From: Modestobacter sp. VKM Ac-2985
GTDB lineage: Bacteria; Actinomycetota; Actinomycetes; Mycobacteriales; Geodermatophilaceae
Assembly (NCBI RefSeq): GCF_026967925.1
Contig: NZ_JAPVBI010000002.1
Span: 620,001-684,000, forward strand
DNA length: 64,000 nt
Reading direction: 5' to 3'
In this document: in pieces, positions 1 to 64,000 of the stretch
How positions within the stretch are numbered: position 1 is the first letter of the stretch
Layout: each line of letters starts with the position of its first letter
Notes under the pieces: model-generated
The model's input: only the letters and a program-made list of their open reading frames with translations
Databases searched by the model: none
What the model was told of the DNA's origin: nothing
Made by a program: the position numbers and the translations under genes

Positions 1-633
1 GACCCGGCCGCCGCCGAGCAGCTTGCGGCCACCGAAGAGGAAGAAGACGGCGATCGACAGCAGGATGTTGATGACGATCGAGGCGCCCCAGAGGAAGAGC
101 GGGCTGCCCTCCAGGCCGTTGTCGGCGACCACGGTGTTGGTGATGACACCGAAGATCGACAGCGGGGAGAACCCGCCGGCGGTGGCGCCGTTGATGATGA
201 ACAGGCCCATCAGCACCGGGTTGATCTGGTAGCGCCGGGCGAAGGACATGCCGACCGGGGCGATGATCGCCACCACGGCCGGGACGACGCCGCCGATGGC
301 GGTGAGCACGCCGGTGACGGCGAACATCGCCCACGGGATGGCGGCCAGCCGGCCGCCGGACGCGGTGACCGCGGCGTGCACCAGCCAGTCGACGGTGCCG
401 TTGTTCTTGGCGATGGCGAAGAGGTACGTCACCCCGACCAGGACCACGAACAACGATCCCGGGAAGAAGCCGAAGACCGCGTCGTCGTACGTCGGGTCGC
501 CGTCGGTGCCGTAGATGAAGTAGCCGGCGACGAACGCCGCTACCAGTGCCAGCGCCCCCATGTGCACGGGCAGCACCGTGGCGATCAGGAAGACCACCAA
601 CAGGATCGAGATCAAGACGAGCTGTACGGACAC
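1..633 (-). CDS. SLC13/MatC-type dicarboxylate carrier, partial (C-terminus off left edge)
   Basis: Reading the minus strand from GTG 633 gives 211 residues with no stop before the window edge. The product is strongly hydrophobic, with several membrane spans, and contains the loop NGTVDWLVHAAVTASGGR and the segment NGATAGGFSPLSIFGVITN, which look like the N-terminal domain of MatC malonate/dicarboxylate carriers (SLC13-like permeases). A GGGGA ribosome site lies 6-7 bases before the GTG. It diverges from an aminotransferase/2-hydroxyacid oxidase operon, so a small carboxylate such as glycolate, malonate or tartronate is a plausible substrate; that is inference. About half of the usual ~430-residue protein is visible. 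Confidence 0.75.
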   Translation of the reverse strand, partial: MSVQLVLISILLVVFLIATVLPVHMGALALVAAFVAGYFIYGTDGDPTYDDAVFGFFPGSLFVVLVGVTYLFAIAKNNGTVDWLVHAAVTASGGRLAAIPWAMFAVTGVLTAIGGVVPAVVAIIAPVGMSFARRYQINPVLMGLFIINGATAGGFSPLSIFGVITNTVVADNGLEGSPLFLWGASIVINILLSIAVFFLFGGRKLLGGGRV

Positions 634-808
634 CGGCGTCCCCAGGGTTGGTCGAGGCGGGTGTGCCACCCGCCGGCCACACGCTTCCGCGATACGGAAC
701 CGCGCTTTCGCTAGCGGGGATTAGAAGCGGTGGCGCGGCCAGTGTCAAGGCTCACAAGACGTCCGAGAGGTCTCTGCGTCAATCCACCTGCCGGTAGTAG
801 CCTCCCGC

Positions 809-877
809 ATGGTGGACTTGCGGCGACGAGCCGGTGGTCCGGACGAGACATTCATGGAGGCACGGGCATGTCAGTGA
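809..877 (+). CDS. possible 22-codon upstream ORF overlapping the aminotransferase start
   Basis: ATG 809 opens a 22-codon frame ending at a TGA (875-877) that overlaps the first codons of the aminotransferase (ATG 868). A TAGCCT box lies 5 bases before this ATG, close to the leaderless-promoter pattern seen elsewhere in the window, so transcription could begin at or near this ATG. The peptide is arginine-rich and resembles nothing known. It may only keep ribosomes moving towards ATG 868, or be a chance frame. Confidence 0.25.
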   Translation: MVDLRRRAGGPDETFMEARACQ

Positions 878-2040
878 CGACGACGACCGGCGGGCGCCAC
901 TTCCTGCAGATCCCGGGGCCGACCAACGTGCCCGACCGGGTGCTGCGGGCGATGGCCGCCCCGACCATCGACCACCGCGGTCCGGAGTTCGCCGCCCTCG
1001 GCCTGGAGGTCCTCGAGGCCGTCAAGCCCGTCTTCGGCACCACCCAGCCGGTCGTCATCTACCCGGCCTCGGGCACCGGGGCGTGGGAGGCGGCGCTGAC
1101 CAACACGCTCTCGCCCGGGGACAAGGTGCTGGCCTTCGAGACCGGCCACTTCGCCACCCTCTGGCAGGACATGGCCACCCGGCTGGGCCTGGAGGTCGAG
1201 TTCGTGCCCGGCGACTGGCGGCACGGCGCCGATCCGGCCGCGGCCCAGGAACGGCTCGCCGCCGACACCGGCCACGAGATCAAGGCCGTCATGGTGGTCC
1301 ACAACGAGACCTCCACCGGCGTGACCAGCCGGGTCCCCGAGGTGCGCCAGGCCATCGACGCCGCCGAGCACCCCGCCCTGCTGCTGGTCGACACCATCTC
1401 CTCGCTGGGCAGCATCGACTACCGGCACGACGAGTGGGGCGTCGACGTCACCGTCGCCGGGTCGCAGAAGGGGCTCATGCTCCCGCCGGGGCTGAGCTTC
1501 AACGCGGTCAGCGAGAAGGCGCTGCAGGCGTCGAAGACCGCCGGGCTGCCCCGGTCGTTCTGGGACTGGCAGCCGATCCTGGCCGCCAACGAGCGCGGCT
1601 TCTTCCCGTACACGCCGGCCACCAACCTGCTCTACGCGCTGAAGGTCGCGCTGGAGATGCTCGACGACGAGGGCCTGGCCAACGTCTACGCCCGGCACAC
1701 CCGGCACGCGGAGGCCACCCGGGCCGCCGTCCGGGGCTGGGGGCTGGAGGTGCTCGCCCTCGACGAGCGCGAGTACTCCGGCTCGCTGACCGCCATCCAC
1801 ATGCCGGACGGCGGCGCCGACGCCGTCCGGGCGACCATCCTGCGGGAGTACGACATGTCCCTGGGTGCCGGGCTGGGCAAGCTGGCGGACAAGGTGTTCC
1901 GGATCGGGCACCTGGGGCACTTCAACGACCTGACCCTGGTCGGCACGCTGGGTGGTGTGCAGATGGGCCTGGTCCGCAGCGGGGTGACGATCGACCCGAA
2001 CGGCATCCAGGCGGCCCTCGAGCGCCTGCAGCAGGCATGA
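868..2040 (+). CDS. serine/alanine--glyoxylate aminotransferase (class V PLP)
   Basis: The 390-residue protein belongs to class V aminotransferases of the serine-glyoxylate or alanine-glyoxylate type, which move an amino group to glyoxylate to give glycine. The N-terminal IPGPTNVPDRVLRAM motif, the VDTISSLGSIDY segment and the pyridoxal-phosphate lysine in GSQKGLMLPPG (Lys201) are all present, and the length is normal. ATG 868 is chosen because it follows GGAGG (856-860) and begins the conserved fold; the frame is open further upstream. It overlaps the next gene by ATGA, so the two are translationally coupled: the oxidase could make the 2-oxo acid (glyoxylate) that this enzyme consumes. Serine versus alanine as donor cannot be decided from sequence. 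Confidence 0.85.
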   Translation: MSVTTTTGGRHFLQIPGPTNVPDRVLRAMAAPTIDHRGPEFAALGLEVLEAVKPVFGTTQPVVIYPASGTGAWEAALTNTLSPGDKVLAFETGHFATLWQDMATRLGLEVEFVPGDWRHGADPAAAQERLAADTGHEIKAVMVVHNETSTGVTSRVPEVRQAIDAAEHPALLLVDTISSLGSIDYRHDEWGVDVTVAGSQKGLMLPPGLSFNAVSEKALQASKTAGLPRSFWDWQPILAANERGFFPYTPATNLLYALKVALEMLDDEGLANVYARHTRHAEATRAAVRGWGLEVLALDEREYSGSLTAIHMPDGGADAVRATILREYDMSLGAGLGKLADKVFRIGHLGHFNDLTLVGTLGGVQMGLVRSGVTIDPNGIQAALERLQQA

Positions 2041-4976
2041 CAGCGGCCCCGGAGCGCCCCCGCGTGGGGGTGGCGGACCTGGAGCAGGAGCTGACCCGGG
2101 CGCTGGACGGCGAGGTCGCCTTCGACGACTACACCCGGCACATCTTCAGCCAGGACGCCTCGATGTACACGATGACGCCGGTCGGGGTCGCCTACCCGGC
2201 GCACACCGCCGACGTGGTCGCCGCGGTCCGGCTGGCCCGCGAGGCCGGCATCCCGGTGCTGGCCCGCGGGGCGGGCACCAGCCTGGCCGGCCAGACCGTC
2301 GGCCCGGGGCTGGTGCTCGACCTCTCCCGGCACATGCACCGGATCACCGAGCTGGACCCGGAGGCGCGCACCGCCCGGGTCGAGCCGGGTGTCGTGCAGG
2401 ACGACCTCAACCGGGCCGCCGCCGACGCCGGCCTGATGTTCGGGCCGGACACCTCGACGTCCAACCGCGCCACCATCGGCGGGATGATCGGCAACAACTC
2501 CGCCGGCAGCGGCTCGGTGCGCTTCGGCATGACGATCGACCACGTCCAGGAGGTCGACGTCGTCCTGGCCGACGGCTCGACCGCCACCTTCGGGGTCGTC
2601 GACGAGGCCGAGCGCGCCCGCCGTGCCCAGGGGGACACGCTGGAGGCGGAGATCTACCGCCGGCTGCCCGAGCTGGTCGCAGCGAACACGGAGGCGATCG
2701 CCACCGGGTTCCCGTCCTTCTGGCGGCGGGCCGGTGGCTACCGGCTGGACCGGCTGGCCGAGGGGCAGCCCTTCGACCTGGCGAAGTTCCTGGTCGGCTC
2801 CGAGGGCACGCTGGCGATCATCACCTCGGCCCGGGTCGGGCTGGTGCCCAAGCCGTCCAAGCAGGTCTTCGCCGTGGGCCACTTCGAGACCGTGCAGGCG
2901 GCGATCAACGCCACCGAGGACGCGCTGTCGGTGGACCCGGCGCAGGTCGAGCTGCTGGACCGCACGATCCTGGACCTCTCCCGGCAGAAGATCGAGTACG
3001 CCGGGCTGGGCAAGATCCTGCAGGGCGACCCGGAGGCGCTGCTGTTCGTCTCCTTCACCGGGGACGACGAGGCGCAGCTGGTCGACTCGATGAACGCCCT
3101 CGTCGAGCTGTGGGAGCGCAACGGCCACGGCTACCACACCCTGCGGGCGGTCACCCCGGCCCAGCAGGGCGCCCTGCTCAAGGTCCGCAAGTCCGCCCTG
3201 GGCCTGCTGATGGCCAACTCGGTGGGTGCCCGCCGGCCGCTGGCGTTCGTCGAGGACACCGCCGTCGACCCCAAGCACCTGGCCGCCTACACCGCCCGCT
3301 TCCGCGACGTGCTGGACCGGCACGGGCTCGAGGCGGGGTTCTACGGCCACTGCTCGGTGGGCTGTCTGCACATCCGCCCGTTCGTCGACCTCTCCCAGCC
3401 GGGACAGGTCGAGGTGATGCGCTCGGTCGCCGTCGAGGTCAAGGACCTGGTGCGCGAGTACGGCGGGGTGAACTCCAGCGAGCACGGCGACGGGCTCGCC
3501 CGCAGCGAGTTCAACCGCGAGCTGTTCGGCGACGACCTCTACGAGGCGATGCGCCAGGTCAAGGGGATCTTCGACCCGCAGGGCACGCTGAACCCCGGCA
3601 AGATCGTCGACTCCCCGGCGATGACCGAGCACCTGCGGGACGAGAACCCGCCGCAGCCCGGCCCGCTGCGCACCCGCCTGCAGTTCGACGTCGTCGGGGG
3701 GATGTTCGGTGCCGCCGACCGCTGCATGAACATCGGGCTGTGCCGCAAGTCCACGACCGGTGCGATGTGCCCGTCCTACATCGCCACCCGGATGGAGGAG
3801 CACTCCACCCGTGGCCGCGCCGGTGCGCTGGTCAAGGCGCTCAGCGAGGGCGACCCGCACACCGCGCTGGCCGACGAGCGGCTGCACGAGGTGCTCGACC
3901 TGTGCCTGATGTGCAAGGCGTGCAAGAGCGAGTGCCCGCTCGGCGTCGACGTCTCGGCGATGAAGAGCGAGGCGCTCGCGGCCAAGCACGACGTGTACGG
4001 CACCCCGCTGCGGTCGCGGGCGTTCGGGGCGATCCGGACGCTCAACCGGCTGGGTTCGGCCACCGCGCCGCTGTCCAACCTGCCGGGCAGGATCAAGCCG
4101 CTGCGGGCGCTGATGGACGCCCGCCTCGGCATCGCCCGGCAGCGTGACCTGCCGGTCTTCCACCGGACGACGCTGATGCGCTGGTTCAAGCGGCACGAGG
4201 TCCCGGCGGCGCTGACCCAGCAGCCGGTCACGATGCTGGCCGACTCCTTCACCAGCTACACCGAGCCGGGCATCGGCCAGGCCGTGGTGCGGCTGCTGGA
4301 GGCGGCCGGGCACCCGGTGCGGCTGGAGAGCAAGGGCTGCTGCGGCCGCGCGAGCATCTCCAAGGGCCTGCTGGACGACGCCCGGGGGAAGGCGCAGAAG
4401 CTGGCGGCCAACCTCTGCGAGGGCTCCGAGCCCGGCTCGCCGATCGTGGGCTGCGAGCCCTCCTGCATCCTCACGCTGCGGGCCGAGCACGTGGAGCTGC
4501 TGCCCGACGACCCGAACGTGCGGGACGTCGCGGCGCGGGTGAAGCTGCCCGAGGAGCTGCTGGTCGAGGCGATCGACGCCGGTCGCCTGCGGCTGCGCGA
4601 GGACAGCTGGCTGGCCGGGCGGACCGTGGTCTTCCACGGCCACTGCCACCAGAAGGCCGAGGCGGGGACGGCGGCCACGGTCGCGCTGCTGTCGCGGATC
4701 CCCGGGGTCACGGTGCAGGAGCTGGACGCCGGCTGCTGCGGCATGGCCGGGTCGTTCGGCTTCGAGTCCGAGCACTACGACATCTCCCTGGAGGTGGGGG
4801 AGGACCGGCTCTTCCCGGCGGTGCGGGCCGCCGCGCCCGACGCGGTCATCGCCGCGACCGGGGTCTCCTGCCGCCAGCAGATCTTCCACGGCACCCAGCG
4901 CACCGCCTGGCACCCGGCGGAGCTGGTCCTGGAGGCGCTCTCCCCGGAGGTGCCGACGACGCAGGTGCCGGCCTGA
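2037..4976 (+). CDS. FAD-linked 2-hydroxyacid oxidase fused to Fe-S/CCG domains
   Basis: This 979-residue fusion oxidises a 2-hydroxyacid (D-lactate, glycolate or D-2-hydroxyglutarate type) and passes electrons through iron-sulfur clusters. The N-terminal half is a GlcD/Dld-type FAD domain (PVLARGAGTSLAGQTVG, then NRATIGGMIGNNSAGSGS) followed by its substrate-cap domain. Next come two cysteine clusters, CMNIGLCRKSTTGAMCP near residue 563 and CLMCKACKSECP near 623, typical of a paired 4Fe-4S ferredoxin domain. The C-terminus has two CCG-type motifs (SKGCCGRAS near 770 and DAGCCGMAG near 900) as in GlpC, LutA and HdrB. The layout matches YdiJ-like proteins. Its start overlaps the aminotransferase stop (ATGA), and a terminator follows at 5002. 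Confidence 0.85.
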   Translation: MTAAPERPRVGVADLEQELTRALDGEVAFDDYTRHIFSQDASMYTMTPVGVAYPAHTADVVAAVRLAREAGIPVLARGAGTSLAGQTVGPGLVLDLSRHMHRITELDPEARTARVEPGVVQDDLNRAAADAGLMFGPDTSTSNRATIGGMIGNNSAGSGSVRFGMTIDHVQEVDVVLADGSTATFGVVDEAERARRAQGDTLEAEIYRRLPELVAANTEAIATGFPSFWRRAGGYRLDRLAEGQPFDLAKFLVGSEGTLAIITSARVGLVPKPSKQVFAVGHFETVQAAINATEDALSVDPAQVELLDRTILDLSRQKIEYAGLGKILQGDPEALLFVSFTGDDEAQLVDSMNALVELWERNGHGYHTLRAVTPAQQGALLKVRKSALGLLMANSVGARRPLAFVEDTAVDPKHLAAYTARFRDVLDRHGLEAGFYGHCSVGCLHIRPFVDLSQPGQVEVMRSVAVEVKDLVREYGGVNSSEHGDGLARSEFNRELFGDDLYEAMRQVKGIFDPQGTLNPGKIVDSPAMTEHLRDENPPQPGPLRTRLQFDVVGGMFGAADRCMNIGLCRKSTTGAMCPSYIATRMEEHSTRGRAGALVKALSEGDPHTALADERLHEVLDLCLMCKACKSECPLGVDVSAMKSEALAAKHDVYGTPLRSRAFGAIRTLNRLGSATAPLSNLPGRIKPLRALMDARLGIARQRDLPVFHRTTLMRWFKRHEVPAALTQQPVTMLADSFTSYTEPGIGQAVVRLLEAAGHPVRLESKGCCGRASISKGLLDDARGKAQKLAANLCEGSEPGSPIVGCEPSCILTLRAEHVELLPDDPNVRDVAARVKLPEELLVEAIDAGRLRLREDSWLAGRTVVFHGHCHQKAEAGTAATVALLSRIPGVTVQELDAGCCGMAGSFGFESEHYDISLEVGEDRLFPAVRAAAPDAVIAATGVSCRQQIFHGTQRTAWHPAELVLEALSPEVPTTQVPA

Positions 4977-5001
4977 CCGCCGGCTGAGACACACCACCGC
5001 C

Positions 5002-5045
5002 GAACGGGCGGCGAGCGGACCCTCGGGTCCGGTCGCCGCCCGTTC
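5002..5045. terminator. hairpin terminator after the oxidase operon
   Basis: Two 20-base arms (5002-5021 and 5026-5045) pair with one mismatch around a CTCG loop, 25 bases past the oxidase stop. There is no T-tract, as is usual in very GC-rich actinobacteria. Confidence 0.75.
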
Positions 5046-5079
5046 TGCGTCTGCGAGACGCGCGTCACCGGAGCTGCAT

Positions 5080-5123
5080 GTTGCAGACAGCAACCAACGA
5101 GCGCACGATGGTTGCTGTCTACA
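5080..5123 (+). promoter_or_regulatory. palindromic operator upstream of marR
   Basis: GTTGC-N5-GCAAC (5080-5094) is a perfect 15-bp palindrome. In addition the 15-base arm at 5082-5096 is the inverse of 5109-5123 with one mismatch, separated by 12 bases. This nested symmetry lies 46-89 bases before the GTG of the MarR gene and is where such an autoregulator would be expected to bind. Confidence 0.6.
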
Positions 5124-5168
5124 TGTACCGGGTGGTCCACCCGGCGGCGGATCAGCAGGGGACGCGAC

Positions 5169-5723
5169 GTGCAGCTCACCCCGGAGACCTCCGAACGGCT
5201 CACCGCCGGCGTGGCCCGGCTGGTGCGCACCGTCAAGCACCTCGGTCCCCGGGCCGCGGCCGACCTCTACGGCGACCTCCCCTCCTTCGGCTGGGCGCTG
5301 CTCGTGCCGCTGGAGCAGGACGGCGCCCAGCGGTGCAGCGCCCTCGCCGAGCGGGTCGGCGTCGACGTCTCGGTGGCCAGCCGGCAGGTGGCGGCGCTGG
5401 AACGTGCCGGCTACGTCGAGCGGCGGCCCGACCCGCTCGACGGCCGCGCCAGCCTGATCAGCATCAGCGACGCCGGTTCCGCAGCCCTCCTCCACACCCG
5501 CGGCGTCCGCGGCCGGTGGGCGGTGGAGGCGCTGGCCGACTGGACCGAGGGTGAGGCGCGCGAGTTCAGCGGCCTGCTGGAGAAGCTGGCCGACGGCCTC
5601 GACCGCGCGGGTCGCCGTCCCGCCCGGGCCGGCGGTCCCGTCCCCGCAGCCCGCGCTCCTGCGACGTCCACGTCCACAACGCCCGCACCTGCACCTGCAA
5701 CGCCTGGAGAGAACCGCCGATGA
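5169..5723 (+). CDS. MarR-family transcriptional regulator of the adjacent exporter
   Basis: The 184-residue protein has the MarR winged-helix layout: a helical dimer region, then CSALAERVGVDVSVASRQVAALERAGYVERRPDPLDGR, where VSVASRQVAALERAG is the recognition helix and RRPDPLDGR the wing. The C-terminal 30 residues are an Ala/Pro/Thr-rich low-complexity tail absent from most MarR proteins. GTG 5169 is preferred because AGGGGA stands 8 bases before it; the frame is open upstream to 5112, but that would run through the operator. The stop overlaps the exporter start (ATGA), so the pair forms a classic MarR-exporter unit, probably repressed until a ligand binds. Confidence 0.85.
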   Translation: MQLTPETSERLTAGVARLVRTVKHLGPRAAADLYGDLPSFGWALLVPLEQDGAQRCSALAERVGVDVSVASRQVAALERAGYVERRPDPLDGRASLISISDAGSAALLHTRGVRGRWAVEALADWTEGEAREFSGLLEKLADGLDRAGRRPARAGGPVPAARAPATSTSTTPAPAPATPGENRR

Positions 5724-7381
5724 GCAGCCCTGCACCCACCCGGTCCGCCGCCGGGGCGACCGTCGACCCGGCCGCCGGTCCGGCGGCGGTCGCCCCCGTC
5801 GAGCAGCAGGGGCGGATGACCCACCGGCAGATCCTCAGCGCGCTGTCGGGGATGTTGCTGGCGATGTTCGTGGCGTTCCTGTCCTCGACCGTCGTCTCCA
5901 ACGCGCTGCCGACGATCATCACCGACCTGCGGGGCACGCAGAGCCAGTACACCTGGGTGGTCACCGCCACCCTGCTGGCCTCGACCGCCTCCACGCCGAT
6001 CTGGGGCAAGCTCGCCGACCTGTTCAGCAAGAAGCTGCTGATCCAGATCTCGATCGTGGTCTTCATCGTCGGCTCGATGCTGGCCGGGCTCTCGGGGTCG
6101 CTGCCGACGCTGATCGGCTGGCGGGTGCTGCAGGGCCTGGGGCTGGGCGGGCTGCAGGCGCTGGTGCAGATCGCGATGGCCGCGATGATCAGCCCGCGGG
6201 AGCGGGGCCGGTACTCCGGGCTGCTCGGCTCGGTGATGGCGGTCGCCACCGTCGGCGGCCCGCTGATCGGTGGCCTGCTGGTCGACACCAGCTGGCTGGG
6301 CTGGCGCTGGTGCTTCTTCGTCGGCGTCCCGTTCGCGGCAGTCGCCCTGGTGCTGCTGCAGCGCACCCTGCACCTGCCGGTGACCAAGCGGGACGTCTCC
6401 ATCGACTACCTGGGTGCGGCGTTCCTGACCGCCGGCGTCTCGGCCCTGTTGATCTGGGTGACCCTGGCCGGGGACAGCTTCGCCTGGGCGTCGGTGGAGA
6501 CCGCCCTGTTCGTCGGGGGCGGCGTGCTCGCCATCGTGGCCTTCGTCGTCACCGAGCTGCGGGCGAAGGAGCCGATCGTCCCCCTCCGGCTGTTCCGGGA
6601 CCGGACGACGACCCTGGCGATCATCGCCAGCGTCGCCATCGGTGTCGCGATGTTCGGCTCCACGGTCTTCCTCGGCCAGTACCTGCAGATCTCCCGTGGC
6701 TACTCGCCGACGGCAGCCGGCCTGCTCACCATCCCGATGGTCGGCGGCCTGCTCGTCTCCTCGACCGTCTCCGGGATCCTGATCACCCGCACCGGGTTCT
6801 GGAAGCGCTACCTGGTCGCCGGTTCGTTGCTGGTGGCCCTCGGGTTCGGCCTGCTGGCCACGATCGACCACGCCACGGACATGGTCGTGCTGTGCGTCTT
6901 CCTCACCGTGCTCGGCACCGGCATCGGCATGACCATGCAGAACCTCGTACTGGCCGTGCAGAACACCGTGGCCGCCACCGACCTGGGGGCGGCCAGCTCG
7001 GCGGTGGCGTTCTTCCGCAGCCTCGGCGGCACGATCGGGGTCTCGGTGCTCGGCGCGGTGCTCTCCAGCCGGGTGGGCACGCTGATCCAGTCGGGGGTGG
7101 CCGACGTCCCGGGGGCATCGGCTGGGTCCCAGGACATCGGGCTGGCCAGCCTGGCCGACGCCCCTGCGCCGATCCAGGCGCTGATCCGGGTCTCCTACGG
7201 CGACGCGACCGGGCGGGTCTTCCTCATCGCGGCGGTGCTGTCGATCGTCACGATCGTGGCCGTCCTGCTCATCCGGGAGGTCGCGCTGCGCACCGAGACC
7301 GGTGACGAGCGGCTGCAGACCGAGGCCGGGCCCGACACGACCGCCGACGTCGACCGGCAGCTGGCCGGCCGGCGCGGCTGA
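5720..7381 (+). CDS. DHA2-family MFS drug:H+ antiporter (EmrB/QacA type)
   Basis: The 553-residue integral membrane protein is of the 14-span DHA2 type. Visible marks are the start of the transporter fold at QILSALSGMLLAMFVAFLSSTVVSNALPTI, the PIWGKLADLFSKKL loop (motif A) and the GRVLQG-like WRVLQGLGLGGLQALVQIAM segment. These antiporters expel lipophilic or cationic drugs using the proton gradient. The gene overlaps the MarR gene by ATGA and ends at a strong terminator, so it is very likely the main target of that regulator. The substrate cannot be read from the sequence. Confidence 0.88.
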   Translation: MSSPAPTRSAAGATVDPAAGPAAVAPVEQQGRMTHRQILSALSGMLLAMFVAFLSSTVVSNALPTIITDLRGTQSQYTWVVTATLLASTASTPIWGKLADLFSKKLLIQISIVVFIVGSMLAGLSGSLPTLIGWRVLQGLGLGGLQALVQIAMAAMISPRERGRYSGLLGSVMAVATVGGPLIGGLLVDTSWLGWRWCFFVGVPFAAVALVLLQRTLHLPVTKRDVSIDYLGAAFLTAGVSALLIWVTLAGDSFAWASVETALFVGGGVLAIVAFVVTELRAKEPIVPLRLFRDRTTTLAIIASVAIGVAMFGSTVFLGQYLQISRGYSPTAAGLLTIPMVGGLLVSSTVSGILITRTGFWKRYLVAGSLLVALGFGLLATIDHATDMVVLCVFLTVLGTGIGMTMQNLVLAVQNTVAATDLGAASSAVAFFRSLGGTIGVSVLGAVLSSRVGTLIQSGVADVPGASAGSQDIGLASLADAPAPIQALIRVSYGDATGRVFLIAAVLSIVTIVAVLLIREVALRTETGDERLQTEAGPDTTADVDRQLAGRRG

Positions 7382-7398
7382 CGCCCGGGACGCGCAGA

Positions 7399-7427
7399 GG
7401 CCCGTCTCCCCGACGGGGAGACGGGCC
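7399..7427. terminator. bidirectional hairpin terminator
   Basis: A perfect 13-bp stem (7399-7411 with 7415-7427) closes a GAC loop between the convergent exporter and osmC genes. Confidence 0.8.
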
Positions 7428-7469
7428 GCTGTGCGGTTCCAGGCGCCCGGCGAGCCCGGGGGCGCTGCC

Positions 7470-7904
7470 TCAGAGGAGGCTGGCGTCCAGGGTGATGTCC
7501 ACGGCGGCCAGCGCCTTGCTCACCGGGCAGCCGGCCTTGGCGGCCTGGGCGGCCTTGTCGAAGCCGGCGGCGTCGAGCCCGTCGACCTCGCCGCGCACGG
7601 TCAGCGCGATCGCGGTGATCGTCGGGGCGCCGTCCTGCTGGCCGAGGGTCACGTCCGCACTCACCTCGAGCGACTGCGTCGTGCCACCGGCCTTGCCGAT
7701 CTCGCTGGAGAGCGCCATGGCGTAGCAGGACGAGTGGGCGGCGGCGATGAGCTCCTCGGGGCTGGTGGTGCCCCCGGCCTCGTCAGCGGCCCGCTTGGGG
7801 AAGCTGACGTCGAACGTGCCGACCTTCGAGCTGGAGAGCTCGACCTGGCCGGAGCCCTCCTGCAGGGAGCCGTTCCAGGCAGTGCGTGCGGTACGGGTGG
7901 GCAT
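7470..7904 (-). CDS. osmC: OsmC-family peroxiredoxin
   Basis: The 144-residue protein is a thiol peroxidase of the OsmC family, which reduces organic hydroperoxides. The two catalytic cysteines are present: Cys60 in AAAHSSCYAMALS and Cys126 in AKAGCPVSKALAAV. The N-terminal TARTAWNGSLQEGSG segment is closer to OsmC than to Ohr. ATG 7904 has a perfect GGAGGT ribosome site; the frame is open about 25 codons further upstream but without family similarity. An OhrR-type regulator is encoded 133 bases upstream on the same strand and may control it. Confidence 0.88.
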   Translation of the reverse strand: MPTRTARTAWNGSLQEGSGQVELSSSKVGTFDVSFPKRAADEAGGTTSPEELIAAAHSSCYAMALSSEIGKAGGTTQSLEVSADVTLGQQDGAPTITAIALTVRGEVDGLDAAGFDKAAQAAKAGCPVSKALAAVDITLDASLL

Positions 7905-8037
7905 CGGACCTCCTCCTCGTCGGTGACGGCCGCGACGCAGGGCTGCGCCGCGGCCGGACACCGGTTCTGACGGGGTCAACCGTTCCCGGCCGGCGGTGTT
8001 CCCGCCACCGGGACGCGCTCGGCCCGGCTCGAGGTCG

Positions 8038-8499
8038 TCAGACCGGGGTGATCGCGCGGGTCTCGGCCACCCGCTCGGTGATCAGCCGCAGCTGGGCCTT
8101 CAACTCGTCGAACTGCGCCTGGTTCAGGGCCAGGGCGTCGATCATCTCCGCGGAGATCGAGCAGGCGGGGCCCTGCAGCGCCCGGCCGGCGTCGGTCAGC
8201 CGGACGGAGACCGACCGCTCGTCGTCGGCCCGGCGGTGCCGGGTCACCAGGCCCGCGGCGGTGAGCCGCTTGAGCAGGGGGGACAGGGTGCCGGAGTCGA
8301 GTGCCAGGCGGGTGCCCAGCTGCCCGACGCTCTGCCCGTCCTCCTCCCACAGCAACATGAGGACGAGGTACTGGGGATAGGTGACCCCCAGCTCGTCCAG
8401 CATGGGGCGGTATCGGGCGGTGACCGCACGTGAGGCCGCGTAGAGCGCGAAACAGAGCTGATCGTCGAGAGCGACGCTCGGCGACGGGGTGTCTGTCAT
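8038..8499 (-). CDS. OhrR-type MarR-family peroxide-sensing regulator
   Basis: The 153-residue MarR protein carries the OhrR signature LDDQLCFALYAASRAVTARYRP, in which Cys16 is the residue known in OhrR to be oxidised by organic hydroperoxides so that the repressor leaves DNA. The DNA-binding part is SVGQLGTRLALDSGTLSPLLKRLTAAGLVTRHRRADDERSV. Its likely target is the osmC gene directly downstream. TACTCT lies 6 bases before ATG 8499, so the mRNA is probably leaderless, and this fixes the start. OhrR normally pairs with Ohr; here the partner is OsmC-like. Confidence 0.87.
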   Translation of the reverse strand: MTDTPSPSVALDDQLCFALYAASRAVTARYRPMLDELGVTYPQYLVLMLLWEEDGQSVGQLGTRLALDSGTLSPLLKRLTAAGLVTRHRRADDERSVSVRLTDAGRALQGPACSISAEMIDALALNQAQFDELKAQLRLITERVAETRAITPV

Positions 8500-8614
8500 G
8501 TGGCAAGAGTAGGGCGCGATCCGGCTGTAGGCAGCCGTGTGGCCCAAGTCGTCGCGTTTTCTGCCAGGGTCGGAGGCCGCGGGGAGTCGGTCGGACGACC
8601 CTGGACGCCGCCAG

Positions 8615-8635
8615 GTTGAGTGGAACAGACTCAAG
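8615..8635 (+). promoter_or_regulatory. HAIR element (HspR operator) of clpB
   Basis: TTGAGT (8616-8621) and ACTCAAG (8629-8635) with a 7-base spacer match the HspR-associated inverted repeat CTTGAGT-N7-ACTCAAG except for the first base. It stands 63 bases before the clpB start, so clpB should be repressed by HspR and released on heat stress. Confidence 0.85.
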
Positions 8636-8697
8636 TCCTGCTCCGTTGAGCTCGACGAGACAGTCCCGTGCCGCAGGAGAGGACAGACCCACCCGCC

Positions 8698-11370
8698 ATG
8701 CAGAGCAAGCTCACCACCCGTTCGCAGGAGGCCCTCGCCGCCGCTCAGCGGCTGGCGGTCGACCGGGGCCAGGCGGCCCTCGAGCCCCTGCACCTGCTGG
8801 TCGCCCTGCTCGAGCAGACCGACGGCATCGCCGGGCCGCTCCTGCAGGCCACCGGCGCCGACCCGGCCGACGTCCGGGCCAAGGCCGACGCCGCGGTGCG
8901 CCGGATGCCGAGCGTCAGCGGCTCCACCGTGGCCGCCCCCGCGCCGTCCCGGGAGCTGCTGCGGGCGATCAACGCCGCCGGCGAGCAGGCCGGTGCGCTC
9001 GGCGACGAGTACGTCTCCACCGAGCACCTGCTGGTCGGCCTGGCCACCACGGAGGGGGAGGCCGGCGCCGTCCTGACCGGTGCCGGTGCCACGCGGGACG
9101 CCCTGGTCGCGGCGTTCCGCACGGTCCGTGGCAACCGCAAGGTCACCAGCCCGGACCCGGAGAACACGTTCCAGGCGCTGGAGAAGTACGCCGTGGACCT
9201 CACCGCCCGGGCCCGGGAGGGCCGGATGGACCCGGTCATCGGCCGCGACACGGAGATCCGCCGGGTGGTGCAGGTGCTCTCCCGGCGCACCAAGAACAAC
9301 CCCGTCCTGATCGGTGAGCCCGGCGTCGGGAAGACCGCGATCGTCGAGGGCCTGGCCCAGCGGATCGTCGCCGGCGACGTGCCGGAGAGCCTCAAGGGCA
9401 AGCGGCTGATGGCGCTGGACCTCAGCGCGATGGTGGCCGGGGCGAAGTACCGCGGTGAGTTCGAGGAACGGCTCAAGGCCGTCCTCCAGGAGATCACCGA
9501 GGCCGAGGGCCAGGTCGTCACCTTCATCGACGAGCTGCACACCATCGTCGGCGCCGGCGCCAGCGGTGACTCCGCGATGGACGCCGGCAACATGATCAAG
9601 CCGATGCTCGCCCGTGGTGAGCTTCGGATGGTCGGCGCGACGACGCTCGACGAGTTCCGCGAGCACATCGAGAAGGACCCGGCGCTGGAGCGCAGGTTCC
9701 AGCAGGTCTACGTCGGGGAGCCGTCGGTCGAGGACACCATCGGGATCCTGCGTGGCCTCAAGGAGCGCTACGAGGTGCACCACGGGGTGCGGATCACCGA
9801 CGGGGCCATCGTGGCGGCCGCGACCCTGTCCGACCGCTACGTCACCGCCCGCTTCCTCCCGGACAAGGCGATCGACCTCGTCGACGAGGCCGCCAGCCGG
9901 CTGCGGATGGAGATCGACAGCCGGCCGGTCGAGGTCGACGAGGTCGAGCGGGTCGTGCGCCGGCTGGAGATCGAGGAGATGGCGCTGGCCAAGGAAGACG
10001 ACCCGGCGTCCCTCCAGCGGCTGGAGACGCTGCGCTCGGAGCTCGCCGACCGTCGGGAGGCGCTGGGCGAGCTGACCGCCCGCTGGCAGCAGGACAAGAC
10101 CGCCATCGACCGGATCCAGCACACCAAGGAGGAGCTGGAGGGGGTGCGGCTGGAGGCCGAGCGCGCCGAGCGGGACGGCGACCTGGCCCGGGTCGCCGAG
10201 CTGCGCTACGGCCGCATGCCCGCGCTGGAGCGGGCGCTGTCCGAGGCCGAGGCGTCGGTCGCGGCCAGCGACTCCATGCTGAAGGAGGAGGTCGGCGCCG
10301 ACGACATCGCCGAGGTCGTGCAGGCCTGGACCGGGATCCCGGCCGGCCGGCTGCTGGAGGGCGAGACGCAGAAGCTGCTCCGGATGGAGGAGGAGCTCGC
10401 CCACCGGGTCGTCGGGCAGCCCGAGGCCGTCCGGGCCGTCTCCGACGCCGTCCGCCGGGCACGGTCCGGCGTCGCCGACCCGGACCGGCCGACCGGCTCC
10501 TTCCTGTTCCTCGGGCCCACCGGCGTCGGCAAGACGGAGCTGGCCAAGGCGCTGGCGGAGTTCCTCTTCGACGACGAGCGGGCGATGGTCCGGATCGACA
10601 TGAGCGAGTACTCCGAGAAGCACTCGGTGGCCCGGCTGGTCGGCTCGCCGCCCGGGTACGTCGGCTACGAGGCCGGCGGCCAGCTCACCGAGGCGGTGCG
10701 GCGCCGCCCGTACACGGTGGTGCTGCTCGACGAGGTCGAGAAGGCCCACCCCGACGTCTTCGACGTGCTGCTGCAGGTCCTCGACGACGGCCGGCTCACC
10801 GACGGGCAGGGCCGCACGGTCGACTTCCGCAGCACGATCCTCGTCCTGACGTCGAACCTCGGGTCGCAGGTGATCGCCGACCAGTCGATCCCCGACGCGC
10901 AGAAGCGGCAGGCCGTGCAGGACGTCGTGCGGTCGCACTTCAAGCCGGAGTTCCTCAACCGGCTGGACGACGTGGTCACGTTCCGCGCGCTCGGCTCCGA
11001 GGAGCTGGTCGGGATCGTCGACATCCAGGTCGAGGTGCTCGCCCGCCGGCTGGCCGCCCGCCGGCTCTCCCTGCGGGTGACCGACGCCGCCCGGGAGTGG
11101 CTGGCGCTGAACGGCTTCGACCCGGTCTACGGGGCCCGGCCGCTGCGCCGGCTGGTGCAGTCGGCGATCGGTGACCAGCTCGCCCGGGCCCTGCTCGCCG
11201 GCGAGGTCCGCGACGGCGACGAGGTCGTCGTCGACTGGGCGGCGGACGTGGCCGAGGGCGACGCCGGGCTCACCGTCACCCGGGGACCGGTGCCCGGGGA
11301 GCCGGCCACCGAGCCCGGTCCGACGACGGCACCGGCCCCGCCGGCGCTCGGTCCCGGCGCCGGCGAGTGA
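8698..11370 (+). CDS. clpB: ClpB disaggregase (Hsp104-family AAA+ chaperone)
   Basis: The 890-residue ATPase pulls polypeptides out of aggregates together with DnaK. Domains in order: Clp N-domain (1-145), AAA-1 with Walker A GEPGVGKT at 206-213, a middle coiled-coil of about 120 residues (roughly 405-525), AAA-2 with Walker A GPTGVGKT at 606-613, and a ClpB D2-small domain ending in [10 protein letters not shown]. The last ~45 residues are an acidic then Pro/Ala/Thr-rich tail, longer than in E. coli ClpB (857). ATG 8698 begins the family's [13 protein letters not shown]; a GTG at 8668 with a closer purine-rich site is an alternative adding 10 residues. A HAIR element upstream indicates HspR control. 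Confidence 0.95.
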
Positions 11371-11374
11371 GGCG

Positions 11375-11405
11375 CCGTGCCCGCCGTCGGCGACGGCGGG
11401 CACGG
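11375..11405. terminator. hairpin terminator after clpB
   Basis: A perfect 14-bp stem (11375-11388 with 11392-11405) and GGC loop lie 4 bases past the clpB stop, between convergent genes. Confidence 0.8.
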
Positions 11406-11416
11406 TCCGCTCCGGG

Positions 11417-11956
11417 TCAGTTCGTGACGTCCTGGAGGCACTGCTCGTAGGCGGCCTGGTCACCGGTCTGGCTGAACTCGTCGATGCAGGTCTCGGCGGT
11501 GGTCACGAAGAACACCGCAGCGGCCAGGATGATCGCCCCGAGCACCAGGCCGATGGCCCCGGTCACGATCCCGCCGATCGGCATGCCGCGGTTGTCGGCA
11601 CGCCGGGCCTTGACCCGGCGCAGCGCGACGATGCCCAGGATGATCGCCAACAGCCCCAGCACGATGCCGGGGACGCCGAGGAAGAAGGCCCCCGGCAGGG
11701 ACAGGATGCCCAGGACCAGGGAGGCGATCCCGAGCCCGTTGGACTTCTGGGGTGCGCCGTACCCGCTCTGCTGCTGCCCGTAGGGGTCAGGCTGGCCGTA
11801 CTGGATCGGCTGGCCGTACGCGGCGGCCTGACCGTAGGCAGCGGGCTCACCGTAGGCGCCGGCTCCGGGCTGGCCGTAGCCGTGGGCACCGCCCTGCTCC
11901 GGGCGGTCGTCGCCGGGACGGGAGGGGTCGGGCGGCGGTGCTGGGGGCGTCGTCAC
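11417..11956 (-). CDS. DUF4190-type membrane protein with Gly/Tyr/Gln-rich N-terminus
   Basis: The 179-residue protein begins with a disordered 70-residue tract of YGQP/YGEP-like repeats, then two hydrophobic hairpins (NGLGIASLVLGILSLPGAF and IGGIVTGAIGLVLGAIILAA) typical of DUF4190 proteins, and ends in a short outside tail with two cysteines (ETCIDEF, YEQCLQD). The family is a common actinobacterial envelope protein of unknown role. GTG 11956 is supported by a TACGCT box 7 bases before it, so the transcript is probably leaderless. It converges on clpB. Confidence 0.7.
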   Translation of the reverse strand: MTTPPAPPPDPSRPGDDRPEQGGAHGYGQPGAGAYGEPAAYGQAAAYGQPIQYGQPDPYGQQQSGYGAPQKSNGLGIASLVLGILSLPGAFFLGVPGIVLGLLAIILGIVALRRVKARRADNRGMPIGGIVTGAIGLVLGAIILAAAVFFVTTAETCIDEFSQTGDQAAYEQCLQDVTN

Positions 11957-12124
11957 CCTCCCGAGCGTAAGGCGTCGGCGAGGAGGTGGCAGCCACGGCG
12001 GCCCGCCGGAGGTCGCCCGGAAGGGTGGCCCGGGCGGCGGGACCGTGCCGGATCCGATGCCGAGGGGATGCGGATGCGCGACGATCGAGGACGTCCATCC
12101 GCGCAGGTCGACCGAGGAGCTGTC

Positions 12125-12742
12125 ATGACGTCAGGACCGCAGGACCCGCACCAGGGCGGGTACGGGCAGCAGCCGCCGGAGGGCAGGCCCCCCGAGTACG
12201 GGCAGGGGAGCCGCCAGTACGGCGGTCGCCCCCCGTGGGAGCAGGACGGGTCGGAGCAGTCGTCCTATCCCGCAGCACCCGCCGGGCATCCCGGTGGGGA
12301 GGTCGGCGCACCCACCGAACGGCCCACCACCGTCAAGGCCGGCATCGCCGCCTTCCTGGTCAACACCCTGCTCAACGCGCTCGGCAGCATCCTGCTCTTC
12401 ACCGACCTGGAGGGGTACCGGGCCGAGCTGGCCGAGATCGGTGGCCTCACCGACGAGCAGGTCTCGACGGCCGCGACCGTCGGCTTCGTCATCAGCCTGG
12501 TGTTCATCGTCGCGTTCCTGGCCGTGCTCTGGTTCGCCTGGCAGGGCCGCAACTGGGCGCGCATCGTGCTCTGGGTGCTCGGGGGGCTGAGCCTGCTCGC
12601 GGGGCTGACCGGCACGATGGGGACCGGTGGCTTCCTGGCTGTGCTGCAGCTGATGTTGGTCCTGGCCGGCATCGTGCTGCTGGCGCTCAAGCCGTCCAAC
12701 GACTGGTACCGCGCCGAGGCCCAGCGTCGGAAGCGCTTCTGA
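12125..12742 (+). CDS. proline/glutamine-rich small membrane protein
   Basis: The 205-residue protein has a disordered N-terminus (about 70 residues rich in Gly, Pro, Gln, Tyr) and four hydrophobic segments: AFLVNTLLNALGSILLF, VGFVISLVFIVAFLAVLWFAW, IVLWVLGGLSLLAGLTG and FLAVLQLMLVLAGIVLLAL. The cytoplasmic end is basic (RAEAQRRKRF). No enzyme motif is seen. The neighbouring minus-strand gene has a similar size and span layout, and the two may be distant paralogues. Function unknown. Confidence 0.65.
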   Translation: MTSGPQDPHQGGYGQQPPEGRPPEYGQGSRQYGGRPPWEQDGSEQSSYPAAPAGHPGGEVGAPTERPTTVKAGIAAFLVNTLLNALGSILLFTDLEGYRAELAEIGGLTDEQVSTAATVGFVISLVFIVAFLAVLWFAWQGRNWARIVLWVLGGLSLLAGLTGTMGTGGFLAVLQLMLVLAGIVLLALKPSNDWYRAEAQRRKRF

Positions 12743-12748
12743 CCCAGG

Positions 12749-13222
12749 TCAGCGGGACGACCGGCTGCGTGGGCCGGACGAGGCCCACGCGGTCGTCGTC
12801 CGGGCCAGCAGGCTGGTCCCGGCGGCCGCGCAGAGCACCAGCACCAGCAGCGACGAGGCCGCCACCCCACCGGTCAGGAAGGTCGCGCCGAGGGTGAGCA
12901 GGCCCAGCGGCACGCTGACCGCCAGCCCGGTCCACCTCGCCCACGCCCGGCCGCGGGCGAGGAACACCGCGGAGACGGCGGCCAGCACCCCGAACACCAC
13001 GGCCTGACCCAGGTTCAGCAGGACCGCTCGCTCGGCGTCGGAGCGCGGCGAACCGGGCTGCGCCTCGGCGAGGGTGTCGATCACGGTGTCCCGGACGGCG
13101 AAGGTGAGCAGCGCGTTCAGCAGGAGGAGCACGCCCAGGGCGGCCAGCACCGCGATCGACACCTTGACCGAGGTCGGGGTCTCCGGGCCGGCCGGACCGG
13201 GGGGCGTGGGGCTGCTGCTCAC
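12749..13222 (-). CDS. small membrane protein of unknown function
   Basis: The 157-residue product starts with a short Ser/Pro-rich segment and has four predicted spans (VSIAVLAALGVLLLLNALLTF, AVVFGVLAAVSAVFLA, WTGLAVSVPLGLLTLGATFL, ASSLLVLVLCAAAGTSLL). The first loop is RDTVIDTLAEAQPGSPRSDAER. It converges on the previous four-span protein with 6 bases between their stops and has a similar topology. The start is uncertain: GTG 13222 gives the shortest reasonable frame; the frame is open to 13870, but that part overlaps the fasciclin gene. Confidence 0.6.
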   Translation of the reverse strand: MSSSPTPPGPAGPETPTSVKVSIAVLAALGVLLLLNALLTFAVRDTVIDTLAEAQPGSPRSDAERAVLLNLGQAVVFGVLAAVSAVFLARGRAWARWTGLAVSVPLGLLTLGATFLTGGVAASSLLVLVLCAAAGTSLLARTTTAWASSGPRSRSSR

Positions 13223-13346
13223 CGCGTCAGAGTGGCACGCCGGGGCGGCACCCCGGTCTCCTGCCGCGCCGGGTGCGATGCTGGCGGCGGCCGGCGCACC
13301 ACACCACCGTGGGCGACCGGTGACCGACACCAGGAGGACAGCCGCA

Positions 13347-14036
13347 GTGATGGCCCCCCGGCAGACCCGAACCGCCGTCCCGTCCCGGATCGGCGGGCTC
13401 CTCGCCGTCCCCGTCCTCCTGGCCGGGATCGCCGGCTGCAGCGGGTCCGACGACGGACCGACCGCACGCGCCACCCCCAGCGCCACGGCCACCGAGACCA
13501 GTGCGGCACCGACGTCGGAGGCGGCCGCGGCGCCCACCGGACCGATCGGACCCGGGTGCGAGCTGGTCTTCCCCGCCGCGGCCGACGGGACGCCGGCGGA
13601 CCTGTCGGCCCAGTCGGTGAGCGCGGCGGTGGGCGCCAACCCGCAGCTGAGCACCCTCACCGCGGCCGTGGGCGCGGCCAACCTGGTCGACGTCCTCAAC
13701 ACCCGGGAGGACATCACCGTGCTCGCGCCGACGAACGCCGCCTTCGACGCGCTCGGCCCCGACGCGGTGCCCGCGCTGCTCGGTGACGTCCCGCGGCTGA
13801 CCGCGCTGCTGACCCACCACGTCCTGCCCGGTCGGCTGGCGCCGGCCGACCTCGTCGGCGACCACGTCACCCTCTACGGCGACCCGATCACCGTGGCCGG
13901 GCCACCCGAGGCGCCGACCGTCGCCGCGGAGGGCACCGTGGCCGGCGCCGCCCCGGCGACCGTGGTCTGCGGCGACGTCCCGACGGCGAACGCCACCGTC
14001 TACGTCATCGACCAGGTGCTCGCCCCCGCAGGCTGA
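13347..14036 (+). CDS. fasciclin-domain lipoprotein
   Basis: The 229-residue protein is a lipoprotein: a short positive start, a hydrophobic core and the lipobox LAGIAGCSGS, so it should be anchored outside the membrane. After an Ala/Thr-rich linker comes one FAS1 (fasciclin) domain: NPQLSTLTAAVGAANLVDVLN, ITVLAPTNAAFDAL, LTHHVLPGRL, and the final ANATVYVIDQVLAP. FAS1 domains usually act in adhesion. Two adjoining starts, GTG 13347 and ATG 13350, both follow AGGAGGA (13332-13338). It sits two genes before pyrE, where Mycobacterium also has a secreted protein gene. Confidence 0.85.
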   Translation: MMAPRQTRTAVPSRIGGLLAVPVLLAGIAGCSGSDDGPTARATPSATATETSAAPTSEAAAAPTGPIGPGCELVFPAAADGTPADLSAQSVSAAVGANPQLSTLTAAVGAANLVDVLNTREDITVLAPTNAAFDALGPDAVPALLGDVPRLTALLTHHVLPGRLAPADLVGDHVTLYGDPITVAGPPEAPTVAAEGTVAGAAPATVVCGDVPTANATVYVIDQVLAPAG

Positions 14037-14103
14037 GCCGGGTCGCGCTCAGCGGGTCCCGGTCACCGACACCCGCTCCGGCGACCTCAGTAGGGTCGGC
14101 GAG

Positions 14104-14661
14104 ATGAACGCCCCTGCTCCGGCCCACCCCGACCGCGACCGGCTGCGCGAGCTCATCGTCGACCTCGCCGTCGTGCACGGGAAGGTCACGCTCTCCTCCG
14201 GCCAGGAGGCCGACTGGTACATCGACCTGCGCCGGGTGACGCTGCACCACGAGGCCGCCCCGCTGGTGGGCCGGGTGATGCGCCAGCTCACCGGCGACCT
14301 GCGCTACGACGTGGTCGGTGGGCTGACCCTGGGCGCCGACCCGGTCGCCACCGCGATGCTGCACGCCGCCGCGGGCGGCGAGGGGTTCCTGGACGCCTGC
14401 GTGGTGCGCAAGGCGACCAAGACGCACGGGATGCAGCGGCGGATCGAGGGGCCCGACGTCGCCGGCCGCACGGTGCTGGTCGTCGAGGACGTCTCCACCA
14501 CCGGGAGCAGCCCGCTCGCCGCCGTGGCGGCGCTGCAGGAGGCCGGTGCCGAGGTGCTGGGCGTGGCCGTGATCGTCGACCGCGGCGCCCGCGCGGCCGT
14601 CGAGGCGGCCGGCCTGGAGTACCGCGCGGCGTTCGAGCTCGCCGACCTCGGGCTCTCCTGA
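14104..14661 (+). CDS. pyrE: orotate phosphoribosyltransferase
   Basis: The 185-residue enzyme joins orotate to PRPP to give orotidine monophosphate in pyrimidine synthesis. The PRPP-binding motif VLVVEDVSTTGSSPLAA is intact, and the N-terminal half has GKVTLSSGQEADWYIDLR, typical of PyrE. Length is normal. TAGGGT (14091-14096) lies 7 bases before ATG 14104, so the mRNA is probably leaderless. It lies in the conserved clpB-pyrE-fba order of actinobacteria. Confidence 0.93.
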   Translation: MNAPAPAHPDRDRLRELIVDLAVVHGKVTLSSGQEADWYIDLRRVTLHHEAAPLVGRVMRQLTGDLRYDVVGGLTLGADPVATAMLHAAAGGEGFLDACVVRKATKTHGMQRRIEGPDVAGRTVLVVEDVSTTGSSPLAAVAALQEAGAEVLGVAVIVDRGARAAVEAAGLEYRAAFELADLGLS

Positions 14662-14719
14662 TCGTCAGGCCCCGCTCCGGGAGGGCACCGCAGCCGCGTC
14701 AGGGCCGTACGGTGACCGG

Positions 14720-16156
14720 GTGACCGCCCTCACGACGACGTGGGTCCGCGAGCTCCAGGACGCTCTGGGCCCGGACAGCGTGCTCACCGACCCCGACGTC
14801 ACCGCCGCCTACGCGCGGGACCAGGCGATGCTGGCCGAGGCCGGGCTGCCGGCCGCGGTGGCGCTGCCGCGCAGCACCGAGGAGGTGTCGGCGGTGCTGC
14901 GGCTGGCCAGCCGGCACGGGATCCCGGTGGTGCCGCGCGGCGCCGGTTCGGGGCTGGTCGGCGCGGCCAACGCGGTCGACGGGTGCATCACGCTGGCGCT
15001 GACCCGGATGGACGCCGTCCTGGAGGTCGCACCGGCCGACCGGCTCGCCGTCGTCCAGGCCGGCGTGGTGAACAAGACGCTGCGCGACGCCGTCCGGGAG
15101 CACGGGCTGTTCTACCCACCCGACCCGGCCAGCTACGACTGGTGCACCCTCGGCGGCAACCTGGCGATGAACTCCGGCGGGCTGTGCTGCGTCAAGTACG
15201 GGGTCACCACCGACTACGTGCTCGGCCTGGAGGTCGTTCTCGCCGACGGCCGGGTGCTGCGCACCGGACGGCGCACGGTGAAGGGCGTCGCCGGCTACGA
15301 CCTGGCCCGGCTGTTCGTCGGTTCCGAGGGCACCCTGGGCGTGATCACCGAGGCGACGCTGGCCCTGCGCCCCGCCCCGCAGCCGCCGGTCACGCTGGTC
15401 GCCAGCTTCGGCACGAGCGCGCAGACCGGCCAGGTCGTCGAGCGGGTGGTCACCAGCGGCCTGGTGCCGAGCATGCTCGAGGTGATGGACCGCACCTGCA
15501 TCCGCGCGGTCGACGACCTGATGAAGGCCGACCTGGACCGTGACGCGGCGGCGCTGCTGCTGGCCCAGTCCGACAGCGGCGGCGACGTGGCCCTCGCCGA
15601 GATCGCCGCGCTGACCCGGCTGTGCGAGGAGGCCGGCGCGGACTTCGTGCACTCCACGGACGACCCGGCCGAGGGCGACCTGCTGATGACCGCCCGGCGG
15701 ATGGCGCTGCCGGCGCTGGAGCGGCTGGGCAGCAGCCTGCTCCTCGACGACGTCGCCGTCCCGCGGTCGCGGGTGGCCACCTTCATCGACGGCTGCGACG
15801 CCATCGCCGCCTCCGCCGGGCTGGTGATCGGGGTCGTCGGGCACGCCGGTGACGGCAACATGCACCCGACCGTCGTGTTCGACGGCGCCGACCCCGACCA
15901 GTGCACCCGGGCCTACGCCGCCTTCGACGCCATCCTGGAGCTCGGGCTGTCCCTCGGCGGGACCATCACCGGCGAGCACGGCGTCGGCACGATCAAGGCC
16001 GACTGGCTGGAGCGGGAGATCGGACCGGTGTCCCTCTCCGTGCACCAGGCGATCAAGCACGCGCTCGACCCGGCGGGGCTGCTGAACCCCGGGAAGATGT
16101 TCCGCCGGGCCGCCGCCGGCGACCTGGCCGCCGTCTCGGGGCTCCTCGGCGCCTGA
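14720..16156 (+). CDS. FAD-binding 2-hydroxyacid oxidase, GlcD type
   Basis: The 478-residue flavoprotein is a single-domain relative of GlcD/D-lactate dehydrogenase. The FAD part has IPVVPRGAGSGLVGAANAV and WCTLGGNLAMNSGGLCCVKYG; the cap domain ends with the usual GTITGEHGVGTIKADWLEREIG and DPAGLLNPGKMF, where the histidines of GHAGDGNMHP and GEHG bind metal or substrate. Unlike the 979-residue enzyme at 2037 it lacks iron-sulfur domains. GTG 14720 follows TACGGT by 6 bases, another probable leaderless start. The substrate (glycolate, D-lactate or other) is not decided. Confidence 0.85.
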   Translation: MTALTTTWVRELQDALGPDSVLTDPDVTAAYARDQAMLAEAGLPAAVALPRSTEEVSAVLRLASRHGIPVVPRGAGSGLVGAANAVDGCITLALTRMDAVLEVAPADRLAVVQAGVVNKTLRDAVREHGLFYPPDPASYDWCTLGGNLAMNSGGLCCVKYGVTTDYVLGLEVVLADGRVLRTGRRTVKGVAGYDLARLFVGSEGTLGVITEATLALRPAPQPPVTLVASFGTSAQTGQVVERVVTSGLVPSMLEVMDRTCIRAVDDLMKADLDRDAAALLLAQSDSGGDVALAEIAALTRLCEEAGADFVHSTDDPAEGDLLMTARRMALPALERLGSSLLLDDVAVPRSRVATFIDGCDAIAASAGLVIGVVGHAGDGNMHPTVVFDGADPDQCTRAYAAFDAILELGLSLGGTITGEHGVGTIKADWLEREIGPVSLSVHQAIKHALDPAGLLNPGKMFRRAAAGDLAAVSGLLGA

Positions 16157-16184
16157 GGCGACCGGCGGTGGGAGGCTGCGGGGC

Positions 16185-17546
16185 ATGACCGAGCGACTGG
16201 TGGTGGTCGGCGGCGACGCGGCCGGGATGTCGGCGGCCGCCCAGGCCCGGCGCCTGCGCACGGCGGCCGACCTGGAGATCGTCGTCCTGGAGCAGAGCGA
16301 CGTCGTCTCCTACTCCGCCTGCGGCATCCCCTACTGGGTCGCCGGGCAGGTGAGCGACCGGGACGACCTGATCGCCCGGACGCCGGCCGAGTTCGCCGCC
16401 AGCGACATCACCGTGCACACCGGGACGCGGGCCGAGGCGATCGACCTGGACGCCGGGGTGGTGCACGCCGGCGGGGGCGCGCGGTTCGGCTACGACCGGC
16501 TGGTCGTGGCCACCGGGGGACGGCCCACCCGCCCCCCGATCCCCGGACTGGACGCCCCCGGGGTGTTCGGCGTGCACCGGCTGGACGACGGCGCGGCGGT
16601 CCGGGCGGCGATCGACGCGCTGCCCACCGACCGGCCACGGCGCGGGCTGGTCCTCGGTGGTGGCTACATCGGGCTGGAGATGGCCGAGGCCCTGCAGTGC
16701 CGGGGTCTGGAGGTCACCGTCGTCCTCGCCGACCCGCTGCCGATGCAGCTGCTCGACGCCGACATGGGCCAGCGGGTCTGCGACGGCCTGGAGGCCATGG
16801 GCATGACCGTGCACACCGACCAGGCGGTGCGCGAGGTGCTCCTGGACCCGGACGGCCGGGCCTGCGGGGTGCGCACCGACGTCGGCACGTACGAGGCCGA
16901 CCTGATCGTCCTCGGGCTGGGCATGGGGCCCGAGGCGTCGCTGGCGGCCGAGGCCGGGCTGGCGATCGGGCCGACCGGCGCGGTCGACGTCGACCGGAGC
17001 CAGCGCTGCCGGGACCACCCGGAGGTCTTCGCCGCCGGCGACTGCGCGCAGACGTTCCACCGGGTCACCGGCGAGGTCGCGCACGTCGCGCTGGGCACGC
17101 ACGCCAACAAGCAGGGCCGGGTCGCCGGCTCGGTGATCGGTGGCCGGCCCGCCCGGTTCGCCGGGGTGCTCGGCACCGCGGTGACCAAGGTGGGGGAGCT
17201 GGAGATCGGGCGGACCGGGCTGTGCACCACCCAGGCCGAGGACGCCGGGTTCGCCTACCGCACCGACGTCATCGAGGCGACCACCCGGGCCGGCTACTTC
17301 CCGGGCGCGGAGCAGATCGCGGTCAAGCTGGTCACCGAGGCCGGCTCGGGGCAGCTGCTCGGGGCGCAGGTGGTGGGCGGGCCGGGGTCGGGCAAGCGGA
17401 TCGACGTGCTGGCCACGGCGATCTGGGCGGGGTTGACCGCCGAGGAGCTGGCCGGCAGCGACCTCTCCTACGCCCCGCCGTTCTCGCCCACCTACGACCC
17501 GGTGGTGGTCGCCGCCCGCGCCGTCAGCCGCATCGAGCAGGGCTGA
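16185..17546 (+). CDS. FAD-dependent pyridine nucleotide-disulfide oxidoreductase, CoA-disulfide reductase/NADH oxidase family
   Basis: The 453-residue flavoprotein starts with the dinucleotide-binding fold VVVGGDAAGMSAAAQARR and has the single redox cysteine of this family, Cys46 in SYSACGIPYW, as in CoA-disulfide reductase and water-forming NADH oxidase. The NAD-binding LVLGGGYIGLEMAEAL, the FAD motif VFAAGDCAQT and a C-terminal dimer domain are present. It may reduce CoA disulfide, a persulfide or oxygen; an actinobacterium that uses mycothiol makes the substrate open. It begins 28 bases after the GlcD-like gene on the same strand, after GGGAGG. Confidence 0.82.
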   Translation: MTERLVVVGGDAAGMSAAAQARRLRTAADLEIVVLEQSDVVSYSACGIPYWVAGQVSDRDDLIARTPAEFAASDITVHTGTRAEAIDLDAGVVHAGGGARFGYDRLVVATGGRPTRPPIPGLDAPGVFGVHRLDDGAAVRAAIDALPTDRPRRGLVLGGGYIGLEMAEALQCRGLEVTVVLADPLPMQLLDADMGQRVCDGLEAMGMTVHTDQAVREVLLDPDGRACGVRTDVGTYEADLIVLGLGMGPEASLAAEAGLAIGPTGAVDVDRSQRCRDHPEVFAAGDCAQTFHRVTGEVAHVALGTHANKQGRVAGSVIGGRPARFAGVLGTAVTKVGELEIGRTGLCTTQAEDAGFAYRTDVIEATTRAGYFPGAEQIAVKLVTEAGSGQLLGAQVVGGPGSGKRIDVLATAIWAGLTAEELAGSDLSYAPPFSPTYDPVVVAARAVSRIEQG

Positions 17547-17633
17547 CCGGGGGCCGGGCGCCCCACCGGTGACCACCCGGCGCGATACTGACCGCGAGCA
17601 GAGCCGCCGGTCCCGACGTCAGGAGAGCACCGC

Positions 17634-18668
17634 ATGCCCATCGCGACCCCCGAGGTCTACGCCGACATGATCACCCGGGCGAAGGAGGGCGGGTTCGCCT
17701 ACCCGGCGATCAACTGCACCTCGTCCGAGACGGTCAACGCCGCGCTGCGCGGCTTCGCCGACGCCGGCAGTGACGGGATCATCCAGTTCTCCACCGGGGG
17801 TGCGGAGTTCGGCTCGGGCACCCGGGTCAAGGACATGGTGACCGGTGCGGTGGCGCTGGCCGAGTTCGCCCACGTGGTCGCCGCGAAGTACCCGGTCAAC
17901 GTCGCGCTGCACACCGACCACTGCCCCAAGGACAAGCTGGACAGCTACGTACGCCCGCTGATCGCCGTCTCCCAGGAGCGGGTCGACGCCGGCCAGGAGC
18001 CGCTGTTCCAGTCGCACATGTGGGACGGCTCGGCCATCGAGCTGACCGAGAACCTGGAGATCGGCCAGGAGCTCATCGAGAAGTGCGCCGCGGCCAAGAT
18101 CGTGCTCGAGGTGGAGATCGGCGTCGTCGGCGGCGAGGAGGACGGCGTCGCCCACGAGATCAACGAGAAGCTCTACACCGCCGACGGTGACTTCGTCCGC
18201 ACGGCCGAGGCCCTCGGGCTCGGGGAGAAGGGCGTCTACCTGCTGGCGGCGACCTTCGGGAACGTGCACGGGGTCTACAAGCCGGGCAACGTGAAGCTCC
18301 GCCCCGACGTGCTCCAGCGCGGGCAGGCCGTCGTCGCGGAGCAGTTCGGCCTCGGCGAGGGCGCCAAGCCGTTCAACCTGGTGTTCCACGGCGGTTCGGG
18401 TTCTGCGCTCGAGGAGATCCGCGAGGCGCTGTCCTACGGCGTGGTGAAGATGAACGTCGACACCGACACCCAGTACGCGCTGACCCGGGCGATCGCCGGC
18501 CACATGTTCAGCAACTACGACGGCGTCCTCAAGGTCGACGGCGAGGTCGGGGTCAAGAAGACCTACGACCCGCGCACCTACATGAAGCTGGCCGAGGTGA
18601 GCATGGCCGACCGGATCGTGGAGGCCTGCGAGCACCTGCTCTCCGCCGGCCAGTCGCAGGCGGGCTGA
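17634..18668 (+). CDS. fbaA: class II fructose-bisphosphate aldolase
   Basis: The 344-residue zinc enzyme cleaves fructose-1,6-bisphosphate in glycolysis. Typical motifs are FAYPAINCTSSETVNAAL, the zinc-binding HTDHCPKDKL, EVEIGVVGGEEDG, NVHGVYKPGNVKL, and FNLVFHGGSGSALEEI for phosphate binding. It follows AGGAGAG by 6 bases. The next gene, DUF3151, starts 3 bases after its stop, a pairing conserved in actinobacteria. Confidence 0.95.
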   Translation: MPIATPEVYADMITRAKEGGFAYPAINCTSSETVNAALRGFADAGSDGIIQFSTGGAEFGSGTRVKDMVTGAVALAEFAHVVAAKYPVNVALHTDHCPKDKLDSYVRPLIAVSQERVDAGQEPLFQSHMWDGSAIELTENLEIGQELIEKCAAAKIVLEVEIGVVGGEEDGVAHEINEKLYTADGDFVRTAEALGLGEKGVYLLAATFGNVHGVYKPGNVKLRPDVLQRGQAVVAEQFGLGEGAKPFNLVFHGGSGSALEEIREALSYGVVKMNVDTDTQYALTRAIAGHMFSNYDGVLKVDGEVGVKKTYDPRTYMKLAEVSMADRIVEACEHLLSAGQSQAG

Positions 18669-18671
18669 GCC

Positions 18672-19079
18672 GTGACCCACGCACACCGCAACCTGCTCGG
18701 CGAGCCGGCACCCACCCTGCTGCCGGGGATCCCCGCGGCCGACGACGCGCTGGCCGCCGGCGCCGACCCGGCGGAGGTCGCCGCCGGGCACCCCACCTCC
18801 AGCGCCGCCTGGGCCGCCCTGGCCGAGACCGCGCTGGAGGCCGGTCGGACCATCGAGGCCTACGCCTACGCCCGCACCGGGTACCACCGCGGGCTGGACG
18901 CGCTGCGCCGCAACGGCTGGAAGGGCTACGGCCCCGTGCCGTGGTCGCACGAGCCGAACCGCGGGTTCCTGCGCTGCGTCACCGTGCTGGCCACGGCGGC
19001 CGGGCGGATCGGCGAGGTCGACGAGCAGGAGCGCTGCACCCAGCTGCTGCGCGACTGCGACCCCACGCTGGCCCCCTGA
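18672..19079 (+). CDS. DUF3151 family protein
   Basis: The 135-residue protein matches DUF3151, found next to fba or purA in many actinobacteria (Rv0360c type). Recognisable parts are NLLGEPAPTLLP, HPTSSAAWAALAE, EAYAYARTGYHRGLDALRRNGWKGYGPVPWSHE and GFLRC near the end. It is small, soluble and helix-rich. GTG 18672 is 3 bases after the fba stop, so the two are cotranscribed. Function unknown. Confidence 0.85.
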   Translation: MTHAHRNLLGEPAPTLLPGIPAADDALAAGADPAEVAAGHPTSSAAWAALAETALEAGRTIEAYAYARTGYHRGLDALRRNGWKGYGPVPWSHEPNRGFLRCVTVLATAAGRIGEVDEQERCTQLLRDCDPTLAP

Positions 19080-19096
19080 CGCAGCACCCTGCTGCC

Positions 19097-19162
19097 GACT
19101 GAGCAGTTCGGGTCGCTCCCCGCGGCGTGTCCGCGCGGGTCGGCGACCACGACTGCTCAGTC
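19097..19162. repeat. long palindromic element, GACTGAGCAGT family, copy 1
   Basis: Perfect 11-base ends (19097-19107 and 19152-19162, GACTGAGCAGT) enclose GGTCGC/GCGACC (19111-19116 and 19143-19148) and an inner CGCGG/CCGCG stem. The element lies 18 bases past the DUF3151 stop. A relative with the same ends and the same GGTCGC/GCGACC pair lies at 45616-45681. Confidence 0.8.
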
Positions 19163-19294
19163 AGCGCGGCCACAGGCAGGGCGCCCGGGGCGAGATACGG
19201 ATCATGATCGTCCTGATGCCGAGACCCGGCGGTCTCGTTAGCGTCAAGATCCAGTCGGCGCCACGGGGCGCCGCCTCGACAAGAGAGGCAGGCC

Positions 19295-19438
19295 ATGGCC
19301 ACCTTGCTCTGGATCCTCGCCGTCGTCCTGGTCGTCGCCGGGGTCGTCGCGATCGTCCGCAAGCAGATCATCTGGGGGATCGTGCTGATCGTCCTCGGGC
19401 TGCTGGTCGGCCCCGGAGGCGTCAGCGTCTTCACCTGA
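19295..19438 (+). CDS. GPGG-motif small membrane protein
   Basis: The 47-residue product has two short hydrophobic stretches (LLWILAVVLVVAGVVAIV and IIWGIVLIVLGLLV) joined by RKQ and ends in GPGGVSVFT. This matches the actinobacterial GPGG-motif small membrane proteins, whose role is unknown. AAGAGAGGCAGG just upstream gives a usable ribosome site, and a strong terminator follows 5 bases past the stop. Confidence 0.8.
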   Translation: MATLLWILAVVLVVAGVVAIVRKQIIWGIVLIVLGLLVGPGGVSVFT

Positions 19439-19442
19439 GCTG

Positions 19443-19482
19443 CCCCCGGTGGGGCCGAGAGGCATCTCGGCCCCACCGGGGG
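19443..19482. terminator. bidirectional hairpin terminator
   Basis: A perfect 18-bp stem (19443-19460 with 19465-19482) and GGCA loop lie exactly between two convergent stop codons at 19438 and 19485. Confidence 0.85.
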
Positions 19483-19484
19483 AG

Positions 19485-20510
19485 TCAGGGCACCAGGATC
19501 GCGCGGCCGCGGACCCGGCCGGCGTCGAGGTCGTCGATCGCCGACTGGAAATCCGTCAGCGCGTACTTCGCGGTGTGCAGCGTGACCTTCTGCTGCGCCG
19601 CCAGCGCCATCAGGTCGACCAGGTCGTCGTAGCTCCCGACCAGGTTGCCCAGCACGTTGATCTCCGCCGACACCAGGTCGATCGTCGGCACGTCGACGTT
19701 CTCCCCGTACCCGACGACCAGGTAGTCCCCGGCCCGCCGGGTCATCGCCAGGCCCTCCTTGGTGGAGCCGCCCTCGCCGACGAAGTCGATGACCACCTCG
19801 GCGCCGTGCCCACCGGTGAGCTCGCGCACCTGCTCGACCTGGCTGCCGTCGGCGACGATCCCCCGGTCGGCGCCGATCGACTCGGCCAGCTTCACCGCCT
19901 CGGGGTTGCGGTCGACCACGATCAGCTCGGCCGGCGAGAGCGCCTTGAGCACCTGGATGCCGATGTGCCCGAGCCCGCCGGCGCCGATCATGACGCACCG
20001 GAATCCCGGCCGCAGCCGGCGGGCCGCCTTGGCCACCGCGTGGTAGGCGGTGAGCCCGGCGTCCGCCAGGGCCGCGACGTCCGCGGGCTCCAGCGAGTCG
20101 TCGATCCGCACCACGCTGCGGGCCGTGGTCTTCAGGTACTCGGCGTACCCGCCGTCGCTGTCGATGCCGGGGAACTGCGAGTTCTCGCAGTGCACGTCGT
20201 CCCCGGACCGGCAGGCGCGGCACAGCCCGCAGGTCACCAGCGGGTGCAGGATCACCTTGTCGCCCTCGGCGACGTGGCTGACGGCGCTGCCCACGGCCGC
20301 CACCCAGCCGGCGTTCTCGTGCCCGATCGTGTACGGCAGCGTGACCTGGGACTTCTCCGCCCACTGCCCTTCCAGGATGTGCAGGTCGGTGCGGCAGACC
20401 CCGGCGCCGCCGATCTTCACTATGACGTCGTGCGGGCCGGTGACCTCCGGCTGCGGGACGTCGTCCAGCCGGAGCGGCTCTTGGTACCCGGTGACGCGGA
20501 CGGCTCTCAT
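19485..20510 (-). CDS. zinc-dependent alcohol dehydrogenase
   Basis: The 341-residue medium-chain dehydrogenase oxidises an alcohol with NAD(P). Catalytic zinc ligands are in GVCRTDLHILEGQ and GHENAGWV; structural zinc cysteines are in CGLCRACRSGDDVHC; the nucleotide fold is IGAGGLGHIGIQVLKAL. Its start overlaps the MIP18-domain gene (ATGA), so it is the last gene of a three-gene operon. The same order (amidohydrolase, MIP18 protein, alcohol dehydrogenase) follows propane monooxygenase genes in Rhodococcus and relatives, where the dehydrogenase handles the alcohol product; 2-propanol or another secondary alcohol is a reasonable guess. Confidence 0.85.
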   Translation of the reverse strand: MRAVRVTGYQEPLRLDDVPQPEVTGPHDVIVKIGGAGVCRTDLHILEGQWAEKSQVTLPYTIGHENAGWVAAVGSAVSHVAEGDKVILHPLVTCGLCRACRSGDDVHCENSQFPGIDSDGGYAEYLKTTARSVVRIDDSLEPADVAALADAGLTAYHAVAKAARRLRPGFRCVMIGAGGLGHIGIQVLKALSPAELIVVDRNPEAVKLAESIGADRGIVADGSQVEQVRELTGGHGAEVVIDFVGEGGSTKEGLAMTRRAGDYLVVGYGENVDVPTIDLVSAEINVLGNLVGSYDDLVDLMALAAQQKVTLHTAKYALTDFQSAIDDLDAGRVRGRAILVP

Positions 20511-21274
20511 GACAGGACCTCCAGGGGGAGCAGGGAACGGGAGTCGGCGTCCGGCCGGGGCGACTGGTCGGCCTCGGCGCCGGGGTAGCGGGTGGCCAGC
20601 AGGCCGCGGCAGAAGTGCGCGTTGCCGTCGACGGAGATGCGCACCGACCGCGCCCGCCGCAGGAACAGGGCGGCGTCGGCCGGGGACGGGCGGGTGCCGT
20701 CGGCGGCGACCAGCACCGCGGCGCCCGGGTCGGTCGGCAGGCCGAGGGTGGCCCGCCGGCGCCGCAGCGCACCGGTGGTCGGCTCGTCCGGGGGGAGGTC
20801 GCCGAGGGTGGTGTGCAGCAGGTCCGCCTCGGTGCGCGAGCGGTCGGCGCGCAGCAGGGCGGTCAGCGCCCGCTCCATCGCCGCGGTGTGCGCCTTGCGG
20901 TGGAAGGTGGCCCGCAGCTCGTCGAGCGACTCCTCCGCCTCGTGCCCGAACGTGCCCCGGTACCCGGCCCCCGCGGCCAGGCCGCGGTTGATCAGGTCGG
21001 AGTCGTGGTGGTCGTCGAGCTCCACCACCACCCGGCCGACCCTGGGGACGGCGGAGACCGCGTCGTGGGCGTCGGCGCACATCAGCCAGGCGAAGTTCGG
21101 GGCGCAGAACGACGTCGGAAGCCGCAGGTGCACCTCGACGTCCGCGCCCCGGACGGCCACCGACCGGACGAAGCCGAGGTCGGTGACCGGCTCGTCGAGC
21201 TCCGGGTCGACGACGCTGCCCAGCGCAGCACGGACCTGCGCCTCCGTCACCACCGCCGTCAGGGTCGCCGTCAT
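20507..21274 (-). CDS. MIP18/DUF59-domain iron-sulfur assembly-like protein with C-terminal extension
   Basis: The 255-residue protein starts with a MIP18 (DUF59) domain at residues 8-90: VRAALGSVVDPELDEPVTDLGFV and the cysteine-containing LPTSFCAPNFAWLMCADA. MIP18 domains help deliver iron-sulfur clusters or mature metal centres. The remaining 160 residues are helix-rich and charged, and I recognise no family in them. It overlaps the amidohydrolase by one base (TGATG) and the dehydrogenase by ATGA, so the three proteins are made together. In propane monooxygenase clusters such a protein is thought to help mature the di-iron hydroxylase; no hydroxylase is visible here. Confidence 0.75.
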   Translation of the reverse strand: MTATLTAVVTEAQVRAALGSVVDPELDEPVTDLGFVRSVAVRGADVEVHLRLPTSFCAPNFAWLMCADAHDAVSAVPRVGRVVVELDDHHDSDLINRGLAAGAGYRGTFGHEAEESLDELRATFHRKAHTAAMERALTALLRADRSRTEADLLHTTLGDLPPDEPTTGALRRRRATLGLPTDPGAAVLVAADGTRPSPADAALFLRRARSVRISVDGNAHFCRGLLATRYPGAEADQSPRPDADSRSLLPLEVLS

Positions 21275-22317
21275 CAGGACATCGCCAGGTCGGCGGCGTC
21301 CGGCTGGCGGGGCCCGGTGGCCGGCTCGTCGGCGTCGGGCAGCCGCAGGTGCTCGGGCACCGGGATGTCGTAGAGCTTCGCGGCGTTGAGCCCGAGCACC
21401 TTCTTCTTCACGTCGGTGGTCAGCGGCGCGTACTCGGCCAGGTCCTCCGGGATCTGGAAGTCCACGAACCGCTCGACCAGCCAGGTCGGGGTCCAGAGCG
21501 CGTAGTCGCTGGAGAACAGGATCCGGTCCTCGCCGAGCCAGTAGACGAGCTCGCCCATGATCTGGGCGAAGTACCGCGGCCGGGTGTGGATGAACGGGAT
21601 CGCCACCGCCAGACCCGCGTGCACGTTGGGCTCCTGGGTGGCGATCCAGCAGAAGTCCTCCAGCCGGGGCAGCCCGCAGTGCTCGACGATGAAGTTGAGG
21701 TCGGTGAAGTCGGTGGCCACGTGGTCGACGTCGGCGACGTCGAAGGCATCCCGGTCCAGCGGTCGGATCGTCGGGCCCTTGTGGATGTGGATGTTCCGGA
21801 TCCCGAGCTCGCGGCAGACCTCCAGGTAGCGGTAGGCCATCGGGTCGGTGAGCTTCCAGCCGCGGGACTCCCCGTGCCAGTCGGCCGTGTAGAGCTTCAC
21901 GCCCGTGAGCCCGAAGCGTTCGGCGTCCGCACGCAGCTGGTCCAGGCCGTTCTCCCCGTCCCGCGGGTCCCACCAGTGGTTGTAGGTGAGCTGGTCCGGG
22001 TGGGCCTGGGTGAGGGCGAACGCCTCCTCGGTCTGACCGAACCCCCGGTGGTAGAACTCGCCGAGCCGGGCCGGCTGGAAGATCGCGTGGTCGACGATGC
22101 CGTTGCCGAAGACGTCGCGCATCAGCCGCTCGCCGCCCTGGTAGAGGTACTCCTCGTACGGCCAGACCTCGGACTCGGGGCTGAGGTTGCGGTGGTAGTC
22201 GTAGAAGCAGTCGATGAACTGCTTGCCGTGCACGTTCCGCTGGTTCTCCGGTCGCGCGTCCCACAGCGCGATGTGCGCGTCCACCACGAAGTAGTCGACG
22301 CCGTCCTTGCTGTACAT
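21274..22317 (-). CDS. amidohydrolase-superfamily (TIM-barrel metal-dependent) protein
   Basis: The 347-residue protein has the layout of amidohydrolase_2 proteins: FVVDAHIALWDARPEN at the N-terminus in place of the usual HxH, FGLTGVKLYTADWHG, IRNIHIHKGPTI, NFIVEHCGLPRLED and RILFSSDYALWTP. The replacement of the first HxH by HIA and retention of later histidines and the aspartate match the protein found beside prm (propane monooxygenase) genes, where it is needed for activity but its reaction is not settled. It is the first gene of the overlapping operon; GGAGGA stands before ATG 22317, and a palindromic operator lies upstream. Confidence 0.8.
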   Translation of the reverse strand: MYSKDGVDYFVVDAHIALWDARPENQRNVHGKQFIDCFYDYHRNLSPESEVWPYEEYLYQGGERLMRDVFGNGIVDHAIFQPARLGEFYHRGFGQTEEAFALTQAHPDQLTYNHWWDPRDGENGLDQLRADAERFGLTGVKLYTADWHGESRGWKLTDPMAYRYLEVCRELGIRNIHIHKGPTIRPLDRDAFDVADVDHVATDFTDLNFIVEHCGLPRLEDFCWIATQEPNVHAGLAVAIPFIHTRPRYFAQIMGELVYWLGEDRILFSSDYALWTPTWLVERFVDFQIPEDLAEYAPLTTDVKKKVLGLNAAKLYDIPVPEHLRLPDADEPATGPRQPDAADLAMS

Positions 22318-22413
22318 GGGTCCTCCTCGACTCCCTCCCGCCCGCGTCGTTGCGGGCCGGAGCACCTCGGGATCGACGGTAGGTGTGGCATGGACCACAA
22401 TGAGGGGGTCTGC

Positions 22414-22430
22414 TGTCTCACTTTGAGACA
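22414..22430. promoter_or_regulatory. operator TGTCTCA-N3-TGAGACA between divergent genes
   Basis: Perfect 7-base arms with a 3-base spacer lie midway between the amidohydrolase operon (starts 22317) and the divergent activator (starts 22516). It is the likely binding site of that activator, by position and symmetry. Confidence 0.6.
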
Positions 22431-22515
22431 CCTGGGGCCCGGGTCCGCCGCCGGCCGCAGCCGCGCCCCGTCGACACCCGCAGCTCCGCTCGCCAGCGTC
22501 CCGAGGAGGGCCGCC

Positions 22516-23988
22516 GTGTCACCTCCACCTCCGGACCGGCTGCGGCCGGCCGGTGCAGCGGGGCTCGACCGGCCGAGCAGCGCTGCGCGGGTCCGTGCCT
22601 CCTGGCAGCGCAGCGAGCGCTACGGGGTCACCCCGGAGGAGGTGGTGCCGGTCTACGTCGACGGGGTGCCGACCGACTCGCTGTTCTACGAGTGCGGTGC
22701 GGAGGTGGTCCGTGGGCTGCACGGCACCCTGGCCGGTGAACCGGTCGGTTTCATGCTGACCGACCCGCAGGGGCTCGTCCTGGCCCGCTGGTGCGACGAC
22801 GAGACGATCAACCGCTCGCTGGACCGCGTGCACCTGGCGCCGGGCTTCTACTTCGGCGAGCAGACCGCGGGCACCAACGGGCTCGGCCTCGCTCTCGCCG
22901 ACCGGGTGCCGACCCTGGTCCACGGTCCGGAGCACTACGTCGCGCCGCTGCGCCGCTACACCTGCGCCGCCGTGCCGGTCCTGGACCCGCGCACCGGTGG
23001 GCTGGTGGGCAGCATCAACCTCACCACCTGGTCCGACGCCTCCTCGGAGCTGTTGCTGGCGCTGGCCCAGGCCGCCGCGGGGAACACCGCGGCGCTGATG
23101 CAGGTGCGGGCCGGTGGCCAGCTGCTCCGTGCGGCGCCGCGCGGGGAGGTGTTCCACGTGCTGACCGGCCGGCTCGTCGACGGCGCAGCCGACGACCCGT
23201 GCGTGTCCCCGGCCTGGCAGGCGGCCGTGGGGGCGGTGCGCGACACGGTCACCGGCGGCCGGCTCGTCGCCGTGGTCGGCGAGCCGGGTGCCGGGCGGAC
23301 GACGGCGACCTCGCTGGCCCGCCGCGCCACCGGCCTGCGGGAACGGGTGCTGGTCGCCCGGCCACCCGAGCCGGCCGAGGTCGGCGAGTGGCTCACCCTG
23401 TGGACGCCGGAGCTGCACGCGCCGGACACCTGCGTCGTGGTCGCCGAGGCCGACACCCTCCCGGTCTGGGCGGCCGAGCAACTGGCCGCGGAGGTCGCCG
23501 CCGTCCCGACGACCACGGGCGCGCCGGGGCCCCTGGTGCTCACCGGCTCCTCCTTCACCGCCCTCCCCGGCCCGCTGGCCGCACTGGTGGAGGCGGTCGT
23601 CGAGGTGCCCGCCCTGCGTGACCGGCCCGCCGACGTCGAGCCGCTGGCCCGGGCCTTCGCCCGGCAGCTCCGGCACCGCGACGTCGAGTTCACCGCGCGT
23701 GCGCTGCGGGCACTGGCCGCGCACGGCTGGCCGGGCAACGTGCGGGAGCTGCGGGCGGCGGTGCGTGCGGCCGCCGCCCGGACCGACCTCGTCGACGTCG
23801 CGCACCTGCCGCCCGGGGTGCTGTCCGACGGCAGCCGGACGCTCGGCCGACTGGAGCAGCTGGAGCGGGACGAGATCGTGCGCTGCCTGAGCCGCCCCGG
23901 GACGACGGTGGTGCACGCCGCCGCCGAACTGGGCCTGTCCCGGGCCACCCTCTACCGCAAGATCGCCCAGTACCGGATCACCGTGTAG
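22516..23988 (+). CDS. AcoR/MimR-like GAF-AAA-Fis transcriptional activator
   Basis: The 490-residue regulator has a GAF-type sensor region (about 70-190, GEQTAGTNGLGLALADRVPTLVHGPEHY), a degenerate AAA domain with a Walker A-like GEPGAGRTT near 255, and a C-terminal Fis helix-turn-helix (VVHAAAELGLSRATLYRKIAQY). The sigma-54 contact loop GAFTGA is missing, as in actinobacterial AcoR/MimR proteins that work without sigma-54. MimR-type proteins switch on alkane/propane monooxygenase genes, which fits the divergent amidohydrolase operon. GTG 22516 follows GAGGAGG by 6 bases. Confidence 0.82.
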   Translation: MSPPPPDRLRPAGAAGLDRPSSAARVRASWQRSERYGVTPEEVVPVYVDGVPTDSLFYECGAEVVRGLHGTLAGEPVGFMLTDPQGLVLARWCDDETINRSLDRVHLAPGFYFGEQTAGTNGLGLALADRVPTLVHGPEHYVAPLRRYTCAAVPVLDPRTGGLVGSINLTTWSDASSELLLALAQAAAGNTAALMQVRAGGQLLRAAPRGEVFHVLTGRLVDGAADDPCVSPAWQAAVGAVRDTVTGGRLVAVVGEPGAGRTTATSLARRATGLRERVLVARPPEPAEVGEWLTLWTPELHAPDTCVVVAEADTLPVWAAEQLAAEVAAVPTTTGAPGPLVLTGSSFTALPGPLAALVEAVVEVPALRDRPADVEPLARAFARQLRHRDVEFTARALRALAAHGWPGNVRELRAAVRAAAARTDLVDVAHLPPGVLSDGSRTLGRLEQLERDEIVRCLSRPGTTVVHAAAELGLSRATLYRKIAQYRITV

Positions 23989-24003
23989 CCCGCGACCGCC
24001 CGC

Positions 24004-24825
24004 TCAGCGGTCGTGCTCGGCGGCCCGCAGCGAGTCGCTGAGCCGGGAGAGCTCGTCCCCGCCGGCGACCAGCCGGGTGAGGTCGTGCACGTCGACGTCC
24101 TCCCGGGTCAGGTCACCGGCCACCCGCCCCCCGCCGAGCAGCAGGAAGCGGTCGCCGACCAGGTGGGCGTGCTGCGGGCTGTGGGTCACGAACAGCACGG
24201 CGAGCCCGGCGTCGCGGGCGGCCACCACCGACTGCAGCACCAGCGCCCGCTGGGCCACCGTCATCGGCGCGGTCGGCTCGTCGATGACCAGGGCGCGGGC
24301 GCCGAAGTGCAGGGCGCGGGCGATGGCCAGGCTCTGTCGCTCACCGGCCTGCAGCGCGCTCGCGGCCTGGCCGGGGTCGAGCCCCGGGACGCCCACCCGG
24401 GCCATCGCCCGGGTGGTGACCTCCTCGGCCCGTCCGACGTCCAGCCGCCGGAACGGCCACAGCCCGCGGGTCGGTTCGGCGCCGAGGAAGAAGTTCCGCC
24501 AGACCGACATCAGCGGTGCGATGGCCAGGTCCTGCCAGACCGTGGCGATCCCGCAGGCGCGGGCTCGCCGCGGGGACCGGAAGCGCTCCGGCCGGCCGTC
24601 GACCAGCAGCTCGCCCTCGGCCGGCTGTTGCAGGCCGGAGAGGACGGCGACCAGCGTCGACTTGCCCGAGCCGTTCTCCCCGAGCACGCAGACCACCTCA
24701 CCCGCCCGCAGGGCCAGCGACACCCGGGACAGCGCCGGCACGCTGCCGAAGCGCACCGTCACGCCCCGCAGCTCCAGCACCGGTGCGGGGGAGCCGTGCG
24801 GGGAGAGGTCGGCGGCCGTGCTCAC
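24004..24825 (-). CDS. ABC transporter ATP-binding protein (sugar type), no cognate binding protein nearby
   Basis: The 273-residue single-domain ATPase has Walker A GENGSGKST, the Q-loop in TVWQDLAIAPLMSVWRNFFLG, a signature changed from LSGGE to LQAGERQSLAIARA, Walker B ALVIDEPTA and the H-loop in FVTHSPQH. It is a close paralogue of the ATPase at 55932 (shared MSVWRNFFLG-like and VGDRFLLL segments). Its GTG start overlaps the permease stop (GTGA). The weakened signature and the lack of a substrate-binding gene suggest lower or altered function. Confidence 0.85.
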   Translation of the reverse strand: MSTAADLSPHGSPAPVLELRGVTVRFGSVPALSRVSLALRAGEVVCVLGENGSGKSTLVAVLSGLQQPAEGELLVDGRPERFRSPRRARACGIATVWQDLAIAPLMSVWRNFFLGAEPTRGLWPFRRLDVGRAEEVTTRAMARVGVPGLDPGQAASALQAGERQSLAIARALHFGARALVIDEPTAPMTVAQRALVLQSVVAARDAGLAVLFVTHSPQHAHLVGDRFLLLGGGRVAGDLTREDVDVHDLTRLVAGGDELSRLSDSLRAAEHDR

Positions 24826-25922
24826 GAGCGGGGCACCGTGCGCAGCCGGCGGCGGACCACGCCGTTGACCAGCAGCGCGACCAGCAGCAACAGGCCGAGG
24901 AAGGCCTGGAACCAGCGCGGGTCCCAGTCGGCCAGCGAGAGGCCCTCCCGGGCCACGGCGTAGAGCAGCGCCCCCAGCGCCGCGCCCACGGTCGAGCCGT
25001 ACCCGCCGGTGAGCAGGCAGCCGCCGATCACCGCCACCACGATGAACTCGATCTCGGTGCCCAGCGCCGGGTCCACCTGCACGCCACCGAGCCGGACCAG
25101 CGCCAGCGTGCCGATCAGCCAGCCGGCGGCGGCAGTGCCCAGGAACAGCAGCACCGTGGTGCGCGCCACCGGGACGCCGAGCTCCTGGGCCGCCCGGCTG
25201 GCGCCGCCGCTGGCGAAGACGGCGTTGCCGAAGCGGGTGCGCCACAGCAGCCAGGTGGTCAGCAGGGTGGCCAGCACCCACCACAGCAGCGAGATGCGGA
25301 ACCGTCCGTCACCCAGCTGCGCGGTGGCCCCGAACACCGCCAGCGCCGACTCCCAGCCCGGTGACCCCGCGAGGCCGGTGACCCGCGAGGAGCCCGCGAT
25401 CGCGGCGGCCCCGGCGAGCGAGGCGCCCTGCAGCACGAGGAAGGTCGCCAGGGTCACCAGGAAGCTGGGCAGCCCCGTGGTGACCACCAGCAGCCCGTTG
25501 GCCGCCCCGACCAGCAGGGCGGCGAGCAGGGACACCAGCAGGGCCGGCCAGATGCCGAGACCCAGCTGGGTCACCAGGAGGGCGGTCACCAGGCTGCTGC
25601 CCACCGCGACGACCCCGATCGAGAGGTCGAACTGACCGGCGACCAGCAGCAGCGCGACCGCCACGCCCCCGATCCCCAGCGGGGCAGCGATGTCGAGCAC
25701 GGTGGCCAGGCCGCCGGAGCTGATCAGCTCCGGCGCCTGCAGCCCGAAGAAGACGGCGAGCACGAGCACCCCGAACAGCGCGCCGACGCCGGGGCGGGCG
25801 AGCAGCCGGTCCAGCACCCGGCGACCGGCCGAGCGGGGGACGGCGGGCGTCGCCGGGCCGAAGCCGGTCAGTCGCTCGCCGGTCGACGGCGGCGCGGCCG
25901 AGAAGGGGTGGAGGGGTGGCAC
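24822..25922 (-). CDS. ABC sugar-type permease (RbsC family), orphan system
   Basis: The 366-residue membrane protein belongs to the ribose/xylose-type permeases: multiple spans with LGIGGVAVALLLVAGQFDLSIGVVAVGSSLV, NGLLVVTTGLPSFLVTLATFLVLQGASL and [27 protein letters not shown]. It pairs with the ATPase by a GTGA overlap and is paralogous to the permease at 54874. GTG 25922 follows GAGGAGGT. No periplasmic-type binding protein is encoded next to it, so it may borrow one. Confidence 0.85.
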   Translation of the reverse strand: MPPLHPFSAAPPSTGERLTGFGPATPAVPRSAGRRVLDRLLARPGVGALFGVLVLAVFFGLQAPELISSGGLATVLDIAAPLGIGGVAVALLLVAGQFDLSIGVVAVGSSLVTALLVTQLGLGIWPALLVSLLAALLVGAANGLLVVTTGLPSFLVTLATFLVLQGASLAGAAAIAGSSRVTGLAGSPGWESALAVFGATAQLGDGRFRISLLWWVLATLLTTWLLWRTRFGNAVFASGGASRAAQELGVPVARTTVLLFLGTAAAGWLIGTLALVRLGGVQVDPALGTEIEFIVVAVIGGCLLTGGYGSTVGAALGALLYAVAREGLSLADWDPRWFQAFLGLLLLVALLVNGVVRRRLRTVPRS

Positions 25923-25995
25923 GGCGACGCGAGACCTCCTCGAGCGGGGCGGAGACCCCAGTGTCCACGATCTCCGGCGGCCGGACCGCCGCCCG

Positions 25996-27976
<1,981 letters not shown>

Positions 27977-28220
27977 GGTCCCCCGCCGTCGGGTTCCTCA
28001 GCCGGCGACCCGCTAGCCCAAACGGGTGACACGCCGACGACGCGCGGCTCGCCGGGATTGACCGGCGGGTGTGATTCGAGCAGTTGTGTCAGTGCGTGCG
28101 TGCATGCTTGGGTCGTTGCGAGGTCACAGGCCGCGAGCGGTTGAAGCCGCTGCAGCCGTTGGGGCGGCGAGCGCAGCTGGGACGACACGCGGATAGTGTT
28201 GGTCAAGACCGAAGGAGCCA

Positions 28221-28514
28221 ATGGAGAAGATGACTGCCTCAGCGATCGACCGGTCAAGCATCACGCCCGACCGCCGTCTGGATCGGGGATGGGATCCCCG
28301 AGCGGCCGAGCGAGCCGCCGAGGAGCGCGAAGACCGCGCCCGGGGTCTTGCGCTGCGCCTAGTTGGACCAACTGGTAATGAGTCCGCCGCCGACATCTTG
28401 GAGCAGGTCGCGGCCGAGACGAGTCCTGATGCAGCTGCTGCGGCCATTGTCGGCCTTCTCTCTGAGGGGCGCCTCACGCTCACGGGCGACCACCGGCTCC
28501 GGCCTCTCTTCTAG
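28221..28514 (+). CDS. hypothetical 97-residue protein
   Basis: ATG 28221 follows GAAGGAG and opens a 97-residue frame. The protein is charged in the middle (RAAERAAEEREDRARG) and ends in a segment, ILEQVAAETSPDAAAAAIVGLLSEGRLTLTGDHRLRP, that could form helices and a small beta wing like a winged helix. Its stop TAG overlaps the stop of the convergent dNTPase gene. I recognise no family. Base use is less GC-biased than in the surrounding core genes, as in the next three genes, so it probably belongs to the same acquired segment. Confidence 0.55.
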   Translation: MEKMTASAIDRSSITPDRRLDRGWDPRAAERAAEEREDRARGLALRLVGPTGNESAADILEQVAAETSPDAAAAAIVGLLSEGRLTLTGDHRLRPLF

Positions 28515-29842
28515 TACGCCATCCACGAGTCCAAAGCGGACTGGCCGGTTCGGCCGCGGAGTCGGCCGTGCATGTCGATGGCCTGGGCCTCGGTCAACAT
28601 CGCGATGTAGTCCGCCACGCAGCGTGCTGCCCGCGCCGTCTCATCTAGGTAGGTCTCGTTCCCGACTTCCTCCTCCGAAGCTGACCACAGGTCGAGCAGC
28701 CGCTTCGGTATCCGGTAGGGCTCGCGGTCTGCGTGGGCCCGCGGAAGCCACTCGAGCAGGTCGTCGAACAGCTCTCCCACCAGCCGGCGGTTGCCCTCCT
28801 GCATGGTCGCGAGAGCCGGGTCGTGGATGACGTAGTACCACGGCAGCTGCTTAAGCATCTTCACTGCGTACAGCGTCTGCGAAGGAACCCGCACCGGCTC
28901 ATGCAGGTCGCCCACTCGGACGGCGCCGATGAAGCTGTTGATCATTTCGCCCGAGGCCTGCTGGAGGGCTGCCAAGTCCCCGGCGGTCCCCCGGTAGTAC
29001 TTGGACCGGCTGAGGAACGTCTTGCCGACGAAGCGGAACGACTCCTCCGCCCGCTCCGGGTCGAATGACGAATCGCGCGGCGAGAGCTGGTTGGTCGCTG
29101 CCGCGACGAACCGCGTCATCTCCCGGCCGTCGGGGTCCAGCAGCCTGGCGATCGGGACCCTTCCAGCGCGCAGGAAGTCCTCCAGGTCGTGCACCGCGTA
29201 GGTCACGTCGTCAGCCCAGTCCATTACGGCAGCTTCCAGGCTCTTCGCGCCCTCCTCGCTGCCCTCCCGCGCGTCGTCGAACGCTCGCCGCTCAGTGGGG
29301 TACGCGTTCCACTTGAAGTGAGACCCGGTCTGCCCCTCAGGGCGGAGCCGTGGGTACTTGATCAGCCCGTTCAACGTGCGGGCCTGGAGATCGAGCCCCG
29401 GGGTGGCGTAATTGCCGCCCCGCAACAGCTTGGTGACCAGTCGGAACGTCTGGGCATTGCCCTCGAACCCGTCGAGACCGTGCTTCTCGCACCGCTCGTT
29501 CAGGACGGTCTCGCCGACATGGCCAAAGGGCGGGTGGCCGAGATCGTGCCCGAGGCCAGCCGCCTCTGCGGCCGGAACGTCGATGCCGCCCCACGGGGCC
29601 AACTTCGCCTCGCTGCCGTCGGCCCGGCTCAGGTGCTGGGCCAGCCGCCGGGCGATCTGCGCCACCTTCAGCGTGTGGGTGAGGCGGTTGTGGAACAGCG
29701 GCATCTCGCCAACCGCCACCACCTGAGTGACCCCGCCGAGCCTTCGGAAGCCGTCCGAGTAAAGGACGCGGTCGGCGTCATGCTCGGTATCGCTTCGCTT
29801 GTCAGGCGTCGACGCTTCGTCATGCGGGCTGCCTTCGGTCAC
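28511..29842 (-). CDS. HD-domain dNTP triphosphohydrolase (dGTPase-like)
   Basis: The 443-residue protein is a deoxynucleoside triphosphate triphosphohydrolase of the dGTPase family, which cuts dNTPs to deoxynucleosides and triphosphate. Metal ligands are visible: His56 in RLTHTLKVAQIA, His99-Asp100 in GLGHDLGHPPFGH, and the acidic pair 211-212 in MDWADDVTYAVHDLEDF. VLYSDGFRRLGGVTQV is the usual N-terminal family motif. GTG 29842 overlaps the stop of the upstream gene by GTGA, so both are translationally coupled. Length fits the family. Relatives are known to defend bacteria by destroying dNTPs during phage infection; a housekeeping role cannot be excluded, but the context (coupled TIR-like gene, atypical bases) favours defence. 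Confidence 0.85.
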   Translation of the reverse strand: MTEGSPHDEASTPDKRSDTEHDADRVLYSDGFRRLGGVTQVVAVGEMPLFHNRLTHTLKVAQIARRLAQHLSRADGSEAKLAPWGGIDVPAAEAAGLGHDLGHPPFGHVGETVLNERCEKHGLDGFEGNAQTFRLVTKLLRGGNYATPGLDLQARTLNGLIKYPRLRPEGQTGSHFKWNAYPTERRAFDDAREGSEEGAKSLEAAVMDWADDVTYAVHDLEDFLRAGRVPIARLLDPDGREMTRFVAAATNQLSPRDSSFDPERAEESFRFVGKTFLSRSKYYRGTAGDLAALQQASGEMINSFIGAVRVGDLHEPVRVPSQTLYAVKMLKQLPWYYVIHDPALATMQEGNRRLVGELFDDLLEWLPRAHADREPYRIPKRLLDLWSASEEEVGNETYLDETARAARCVADYIAMLTEAQAIDMHGRLRGRTGQSALDSWMAY

Positions 29843-30996
29843 CAGTGTCCCCCGATCTTGTTGAAGACGCGCACGAGGCCCATCGTGGACTCGTAGTCGA
29901 GCGAATCGCCGGTGTAGTGGACGTGCGGCAGGTGCTCCACGGCTGCCGGCATGGCCGTCGCCTTCGGGCACAGGAAGACGGTGCGGTCACCGCACAGCGC
30001 GACGGCGGCCCCGATGCGCATCAGCGACTCGTCGTCGGCCTCAGGCGGTCGCTCCAGGTTCGGCCGCAGGTCTACGACCGCCGCAGAGCAGCCGCGCATC
30101 CGTTTCATGATCTCGGGAGACAGAGCTGGCCCAGGCTCCTCCGAGGGGAAGACCGGGACGTAGCCACCGAAGGCCAGTATCTCGCCTAGCTGGCCGATCA
30201 GGGGACTGTCCACCGGGACCGACAGATACACCCTTGCCCGCGTCGCCAATACGCGTTCCGGCTCCCCGGCGCGGCGGGCTAGCGCCGCCTCAGATGCTTG
30301 AGATCCGCCGTGATGGGGCTCCAGCTGGGCCATGGTCTCCGCGAAGCTGTCCGAGAAGTGGGAGGGTGAGGTGAAGCTAGCGATCTCCTGCACGGGGCTG
30401 GCTCCTGGCGGTTTGGGGGTGGCCCCTGCGGTGAAGTCGATGCGCAGGATGGGTTGCCCATCGCCGGATCGGTCGAGCAGGTGGAAGTCGCGGACGTTGC
30501 CATTGATCACCGGGATCGCCCGCGAGATTTGCTGAGCGGGGTAGCGAGCTTCGAGCAACCGCCGCTGAAGAATGCGGTCGGGCGGCCACGGGCGTTCTGC
30601 GTACTTGCGCAGCATGTCGCCCATCAGCCGCGGCCGCTGCAGCGCCTCAAGTGCGGCCGCGTGTGCCTCCTCAGCGCTGGCCGGCAAGATCAACCGCCGT
30701 CCGAGGTCGGTAAGGCTAATCGCGTCCGCCTGTGCCCCCCCTTCCGTCAGCCCGTAGGCGACGCAGGCCGCCGTGGTGCTGCGGAACACAGAGCTAGTAG
30801 AGCTTTCGCCCATCTCCTGGGCTAGCTCTGCTGGGTCCACCGCGCGATGCGGTGCGCCGAGCCGGAGAAGGGCCTCGGGGATGGGGTAGAGGTCCAGGAG
30901 CGGGTAGAGCGGCATATCTGCCTGCGACAGCCGCGATCTCGGGCGGGCGCGGGTGGTGACCCCTGCCGCGACCGCGACCTCGATGTCATCTGACAC
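29839..30996 (-). CDS. winged-helix protein with C-terminal TIR/deoxyribosyltransferase-like domain
   Basis: The 385-residue protein has two parts. Residues 28-175 look like tandem winged helices of the DUF5343 kind: LYPLLDLYPIPEALLRLG, VDPAELAQEMGESSTSSVFR, and the wing ISLTDLGRRLILP. Residues 254-385 look like an alpha/beta nucleotide-binding domain of TIR or nucleoside-deoxyribosyltransferase type: RVYLSVPVDSPLIGQLGEIL, LSPEIMKRMRGCSAAVVDLRP, then GAAVALCGDRTVFLCP. Both assignments are from pattern only. It is coupled to the dNTPase by a GTGA overlap. GTG 30996 follows AGGGGAG. It may sense infection or a nucleotide and act with, or control, the dNTPase. Confidence 0.7.
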   Translation of the reverse strand: MSDDIEVAVAAGVTTRARPRSRLSQADMPLYPLLDLYPIPEALLRLGAPHRAVDPAELAQEMGESSTSSVFRSTTAACVAYGLTEGGAQADAISLTDLGRRLILPASAEEAHAAALEALQRPRLMGDMLRKYAERPWPPDRILQRRLLEARYPAQQISRAIPVINGNVRDFHLLDRSGDGQPILRIDFTAGATPKPPGASPVQEIASFTSPSHFSDSFAETMAQLEPHHGGSQASEAALARRAGEPERVLATRARVYLSVPVDSPLIGQLGEILAFGGYVPVFPSEEPGPALSPEIMKRMRGCSAAVVDLRPNLERPPEADDESLMRIGAAVALCGDRTVFLCPKATAMPAAVEHLPHVHYTGDSLDYESTMGLVRVFNKIGGHW

Positions 30997-31050
30997 AGCT
31001 GCTCCCCTGTTTGACCTCTCGAAGCTAGCAGGAAGCAGGAGCTGTTTCGC

Positions 31051-31087
31051 GCCTGTGGACGGATCGCGTTTCCGCTGGTCTACAGGC
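31051..31087. promoter_or_regulatory. inverted repeat upstream of the winged-helix/TIR-like gene
   Basis: GCCTGTGGAC (31051-31060) is the inverse of 31078-31087 except for one wobble-type mismatch, with a 17-base spacer. It lies 55-91 bases before GTG 30996 and could be an operator for the winged-helix protein. Confidence 0.45.
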
Positions 31088-31098
31088 TGAATAGATAC

Positions 31099-31131
31099 CT
31101 GTCATGACGGACTGTCGCTCCGTCGTGACAG
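31099..31131. promoter_or_regulatory. 13-bp hairpin/inverted repeat
   Basis: Arms 31099-31111 and 31119-31131 pair fully if one G-U is allowed, around a 7-base loop. It lies 12 bases beyond the inverted repeat at 31051-31087. It could be an operator or a folded RNA. Confidence 0.5.
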
Positions 31132-31321
31132 ATGACGGCGAAGACGTGCAGGTCAACGCGTTCACGGGGTGTCGGAACTAGGCGGTCCGACTGGGGGACT
31201 GGGCGGTCAGCGGGTGGTTGTGTGATCTGCATCGCAGACGCGGGCGACCTCGCGGGCTTCGGGTGATCGCTCGACCTGCTCCGACCGATGGGGCAGGCCG
31301 CACGATGCTGGCGGCATGGAA

Positions 31322-31356
31322 GCGCCCCGCCGCCAGGCCACCTGGCGGCGGGGCGC
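31322..31356. other. perfect 16-bp GC-rich hairpin
   Basis: Arms 31322-31337 and 31341-31356 are perfect inverses around a CCA loop. Because both flanking genes start away from it, it is not an ordinary terminator of either; it could insulate the two promoters or end a small RNA. Confidence 0.7.
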
Positions 31357-31412
31357 CGCGGTCGTGACTTGCGCCTTGAGAGGGCGATGCCAACCTCGGG
31401 CCGTATTCCGCA

Positions 31413-31433
31413 GGCGGCGCGCCGCCGCATAAT
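31413..31433 (+). promoter_or_regulatory. palindrome and -10 box before the membrane/coiled-coil gene
   Basis: GGCGGCGCGCCGCC (31413-31426) is a perfect 14-bp palindrome, directly followed by CATAAT (31428-31433), a good -10 box, 54 bases before ATG 31488. A repressor bound here would block the promoter. Confidence 0.45.
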
Positions 31434-31487
31434 GATTGCTCCCCGGCGGTCCGCCAGACTGGGGATCGGCGGGGGGAGTTCAGGCCC

Positions 31488-32405
31488 ATGGCCTCAGGCG
31501 ACTCGGCACGCGACTGGCTTCGCCTTGTCCGGGACGCGACCGGCACCGCGCCGCGTGACGCCCTACGGCTGAGCTGGCCCGGTGCTCCGGCCAAGATTGG
31601 GCTTCGAGCCGTCGCGGAAGTCTTAAGCGTCGTGGAGGGCCTGCTTGCCCTGAGCGCGCTGGCGACTCTGCCGGGCTACGAGGCAGCCCCGGTGCCCGAG
31701 GGGCGCCCGCACGGCCCGACAGGCGAACCCCGCGGGCGTGATCCCCGCCGCCGGTACGGAATCTGGCCAGATGGCGCCATGAAGGGGAGCCTGCCCACGG
31801 TCGATGTTCTCGTGGAGACCGACCGTCCATCGGTGCTGAGGATCCGATACGGCTCCCCACTCGTGATCGACCTTGAGGTGGTGCCGTCCGTCGGGCTGGC
31901 ACTCGCCTGGGTGGTCGCTCTCTTGGGCGCGGGTCGAGGCGGTGCATCGGCGCTCGTGAAGTTCCGGAAGGACTGGCACGAGGGGTCGACCATGAAGATC
32001 GAGGCGCAGGAGCGCAGCATCGGCGTGACGGAACGTGCGGAGGCCGCCGCCCGGTCCAAGTCGGCAGAAGCCGATCTGGCTGAGGAGCAGGTACGCACCC
32101 AATCCGCTCAAACGGCGAAGCTCGAGGCCGAGGCCGACGAGATCCGCGCGCGGCTGATGAGCGCGGCCACAGATGACGCGGCGACCCCTGGCCTCATCGC
32201 AGCCCGCGAGACGTACACCGCGCGGTTCCGGGATGGTCTAGAGGCTCGCGGCGACCACGGCGCCTACCGGCCCGGCGGTTCGATATGGGCCAACAATTAC
32301 GTCGAGCGAGCGGTCGAGATCGGAGCCTGGCGGATGGGCGAGAGCGGGCTGGTACTACCGGACGTCGCGGTCGTGAAGCGGCCCGCCGGGCCAGCGAGCG
32401 GCTAG
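31488..32405 (+). CDS. hypothetical membrane-anchored coiled-coil protein
   Basis: The 305-residue product has a soluble N-terminal half, one hydrophobic segment at about 131-150 (VVPSVGLALAWVVALLGAGR), and then a charged helical stretch at 165-226 (TERAEAAARSKSAEADLAEEQ and onward) that should form a coiled coil. The C-terminus is short and globular. A GGGGGAG ribosome site precedes ATG 31488. I recognise no family. It diverges from the dNTPase/TIR-like operon across an inverted-repeat-rich region and shares its less GC-biased base use, so it may be a membrane component or effector of the same system. Confidence 0.6.
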   Translation: MASGDSARDWLRLVRDATGTAPRDALRLSWPGAPAKIGLRAVAEVLSVVEGLLALSALATLPGYEAAPVPEGRPHGPTGEPRGRDPRRRYGIWPDGAMKGSLPTVDVLVETDRPSVLRIRYGSPLVIDLEVVPSVGLALAWVVALLGAGRGGASALVKFRKDWHEGSTMKIEAQERSIGVTERAEAAARSKSAEADLAEEQVRTQSAQTAKLEAEADEIRARLMSAATDDAATPGLIAARETYTARFRDGLEARGDHGAYRPGGSIWANNYVERAVEIGAWRMGESGLVLPDVAVVKRPAGPASG

Positions 32406-32947
32406 CTAGGCCGTTAGGCGGCCTACGCGCGCCACCTCAGCGGTGGGACCCCGGACACGGGGGATTGAGGTCCTCCGGACCTCACCGCGGCCAGCGGTCG
32501 TCCCCGGCCCGCGGTGAGCCGCTCAGTGAGTCGGGGCCGGAGAGCCTCCGGCCCCCGCGTCCCCGACCCACAGCCGCTTCGCGGCGACGTTGCTCATGGC
32601 GACCCTCCGGGCCGCACCGCGGCCAGGAGCCGTTTCCCGGCCGCGCTGAGCCGCTTCGTGGGATGACGGCAGGAGGCCTCCGGCCCCCGTGCCGCCCTCC
32701 CACAGTCGCCTCACGGCGACCCGGGGGTGGCGTTTCGGCGTCGACTCAACCGAGCCGTTCCCGGCTTGAGGTGGGCCGCTTGGTGGGATGAAGGCAGGGG
32801 CCTCCGGCCCGCGTGCCGTCCTCCCAAAGTCGCCTCGCGGCGACGCGGGGGTGGCGTTCCGGGGTCGGCTCACCCGCGCGTCCTCGGCCTGCGTCGTCGG
32901 CTGGCTCGACCCGTCCCCGGGCTGCCCGGCGTGCCCGTGTGTCGGCG
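32406..32947. other. 542-bp non-coding region, mostly tandem repeats
   Basis: No gene is supported. Frames that cross it are interrupted or shared among repeat copies. The region is taken up by the hairpin-rich tandem repeat at 32459-32905. Confidence 0.65.
32459..32905. repeat. about 3.5 tandem copies of a ~128-bp hairpin-rich unit
   Basis: Units end at 32588, 32720 and 32844 with the same motif (AGYCGCYTCRCGGCGAC-like), giving periods of 132 and 124 bases; a partial fourth unit runs to about 32905. Each full unit holds a long stem topped by a shared GCCTCCGGCCCNCG anchor (starting at 32544, 32676 and 32800) and a short stem at its end (GTCGCC-N4-GGCGAC in units 2 and 3). Sequence differs between units while most pairing is kept, as expected for a structure-selected element. 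Confidence 0.8.
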
Positions 32948-33115
32948 TCAGGCGGGCTCAGGGACGCTGCCGGGGTCGCCGCCGGGGTCGTCGGGGGTGG
33001 ACTCGATCGGCGGGGGCGGCAGCGTCTCCGGGGTGTCCGGCAGGAGCTCGCCCGCGTCGTCGGGCACGGGCTGGTCCGGGTCGAGGGGGGAGTCCGGCTC
33101 CGGGATCGACGTCAT
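32948..33115 (-). CDS. small acidic proline-rich protein
   Basis: A 55-residue frame from ATG 33115 gives a very acidic, proline-rich peptide (repeats of PDDP/PEPDSP type, ending DPGSVPEPA) with no fold signature. A longer start at 33151 would add a short hydrophobic stretch (AAAIVRWLTRAM). It lies downstream of the glycerophosphodiesterase on the same strand. Similar tails occur in small actinobacterial proteins, but coding is not certain. Confidence 0.4.
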   Translation of the reverse strand: MTSIPEPDSPLDPDQPVPDDAGELLPDTPETLPPPPIESTPDDPGGDPGSVPEPA

Positions 33116-33186
33116 GGCGCGAGTCAACCAGCGCACGATCGCCGCCGCCATCGACCGCGTCCGGTCCGCCCGCCGGGCGAGGCCGG

Positions 33187-34233
33187 TCAGACCCGGGGGC
33201 GCACCGGTGCCATGGCGGTGGCGGAGAGCTCGGCGCGGGCGCGGTGGGCGGTCTCCGGAGCATCGGTGATCACGCTGTCGACGCCGAGGGCGAAGAGCAG
33301 CCGGGCCTCGGTCTGGGCGTCGCCCAGCCCGAGAGGGTCCCCACCGCGACGCAGGTGGCTGGGGAGGAAGACGTTCTCCGGCCGCAGCGTCCACGGCTCG
33401 ACGGTGAGACCGGCGCGGTGCGCCTGGGTGATCAGGTCCGAGACGCCGACGAGACCGCCGTCGGCGCCGTGCAGCAGGATCCGGCCCTTGTGCGGGGCGA
33501 TCCCGTCGGCGTAGGTCGAGACCTCGCGCAGGCCGGCGGGGGTGACCAGGGCGTCCTGGATGCCCTCCTCCTCGATGAGCTGCACCAGCCGGGGGCCGTT
33601 GCTGCCGAGGTCGGTCCGCAGCTCGCGCAGCGCCTGCTGCTCGAACGCCATGACGACGACGGAGCCGTCGACCCGGGCGGCGTCCAGCCGGCGCAGTTCT
33701 GCGGCGACCAGCTCGGTCATCGGCAGCCCCTGCGCGGCGAACCAGGACGGGCACTTCAGCTCCGCCTGCACCCGCACCTGGTGGCCCGGGGTGGACCGGC
33801 GGCGGGCCACCTCGACCACCTCGGCCAGGGTGAGGATCCCGAACCGGCCGTCGTAGGCGGTGTTCATCGGCCGCATCCCGGGCAGCCGCTCGACCGCGCG
33901 CAGGGTGCGCAGCTCGGCGAGGGTGAAGTCCTCGCTGAACCAGCCGGTCAGCTCCTCGCCGTCCACCTCCTGGGTGCGGCGGCGGTCGGCGAACTCCGGG
34001 TGCTGCGCCACGTCGGTCGACCGGGACAGCTCGTTCTCGTGGCGGGCCACGAGGACGCCGTCGCGGGTCACCACGACGTCGGGCTCGATCAGGTCGGCAC
34101 CGAGGTCGATCGCCAGCTCGTAGCTGGCCACGGTGTGCTCGGGCCGGTAGCTGGGTGCACCACGGTGCCCGATGATGCGCGGTGAGCGCTCTCGGCGGGG
34201 CGAGTGAACGGCCTTCAGGCCGGTCTCCTGCAT
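33187..34233 (-). CDS. glycerophosphodiester phosphodiesterase
   Basis: The 348-residue enzyme has the GDPD fold: IIGHRGAPSYRPEHTVASYELAIDLGADLIEPDVVVTRDGVLVARHE holds the catalytic HRG...PEHT and the metal ligands ExD, and later parts include QAELKCPSW, VVVMAFEQQALRELR and GLTVEPWTLRPEN. It splits glycerophosphodiesters to an alcohol and glycerol-3-phosphate. No clear signal peptide is seen. ATG 34233 is chosen because GGAG stands before it; ATG 34287 would add 18 residues but has no ribosome site. Confidence 0.9.
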   Translation of the reverse strand: MQETGLKAVHSPRRERSPRIIGHRGAPSYRPEHTVASYELAIDLGADLIEPDVVVTRDGVLVARHENELSRSTDVAQHPEFADRRRTQEVDGEELTGWFSEDFTLAELRTLRAVERLPGMRPMNTAYDGRFGILTLAEVVEVARRRSTPGHQVRVQAELKCPSWFAAQGLPMTELVAAELRRLDAARVDGSVVVMAFEQQALRELRTDLGSNGPRLVQLIEEEGIQDALVTPAGLREVSTYADGIAPHKGRILLHGADGGLVGVSDLITQAHRAGLTVEPWTLRPENVFLPSHLRRGGDPLGLGDAQTEARLLFALGVDSVITDAPETAHRARAELSATAMAPVRPRV

Positions 34234-34328
34234 GGCTCCAGGGAAACCCAGTTCCCTGTCCGGGGTCTGAACGCGCGCCGACTTCATGGGGACAAATCGG
34301 GGGACAAGCCGCTCACCTGGAGACGAGC

Positions 34329-34985
34329 ATGCCCCATGTGAGTGATCTCTCAGTCGACGGACACCACGACGTGCCTGCCCACGCGGCCGACGACGACAGC
34401 GAGGTGGCCCGGGTCGACCGGGGCCTGCTCACCGTGCTCACCGCTGGGGCCGAACGCCGGGTGAGCTGCGCCGGCGGGCTGCACGACGGGACCGCGCCGG
34501 CGGTCGGGGACTGGGTCCCGCTGCGCGGCGACCAGGCGGTGCGGGTGCTGCCGCGACGCACCGCCGTCGTGCGCACGGCCGCCGGCCGCAGCTCGGCACC
34601 CCAGGTGGTGGCGGCGAACGTGGACGTCGTGTTCGTGGTCGACGCCCTGGGCGCGGCGGCGCGGCTCCGCCGGATCGAGCGGTACCTCGCCCTGGCCTGG
34701 GCCAGCGGGGCGACGCCGGTCGTCGTCCTCACCAAGGCCGACCTGTGCACCGACGTGCCGGCGGCGGTCGCCGAGGTGGCCGAGGACGCCGTCGGCGTCG
34801 ACGTGCTGCCGGTCAGCGCGGTCACCGGCAGCGGGCTCGCCGCCGTGCGGGACCTCGTCCCGGACGGGCCCGCGCGGCCGAGTCGGCCCGGGTGCGCGCG
34901 CTCCACCGCCAGCGACGCGCCCGCCCCGGCCGCTGACCCCCCGGGCAGAAATGGCCATTTCTGCCCTTGGCGGCGGGGTGGGTAG
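34329..34985 (+). pseudogene. rsgA: truncated ribosome small-subunit GTPase RsgA
   Basis: Residues 1-178 resemble RsgA: an OB-fold part (VDRGLLTVLTAGAERRVSC, VGDWVPLRGDQAVRVLPRRTAVVR), VVAANVDVVFVVDALG, and then the permuted GTPase motifs G4 (LTKADL) and G5 (VSAVTG). The next motifs G1 (GxxGxGKS) and G3 (DxPG) and the zinc-binding C-terminus, which must follow, are missing. From about 34862 the frame continues as low-complexity Pro/Ala/Arg residues into a TGGCCA palindrome. Another frame there reads ARVRALHRQRRARPG, which resembles an RsgA C-terminal end, so an internal deletion is plausible. The product cannot hydrolyse GTP. Confidence 0.75.
34943..34966. repeat. TGGCCA-centred palindrome, copy 1 (perfect, 24 bp)
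   Basis: A perfect 24-bp palindrome centred on TGGCCA with outer arms GGGCAGAAA/TTTCTGCCC. It lies inside the decayed 3' end of rsgA, 29 bases before purD. Confidence 0.85.
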
Positions 34986-34994
34986 GTTCGCCCG

Positions 34995-36248
34995 GTGCGC
35001 GTCCTCGTGATCGGTTCCGGTGCCCGGGAGCACGCCCTGTGCGTGGCTCTGCAGTCCGACCCCGCCGTCACGGCGCTGGCCTGCGCGCCGGGGAACGCCG
35101 GCACCGTCACCCTGGCCCAGGCGTTCCCCCTCGACGCCGCCGACCCGGCCGCGGTGAGCGCCCTCGCCGTCGAGTGGCAGGCCCACCTGGTCGTGGTCGG
35201 CCCGGAGGTGCCCCTGGTCGCCGGCGCCGCCGACGCGGTGCGCGAGGCGGGCATCGCCTGCTTCGGCCCCTCGGCCCAGGCCGCCCAGATCGAGGGCTCC
35301 AAGGCCTTCGCCAAGCACGTGATGACCGCCGCCGGGGTGCCGACGGCGCAGTTCTCGGCCGTCGGTGGCGAGGCCGAGCTGGAGACGGCGTTGGACGAGG
35401 CGGGCGCCCCCTACGTCGTCAAGGACGACGGGCTGGCGGCCGGCAAGGGCGTGCTGGTCACCACCGACCGTGCGGCCGCCGTCGCACACGGGCAGGCCGT
35501 GCTGGGCGCGGGGCACTCGGTGCTGATCGAGGAGTTCCTCGACGGCCCGGAGGTGTCGCTGTTCGCGCTGTCGGACGGGACGACGGTGGTGCCGCTGCTG
35601 CCCGCCCAGGACCACAAGCGCCGGGACGACGGCGACGGCGGCCCGAACACCGGCGGCATGGGCGCCTACGCACCGCTGCCCTGGGCGCCCGCGGGCCTGG
35701 TCGAAGAGGTCCGCGCCACCGTCCTGCAGCCCACGATCGACGAGATGGCCCGCCGCGGGGAGCCGTTCAGCGGCCTGCTCTACGCCGGGCTGGCGCTGAC
35801 CTCGCGCGGCGTGCGGGTGGTGGAGTTCAACGCCCGGTTCGGCGACCCGGAGACCCAGGTCGTGCTGCCGCTGCTGGAGACCCCGCTGGCCGGGCTGCTG
35901 TACGCCGCGGCCACCGGCACGCTGGCCGAGCAGCCGCCGCTGCGCTGGCGGGACGGGGCGGCGGTCACCGTCGTCGTCGCCGCCTCGGGCTACCCCGAGC
36001 GGCCGCGCGTCGGCGACCCGATCACCGGCGCCGACGGCGAGGGCGTGCTGCACGCCGGGACGGCGCTGGGTCCCGACGGCCTGGTGCACTCGGCCGGTGG
36101 CCGGGTGCTCTCGGTCACCGCGGTCGGCGAGGACCTGGCTGCGGCGCGGCAGACCGTCTACGAGCGGCTGGCCTCGGTCCGGCTGGCCGACGCCCACTGG
36201 CGCACCGACATCGCCCTCGCCGCCGTCGAGGGCCGCATCACCACCTGA
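34995..36248 (+). CDS. purD: phosphoribosylamine--glycine ligase
   Basis: The 417-residue ATP-grasp enzyme makes glycinamide ribonucleotide, the second step of purine synthesis. It starts with [18 protein letters not shown] and has [63 protein letters not shown] and [26 protein letters not shown] lies 6 bases before GTG 34995, so transcription probably begins at the start codon; the TAG of this box is also the stop of the rsgA remnant. Confidence 0.95.
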
Positions 36249-36276
36249 GCGACGGTCGGCCGTCCTCCGCGAGGGC

Positions 36277-36327
36277 GGTTGAGCCGCGCCGGCAGGGGTT
36301 GAGCCGCCTGGGCAGGGGTTGAGCCGC
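36277..36327. repeat. 20-bp tandem repeat (2.5 copies)
   Basis: GGTTGAGCCGC recurs at 36277, 36297 and 36317 with exactly 20-base spacing; the linkers GCCGGCAGG and CTGGGCAGG are related. Inverse GCTC/TTGACC motifs follow. It lies between the convergent purD and perM-like stops. Confidence 0.75.
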
Positions 36328-36394
36328 GTGCTGCCGCGGCTCGACGTCGTCCCGGGCGGGTTGACCCGGCTCAGCCCCCGTCGAACCGCCGGCG

Positions 36395-37840
36395 TCAGCG
36401 TGCGGTGACCGGCCGGCGGGCTCGGCGGGTGTCCGGTTGGGGTGGCCGGGGGCCCTCGTGCCGCCGGGACAGGTAGGTGCCCGCCACGTTGCCGCAGGCG
36501 ATGACCGGGACGGCGATCAGCGCACCGAAGACCCCGCCGATCAGCAGCCCGGCGGCGATGCCGAGGACGACGGCCAGCGGGTGCACCGAGACCGCGCGGC
36601 CCAGCAGCAGCGGCTGGAGCACGTGGCTCTCCAGCTGCATGATCAGCACGATGATCCCCAGGGCGATCAGTGCCCGGACCGGCCCGACGGCGACCAGGGT
36701 GACCAGCACCGACACCGTGCCGGCCAGGAACGACCCGATGATCGGGACGAACGCGCCGAGGAACACCAGCGCGGCGAGCGGCACGACCAGCGGCGTCCCG
36801 AGGAAGACCAGGCCGATGCCGATGAAGACGGCGTCGAAGGCGGCGACCCCGACGGTGGCCCGCACGTAGGAGATCAGCGTGCGCCAGGACCGCCGGGCCG
36901 CCTCGTCCAGGTGGGCCTGCGAGTCCAGCGGCGTCAGCCCGACCACCCACAGCCAGATCTGCCGGCCGTCGAGCAGGAAGAAGAAGAGGGTGAACAGGGT
37001 CAGCAGCGCGCCGGTGAGCACCCCGCCCACGGTCGCCGCCGTGGTCAGCGCGCCGGAGGTGAGCACGTCCTGGTTGTCCGCGATGGACTGGCTCGCGCTC
37101 TCCAGCGCATCGGTGATCTGGCCGTCGGTGACCGGGAAGGTGCGGGTGACGAAGTCCTGGACCTGGGTGAGCCCCTCGTCGACCTGGGACACCAGGTCGG
37201 CGTAGCCGGCGACGAACTCCTCGACCACGAGCGTGACGATCCCCGCGACCACGCCCACGCCGACGACGAGCATGGTCAGCGCGGCCAGGGAGGTCGGCCA
37301 GCCGCGGTGCCGCAGGAAGGCCGCTCCCGGTTGGAGCAGCGCGGCGAGCAGCAGCGCCACGATGACCGGCACGATGACGACGGCGACGTAGCCGGCTGCG
37401 CGCAGCAGCAGGTACAGCGCGGCCACCACGGCCACCGTCCGCCAGGACCAGGCCGCGGCGACCCGCAACCCGCGGGGGACGTCCCGCTCGACGGCCCGCG
37501 GCGCTTCCCTCGGGGCCAGCAGGCTGCCCCGGGCCCGGTCCCGGCCGGGCGCCGGCGGTGCACCACCGGGGGTCGGGGGGCCGCTGACCCCGCCCGCGAC
37601 GTCGACGTCCGGGGCGTCGGGGTGCGGGCTGCCGAGGGCGAGAGGAGTGGCGTCGCGGGGTGCACTGGTGGCGTGGTGACCGTTGCCCGGGAGCGGCTCC
37701 TCCACGTGGTCCACGACGGCACGGCTGCCGTCCTGGAGGACGAGCACGGTGCCGTCGGGCCAGGCGTGCGGGTCGTGCTCGGCGGCGGCCCGGATGCGCT
37801 CCCTGGCTCGGTCGACGACGTGCCTGGCCCGCTGCAACAT
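36395..37840 (-). CDS. AI-2E/PerM-family transporter
   Basis: The 481-residue protein has a hydrophilic, Pro-rich N-terminus of about 135 residues and then a PerM/AI-2E exporter domain of about eight spans: LRAAGYVAVVIVPVIVALLLAALLQP, SLAALTMLVVGVGVVAGIVTLVV, FLGAFVPIIGSFLAGTVSVLVTLVAVG and IGGVFGALIAVPVIACGNV. The family includes signal exporters and Na+/H+ antiporters, so the cargo is open. ATG 37840 follows GGAGGAGA. The long soluble N-terminus (VDRARERIRAAAEHDPHAWPDGTV) is unusual. Confidence 0.82.
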   Translation of the reverse strand: MLQRARHVVDRARERIRAAAEHDPHAWPDGTVLVLQDGSRAVVDHVEEPLPGNGHHATSAPRDATPLALGSPHPDAPDVDVAGGVSGPPTPGGAPPAPGRDRARGSLLAPREAPRAVERDVPRGLRVAAAWSWRTVAVVAALYLLLRAAGYVAVVIVPVIVALLLAALLQPGAAFLRHRGWPTSLAALTMLVVGVGVVAGIVTLVVEEFVAGYADLVSQVDEGLTQVQDFVTRTFPVTDGQITDALESASQSIADNQDVLTSGALTTAATVGGVLTGALLTLFTLFFFLLDGRQIWLWVVGLTPLDSQAHLDEAARRSWRTLISYVRATVGVAAFDAVFIGIGLVFLGTPLVVPLAALVFLGAFVPIIGSFLAGTVSVLVTLVAVGPVRALIALGIIVLIMQLESHVLQPLLLGRAVSVHPLAVVLGIAAGLLIGGVFGALIAVPVIACGNVAGTYLSRRHEGPRPPQPDTRRARRPVTAR

Positions 37841-37933
37841 CCTTCTCCTCCGAGCTGATGGGGGCCCGCCCGCAGCGGTGCGAGAGGATGGGGCCGTGGT
37901 GCGCCGAGCTGAGCAGACCGAAGCGGTACTCGC

Positions 37934-39241
37934 ATGATCGACAGGTACACCCTGCCCGAGATGGGCCGGGTCTGGAGTGACCAGCACAAGTACGAGCTGT
38001 GGTGCCGGGTCGAGACGCTGGTGCTGGAGGCGCACGCGGCCGCCGGGCGGGTGCCCGCCGACGTCGTCGAGCCGGTGCGCAACGCGCCGCCGCCCACCCC
38101 TGAGCGGGTCGCGGAGATCGAGGAGACGACGCAGCACGACGTCATCGCCTTCCTCACTGCCTGGGCCGACAACACCGAGCCGCGCTCGGCCGCGGCCTAC
38201 GTGCACCACGGCATGACCTCCTCGGACCTGCTGGACACCGCGCTCGCCGTCCAGCTCACCGACGCGACCGACGTGCTGCTGGCCAAGGCCGACCGGCTGG
38301 TGGTCGCGCTGCGCGACCACGGCCTGGCCCACCGCGGCACGATCAAGGTCGGCCGCACCCACGGCGTGCACGCCGAGCCCGACGTCTGGGGCCACCGGGT
38401 CGCCGACCTGGCCTTCGCCGCCGCCCGGTCCCGGGACCGGCTGCGCCGGGCCCGCGAGGCCGTCGGCGTGGTCGCGATCTCCGGCGCCGTCGGCACGTAC
38501 TCCCTCATCGACCCCTCGGTCGAGGTCACCGTCGCCGAGGCGCTGGACCTGCGCGCCGCCGACGCCTCCACGCAGGTGGTGCTGCGCGACGGGATCAGCG
38601 AGTGGGTGTCCGCGCTGGGCATCATCGCCACGGTCTGCGAGGCGATCGCCCTGGAGGTGCGCCACGGCCAGCGCACCGAGGTGCGGGAACTGAGCGAGGC
38701 GTTCGGCGCGGGGCAGAAGGGCTCCAGCGCGATGCCGCACAAGAAGAACCCGATCCGCTCCGAGCGGATCGCCGGGCTGGCCCGGGTCGTGCGCGCGGCG
38801 ATCGTGCCGGTGATGGAGGGCATCCCGCTCTGGCACGAGCGGGACATCTCGCACTCCTCCACCGAGCGGGTGTTCCTGCCCGACGCGGCGATCACCACCG
38901 ACTACCTGTTGGACCTGACCGCCGGGCTGGTGGAGAACCTGGTCGTCGACGCCGACCGGATGCGCGCCAACCTGGAGTCCACCGGCGGGCTCATCTACAC
39001 CTCGTCGGTGCTGCTGGAGCTGGTCGAGGGCGGGATGGGCCGCGAGCAGGCCTACGCGCTCGTCCAGTCCGCGGCGATGCGCACCTGGCAGGACGGGACG
39101 CCGTTCCGGCAGACGCTGCGCGAGCGGGCAGCGGCCGACGACGTCGCCCTCGACGAGGCCCGGCTGGACGAGATCTGCCGGCCCGAGCAGTACGTGGCGA
39201 ACCTGGGCCCGCTGTTCGACCGGCTGGCCGCGCTGTCGTGA
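37934..39241 (+). CDS. purB: adenylosuccinate lyase
   Basis: The 435-residue enzyme removes fumarate in two purine steps (SAICAR to AICAR, adenylosuccinate to AMP). The family signature GSSAMPHKKNPIRSER is intact, with the catalytic serine loop, plus the histidine regions VHHGMTSSDLLDTALA and KVGRTHGVHAEP. It is coupled to purC by a GTGA overlap. The shape is that of the bacterial PurB type. Confidence 0.95.
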   Translation: MIDRYTLPEMGRVWSDQHKYELWCRVETLVLEAHAAAGRVPADVVEPVRNAPPPTPERVAEIEETTQHDVIAFLTAWADNTEPRSAAAYVHHGMTSSDLLDTALAVQLTDATDVLLAKADRLVVALRDHGLAHRGTIKVGRTHGVHAEPDVWGHRVADLAFAAARSRDRLRRAREAVGVVAISGAVGTYSLIDPSVEVTVAEALDLRAADASTQVVLRDGISEWVSALGIIATVCEAIALEVRHGQRTEVRELSEAFGAGQKGSSAMPHKKNPIRSERIAGLARVVRAAIVPVMEGIPLWHERDISHSSTERVFLPDAAITTDYLLDLTAGLVENLVVDADRMRANLESTGGLIYTSSVLLELVEGGMGREQAYALVQSAAMRTWQDGTPFRQTLRERAAADDVALDEARLDEICRPEQYVANLGPLFDRLAALS

Positions 39242-40116
39242 GCCTGCCCTTCGACCTCGTCGCCCGGGGCAAGGTCCGCGAGGTCCACGCGGTCGACGAC
39301 GACCGGCTGCTGCTGGTCGCCAGCGACCGGGTCTCCGCCTACGACCACGTGCTCCCCACGCCGATCCCGGACAAGGGCCGGGTGCTCACCGCACTGTCGG
39401 TGTGGTGGTTCGAGCAGCTGGCGCCGGTGCTGGCCGAGCACGGCGCGGAGCACCACCTGCTGGCATCCGGCGACGAACTGCTCGCCGTCGGCGTGCCGGA
39501 GGAGCTGACCGGCCGGTCGATGCTGGTCCGCCGGCTGGAGATGCTGCCGGTGGAGTGCGTGGCCCGCGGCTACCTGTCCGGGTCGGGCACGGTCGCCTAC
39601 CAGCGCACGGGCGCGATCGTCGACGTCCCGCTGCCGGCCGGTCTGGTCGAGGGCTCGCGGCTCCCCGAGCCGGTCTTCACCCCCTCGACCAAGGCCGAGG
39701 TCGGCGAGCACGACGAGGCGATCGGGTTCGCCCAGGTCGTCGAGGCCGTCGGCGCCGAGCGGGCAGAGGCGCTGCGGTCGCTCACCCTGGCGCTGTACCG
39801 CCGGGGGGCGGAGATCGCCGAGCAGGCGGGGCTCGTGCTGGCCGACACCAAGTTCGAGTTCGGGACGGCGGGGGAGACCCTGGTGCTCGGCGACGAGGTG
39901 CTCACCCCCGACTCCTCCCGGTTCTGGCCGGCGATGACCTGGTCGCCGGGGGCCCCGCAGCCCTCCTTCGACAAGCAGTACGTCCGGGACTGGCTGACCA
40001 CCTCCGGCTGGGACCGGGCGTCCCCGCCGCCGGAGCTGCCCGAGGACGTCGTCGCCGCCACCCGGGACCGCTACGTCAGGGCATACGAACAGCTCACCGG
40101 CCTCCCCTGGCGCTGA
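39238..40116 (+). CDS. purC: SAICAR synthetase
   Basis: The 292-residue ATP-using enzyme joins aspartate to CAIR. Motifs: RGKVREVHAVDDDRLLLVASDRVSAYD, LVRRLEMLPVECVARGYLSGSG, ADTKFEFGTAG, VLTPDSSRFWP and SFDKQYVRDWL. GTG 39238 overlaps the purB stop (GTGA). A TGGCCA palindrome follows 17 bases after its stop. Confidence 0.95.
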   Translation: MSLPFDLVARGKVREVHAVDDDRLLLVASDRVSAYDHVLPTPIPDKGRVLTALSVWWFEQLAPVLAEHGAEHHLLASGDELLAVGVPEELTGRSMLVRRLEMLPVECVARGYLSGSGTVAYQRTGAIVDVPLPAGLVEGSRLPEPVFTPSTKAEVGEHDEAIGFAQVVEAVGAERAEALRSLTLALYRRGAEIAEQAGLVLADTKFEFGTAGETLVLGDEVLTPDSSRFWPAMTWSPGAPQPSFDKQYVRDWLTTSGWDRASPPPELPEDVVAATRDRYVRAYEQLTGLPWR

Positions 40117-40133
40117 GCCACCCCGCCACCCTC

Positions 40134-40159
40134 GCCACCAGAATGGCCATTTTGGTGGC
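40134..40159. repeat. TGGCCA-centred palindrome, copy 2
   Basis: A 26-bp palindrome with one mismatched pair, centred on TGGCCA with GCCACCA/TGGTGGC ends. It fills the gap between the convergent stops of purC (40116) and the PilZ gene (40160), so it can act as a two-way terminator. Confidence 0.85.
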
Positions 40160-40825
40160 TCAGTAGATGGCGGTGATGCCGCGGGCGCGGGCGTTGCGCA
40201 GCGCGGTGAAGACGTGCGAGCGGATCAGGTCGGCGGCGCGCTCGGGCAGGTCGACGAAGCGCAGCGACCACTCGTGCAGGTTGTCCTCGCGGGGCCGGCG
40301 GCGGACCACCGCCACCTCGGTGACGAGCTCGTCGGAGTACAGGTCGAGCGTGAGGAGCAGCGGCTGGCCCTTCCTCGGGAAGGGGATGCTGACGCCCAGG
40401 TCGCCGTGCGGGCGGAAGACGGCGAGCAGACCGCCCTCGCTCAGGTCGGCGGTGCTCCCGACCAGCGTCGCGCGGTCCCAGGAGAGGGTCACCAACAGCC
40501 CGATGGGGGCGCGGACGGCCTCCCGTCGCTGGATCCTGCTGGCCGGGCCGGTGACCTCGACCTTCCAGAGGCCGTCGGCGGCGACCGCGACCGCCTCGGC
40601 CGGGACGGACCGGAGTCCGTCGTCGGCCTGCCAGGACACCTCCAGCATGTCGCGCTCGACGAAGGGGGCGATCTCCCCGAGGGCGTTGCGCGGTGCACTG
40701 AGGAAGAGGAACGACTCGCTCTCCCGGCGGACCCGGGCGGTGAGCGCCTCGTCCTGGCCCAGGGGCAGCACGCTGAGCCCCGTCCAGGTGGCCGGATGGT
40801 CGACGCCTGGCTGTCCCGCGACCAT
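40160..40825 (-). CDS. PilZ-domain protein (cyclic-di-GMP receptor), copy 1
   Basis: The 221-residue protein has an N-terminal YcgR-like half and a PilZ domain with both c-di-GMP motifs: RxxxR as RREAVR (100-105) and DxSxxG as DLSEGG (127-132). It should therefore bind cyclic-di-GMP and alter motility, polysaccharide or another output. ATG 40825 has GGGGGA upstream. A paralogue lies 143 bases upstream on the same strand; both may be one transcript. Confidence 0.82.
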   Translation of the reverse strand: MVAGQPGVDHPATWTGLSVLPLGQDEALTARVRRESESFLFLSAPRNALGEIAPFVERDMLEVSWQADDGLRSVPAEAVAVAADGLWKVEVTGPASRIQRREAVRAPIGLLVTLSWDRATLVGSTADLSEGGLLAVFRPHGDLGVSIPFPRKGQPLLLTLDLYSDELVTEVAVVRRRPREDNLHEWSLRFVDLPERAADLIRSHVFTALRNARARGITAIY

Positions 40826-40968
40826 GCCTGACAGTCCCCCTTCCTCCACGTGGAGCAGTGCTCTCGTGGAGGGATCCTCGCCCGCACGACCGGGTCCGGG
40901 CAGGCCCGCGGCGGTCGGCCGCACCCGTTCGGGTCAGGCGTCGGGCCGCCGGCCGGGCCTGCCGCCGG

Positions 40969-41706
40969 TCAGCGCAGCCCGCGTTGACGCAGCTCGCGCA
41001 GCCCGGCGAACACCCGGGCGCGGACGGAGTCCTGGTCCTTCTCGGACAGCCCGATGAACCGGACGGACAGCTCGGAGCACTCGTCCTCGCGCCGGTGGAC
41101 GCGGATGGTCTCGACCTGGGCCGCCACCTCCCCGGCACCCAGCTGGACGACGACGTCCAGGACGTCGCCGACGCCGAAGGCGCGCACTCCCGCGGCGGGG
41201 GCGTCGCCGCCCGCGAGCTCGGCCGGCAGGCCGTCGGACCTGGTGACCCCGCGCAGCCGGACACCGCCGGTGGCCGGTGGCCGGAAGACGGCCCGCATGC
41301 CGCCCTCGCTGATGTCCACCGTCGTCCCGGTCAGGGTGGTGCCGCCGTGGGTGGCCGTCACCGGCAGTGCGATGGCGGCGCGGACGGCCGCCCGTCGCTG
41401 CCCCCGGCCGGCCGGACCGGTGGTGGCCAGCCGCCAGGAGGTGTCGCTGCCCGCCCCCTCGACGGCCACCAGCCGGGTCGGCACCGCACGCAGCTCGCCG
41501 GCCCCCTTCCAGATCATCTCGACCCGGTCACCGACGTCCAGCCGGACGGACCGCTGGCTCCGGTCCCGTCCGGCGGTGACCACCATCTCCTTGCCCTCGA
41601 GCCGCTCCACCCAGCTGACCAGGACGACGCCCCGGTCGCTGAGCAGGAGCTCGACGAGCCCCCGCTCCTCGGGATGGTCCTCGCCCGGAACGCCGCCTGC
41701 TGCCAT
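40969..41706 (-). CDS. PilZ-domain protein (cyclic-di-GMP receptor), copy 2
   Basis: The 245-residue paralogue of the previous gene keeps RRAAVR (104-109) and DISEGG (131-136). The N-terminal half (VELLLSDRGVVLVSWVERLEGKEMVVTA) is YcgR-N-like. Between the two motifs and the C-terminus it has an insertion (about 150-175) missing in copy 1. ATG 41706 follows GGAG. It diverges from purS and is not metabolically linked to the purine genes by any visible feature. Confidence 0.82.
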   Translation of the reverse strand: MAAGGVPGEDHPEERGLVELLLSDRGVVLVSWVERLEGKEMVVTAGRDRSQRSVRLDVGDRVEMIWKGAGELRAVPTRLVAVEGAGSDTSWRLATTGPAGRGQRRAAVRAAIALPVTATHGGTTLTGTTVDISEGGMRAVFRPPATGGVRLRGVTRSDGLPAELAGGDAPAAGVRAFGVGDVLDVVVQLGAGEVAAQVETIRVHRREDECSELSVRFIGLSEKDQDSVRARVFAGLRELRQRGLR

Positions 41707-41902
41707 GTCGTGTCTCCTCGATGTGCCGCTGTTTGACCCATCCCAGTCGGTGTCCGGGCCAGCTCTGCGGCGGACCGGGGCACTCGCGCATGGTGTATCG
41801 GTCCAGACCCGTTCCGTTGGGGAGGAGAGCGCGAACGCGGCGTGTCATGCCCGGCCGATCGGTCGTCGAGGTGCTCCTGGCCCCCCAGGTACCCTCATCG
41901 GC

Positions 41903-42151
41903 GTGTCCCAGGTGGTCGTCGACGTCGTCCTGAAGCCAGAGATCTCCGACCCCCAGGGGCAGGCCGTGCTCGGCGCCCTCGGCCGGCTCGGCCACACCGG
42001 GGTGCGCAGCGTCCGCCAGGGCAAGCACTTCGTGCTCGAGGTCGACGGCGAACCCGACGAGGCCGAGCTCCGGCAGATCGCCGAGACGCTGCTGGCCAAC
42101 CCCGTCATCGAGGACGTCGAGCTGCACCTCCCCGCTCGCACCACCGACTGA
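41903..42151 (+). CDS. purS: FGAM synthase subunit PurS
   Basis: The 82-residue protein holds PurL and PurQ together in the three-part FGAM synthase. It has [23 protein letters not shown], the [19 protein letters not shown] segment and [15 protein letters not shown] 41903 follows TACCCT by 7 bases, a probable leaderless start for the purS-purQ-purL operon. Confidence 0.93.
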
Positions 42152-42161
42152 GAGAGACCCA

Positions 42162-42833
42162 GTGCGCATCGGTGTCATCACCTTCCCGGGTTCCCTGGAC
42201 GACGTCGACGCCGCACGCGCCGTGCGGCTCGCCGGCGCCGAGCCCGTGTCCCTCTGGCACGGCGACCACGACCTGAAGGACGTCGACGCCGTCGTCCTGC
42301 CCGGCGGGTTCTCCTACGGCGACTACCTGCGCGCCGGGGCGATCGCCGCCCGCTCGCCGCTGATGGCCGACGTCGTGGCCGCGGCGCACGGCGGCCTGCC
42401 GGTGCTGGGCATCTGCAACGGCTTCCAGGTGCTCTGCGAGGCCGGGCTGCTGCCCGGGGCGCTGACCCGCAACAGCCACCTGCACTTCCGCAACCGCGAC
42501 CAGGGGCTGCTCGTCGAGCGGGCCGACACCGCGTGGACGACGTCGTTCGAGCAGGGGCAGCGGATCGTCGTCCCGGTGAAGAACGGCGAGGGCCGCTACG
42601 TGGCCGCCGACGCCGACCTGGACCGACTGGAGGGCGAGGGCCGGGTGGTGGTGCGCTACGTCGACGGCAACCCCAACGGCAGCTCCCGCGACATCGCCGG
42701 GGTCACCAGCGCCGACGGGCGGGTGGTCGGGCTGATGCCGCACCCCGAGCACGCGGTCGAGGCCCTCACCGGCCCGAGCACCGACGGCCTGGGCTTCTTC
42801 ACCTCCGTGCTCACCGCGATGGTCGCCGCGTGA
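42162..42833 (+). CDS. purQ: FGAM synthase glutaminase subunit PurQ
   Basis: The 223-residue class I amidotransferase supplies ammonia. The nucleophile is in [15 protein letters not shown] (Cys), with the His/Glu pair in [28 protein letters not shown] is typical. GTG 42162 lies 10 bases past the purS stop, after GAGAGA, and the end overlaps purL (GTGA). Confidence 0.95.
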
Positions 42834-45151
42834 GCGCCACCGAGGGTCTCTCCGAGCTCGACACCGCCCCGGGCCGGACGAACCGCCTGGACACCGTCGA
42901 GCTGGCCACCCAGCGCCCCGACGACGAGCAGCCCTACGCCGAGCTCGGCCTGAAGGCCGACGAGTACGCCCGGATCCGGGAGATCCTCGGCCGCCGGCCG
43001 ACCACCGCCGAGCTGGCGATGTACTCGGTGATGTGGAGCGAGCACTGCTCCTACAAGTCCTCCAAGGTGCACCTGAGCAGGTTCGGTGACCTGCCGAAGA
43101 GCGACGTCCTGCTGGTCGGCATGGGCGAGAACGCCGGCGTCGTCGACGTCGGCGAGGGCTGGGCGGTCACCTTCAAGGTCGAGTCGCACAACCACCCCAG
43201 CTACGTCGAGCCCTACCAGGGCGCGGCCACCGGGGTCGGCGGCATCGTCCGGGACATCCTGACCATGGGCGCCCGCCCGATCGCCGTGATGGACTCGCTG
43301 CGCTTCGGTGCCGCCGAGGCCCCCGACACCGCCCGGGTGCTGCCCGGCGTGGTCGCCGGGGTCGGCGGCTACGGCAACTGCCTGGGCCTGCCCAACATCG
43401 GCGGCGAGCTGCTCTTCGACGAGACCTACGCGGGCAACCCGCTGGTCAACGCCCTGTGCGTCGGCGTGCTGCGGCACGAGGAGCTGCAGCTGGCCAAGGC
43501 CGAGGGCACCGGCAACAAGGTGGTGCTCTTCGGGGCCCGCACCGGTGGTGACGGCATCGGCGGCGTCTCGGTCCTCGCGTCGGAGACCTTCGACGCCGAG
43601 GGCCCGGCCAAGCGGCCGGCCGTGCAGGTCGGCGACCCGTTCACCGAGAAGCTGCTGATCGAGGCCTGCCTGGAGATCTTCGCCGCCGGCCTGGTCACCG
43701 GCATCCAGGACCTCGGTGGCGCCGGCATCTCCTGCGCGACCAGCGAGCTGGCCGCCGCCGGTTCCGGGGGCATGGCGATCGACCTGGACGCCGTCCCGCT
43801 CCGCGACTCGACCCTCACCCCCGCCGAGATCCTGATGAGCGAGTCGCAGGAGCGGATGTGCGCGATCGTCGAGCCGGCGAAGGTCGAGGACTTCCTCGCC
43901 GTCTGCCGCAAGTGGGACGTGCTGGCCACCGTCATCGGTGAGGTCACCGACGGCGAGCGGCTGACCATCGACTGGCACGGCGAGCGGATCGTCGACGTCC
44001 CGCCGCGCACCGTCGCCCTGGAGGGGCCGCGCTACGAGCGGCCGATGGCCCGCCCGGCCGACCTGGACGCGCTGCAGGCGGACACCCCGCCGTCGTCCTC
44101 GGCCGACCTGCGCGCCGACTGGCTCGCCGTCGTCTCCAGCCCGGACGGCGCGGACAAGAGCTGGGTCACCGAGCAGTACGACCGCTACGTGCGCGGCAAC
44201 ACCGTGCTCGCCCAGCCCGAGGACGCCGGCGTGCTGCGGATCGACGAGACCAGCAACCTGGGCATCGCGCTGTCGCTGGACGGCAACGCCCGGTTCGCCC
44301 GGCTCGACCCCTACACCGGCGCGCAGCTGAACCTGGCCGAGGCCTACCGCAACGTCGCCGTCTCCGGTGCGAGGCCGCTGGCGGTCACCAACTGCCTGAA
44401 CTTCGGCTCTCCGGAGAACCCCGAGGTGATGTGGCAGTTCGCCGAGGCCGTGCGCGGTCTGGCCGACGGCTGCCGCGAGCTCGGCCTGCCGGTCACCGGT
44501 GGCAACGTGAGCCTCTACAACCAGACCGGCGACGTGGCGATCAACCCGACCCCGGTGATCGGGGTGCTGGGCGTGCACGCCGACGTCACCCGCCGGGTGC
44601 CCACCGGCTGGCGGGCCGACGGCGAGGCCGTGCTGCTGCTGGGGGAGACCCGGCCGGAGTTCGGTGGGTCGGCCTGGGCCGCGGTCGTCCACGGCCACCT
44701 GGGCGGGCTGCCGCCCCGGCTGGACCTGGCCGCCGAGCGGTCTCTGGGCGAGCTGCTGGCCTCCCTGTCGGCCGGCGGGCAGGTCAGCTCCGCGCACGAC
44801 CTGGCCGACGGCGGACTCGCGCAGGCGCTGACCGAGTCGGCGCTGCGGTACGGCACCGGCGCCCGGCTGACCGTGCCCGGTGACCCGACGGCGGCGCTGT
44901 TCGGTGAGTCCGTGGCCAGGGTCGTCGTCACCACCACCGACCCGGCTGGGGTCCGCGCCGCGGCCGATGCGGCGGGCGTGCCGGTCACCGAGCTCGGGAC
45001 GACGGGCGGTGACGCCCTGGTGCTCGACGGCCTGCTGGAGCTGCCGCTGGCCGAGCTGCGGGCGGCGTGGACGGCGACCCTGCCGGCGCTGTTCGGCAGC
45101 CCGGAGGTCGCCGTGGGCACCGTGCCGGCGGGCACCGTCCCGACCAGCTGA
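42830..45151 (+). CDS. purL: FGAM synthase large subunit PurL
   Basis: The 773-residue small-type PurL is the ATP-using synthase part that needs PurS and PurQ. Motifs: [56 protein letters not shown], and in the second half [30 protein letters not shown] and [12 protein letters not shown]. Its GTG overlaps the purQ stop by GTGA. Confidence 0.95.
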
Positions 45152-45229
45152 CCCGCGGCCTGCCGTGCTGGTCCAGCCGCTGGGCGCCCACCCCGTCGTG
45201 GCGGTCACTGCCGTGGCGGTGCGGGGCTG

Positions 45230-45613
45230 ATGGCCGGCGTCCCGCCGATCTCGGCCGAGGACCTGCAGGCCGCAGTGGCCCCCACCGCCGCCTGGCTGGC
45301 CGGCGAGGGCGAGCAGCCGCCCCGGGCCGCGCTGGGGGCGGCGGTGAAGACCTCGGCCCGCTGGCTGGCCCAGCACGTGCCCGGCCGCTCGGTCGAGGTG
45401 CGGGTGCCGCCGTTCGTCGCCGTCCAGTGCATCCCCGGGCCCCGGCACACCCGCGGCACCCCGCCCAACGTGGTGGAGACCGACGCGGCGACCTGGCTGC
45501 GGCTGGCCACCGGCCGGCTCACCTGGGCGGAGGCGCTCGCCGACGGGAAGGTCACCGCCAGCGGCAACCGCGCGGACCTCTCCGAGCACCTGCCGCTGCG
45601 CCCGCTGCGCTGA
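45230..45613 (+). CDS. sterol carrier family protein (bacterial SCP orthologue)
   Basis: The 127-residue protein matches the bacterial SCP orthologue family found just after purL in actinobacteria. Parts: [65 protein letters not shown] and [18 protein letters not shown]. It resembles the SCP-2/MDMPI C-terminal domain. Its link to purine synthesis is only by position. Confidence 0.85.
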
Positions 45614-45615
45614 CC

Positions 45616-45681
45616 GACTGAGCAGTTGAGGTCGCCGACACGGCCGGACACGCCGTGTCGGGCGACCGGTACTGCGCACTC
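45616..45681. repeat. long palindromic element, GACTGAGCAGT family, copy 2
   Basis: It begins GACTGAGCAGT (45616-45626) and ends with a 9-of-11 inverse (45671-45681). A 15/16-bp inner stem (45630-45644 and 45652-45667, one bulge) includes the same GGTCGC/GCGACC pair as copy 1 at 19097. It begins 3 bases past the SCP-like stop. Confidence 0.75.
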
Positions 45682-45699
45682 GACGGCACAGAGACGACG

Positions 45700-45731
45700 G
45701 CGCCCCCTCTGCCAAGGGGCAGAGGGGGCGC
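45700..45731. terminator. hairpin terminator of the OFA transporter operon
   Basis: A perfect 14-bp stem (45700-45713 with 45718-45731) and AAGG loop lie 20 bases beyond the minus-strand small-subunit stop at 45752. Confidence 0.8.
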
Positions 45732-45751
45732 TGTGTGGTGGTGCGGCTGGC

Positions 45752-45874
45752 TCAGCCGGTGAAGAGCGCGCTGGCCGTGCGGATGGTCTGCACCAGCCCG
45801 TACACCAGCGGCAGGCCCACCAGGGCCCAGGCGAAGGCGACCAGACCGGTCGGGGTGCTGCTCTGCTCGCTCAT
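45752..45874 (-). CDS. MFS transporter small subunit
   Basis: The 40-residue peptide has one membrane span (GLVAFAWALVGLPLVYGLVQTI) and overlaps the large transporter gene by ATGA. It matches the small single-span partner that often follows OFA-type oxalate/formate antiporters. It is presumably made in step with, and bound to, the transporter. Confidence 0.8.
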   Translation of the reverse strand: MSEQSSTPTGLVAFAWALVGLPLVYGLVQTIRTASALFTG

Positions 45875-47286
45875 CGGGTGGTGCTCCGTTCGGGGTTGGC
45901 GCGGGCGGTGGCGGGGGTGGTGGCGTGCGGCTCGTGCCACTTGTCCGCCACCGGCTTCACCAGCAGGTTGGCGACGAAGCCCACGGCGAGCAGGCCGACC
46001 ATGATGAACAGCGCCGGCCGGTAGTCGGCGGCGACGAGCTGGCCCGGGGTGCCCTGAGCGTCCAGGACGCCGTTGACGATCAGCGGGCCGGCGATGCCGG
46101 CGGCAGCCCAAGCGGTCAGCAGCCGGCCGTGGATGGCACCGACCTGGTAGGTGCCGAAGAGGTCGCGCAGGTAGGCCGGGACGGTCGCGAAGCCACCGCC
46201 GTAGAAGCTGATGATGATCGCGGCGAGCGCGACGAACAGCCAGATGGCGCTGCTGCCGATGGTGGCCAGCAGGACGTAGAGCACCAGGCCGACGCCCAGG
46301 TAGACCATGTAGATGCCCTTGCGGCCGATGAAGTCCGAGGTCGAGGACCACACGAACCGGCCGGCCATGTTGAACAGCGAGAGCAGCCCGACGAAGCCGC
46401 CGGCGGCGGCAGCGGCGACCGTGGAGGTCTCCCCGTTGCGGAAGAAGTCCTGGATCATCGGCGCGGCCTGCTCCAGGATGCCGATGCCGGCGGTCACGTT
46501 GCAGAACAGCACGGTCCACAGCAGCCAGAACTGCGGGGTCTTGATGGCGTTGCCGGCCGAGACGCTCTCACTGGTGACCATGGCCTTCGGCTTGGCCGCC
46601 GAGGGGTCGAAGCCGGTCGGCTTCCAGTCGTCGGCGGGCACCCGGACGATGAAGGCGCCGAACATCATGAAGACCAGGTAGATCAGGCCCAGGGTGACGA
46701 AGAGGCCGGCGACCGCGCCGCCGTCCGGGGTGGTGCCGATGGTGCCGTCGTAGGCCGGGTCGTACCAGTTCATCAGCTGGCGGGACAGCGGCGAGGCGAT
46801 CAGCGCGCCACCACCGAAGCCCATGATCGCCATGCCGGTGGCCAGGCCCGGGCGGTCGGGGAACCACTTGATCAGCGTGGAGACCGGCGAGATGTAGCCG
46901 ATGCCCAGGCCGATGCCGCCGATGACGCCGTAGCCGAGGTAGACCAGCCACAGCTGGTTGGTCGAGATGCCGAGGGCGCCGACGAGGAAGCCGACCGACC
47001 AGAAGCAGGCGGCCGTGAACATCGCCGCGCGCGGGCCGTTGCGGTCCACCCAGGTGCCGAAGACGGCGGCCGAGAGCCCGAGCATCACGATGGCGATCGA
47101 GAAGATGATCCCGATGGCCGTGAGGGTGGAGTCGAAGTGCGACACCAGGGCGGCCTTGTAGACGCTGGTGGCGTAGGCCTGGCCGATGCACAGGTGCACG
47201 GCGAGTGCGGCCGGCGGGATGAGCCACCGGTTGAACCCGGGCTTCGCGATGATGCGCTCCCGGGCCAGGAAGCTGGGTACTGCCAC
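45871..47286 (-). CDS. OFA-family MFS transporter (oxalate/formate antiporter type)
   Basis: The 471-residue, 12-span protein fits the oxalate/formate antiporter family: WLIPPAALAVHLCIGQAYATSVYKAAL at the first span, GGIGLGIGYISPVSTLIKWFPDRPGLATGMAIMGFGGGALIASPL and FYGGGFATVPAYLRDLFGTYQVGAIHGRLLTAW. GTG 47286 follows GGAGGT. It diverges from the formaldehyde-detoxifying mscR gene, and formate is a product of that pathway, so formate export is an attractive but unproven role. Confidence 0.82.
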   Translation of the reverse strand: MAVPSFLARERIIAKPGFNRWLIPPAALAVHLCIGQAYATSVYKAALVSHFDSTLTAIGIIFSIAIVMLGLSAAVFGTWVDRNGPRAAMFTAACFWSVGFLVGALGISTNQLWLVYLGYGVIGGIGLGIGYISPVSTLIKWFPDRPGLATGMAIMGFGGGALIASPLSRQLMNWYDPAYDGTIGTTPDGGAVAGLFVTLGLIYLVFMMFGAFIVRVPADDWKPTGFDPSAAKPKAMVTSESVSAGNAIKTPQFWLLWTVLFCNVTAGIGILEQAAPMIQDFFRNGETSTVAAAAAGGFVGLLSLFNMAGRFVWSSTSDFIGRKGIYMVYLGVGLVLYVLLATIGSSAIWLFVALAAIIISFYGGGFATVPAYLRDLFGTYQVGAIHGRLLTAWAAAGIAGPLIVNGVLDAQGTPGQLVAADYRPALFIMVGLLAVGFVANLLVKPVADKWHEPHATTPATARANPERSTTR

Positions 47287-47457
47287 GGAACGACCTCCGA
47301 GGTACGGGAACGGCGCGCCCGGACGGACGCAACCCGATCGCGGCCCGTCCACAGGTGTGACACAGGTCGCGGCCGAAGGGCACCGTACGACGCTGTGACG
47401 ATTCCGGCTGCATCCTGGGCCCCAGCAGGGTGAGGCTGAGACCAATTCGTTGCACGC

Positions 47458-47468
47458 ACAACCGTTGT
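47458..47468. promoter_or_regulatory. short palindrome ACAACCGTTGT between divergent genes
   Basis: An 11-base odd palindrome (ACAAC-C-GTTGT) lies 56 bases before mscR and 171 bases before the OFA transporter start. Its form fits a GntR- or TetR-type operator. No regulator gene is adjacent. Confidence 0.35.
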
Positions 47469-47524
47469 TTCCACGGTGTGGGAGCGGGGCGCGGAACGGC
47501 CGTCCTGTTCCCTAGGCTGGCCGC

Positions 47525-48625
47525 ATGTCGTACGAGGTCAAGGGCGTCGTCGCCCTGAGCAAGGGTGCTCCGGTCACCATCGAGACGATCATCGTCCCCG
47601 ACCCGGGCCCGGGTGAGGCGGTGGTCGACGTCCAGGCCTGCGGGGTCTGCCACACCGACCTGCACTACCGGGAGGGCGGGATCAACGACGAGTTCCCGTT
47701 CCTGCTGGGTCACGAGGCGGCCGGCGTGGTCTCCGCGGTCGGCGAGGGCGTCACGAACGTGGCGGTGGGTGACTACGTGGTGCTGAACTGGCGCGCGGTC
47801 TGTGGCGAGTGCCGGGCGTGCACGAAGGGCAAGCCCTGGTACTGCTTCAACACGCACAACGCCGCGCAGAAGATGACGCTGGCCGACGGCACCGAGCTGT
47901 CCCCGGCGCTGGGGATCGGCGCGTTCGCCGAGAAGACCCTGGTCCACTCCGGCCAGTGCACCAAGGTCGACCCGGCGGCCAAGCCCACCGCCGCCGGCCT
48001 GCTGGGCTGCGGCGTGATGGCCGGCGTCGGCGCCGCGATCAACACCGGCGGCGTGGGCCGCGGCGACTCCGTCGCCGTCTTCGGCTGCGGCGGCGTGGGC
48101 GACGCGGCGATCGCCGGCTCCCGGTTGGCCGGTGCGGGCACGATCATCGCCGTCGACGTCGACGACAAGAAGCTCGAGTGGGCCAAGGGCATGGGCGCCA
48201 CCCACACGGTGAACTCCAAGGAGACCGACCCGGTCGAGGCCATCAAGGCCCTCACCGGCGGCTTCGGGGTCGACGTCGCGATCGACGCAGTCGGGCACCC
48301 GGCGGTCTACGAGCAGGCGTTCAACGCCCGGGACCTGGCCGGCACCGTCGTCCTGGTCGGCGTGCCGAACCCGACCATGACGATCGAGCTGCCGCTGATC
48401 GAGGTGTTCGGCCGCGGCGGGGCGCTGAAGTCCTCCTGGTACGGCGACTGCCTCCCCAGCCGCGACTTCCCGATGCTCATCGACCTGTACCTGCAGGGCC
48501 GGTTCGACCTCGACGCCTTCGTCAGCGAGACGATCGGGCTGGGGGACGTCGAAGCCGCCTTCGACAAGATGCACGCCGGTGACGTGCTGCGCTCCGTGGT
48601 CGTCTTCGAGGGGGCCGAGAAGTGA
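47525..48625 (+). CDS. mscR: S-(hydroxymethyl)mycothiol dehydrogenase (formaldehyde dehydrogenase)
   Basis: The 366-residue zinc alcohol dehydrogenase oxidises the formaldehyde-mycothiol adduct. Zinc-binding motifs: [23 protein letters not shown] and [15 protein letters not shown]. Nucleotide fold: [22 protein letters not shown]. It fits the mycothiol-linked MscR/AdhE2 subfamily, so the host should make mycothiol. TAGGCT lies 6 bases before ATG 47525, so the mRNA is probably leaderless. A coupled metallo-hydrolase follows, as in the Rv2259-Rv2260 pair. Confidence 0.9.
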
Positions 48626-49230
48626 GCGTCCGGATCGACCAGGCCGTCGTCAGCGGGGTGTTCAGCCTCGACGGGCAGGACTTCGACGTCGACAACAACG
48701 TCTGGCTGGTCGGGGACGACGACGAGGTGGTCGTCATCGACGCCCCGCACGACGCCGCCCCGATCATCGAGGCGATCGCCGGGCGCCGGGTGACCGCGAT
48801 CGTGCTCACCCACGGGCACAACGACCACATCACCGCGGCGGTGGCCCTGCGCGAGGCCACCGGGGCCCCGATCTGGTTCAACCCCGCCGACCGGATGCTC
48901 TGGGACGTCGTCCACCCGGACACCGCACCCGACGAGGACCTGGTCGAGGGCACCCGGCTCACCGTGGCGGGTGTGCAGCTGCACGCGCTGCACACCCCCG
49001 GGCACTCCCCGGGCAGCACCTGCCTGCACGCGCCCGACCTGGCCACCGTCTTCACCGGCGACACGCTGTTCTGCGGTGGTCCCGGGGCCACCGGCCGGTC
49101 GTTCAGCGACAAGCCGACCATCCTGCGCTCGATCACCGACCGGCTGATGACGCTGCACGGTGACACCGTGGTGAAGACCGGTCACGGCGACGACACCACG
49201 GTCAACGCCGAGCTGGGCAACATCGCCTGA
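48622..49230 (+). CDS. MBL-fold metallo-hydrolase of the mycothiol/formaldehyde pathway
   Basis: The 202-residue metallo-beta-lactamase-fold protein has the metal motif [24 protein letters not shown] and [17 protein letters not shown], ending with [10 protein letters not shown]. Its GTG overlaps the mscR stop (GTGA). In actinobacteria it is a standing partner of mscR and may hydrolyse the formyl-mycothiol ester to formate, an inference from context. Confidence 0.82.
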
Positions 49231-49244
49231 GCGAGCGTCGTCGT

Positions 49245-49278
49245 CCTCCCCCGAGTGAGCGGTCCCACCCGGGGGAGG
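49245..49278. terminator. hairpin after the mscR operon
   Basis: Perfect 9-bp arms (49245-49253 and 49270-49278) close a 16-base loop 14 bases past the hydrolase stop and before the purF promoter. Confidence 0.6.
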
Positions 49279-49304
49279 TCGGCGCAGCCGGTACGCTCGC
49301 ACCC

Positions 49305-50864
49305 GTGCCTCGCGGTGACGGACGGCTGACGCACGACCTCGACCCCCACGACCCTGGTCCCCAGGACGCCTGTGGCGTCTTCGGGGTCTGGGCTCCCGGG
49401 GAAGAGGTCGCGAAGCTGACCTATTTCGGCCTGTACGCCCTCCAGCACCGCGGTCAGGAGGCGGCCGGCATCGCGGTGTCCGACGGCTCCTCCGTCGTGG
49501 TCTACAAGGACCTCGGCCTGGTCAGCCAGGTGTTCGACGAGCCGACCCTGGGCAGCCTCCGCGGCCACATCGCCGTCGGCCACGCCCGGTACTCCACCAC
49601 CGGGGCCTCCACCTGGGAGAACGCCCAGCCGACGTTCCGCACCACCGGGGCGGGCACCGGGCTGGCGCTGTGCCACAACGGCAACCTGGTCAACACCGCC
49701 GAGCTCGCCAGCGCCGCGGCCGACGAGGGCGTGGCCGGGGCGTTCGTCGCGACCAACGACTCCGACCTGGTCACCTCGCTGATCGCGGCCAAGCCCGACA
49801 TGTCGGTCGAGGCGGCGGCGATGGAGGTGCTCCCACGCCTGCGAGGGGCGTTCAGCTTCACCTTCATGGACGAGGACACCCTCTACGCCGCGCGTGACCC
49901 GCAGGGCGTGCGGCCGCTGGTCCTCGGCCGGCTGGAGCGGGGCTGGGTCGTCGCCAGCGAGACGGCGGCACTGGACATCTGCGGCGCCTCGTTCGTCCGT
50001 GAGGTCGAGCCCGGTGAGCTGATCGCCATCGACGAGGACGGCCTGCGCAGCCAGCACTTCGCCGTCGCCGATCCGAAGGGCTGCGTCTTCGAGTACGTCT
50101 ACCTCGCCCGGCCGGACACCACCATCTCCGGCCGCGGCGTGCACGCCGCCCGCGTCGAGATCGGCCGCCGGCTCGCCAAGGAGCACCCGGTGGAGGCCGA
50201 TCTGGTCATCCCGGTGCCCGAGTCCGGCACGCCGGCCGCGGTCGGGTACGCCGAGGCCTCCGGGATCCCCTACGGCCTGGGCCTGGTCAAGAACTCCTAC
50301 GTCGGGCGCACGTTCATCCAGCCCAGCCAGACGATCCGGCAGTTGGGCATCCGGCTGAAGCTGAACCCGCTGCGCGACGTCATCCGGGGCAAGCGCCTGG
50401 TCGTCGTCGACGACTCGATCGTGCGCGGCAACACCCAGCGGGCGCTGATCCGGATGCTCCGCGAGGCCGGCGCCCTCGAGGTGCACGTGCGGATCGCCTC
50501 CCCGCCGGTGAAGTGGCCGTGCTTCTACGGCATCGACTTCGCCAGCCGGGCCGAGCTGGTCGCCAACGGGCTGGACGTCGACGGGGTCCGGGCCTCGATC
50601 AACGCCGACTCGCTGGGCTACGTCTCCGAGCAGGGGCTGATCGCGGCCACCGAGCAGCCGGCCAACCGGCTGTGCACGGCCTGCTTCACCGGCGAGTACC
50701 CGATCTCCCTGGGGCAGCCGGAGGTGCTGGGCAAGCACCTCCTCGAGGGCATCGGCCGCCGGGCCCTGACCGAGGAGGCCACCGCGGTCACCGGCTGGAC
50801 CGGCCAGCAGGCGGGCAGCCCGATGCTCCCCGGCGGGGCCGACGACGCGCTGAGCCGGCCGTGA
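49305..50864 (+). CDS. purF: amidophosphoribosyltransferase
   Basis: The 519-residue enzyme starts purine synthesis by making phosphoribosylamine from PRPP and glutamine. The N-terminal nucleophile is the Cys of DACGVFGVW after a ~22-residue leader, so the leader should be removed. Glutaminase motifs: YFGLYALQHRGQEAAGI, HARYSTTG and CHNGNLVNT. PRPP motif: LVVVDDSIVRGNT. TACGCT lies 7 bases before GTG 49305 (probable leaderless start). Confidence 0.95.
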   Translation: MPRGDGRLTHDLDPHDPGPQDACGVFGVWAPGEEVAKLTYFGLYALQHRGQEAAGIAVSDGSSVVVYKDLGLVSQVFDEPTLGSLRGHIAVGHARYSTTGASTWENAQPTFRTTGAGTGLALCHNGNLVNTAELASAAADEGVAGAFVATNDSDLVTSLIAAKPDMSVEAAAMEVLPRLRGAFSFTFMDEDTLYAARDPQGVRPLVLGRLERGWVVASETAALDICGASFVREVEPGELIAIDEDGLRSQHFAVADPKGCVFEYVYLARPDTTISGRGVHAARVEIGRRLAKEHPVEADLVIPVPESGTPAAVGYAEASGIPYGLGLVKNSYVGRTFIQPSQTIRQLGIRLKLNPLRDVIRGKRLVVVDDSIVRGNTQRALIRMLREAGALEVHVRIASPPVKWPCFYGIDFASRAELVANGLDVDGVRASINADSLGYVSEQGLIAATEQPANRLCTACFTGEYPISLGQPEVLGKHLLEGIGRRALTEEATAVTGWTGQQAGSPMLPGGADDALSRP

Positions 50865-51925
50865 CGGCCTCCGAGGGCGAGCTGACCTACGCCGCCTCCG
50901 GCGTGGACATCGACGCCGGCGAGCGGGCCGTCACCCTGATGCGGGCGGCGGTGGAGAAGACCAACCGCCCGGAGGTCGTCGGCGGGCTGGGCGGGTTCGC
51001 CGGGCTGTTCGCCCTGGACACCGCCAAGTACCGCAAGCCGCTGCTGGCCTCCTCGACCGACGGCGTGGGCACCAAGATCGCGCTGGCCCGGGCGCTGGAC
51101 CGGCACGACACCGTCGGGATCGACCTGGTCGCCATGGTCGTCGACGACCTGGTCGCCTGCGGGGCCGAGCCGCTGTTCCTGCAGGACTACGTCGCCTGCG
51201 GTCGCGTCGTGCCGGAGCGGATCGCCGCCATCGTCACCGGGATCGCCGAGGGCTGCACGCAGGCCGGTGCCGCACTGGTGGGCGGGGAGACCGCCGAGCA
51301 CGGCGACCTCATGGGCGCGGACGACTACGACCTGGCCGCCACCGCGGTCGGGGTCGTGGAGGCCGACGCCGTCCTCGGGCCGGAGCGGGTGCGCGCCGGC
51401 GACGTCGTCGTCGCCATGGCCTCCTCCGGGCTGCACTCCAACGGCTACTCGCTGGTGCGCCGGGTCGTCGACCGGGCCGGGCTGGACCTGACCGGCACCC
51501 CGGCCGGCCTGGGACGCCCGCTCGGGGACGAACTGCTCGAGCCCACCCGCATCTACGCCCGCGACTGCCTGGCCCTGGTCGAGCAGCTGGGCGTGGAGAC
51601 GGTGCACGCCTTCGCCCACATCACCGGGGGCGGGCTGGCCGGCAACACCGTCCGTGTCGTCCCGGCCGGGCTGGAGGCGGTGCTGGACCGGGGCACCTGG
51701 GCGCTGCCTGCGGTGGTGCGGCTGCTGGAGGAGCACGGCGTCCCCCGCGCGGAGTCCGAGCGGGCCTTCAACTGCGGGGTCGGCATGGTGGCCGCGGTCG
51801 CTGCCGAGCACGCCGACCGGGCGGTCGAGCTGCTCGTCGCCCGGGGCGTCCCGGCATGGGTGGGCGGCACGGTCGGCGCACACGACGGAGAGGCCTCGGC
51901 CCGGCTGGTCGGCTCCTACCGCTGA
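50861..51925 (+). CDS. purM: AIR synthetase
   Basis: The 354-residue enzyme makes aminoimidazole ribonucleotide. Motifs: LTYAASGVDIDAGERAV, LASSTDGVGTKIALA, DLVAMVVDDLVACGAEPLFLQDYVACG, VGGETAEHGDLM, ASSGLHSNGYSLVRRV and AHITGGGLAGNTVRVV. GTG 50861 overlaps the purF stop (GTGA). Confidence 0.95.
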   Translation: MTASEGELTYAASGVDIDAGERAVTLMRAAVEKTNRPEVVGGLGGFAGLFALDTAKYRKPLLASSTDGVGTKIALARALDRHDTVGIDLVAMVVDDLVACGAEPLFLQDYVACGRVVPERIAAIVTGIAEGCTQAGAALVGGETAEHGDLMGADDYDLAATAVGVVEADAVLGPERVRAGDVVVAMASSGLHSNGYSLVRRVVDRAGLDLTGTPAGLGRPLGDELLEPTRIYARDCLALVEQLGVETVHAFAHITGGGLAGNTVRVVPAGLEAVLDRGTWALPAVVRLLEEHGVPRAESERAFNCGVGMVAAVAAEHADRAVELLVARGVPAWVGGTVGAHDGEASARLVGSYR

Positions 51926-51970
51926 GCCGGCCACCGGCCGGCCCTGGCATGGGCCGGCTGGTCCAGCACG

Positions 51971-52014
51971 CACGGCAGCACCGCTCCTCCCGGAGGAGGA
52001 GCGGTGCTGCCGTG
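51971..52014. terminator. strong hairpin terminator after purM
   Basis: Perfect 20-bp arms (51971-51990 with 51995-52014) around a CGGA loop, 46 bases past the purM stop and facing the convergent DUF3073 gene: the longest perfect stem in the window. Confidence 0.9.
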
Positions 52015-52044
52015 TCTCAGGGGATGGGTCGCGGGCTCAGCGGG

Positions 52045-52260
52045 TCAACGACTGGCAGCCCAGTCGTCGTCCTCGTCTTCCTGCGACCAGCTCCCGGCGT
52101 GCGTGTCGTCCTCGTCGTCGTCCTTCGGCCCCCGAGAGGGGAACGACGACGGCTGTCCAGCCAGTTCTCGCTGGAGGGCAGTGAGGTCGGTGTTGGGTGA
52201 GCTGTACTTGAGCTCACGGGCCACGCGTGTCTGCTTGGCCTTCGCTCGGCCGCGCCCCAT
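52045..52260 (-). CDS. DUF3073 family protein
   Basis: The 71-residue protein begins MGRGRAKAKQTRVARELKYSSPNTDL, the mark of DUF3073, found next to purM in actinobacteria. The start is basic, the rest acidic (DDDEDDTH, QEDEDDDW). It may bind nucleic acid, but no function is known. The frame is open 14 codons upstream, but the family start is ATG 52260 with GAGGGGG before it. Confidence 0.9.
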   Translation of the reverse strand: MGRGRAKAKQTRVARELKYSSPNTDLTALQRELAGQPSSFPSRGPKDDDEDDTHAGSWSQEDEDDDWAASR

Positions 52261-52483
52261 GGCTCGACCCCCTCGTGACGGAGTGCGGGTCGTCTCCAGC
52301 ACTGGGCTGGACGGCCCGTGTGGCGACCCCGACTGAGTGACTGTGTCCTTGGCCGAGCTTACGACACGGATCGGTCACGAGCACACGGCGCACCCCGCAG
52401 GACCCTCATCCGGAGGTGGATGTGACCGGGGTCTCACTCGATCCGGCTGTCCCGGCCCCCTCGCAGGGGCCCGCCGCGAGTGG

Positions 52484-52557
52484 AAGGACCCCGTCCTCCT
52501 CATCCCTCGCACGCTCGGGACGAGCCTCGGGACGGGGCCGGGGGTGAGGGGGTCCTT
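52484..52557. terminator. large branched hairpin after the amino-acid dehydrogenase
   Basis: Outer arms AAGGACCCC (52484-52492) and its inverse (52549-52557), with further inner pairing (CCTCATCCC/GGGGTGAGG), overlap the first base of the minus-strand stop at 52557. A smaller GGCCCC/GGGGCC stem lies next to it near 52455. Confidence 0.65.
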
Positions 52558-53624
52558 CAGCAGCGGGGCAGCCGGATGGTCGCCAGCCGCCCGACCGAGC
52601 GCATCCGCTCCTCGGCGAGCCGGTCGGCGGCGACGGCCGGGGAGACGTCCTCGGCGTCGGCTGCGGCGAACACCCGCAGCGCGACGTCGAAGATCGAGGT
52701 GGCCTTGGACTCGGCGCGGGCGAAGGAGAACCCGTGCCGTTCGTCCTCGACCTGGATCACGCCGCCGGCGTTCACCAGGTAGTCGGGGGCGTAGAGGACT
52801 CCCCGGGAGCGCAGCAGCTCGGCGGTGCCCTCGTGGGCCAGCTGGTTGTTCGCCCCGCCACAGACGATCTGGGCGGGCAGGACGGCCACGGTCTCGTCGT
52901 CCAGGGCGCCACCGAGGGCGCAGGGGGCGTAGACGTCGTGCGGCGTGCGCACCAGCGCGGCGGTGTCGGCGACGGCGGAGACCTGCGGGTGCCGGGCCCG
53001 GACCCGCGCGACCGCGGCCGGGTCGACGTCGGTGACGACGACGGACGCGCCGTCGGTGACCAGCCGGTCGACCAGCCAGCTGCCGACCTTGCCCACGCCG
53101 GCCACGGCGACGGTGCGCCCGGCCAGGGTCGGGGAGCCCCAGCGGTGCTGGGCCGCGGCCCGCATGCCCTGGAAGACCCCGAAGGCGGTGAGCACCGAGG
53201 AGTCGCCACAGCCGCCGAAGGCCTCGGACCGACCGTGCGCGAAGCGGGTCTCCCGGGCGACGACGTCCAGGTCGGCGTTGTAGGTGCCGACGTCGCAGGC
53301 GGTGAGGTAACGCCCGCCCAGGCTCTCCACGAAGCGGCCGTAGGCGCGCAGCAGGGCCTCGGTCTTGTCGGTGCGCGGGTCGCCGATGATCACCGCCTTG
53401 CCGCCGCCCAGGTCGAGGCCGGCCAGGCTGTTCTTGTAGGCCATCGCCTTCGACAGCGCCAGCGCGTCGGCCACCGCGGCCTCCTCGGAGGCGTACGGGA
53501 AGAACCGGGTGCCGCCGAGCGCCGGGCCGAGCGCGGTGGAGTACACCGCGATCACCGCGCGCAGCCCCGACCCGGGATCGGAGCAGAAGACGACCTGTTC
53601 GTGCCCGGAGCCCATCACGTCCAC
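52557..53624 (-). CDS. Leu/Val/Phe-type amino acid dehydrogenase (valine dehydrogenase-like)
   Basis: The 355-residue protein belongs to the Glu/Leu/Phe/Val dehydrogenases, which deaminate branched-chain amino acids with NAD. Substrate-binding [13 protein letters not shown], catalytic-lysine region [23 protein letters not shown]-binding [18 protein letters not shown] and [33 protein letters not shown] are all present. TAGGCT lies 6 bases before GTG 53624, a probable leaderless start. It diverges from the ABC transporter operon. Confidence 0.87.
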
Positions 53625-53777
53625 GCCGGCAGCCTAGGCAGCCGCGGGTCGCTGCGCCTGCGTCCGCCCGCCTCCGGGTCGGGGTGCCGGGTGGCGTGCC
53701 CCGGCAACGACGGGGTCTCGGTGCGGAGGTCCGTGCCGTGTCCGGTCCCCCGGGCGGGCATGATCGGGGGCTCACGA

Positions 53778-53801
53778 CGGCACCGGCCGATCCCGGTGCC
53801 G
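53778..53801. other. 9-bp hairpin upstream of the ABC operon
   Basis: Perfect arms CGGCACCGG (53778-53786) and its inverse (53793-53801) around a 6-base loop, 93 bases before the binding-protein gene. It could be an attenuator or an operator. Confidence 0.4.
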
Positions 53802-53893
53802 CACACTCCTCCGGGCGGGCCGAGTCGAGGCCCGGTCGGCGGAGGACATCAGCGGGGCATCGCTGCGCCGCCACACAGGAGGACACGCACACG

Positions 53894-54877
53894 ATGGCTC
53901 GACCCAAGCGGCTGCTCGCACTCGCCCTGGCGGCACCCCTGTTGCTGAGCGCCTGCTCCACGGAGAACTCCGGCGCGGGCGACGAGAGCGGGGACGGCGG
54001 CGGTGCGACCGCCTCCGGTGACCTCGACTTCGCCGTCGTCACCCACGGGTCGGCCGGTGACGCCTTCTGGGACGTCGTGCAGAACGGTGCCGAGGCCGCC
54101 GGTGAGGACCTGGGCGTGGGCGTCGACTACCAGAGCGACGGTGACCCGCAGCGCCAGTCCCAGCTGATCGAGGCCGCGGTCAACCAGGACGTCGACGGGA
54201 TCGTCGTCTCGATGGCGAACCCGGACGCGCTGCAGGACTCGATCACCGCGGCAGCTGACGCCGGCATCCCGGTGGTCACGATCAACTCCGGGGCGGACCG
54301 GTCGGCGGAGTTCGGCGCGATCGGGCACGTCGGCCAGGACGAGACGGTCGCCGGCATCGGCGCCGGGCAGCAGCTGGCCGCCGACGGCGCGCAGAACGTG
54401 CTCTGCGTGGTGCACGAGCCCGGCAACATCGGCCTGGAACAGCGCTGTGCCGGCGCCTCGCAGGGGCTGGGCACCGACGTCCGGCTGCTGCAGGTGGACA
54501 TCAACGACATCCAGGCGGCCCAGTCGACGATCACCTCGCAGCTGCAGAGCGACTCCTCGATCGACGCCGTGCTGACCCTGAACTCCGCGGTGGCGCCGGT
54601 GGCGGCGTCCGCCGCCGCCGACGCCGGCTCCGACGCCGCGATCGCCACCTTCGACCTCAACGCCGACGTCATCGACGCCATCCAGGACGGCACGATCTCC
54701 TTCGCCGTGGACCAGCAGCAGTACGAGCAGGGCTACCTGCCGATCGTGATGCTCAAGCTGTACGCGGAGAACCTGAACACCGTCGGTGGTGGCCAGCCCG
54801 TGCTGACCGGTCCGGGGATCGTCGACGCCGAGAACGTCGACGAGATCGCGGAGCTCGCCTCGGCAGGGACCCGCTGA
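53894..54877 (+). CDS. ABC sugar-type substrate-binding lipoprotein
   Basis: The 327-residue lipoprotein has a signal ending in the lipobox LLLSACSTE, an acidic Gly-rich linker, and a ribose/galactose-binding fold: DFAVVTHGSAGDAFWDVVQNGAEAAGEDLGV, VDGIVVSMANPDAL, GIPVVTINSGAD, VDQQQYEQGYLPIVML. The sugar cannot be told (inositol or ribose type). It is first in a three-gene operon with the permease and ATPase. ATG 53894 follows AGGAGG. Confidence 0.87.
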   Translation: MARPKRLLALALAAPLLLSACSTENSGAGDESGDGGGATASGDLDFAVVTHGSAGDAFWDVVQNGAEAAGEDLGVGVDYQSDGDPQRQSQLIEAAVNQDVDGIVVSMANPDALQDSITAAADAGIPVVTINSGADRSAEFGAIGHVGQDETVAGIGAGQQLAADGAQNVLCVVHEPGNIGLEQRCAGASQGLGTDVRLLQVDINDIQAAQSTITSQLQSDSSIDAVLTLNSAVAPVAASAAADAGSDAAIATFDLNADVIDAIQDGTISFAVDQQQYEQGYLPIVMLKLYAENLNTVGGGQPVLTGPGIVDAENVDEIAELASAGTR

Positions 54878-55935
54878 GCGCGACCCGGGAGGCGCCCGTC
54901 GACGGGCCGGCGCGCGCCGACGAACGCGTCGCCCGGGTCGGCCCGTGGCGGCGGCTGCTGGTCAAGCCCGAGCTCGGGTCGCTGATCGGCGCCGTCGTCA
55001 TCCTGGGGTTCTTCTCCGCCCAGTCCGACGTCTTCCGGTCGCTGGCCGGGGTGGCCAACTGGCTGGACGTCGCCTCGATCCTGGGGATCATGGCGGTCGC
55101 CGTCGCCCTGCTGATGATCGGCGGGCACTTCGACCTCTCCGCCGGGGTGATGACCGGCACCACCGCGCTGACCGTGGGCATCGTGGCGGTGGAGCTTCAG
55201 CAGAACATCTGGGTGGCGATCGCCGCGGCGCTGGTGCTGGCGCTGGGGGTCGGCGCCTTCAACGGCTGGCTGGTCACCCGCACCGGCCTGCCCAGCTTCA
55301 TCATCACGCTGGGCACCTTCCTGATGCTGCAGGGGCTCAACCTGGGGCTCACCAAGGCGTTCACCGGCACGGTGCAGGTGCGGGGGCTGGCCGATGCGCC
55401 CGGTTACCACTCGGCCGAGCTGGTGCTGGCGTCCACGGTCGAGGTCTTCGGGCAGCCGTTCCGGATCGCCGTCCTCTGGTGGCTGCTGGTCACGGCGCTG
55501 GCCGCCTGGGTGCTGCTGCGCACCCGGTTCGGCAACTGGGTCTTCGCCACCGGCGGTGACGAGGTCGCCAGCCGCAACGTCGGGGTCCCGGCGCGGCGGA
55601 CGACGATCGTGCTGTTCATGACCACCGCGACCGCCGCGTGGCTGGTCGGCTCGATCACCGCCGTCCGGCTCACCTCCGTGCAGGCCAACACCGGCACCGG
55701 ACAGGAGCTGATCTACATCGTCGCGGCCGTGATCGGCGGCTGCCTGCTCACCGGCGGGTACGGCTCGGCCGTCGGTGCGGCCCTGGGCGCGCTGATCTTC
55801 GGCATGACCCAGCAGGGCATCGTCTACCTGAACTGGGACGCCGACTGGTTCTACTTCTTCCTCGGGGCCATGTTGCTGCTCGCGGTGCTCACCAACCGGC
55901 TGGTCCGGCGCTACGCCGAGGCGGCTCCGCGATGA
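54874..55935 (+). CDS. ABC sugar-type permease, probable CTG start
   Basis: The permease frame is open upstream to the stop of the binding-protein gene, but between 54874 and 55051 no ATG, GTG or TTG occurs in frame. Starting at GTG 55051 would lose the N-terminal helix and the conserved [31 protein letters not shown] at 54874 forms a CTGA overlap with the upstream TGA, with AGGGA 6 bases before it. The full-length 353-residue product has the RbsC-like parts [50 protein letters not shown] and [25 protein letters not shown]. It is a paralogue of the permease at 24822. Confidence 0.8.
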
Positions 55936-56750
55936 GCGCGGCAGCCGGCCGGCCGGCCGCGCCCGGGGACACCCCGCTGCTGGAGCTGCGCGACATCGGC
56001 AAGGACTTCGGCTCGGTCATCGCGCTCGACGGCATCTCCACCAGCGTGCGCGCCGGGCAGGTCACCTGCGTGCTGGGGGACAACGGCGCGGGCAAGTCGA
56101 CGCTGATCAAGGTGCTCTCCGGGGTGCACCGGCCGACCCGGGGACAGCTGTTCCTGGACGGTGCGCCGGTCGACTTCGACGCGCCGCGCGAGGCGCTGGA
56201 CGCCGGCATCGCCACCGTCTACCAGGACCTGGCGATGATCCCGCTGATGTCGATCTGGCGGAACTTCTTCCTCGGCTCGGAGCCGACGACCGGCTGGGGC
56301 CCGTTCCGGCGGTTCGACCGGGCGACGGCCAAGGACGTCACCCGGCGTGAGCTGGCGGCGATGGGCATCGACATCCGTGACCCCGACCAGCCGGTCGGCA
56401 CGCTCTCCGGTGGCGAGCGGCAGTCGGTGGCGATCGCCCGGGCAGTGCACTTCGGGGCCCGGGTGCTGATCCTGGACGAGCCGACGTCGGCGCTCGGCGT
56501 CAAGCAGGCCGCCGTGGTGCTGCGCTACATCGCCCAGGCGCGCGACCAAGGGCTCGGCGTCGTCTTCATCACCCACAACCCGCACCACGCGCACCCGGTG
56601 GGCGACCGCTTCCTGCTGCTCAACCGCGGCCGCAGCATGGGCGACTTCGCCAAGGCGGAGGTGACCCGGGAGCAGTTGACCGACATGATGGCCGGCGGGG
56701 ACGAGCTCAGCCGGCTCGCCGAGGAGCTGGGGCGGCCGGGCGCACCCTGA
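55932..56750 (+). CDS. ABC sugar-type ATP-binding protein
   Basis: The 272-residue ATPase has Walker [11 protein letters not shown]-loop [20 protein letters not shown], signature [14 protein letters not shown], Walker [12 protein letters not shown] and the H-loop [12 protein letters not shown]. It overlaps the permease stop by ATGA. Unlike the orphan ATPase at 24004, its signature is normal. Confidence 0.9.
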
Positions 56751-56910
56751 CCTGCCGGGTCGACATGGGCACAGGGGGACCGGGTGCGGCGGTGACCGAG
56801 CTGTTTGAGACGGACTGCGTCGTAGCTGCGCGTGTTGCATCTGTGACTGGTGGTGCGACTGGGACGCTCGCTGAGCCCACCCGTCCATCCCTCTTCCCCA
56901 GGGAGCGACC

Positions 56911-58230
56911 ATGACGCAGCACGTGCGGCGCCCGGCCACGGCGGCCGGCTGCCCGGTCCGCGCCGGACGCCGCCGACCGGCCCGACTGCTGGCCGGTGCG
57001 CTGACCGCAGCGGTCGCGGCCGTGCTGGTCGGGGCCGGCGGCGGCAGCGCGCGGGCCGAACCGGTGAACCCGAGTGACGAACAGCTGGCCGGTGCCCAGT
57101 CGGCCCAGGACGCAGCTGCGGCCGAGGTCGGCCGGATCGCCGCGCAGGTGGCTGCCGCCGAGGCGCAGCTGGAGCAGGTCCAGGTGCTGGCCGAGTCCGC
57201 CGGCACCGTCTACCTGGCGGCGGAGGAGGCCCGGGTGCAGGCCGAGGCCGCGGCCGCACGGGCGGCGCAGGACCTGCAGGTCGCGGCCGACGCCGTCGCC
57301 GCCGCCCAGGCCCGGATCGCCGAGTTCTCCCGGGACACCTACAAGAACGGTGGCGAGCTCACCAGCGAGATGGCGCTGCTGGACGTCGGTGGACCGGCCG
57401 AGCTGGTGCAGAAGGCCGCGATGCTGTCCTACGTCGGCGACCACCAGGTCGACGTCCTGGGGGTGATGGAGGCGGCCCGGGTGGCGCAGGCCCAGGCGGA
57501 CGCGGCCGCGCGGGCGGCCCGGGACGAGAAGGTGGCGGCCGAGGCGGCGGCCGAGACGGCCCGGGTGGAGGCCGAGCGGCAGCTGGCCAACCAGCAGTCG
57601 GTGTACACCCAGGTGACCGCGGACAAGGCGGCGCTGGACCAGCAGCTGCAGGACGCCCAGGTGCAGCTGCTCACCCTGCAGGGAGCCCGCAACGCCTACG
57701 AGGTCTGGCAGCAGCAGAAGGCGGCCGAGGAGGCCGCGGCCCGGCTGGCCGAGGAGCAGGCCCGCGCCCAGGCGCTCGCCGACGACCGGCAGGCACTCCT
57801 GGCGGACGCCGACACCGCAGGCTCCGGCTACGCCCGGCCGGCCGTCGGCATCACCAGCAGCTGCTTCGGCGCACGCTGGGGGGTCACCCACTTCGGCGTC
57901 GACATCGGCGCGCCGATCGGCACGCCGGTGCGGGCCGTCACGGCCGGGGTGGTCCAGCGGGCGGGGCCGGCGACCGGCTTCGGGCTGGCGGTCTACCTCC
58001 GCGGCGACGACGGTGCGATCACCGTGTACGGCCACGTCAACCGGTCCTTCGTCCGCGCCGGGGAGCGGGTCGCGGCCGGTGAGCAGATCGCCGAGGTGGG
58101 CAACCGGGGCCAGTCGACCGGGCCGCACCTGCACTTCGAGGTCCACCCCGGCGGGGCGATGCACAGCGGCCAGGTCGACCCGGTGCCGTGGTTGCGGGCC
58201 CGCGGCATCACGATCCGGGGCTGCGGCTGA
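56911..58230 (+). CDS. secreted M23 peptidase with coiled-coil region
   Basis: The 439-residue protein has a signal peptide (RRPARLLAGALTAAVAAVLVGAGGGSARA), a long Ala/Glu/Gln-rich coiled-coil of about 240 residues, and a C-terminal M23 (LytM) domain: GVTHFGVDIGAPIGTPVRAVTAG with the zinc HxxxD, ITVYGHVNRSF and HLHFEVHPGG. It should cut peptidoglycan cross-bridges at the cell surface, in the manner of RipA- or EnvC-like division hydrolases. GGGAG precedes ATG 56911. The final cysteine (RGCG) is unpaired except for Cys in SSCFGARWG. Confidence 0.87.
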   Translation: MTQHVRRPATAAGCPVRAGRRRPARLLAGALTAAVAAVLVGAGGGSARAEPVNPSDEQLAGAQSAQDAAAAEVGRIAAQVAAAEAQLEQVQVLAESAGTVYLAAEEARVQAEAAAARAAQDLQVAADAVAAAQARIAEFSRDTYKNGGELTSEMALLDVGGPAELVQKAAMLSYVGDHQVDVLGVMEAARVAQAQADAAARAARDEKVAAEAAAETARVEAERQLANQQSVYTQVTADKAALDQQLQDAQVQLLTLQGARNAYEVWQQQKAAEEAAARLAEEQARAQALADDRQALLADADTAGSGYARPAVGITSSCFGARWGVTHFGVDIGAPIGTPVRAVTAGVVQRAGPATGFGLAVYLRGDDGAITVYGHVNRSFVRAGERVAAGEQIAEVGNRGQSTGPHLHFEVHPGGAMHSGQVDPVPWLRARGITIRGCG

Positions 58231-58253
58231 GCCCGGGGAGACGACCGGTGCAG

Positions 58254-58299
58254 CGCACCGCGGCCCGGCACCCTGGGGAGGGGGCCGGGCCGCGGTGCG
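58254..58299. terminator. bidirectional hairpin terminator
   Basis: A 15-bp stem (58254-58268 with 58285-58299) lies between the convergent M23 peptidase and lipoprotein stops. Confidence 0.8.
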
Positions 58300-58306
58300 T
58301 CGGGGG

Positions 58307-58777
58307 TCAGGCGTTGTCGCAGTTCTCCGTGATCCAGGTGTCCAGCCGGGTCTGGGACTCGGTCGCCTGCGCCTCGATCTCGGCCAGCGCCTGCTCCGCG
58401 CTGGCCTGGCCCTCCGGGGTGGTCAGGTCGACGTCGCCGAGGGTGTCCCGGATGCCGACGAACGTGTCGACCAGGACGTCCCAGTCGGCGCTGATCTCGG
58501 CCGGCGGGTCCAGCTGCTCCAGCTCGGCGATGGTCTGGTCGAGCAGCTCCTCCTGGGTCAGCTCGGCTGCATCGGGGGCGGTGAGCACGGCCTCGGCCTC
58601 GGTGCAGAACGCCTGCACCTCCTCGTCGGAGGTGGTGGCCTCGGCGGCGGCGGAGCTGGTCGGGCTGCTGGTCGTCGACGCGGCGTCGGGTTGCTCGTCG
58701 TCGCTGCTGCACGCGGACAGGAGGACGACGGCGACGGTGGCGAGACCGGCGCGGAAGGGGGTGGCGAGTGCGCGCAT
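58307..58777 (-). CDS. small lipoprotein, unknown function
   Basis: The 156-residue protein has a lipobox (VVLLSACSSD), a Ser/Thr/Ala-rich linker and a helical acidic domain with two cysteines (QAFCTEAEAV and the C-terminal ENCDNA) that could form a disulfide. TACCGT lies 7 bases before ATG 58777 (leaderless pattern). The layout is common in actinobacterial surface lipoproteins of unknown role. Confidence 0.75.
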   Translation of the reverse strand: MRALATPFRAGLATVAVVLLSACSSDDEQPDAASTTSSPTSSAAAEATTSDEEVQAFCTEAEAVLTAPDAAELTQEELLDQTIAELEQLDPPAEISADWDVLVDTFVGIRDTLGDVDLTTPEGQASAEQALAEIEAQATESQTRLDTWITENCDNA

Positions 58778-58846
58778 GACCTCGACGGTATCCGCTGCCG
58801 GCGGTGAGCACCGAGGCCCGCCGGGGGGCCGGTTACGGTGCTCCGC

Positions 58847-59713
58847 GTGACCGCCCCCGTCGACCCGCGGACCAGCTGGGCGCTGCCCGCGCCCGGGGAG
58901 ATGGCCCCGGTCGCGGACCCCGAGCCGCTGGTCACCCGGGTGCTGGCCCCGAACCCCTCGCCGATGACGCTGGACGGCACGAACACCCACCTGGTGGGCG
59001 AGCCGGGCTCGGGTCAGGCCGTCGTCGTCGACCCCGGCCCGGACGACGCCGCCCACCTGGCCGCCGTCGAGGCCGCGCTGGCCGCCCGCGGCGCCCGGGT
59101 GGTGGCCGTGCTGGTCACCCACCACCACGCCGACCACGCCGAGGCGGCGCTGCCCTGGGGCCGGCACTTCGGTGCACCGGTCGCCGCCGCCACCCCTGCG
59201 GTCGCCGGCCCGGGCGGCCGGCTGCTCCGGGCGGGGGAGCGGCTGGAGCTGGCGGGCACGACGCTGGACGTCGTCCCGACGCCCGGGCACACCGCCGACC
59301 ACCTGGCCTTCCGGCTGGCCTCCGGGGCGGTGCTGGTCGGCGACCACGTGCTCGGCCGGGGCACCTCCGTGGTCACCCACCCCGAGGGCGACGTGCTCGC
59401 CTACCTGGAGTCGCTGCGCCGGGTGCACGACCTGGGGCCCTCGGCGCTGTACTGCGGCCACGGGCCCGAGCTGACCACCGACCCCGGGGCGGTGCTGCGT
59501 TTCTACCTGGCCCACCGGGCGTACCGGGAGCAGCAGCTGCTCGACGCCCTCGCGGCCGGCGCCCGGACGGTCGAGGAGCTGGTCGCCGTGGTCTACGCGG
59601 GCGTGCCGCAGGCCGTCCGGCCGGCCGCTGCGCAGTCGACCCGGGCCACGCTCGCCAAGCTGGCCGCCGAGGGCCGGGTGGAGCCCGTCGAGGACCGGGT
59701 GCGGCTGGCCTGA
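58847..59713 (+). CDS. metallo-beta-lactamase-fold hydrolase (LACTB2/Rv3677c-like)
   Basis: The 288-residue protein has THHHADHAEAAL (metal motif), VVPTPGHTADHLAFRL, VGDHVLGRGTSVV and a C-terminal winged-helix-like extension (TVEELVAVVYAGVPQAVRPAAAQSTRATLAKLAAEGRV). The extension and NPSPMTLDGTNTHLVGEPG mark the LACTB2/Rv3677c group, some of which are RNases; the activity here is open. TACGGT precedes GTG 58847 by 7 bases; a GTG at 58838 is less likely. Confidence 0.82.
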   Translation: MTAPVDPRTSWALPAPGEMAPVADPEPLVTRVLAPNPSPMTLDGTNTHLVGEPGSGQAVVVDPGPDDAAHLAAVEAALAARGARVVAVLVTHHHADHAEAALPWGRHFGAPVAAATPAVAGPGGRLLRAGERLELAGTTLDVVPTPGHTADHLAFRLASGAVLVGDHVLGRGTSVVTHPEGDVLAYLESLRRVHDLGPSALYCGHGPELTTDPGAVLRFYLAHRAYREQQLLDALAAGARTVEELVAVVYAGVPQAVRPAAAQSTRATLAKLAAEGRVEPVEDRVRLA

Positions 59714-59739
59714 CCGGCCGCCGTCCTACTGTTCCGAGG

Positions 59740-61356
59740 GTGGAGCCGGCCGGGGAGTGGGACGTCGTGGTCGTCGGCGCCGGGTCCGCCGGGTGCGCGC
59801 TGGCCGCCCGGCTGGTCGACGCCGGACGGCGGGTGCTGGTCCTGGAGGCCGGCGCCGACCACCCGCTGCCGGAGGACTTCCCGGCGACGATCCGGGACGC
59901 CGCGACGATGGGGGCCGCGACCCCCGGCCACCCCGCCAACTGGGAGCTCACCGGAGAGCTCACCGACGACCTGCGCTGGCCGGTGCCCCGGGGGAAGGTG
60001 CTGGGCGGCTCCAGCGCGCTGAACGGCACGTACTTCATCCGGGCCACCCGCGCCGACCTGGACGGCTGGGCCGCCGCCGGCAACGACCTGTGGTCGGCCG
60101 ACGCGCTGCGCCCGGCCTTCGCCCGGTGCGAGAGCGACGCCGACTACGGCGACCGCCCCGGGCACGGCTCGACCGGCCCGCTGCCGGTCACCCGGGTGCA
60201 CGAGCCGCACCCGGTCACCGATGCCTTCGCCGGCGCCTGCGACGCCCTCGGCTTCCCGCCCGAGCCGGACAAGAACGCCGACGGCCCGCCCGGGCACGGG
60301 CCGGTGCCGTTCACCGTCGCCGACGGCGTGCGGGTCAACACCGCGATGGCCTACCTCTCCCCGCGCCGGGGGCAGCCCGGGCTGACCGTGCGGGGCGGCG
60401 TGCGGGTGACCCGGGTGCTGGTGGAGCACGGCCGGGCGGTGGGCGTGCAGACCGACCGCGGCCCGGTGCGCGCCGCGGAGGTCGTGCTGTCGGCCGGCGC
60501 CGTCGGCTCCCCGCACCTGCTCCTGCTGTCCGGGATCGGCCCCGCCGACCACCTGCGGGCCACCGGCGTCGCCGTCGTCGCCGACGTCCCGGGAGTGGGG
60601 CAGGGGTTCAGCGACCACCCCGACGTCTACGTGACCTACCGGCCGGCCCGGCGCACCCCGATGCCCCGCGGGCTGCTCCCGCTGGCCACCGCGCTCAACA
60701 CCGCCGACCACCTCGAGGTCATGCCCTGGCTCAAGCCGTTCCGGCAGGTGATGCTCTCGCGGTCCTCGGGGTCGGCGCTGTCCGGCGTCGCCGAGGTGCT
60801 GCGCCGGCCCGCGGCGACACTGCGGGCGTTGCGGGGGGCCTCCGTGCCGCGGCTGCTGGACTCCGCGCGCCGGCGGGACGACCTCTACCTCGCCGTGGCC
60901 CTGCAGCAGGAGGAGAGCCGCGGGCGGATCAGCCTGACCACCGCCGACCCGCTGGTGCAGCCACGGATCCAGTACCGCTACCTGACGCAGGACGCCGACC
61001 GGCGCCGGCTGCGGGCCGGCGTCCGGCTGGCCGCCGAGCTGCTGCGGACCCCGGCCTTCGCCCCGCTGGTCGCCGAGCGCACCGGCCTGCCCGACGACGT
61101 CCTGGCCGACGACCGGGAGCTGGACCGGTGGACCCGGGCGCACCTGGCGACCGCCGTGCACCTGGCCGGCAGCGCCCGGATGGGGCCGGCCACCGACCCC
61201 GGGGCGGTGGTCGACCAGCACCTGCGGGTGCGGGGGGTGGCGGGCCTGCGGGTGGTCGACACCTCGGTGATGCCGTTGGTGCCCTCCCGTGGGCCGGCGG
61301 CGACCGCCGTGGCGATCGGGGAGCGCGCCGCCGAGCTGATCACCGGCGGCGGCTGA
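59740..61356 (+). CDS. GMC-family FAD oxidoreductase
   Basis: The 538-residue protein has the GMC fold: VVVVGAGSAGCALAARLVDAGRRVLVLEAG, the FAD contact PRGKVLGGSSALNGTYFIRATRADLDGW, VVLSAGAVGSPHLLLLSGIGP and the C-terminal HLAGSARMG with catalytic His, then DTSVMPLVPSRGPAATAVAIGERAA. It resembles mycofactocin-linked MftG enzymes, but no mycofactocin genes are visible. TACTGT lies 7 bases before GTG 59740 (leaderless pattern). Substrate: an alcohol, not identified. Confidence 0.85.
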   Translation: MEPAGEWDVVVVGAGSAGCALAARLVDAGRRVLVLEAGADHPLPEDFPATIRDAATMGAATPGHPANWELTGELTDDLRWPVPRGKVLGGSSALNGTYFIRATRADLDGWAAAGNDLWSADALRPAFARCESDADYGDRPGHGSTGPLPVTRVHEPHPVTDAFAGACDALGFPPEPDKNADGPPGHGPVPFTVADGVRVNTAMAYLSPRRGQPGLTVRGGVRVTRVLVEHGRAVGVQTDRGPVRAAEVVLSAGAVGSPHLLLLSGIGPADHLRATGVAVVADVPGVGQGFSDHPDVYVTYRPARRTPMPRGLLPLATALNTADHLEVMPWLKPFRQVMLSRSSGSALSGVAEVLRRPAATLRALRGASVPRLLDSARRRDDLYLAVALQQEESRGRISLTTADPLVQPRIQYRYLTQDADRRRLRAGVRLAAELLRTPAFAPLVAERTGLPDDVLADDRELDRWTRAHLATAVHLAGSARMGPATDPGAVVDQHLRVRGVAGLRVVDTSVMPLVPSRGPAATAVAIGERAAELITGGG

Positions 61357-61373
61357 CGGACCACCCGGCCGGC

Positions 61374-62060
61374 TCAGCCGCCGGCGTCGCGGGCCGCGTC
61401 GGCCACGGCGAGGGACCGGTCCAGGTAGACCGCGTTGCCGGACAGCAGCCGGTGCAGCTCCCGGAACGACCGGTCCAGCACCGCGGTGGGGTCGGTGTCG
61501 GCCGGGTCCGGGTCGGGCGCCTGGCCGGCCATCTCGGCCAGCCCGACGGCCGCGTCGGCCAGCGTGGGCCACAGGTGGGCCCACTGCCAGAACTCGTAGG
61601 TGGCCGGCCCGACCAGGGCCGATGGCGGGGTGCCCAGCAGGCCGATCCCGTCGACGCCCGGCCGGCCGGGCGGTTCGCCCAGCCCGAGCAGCAGGGACTG
61701 GACCCGGTGGGTGCGGGCGAACTCGGCGGCAGGTTCGGAGCCGGGGGCGAGCTCGGCGACCAGCCCCCGCTCGATGAGCGCGTCGAGCACCGGGTCGCAG
61801 TCGGGGACCCCGGCCTCCTCGGCTGCCTGGCGGACCGCGGTGCGGGTCCACGGCACGCCGTCCTGCACCCGGCTGGGCACCCCGTGCGTCAGCGTCCACA
61901 CGTCGGCGGTGGTCTGGTCGCCCAGCAGCGGGCTGTCCCAGCCCAGCCGCACCACCCAGTAGCTCGGCGGCTCCCCGCGGTGCTGGTGGAAGGCCCCCAT
62001 GGGGTGACCGACGGGGAAGACGAGCGCCTCCGCCGGCGTCACCGGGTCGGCGGTGGACAT
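61374..62060 (-). CDS. unknown protein, paralogue of the next gene
   Basis: The 228-residue protein starts MSTADPVTPAEALVFPVGHPMGAFHQHRG. It shares a pattern with the gene upstream: an opening V[FY]P[VI]G, a helix-turn-helix-like middle, LLLGLGEPPGRPG (LVLGLGNSAGAPD in its partner), FWQWAHLWPTLADA (LFEWAHMETSLWRA) and an ending LHRLLSGNAVYLD (LHRLLTPNAVHLD). I recognise no family. Its start overlaps the partner's stop (TGATG), so the two are made together, possibly as a heterodimer. Confidence 0.65.
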   Translation of the reverse strand: MSTADPVTPAEALVFPVGHPMGAFHQHRGEPPSYWVVRLGWDSPLLGDQTTADVWTLTHGVPSRVQDGVPWTRTAVRQAAEEAGVPDCDPVLDALIERGLVAELAPGSEPAAEFARTHRVQSLLLGLGEPPGRPGVDGIGLLGTPPSALVGPATYEFWQWAHLWPTLADAAVGLAEMAGQAPDPDPADTDPTAVLDRSFRELHRLLSGNAVYLDRSLAVADAARDAGG

Positions 62061-62680
62061 CAGCTCACCGCCCAGGTGTCCAGGTGGACGGCGTTGGGGG
62101 TGAGGAGCCGGTGCAGGTCCTCCAGCAGCGAGGTCAGCAGCGCGTCCGGGTCGGTGGCGAGAGGGTCGGTGATGCCCACCCGTGCCGCGGTGGCCGCAGC
62201 GCCCTCGCAGGCCCGCCACAGGCTGGTCTCCATGTGCGCCCACTCGAACAGGTCGTAGGCGGCGGCCGACAGCACGGCGAGCGGCCGGCCGGGCAGCCCG
62301 ACCGCGTAGGCGTCCGGCGCGCCGGCGCTGTTCCCCAGCCCCAGCACCAGGGGCACCATCCGGACCCGGCGGGCCAGGTCGCGGGCCGAGTCGGTGCCCG
62401 GTGCGGCGAGGGCGACCAACCCCTGCTCCTGCAGCCGGGCCAGTCGCTGCGCACAGTCCGGGAGGCCCACCGCATCGGCCTGCGCGGCCAGCGCGTCGGG
62501 GGTCCACGGGCGCGGCTGGTGGTCGGCGGGCCCGTGCGCCATCGCCCAGACCCCGAACTCGGCCGAGGTCAGGCTGTGCAGGGCCGCGCCGACCCGGACG
62601 TCGAACTGGTCCACGACCGCGCGGACGCCGATCAGCTGACCGATCGGGTAGACCTGCAGCGCGGGCGAGTCGCTGGTCAT
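62060..62680 (-). CDS. unknown protein, paralogue of the previous gene
   Basis: The 206-residue protein starts MTSDSPALQVYPIGQLIGVRAVVDQFDVRVG and shares the layout just described with its downstream partner, but with low sequence identity, so the duplication is old. TAGGCT lies 7 bases before ATG 62680 (leaderless pattern). The middle DALAAQADAVGLPDCAQRLARLQEQGLVAL looks like a winged helix. Function unknown. Confidence 0.65.
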   Translation of the reverse strand: MTSDSPALQVYPIGQLIGVRAVVDQFDVRVGAALHSLTSAEFGVWAMAHGPADHQPRPWTPDALAAQADAVGLPDCAQRLARLQEQGLVALAAPGTDSARDLARRVRMVPLVLGLGNSAGAPDAYAVGLPGRPLAVLSAAAYDLFEWAHMETSLWRACEGAAATAARVGITDPLATDPDALLTSLLEDLHRLLTPNAVHLDTWAVS

Positions 62681-62766
62681 CGCGGCGAGCCTAGCCGGGG
62701 CCGGAACTCCTGCGCCGGACCGCCGCCGGGCCGCGCGGCCCGGCCGAGTGCGCGGCGCGGGCCAGC

Positions 62767-62976
62767 TCAGCGGATGGTGCGGATCTGGGTGCTCGTGGTC
62801 GACAGCGGGGCCCACGGGTCGGGGTGTGGCTGCCCGGCGTCGCTCACCCAGCCTGGTGCGCGGGTGCCCGTCGTGCTGCCCCGGGTCGCCGGGCGGGCAC
62901 TGAGGTGCACGATCAGGGAGAGCAGGACGAACAGCCCCACGAGCACGCCGGCGATGGTCATGAGCGTCGAGAGCAT
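62767..62976 (-). CDS. small single-span membrane protein
   Basis: The 69-residue product has one span (MTIAGVLVGLFVLLSLIVHLSA) and a polar tail ending TSTQIRTIR. TAACTT lies 7 bases before ATG 62976, matching the leaderless pattern and supporting this as a real gene although no ribosome site is present. No family recognised. Confidence 0.6.
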   Translation of the reverse strand: MLSTLMTIAGVLVGLFVLLSLIVHLSARPATRGSTTGTRAPGWVSDAGQPHPDPWAPLSTTSTQIRTIR

Positions 62977-63172
62977 GCTGGAGAAGTTAGTGGTGGGGAC
63001 TGGTCCGTGTCCGGCGTTGCGCTGGGCACAAATAGCCGAACTCGATCATCAGAAGCGGGAAGTCTGACAGTTGACGTCGACTTGTCGACCCGAGCTGGAC
63101 GATCCGCCCCGTCAGAGTCTGCCAGTGCGGGCCAGCTCGTGACAGCCCGGCCCGGCGTCCCAGACCGTCACT

Positions 63173-63204
63173 CCCACCACCAGAATGGCCATCTTGGTGG
63201 TGGG
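63173..63204. repeat. TGGCCA-centred palindrome, copy 3
   Basis: A 32-bp palindrome with 14 of 16 pairs matched, centred on TGGCCA, with CCACCA/TGGTGG arms as in copy 2. It lies 6 bases past the pobA stop (63210). Confidence 0.85.
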
Positions 63205-63209
63205 TGGGC

Positions 63210-64000
63210 TCAGGTGTCGAGGGGGAGGCCGGTGTAGTTCTCGGCCAGCTCCCGGGCCGCGGCCTCCGAGGAGCAGACCCGGCGGAGCTGGGAGAGCTGC
63301 AGCTCGGCGTCGAAGTCGTCGCCGGCGCGGTGCAGCATCGACGTCATCCACCAGGAGAAGTGGGTGCAGCGCCAGACCCGGGCGAGCGCGCGGTCGGAGT
63401 AGCTGTCGACCAGGTCCGTCTGCTTCTCGGCCAGCAGGCGGACCAGCGCGGTGGCGAGCAGGGTGACGTCGGCGACGGCGAGGTTGAGGCCCTTGGCGCC
63501 GGTCGGCGGCACGATGTGCGCGGCGTCGCCGGCCAGGAAGAGCCGCCCGCGGCGCATCGGCGCGCTGACGAACGAGCGCATCGGCAGGATCGACTTCTCG
63601 GTGACCGGGCCGGTCTCCAGCTCCCAGCCGTCGAGGGCGAACCGGGTGGACAGCCCGTCCCAGATCCGGTCGTCGGACCAGTCCTCGATCTTCTCCTCCG
63701 GGTCGACCTGCAGGTACAGGCGCGACACCGACGGCGAGCGCATCGACAGCAGCGCGAAGCCGTCGGGGTGCCAGGCGTAGACGAGCTCCTCCTCCGACGG
63801 GGCGACGTCGGCCAGGATGCCCAGCCAGGCGTAGGGGTAGGTGCGCTCCCACAGCCGGCCCGCGGTGCCGGCGGTGACGACCGGGCGGGAGACGCCGTGG
63901 AAGCCGTCGGTGCCGGCGATGGCGTCGCACTCGAGCACCTGGGGCACGCCGTCGGCGTCGGTGAACCGGATCCGCGGGTGGTCGGTGTCGACGTCCTCGG
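63210..64000 (-). CDS. pobA: 4-hydroxybenzoate 3-monooxygenase, partial (N-terminus off right edge)
   Basis: The frame runs to the window end. Visible are the FAD motif CDAIAGTDGFHGVSRP, the GRLFLAGDAAHIVPPTGAKGLNLAVADV loop and the C-terminal helices (SFVSAPMRRGRL, FSWWMTSMLHR). These match PobA, which hydroxylates 4-hydroxybenzoate to protocatechuate with NAD(P)H and oxygen. Roughly the last 260 of about 390 residues are present. No pobR or protocatechuate genes are visible within the window. Confidence 0.9.
   Translation of the reverse strand, partial: EDVDTDHPRIRFTDADGVPQVLECDAIAGTDGFHGVSRPVVTAGTAGRLWERTYPYAWLGILADVAPSEEELVYAWHPDGFALLSMRSPSVSRLYLQVDPEEKIEDWSDDRIWDGLSTRFALDGWELETGPVTEKSILPMRSFVSAPMRRGRLFLAGDAAHIVPPTGAKGLNLAVADVTLLATALVRLLAEKQTDLVDSYSDRALARVWRCTHFSWWMTSMLHRAGDDFDAELQLSQLRRVCSSEAAARELAENYTGLPLDT

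Follow-up and report, generated by a model that had tools for sequence, protein, structure and literature searches.

An accessory insert of Modestobacter encoding an HD-domain dNTPase coupled to a winged-helix-like protein with a degenerate TIR fold: a candidate defence cassette

The window analyzed here, a 64-kb stretch of the 4.7-Mb genome of Modestobacter sp. VKM Ac-2985, contains an accessory insert of about 4.5 kb, extending from about bp 27,977 to 32,465, with purA on one side and a gene of the GDPD family on the other. Of its four ORFs, one encodes an HD-domain dNTPase whose catalytic residues are intact, and the start of this gene overlaps the end of a gene for a partner protein. The partner joins a winged-helix-like module, through a linker, to a predicted TIR fold from which the catalytic pair has been lost. 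The insert is likely a defence cassette. That the partner acts as a pseudo-TIR adaptor controlling the dNTPase is a reading to which we give a little less than an even chance; a working partner–dNTPase unit is the leading reading, unproven and built on one case. The features are as follows.

26612–27976: purA, flanking the insert on the left
27974–27985, plus strand: imperfect direct repeat of 12 bases, copy at the left edge, beginning in the purA stop codon
27977–32465, no strand: accessory insert (evidence: empty site in related genomes, low GC)
28221–28514, plus strand: small gene, 97 aa, convergent with the dNTPase gene, the ends overlapping by 4 bases
28511–29842, minus strand: HD-domain dNTPase, 443 aa, the proposed effector (evidence: Pfam, PADLOC, TIGR01353, catalytic residues)
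29839–29842, minus strand: partner stop and dNTPase start, overlapping as GTGA
29839–30996, minus strand: partner, 385 aa
29845–30234, minus strand: degenerate TIR domain of the partner, residues 255–384 (evidence: Foldseek, tail motif)
30016–30030, minus strand: Glu323 to Arg327, at the catalytic Asn...Glu positions of relatives
30439–30921, minus strand: winged-helix-like module of the partner, residues 26–186 (evidence: AlphaFold2; common to 24 other loci)
31488–32405, plus strand: divergent 305-aa gene with, by eye, a hydrophobic stretch and a coiled-coil-like tail
32466–32477, plus strand: repeat copy at the right edge, identical to the left copy in 11 of 12 bases
33187–34287: GDPD-family gene, flanking the insert on the right

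The insert and its edges

The initial annotation had called the segment accessory and lower in GC bias than its flanks; both statements hold, as do the positions given there for the four ORFs. Eleven of 22 genomes of the same genus, picked for good contigs, were fetched at purA. In all 11, the alignment jumps from 27.97–27.99 kb of the window to 32.47–33.19 kb, with 0 to about 180 bases intervening. The GC content of the insert is 68.3%, as against 70.6–77.5% in 102 overlapping windows of the same length, placed in steps of 500 elsewhere in the 64 kb. With up to one mismatch allowed, the 12-mer at 27974 has a sole other match in the whole window, at 32466, which is the opposite edge of the insert. 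No integrase was seen among the four ORFs, and a search of 27900–32900 for sigma-70-like promoter and terminator sites gave none. Adjoining the insert, bp 32466–32870 consist of GC-rich repeat units of roughly 125 bases each, and similar units occupy the same intergenic place in several genomes of the genus.

The divergent 305-aa gene has, besides its own genome, two weak partial matches and no trustworthy relative; plasmids and viral contigs yielded none. Any part that it or the small gene plays in the cassette would be conjectural.

The dNTPase and its relatives

The dNTPase matches Pfam HD and HD_assoc and the PADLOC dGTPase model (3e-87). It scores 227.3 bits against TIGR01353, the dGTP triphosphohydrolase subfamily (cut-off 152.35), and 226.4 bits against NF041026, the anti-phage dGTPase model, where the cut-off is 400. 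The HD metal ligands and the His/Glu catalytic dyad, i.e., His56, His99-Asp100, Asp212, His108 and Glu111, are all in place, in agreement with the intact metal residues described at the outset; their roles are assigned from CloA, as given in PMC12265719. Judged by these residues, the enzyme looks active. Its start is GTG 29842, within the partner stop codon and with GGGGG just upstream, which is the coupled layout that had been proposed. A longer alternative ORF begins at GTG 29971, but the ribosome-site-like sequence belongs to the overlapping start instead.

Another dgt is found in the same genome on a different contig (G000:C3), scoring 374 bits for PRK01286.1-2 (cut-off 393) and 177 bits for TIGR01353 (cut-off 152). 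Since this second dgt exists, the insert gene is not the sole dgt of its genome, the circumstance that the initial annotation had named as counting against its proposal, and the insert dNTPase was rejected as the housekeeping enzyme.

At E ≤ 1e-80, the clade of the insert dNTPase is found in 3 of 112 genomes of the family, its own and two others (G183 and G301), whose orthologues are 76% identical to it. A tree made by a quick method groups the three with support of 100; the deeper forks were left unused because the deeper joins have long branches and the host’s second dgt is badly aligned. The partner was not found at either orthologue locus, and DNA similarity to them stops at 29.77–29.80 kb, inside the dNTPase start. 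The small gene does have counterparts adjoining both orthologues, in two other genera, at 59% identity over 93 aa. The differences fall 23/23/63 and 25/23/59 by codon position over 91 codons, a coding-type pattern, and the small gene has no match in Pfam, PADLOC or NCBIfam.

The initial annotation had suggested looking for defence genes near homologues of the dNTPase, and the two closest orthologues have such neighbors: a cluster of IrrE/M78, SIR2_2 and Schlafen-AlbA_2 genes lies next to each (L073:1968-6726 and L074:10403-15239). The SIR2 gene in L073 matches the PADLOC ThsA model at 2.6e-9, and a helix-turn-helix gene was scanned in L074. IS110-like remnants suspected by eye upstream of the L073 dNTPase, and an integrase suspected by eye at the end of L074, were dropped, one scanned ORF in each case having no Pfam match. 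More distant relatives include four on plasmids, at 31–37% identity, with neighborhoods that feature abortive infection in one case and a CBASS cyclase in another; a third is uninformative and the fourth lacks annotation. In the first (L137, a Roseomonas mucosa plasmid, 2869–7167), the dNTPase gene has an ImmA/IrrE gene on one side and, on the other, a gene whose annotation is abortive infection family. In the second (L139, a Salinirubellus salinus plasmid, 4935–9580), a haloarchaeal dgt lies 2.3 kb from an annotated CBASS oligonucleotide cyclase gene. Four order-level relatives at 43% identity (L037–L040) have, by eye, no clear defence neighbor, and no relative was found among viral contigs.

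The partner protein and its family

By sequence, the partner has no family match in Pfam (E ≤ 1), PADLOC or NCBIfam and none in the PDB. AlphaFold2 predicts a winged-helix-like fold for the module alone (pLDDT 93, pTM 0.86); for the whole protein the values are 76.5 and 0.49, with a linker of low confidence and a TIR-type domain behind it. The module structure finds no confident match in the PDB, the best E being 0.09, and bears a weak similarity to transcription regulators. DUF5343 is a candidate family for the module; a search for it gave no match in the host genome, and none in the control genomes either.

For the C-terminal domain, the best Foldseek match is TIR-STING (E 8.3e-4, TM-score 0.27 by query length), followed by SARM1, with weaker non-TIR matches, e.g., KRas, from E of about 8e-3. 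Its tail LDYxxTMxLxxxFN recurs in relatives that match PF10137. The PF10137 profile itself does not match the partner (Pfam, E ≤ 1). A TIR fold is predicted on these grounds. In Sf STING, according to PMC9402430, N80 is accompanied by the catalytic E84, the same spacing as that of the Asn and Glu of the partner’s relatives. Motif and spacing served to map the Asn80 and Glu84 positions of TIR-STING onto the partner. All eight relatives with a complete TIR domain keep the motif N-x-x-x-E-(I/L)-G, whereas in the insert Glu323 and Arg327 replace the Asn and the catalytic Glu. With the catalytic pair replaced, an active TIR NADase is unlikely, and the domain probably has no such activity here; because Glu323 sits at the expected Asn position, a rearranged site is conceivable. 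The partner of the initial annotation, a winged-helix protein ending in a TIR-like domain, thus survives as a predicted module and fold, minus the catalytic Glu and Asn.

Counting its own genome, the partner is found in 2 of 112 genomes of the family. In the order it is found in at least 16 of 397, a figure that includes weak matches inside large ORFs, and profile searches gave at least 8 of 394 genomes of the class and at least 13 of 396 of the phylum; these three counts are lower bounds, at most four or five candidates having been scored per genome. A genome-collection scan with the insert partner alone returned no relative, and one with alignment A3 returned 11 module loci; their sources include actinobacteria as well as MAGs carrying the labels Dormiibacterota, cyanobacterium, Clostridia and Spartobacteria. 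Viral contigs contributed one module relative (L092); with the partner and a TIR-type relative as queries, nothing was found in plasmids or phages. The comparison set consists of 24 module loci besides the insert. Left out were L023/L086, a single 3.8-kb contig whose TIR is cut by the contig end, and L025, L065, L069–L072, L099, L103 and L104, which are fragmentary, match weakly or match within large ORFs. The L090 module gene (Geodermatophilus sp. DSM 45219) is identical to that of a same-family genome, G323.

This unnamed family carries effectors both in cis and in trans, arranged as follows.

Module with a complete TIR in cis, 8 of 24 loci: L020/L090, L084, L085, L088, L089, L091, L092, L105
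Module followed by a separate gene, 10 of 24 loci, made up of the next four lines
Module and PF18165 nuclease, 5 loci: L021, L022, L081, L082 (module split by a frame break), L083
Module and DUF4145, 1 locus: L087
Module and an unnamed family, 3 loci: L066, L067, L109
Module and another unnamed protein, 1 locus: L068
No nameable effector, 6 of 24 loci: L024, L064, L106, L107, L108, L110

PF10137 was matched in all five of the module–TIR loci that were scanned, and the intact TIR relatives weakly match PycTIR. At nine of the ten separate-gene loci, the module gene and the longest ORF downstream of it overlap. The GTGA pair of the insert fits this separate-gene layout, with the difference that its partner additionally keeps a TIR fold, and by its position the dNTPase occupies the place of the family’s separate effectors.

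The unnamed family right behind the module gene (L066:4596-5549, L067:4177-5151 and L109:6008-6766) has 28–34% identity between members and no Pfam match; by eye, it recalls a phospholipase-D-like fold. TIR-less module proteins (L068, 4825–5667, and L021, L022, L081 and L083) have in common a C-terminal tail that reads approximately H(I/V)NIEIHIAADA and may be where the separate effector is held. In L068, this tail gives a weak PADLOC PDC-M34A match.

No dNTPase is found in the 24 loci, 15 of which extend 1.5 kb or more to either side. In this sample, the insert itself apart, homologues of the partner never occur with a dNTPase, and the recurring pair that the initial annotation proposed to look for is lacking there as well as at the two closest dNTPase orthologues. 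The expectation that homologues of the partner would lie near defence genes was borne out in part: relatives do carry TIR or nuclease effectors, but defence neighbors are few. In a scan of 90 of the 121 flanking ORFs, made with no control set, PADLOC at E ≤ 1e-10 gave 36 families; among the matches listed (25 of the 36), mad8 has four members, mad3 three, and other models, such as AbiEii, PDC-S11, RecD and HerA, one each. Three of the 90 ORFs are phage integrases. The defence-island signal around the module family is weak.

Candidate mechanism, rival readings and known systems

We propose that the insert was acquired horizontally as an anti-phage cassette. The module, a piece common to an effector-bearing family, probably senses infection or holds the effector. 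The TIR domain would no longer cleave NAD+, and its probable role is that of a surface for binding or assembly. The dNTPase, produced by translational coupling, would be the effector: once released or activated, it would empty the dNTP pool and so stop phage DNA synthesis. The defence function, contact between partner and dNTPase, and the direction of control are what we infer. This explanation is favored because the insert is clean, the dNTPase has kept its catalytic residues and matches the PADLOC dGTPase model, and the genome has a second dgt; because the orthologues lie near SIR2, Schlafen-AlbA_2 and M78/IrrE genes, the family has an overlap layout and Clover sets a precedent; and because the TIR catalytic pair kept by the relatives is lost in the insert. 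It is weakened because the case is single, the orthologues lack the partner and module loci have few defence neighbors. The nucleotide-depletion defence system suggested by the initial annotation accordingly keeps its insert, its dNTPase residues, the second dgt and the orthologue neighbors, and loses the recurring pair.

A serious rival, though on balance an unlikely one, is that independent genes are stacked in the insert. The dNTPase would then act alone, perhaps with the small gene, like the single-gene Shewanella dGTPase, and the partner would be a decayed wHTH-TIR gene that happens to lie upstream. The occurrence of the dNTPase and small gene without the partner in two genera fits this, as do the loss of the TIR active site and the lack of a second partner–dNTPase pair among the 24 module loci. 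Decay is harder to reconcile with a partner ORF that is intact and has a strong codon bias, and its overlap with the dNTPase start is repeated between other family members and the genes downstream of them. It is improbable that the partner acts chiefly as a DNA-binding regulator of the operon that encodes it, its module binding the 490-bp intergenic region between it and the divergent gene and its TIR fold serving as a ligand or dimer domain: the winged-helix-like prediction, the weak similarity to transcription regulators and the divergent arrangement agree with such a role, but no PDB match has an E below 0.09, and modules fused to TIR or overlapping effector genes in relatives are more like a post-translational partner. 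An extra metabolic dNTPase, controlling dNTP pools and unrelated to phage, is more improbable still, since dGTPase-type enzymes are indeed common (matches in 316 of 397 genomes of the order at E ≤ 1e-30) but this genome has another dgt, and the clade is confined in the family to three genomes, the other two with defence-type genes nearby.

Beyond the controlled-dNTPase reading, we raise a wider one, which we consider rather doubtful: the partner would belong to an undescribed winged-helix-like adaptor family whose weapons can be exchanged (a TIR in cis, or a nuclease, DUF4145 or unnamed protein in trans); here the built-in TIR would have become a pseudo-enzyme that serves for control, and the dNTPase would have taken its place, a natural effector swap. 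If so, a nucleotide-depleting dNTPase would be controlled without the nucleotide-making partner used by Clover. The silencing and switching-on of defensive dNTPases are known in detail for Clover, and a pseudo-TIR adaptor would add another mechanism. A family with one conserved module and TIR, nuclease or other effectors would also let trigger be separated from weapon by swaps. Present support consists of one partner–dNTPase pair and the family pattern.

Among the matches listed from open-access titles and the starts of abstracts, a body of literature outside which most subscription journals lie, no dNTPase with a winged-helix/TIR partner was found, and Clover was the one two-gene dNTPase system recognized. 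Clover (CloA dNTPase and CloB nucleotidyltransferase), as described in PMC12265719, likewise has two genes, an HD dNTPase and a potential controlling partner, and offers a precedent for partner control of a defensive dNTPase. The residues named there for CloA have counterparts in the insert enzyme, and CloA (9p8t) is a distant relative of it (E 1.9e-23 over residues 11–236). The insert partner, however, is a module plus TIR fold without a nucleotidyltransferase, and none of the four ORFs matches a Pol-beta superfamily nucleotidyltransferase in Pfam, PADLOC or NCBIfam. Membership in Clover was rejected: the dNTPase is there and the nucleotidyltransferase is missing.

The single-gene anti-phage dGTPases (NF041026; PADLOC dGTPase) belong to the same enzyme family as the insert dNTPase, which differs in being coupled to a second gene and in scoring below the NF041026 cut-off. 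With TIR effectors of the CAP12/Pycsar type (PF10137; TIR-STING, PycTIR), the partner shares the TIR fold, TIR-STING being its best structural match, but PF10137 does not match it, its catalytic Glu and Asn are replaced, and the insert has no STING or cyclase gene. The module–PF18165 pairs have a homologous N-terminal module and a second gene that overlaps the end of the module gene; their second gene, in contrast to the dNTPase of the insert, is a predicted nuclease, and their module protein ends in a short tail where the insert partner carries its TIR fold.
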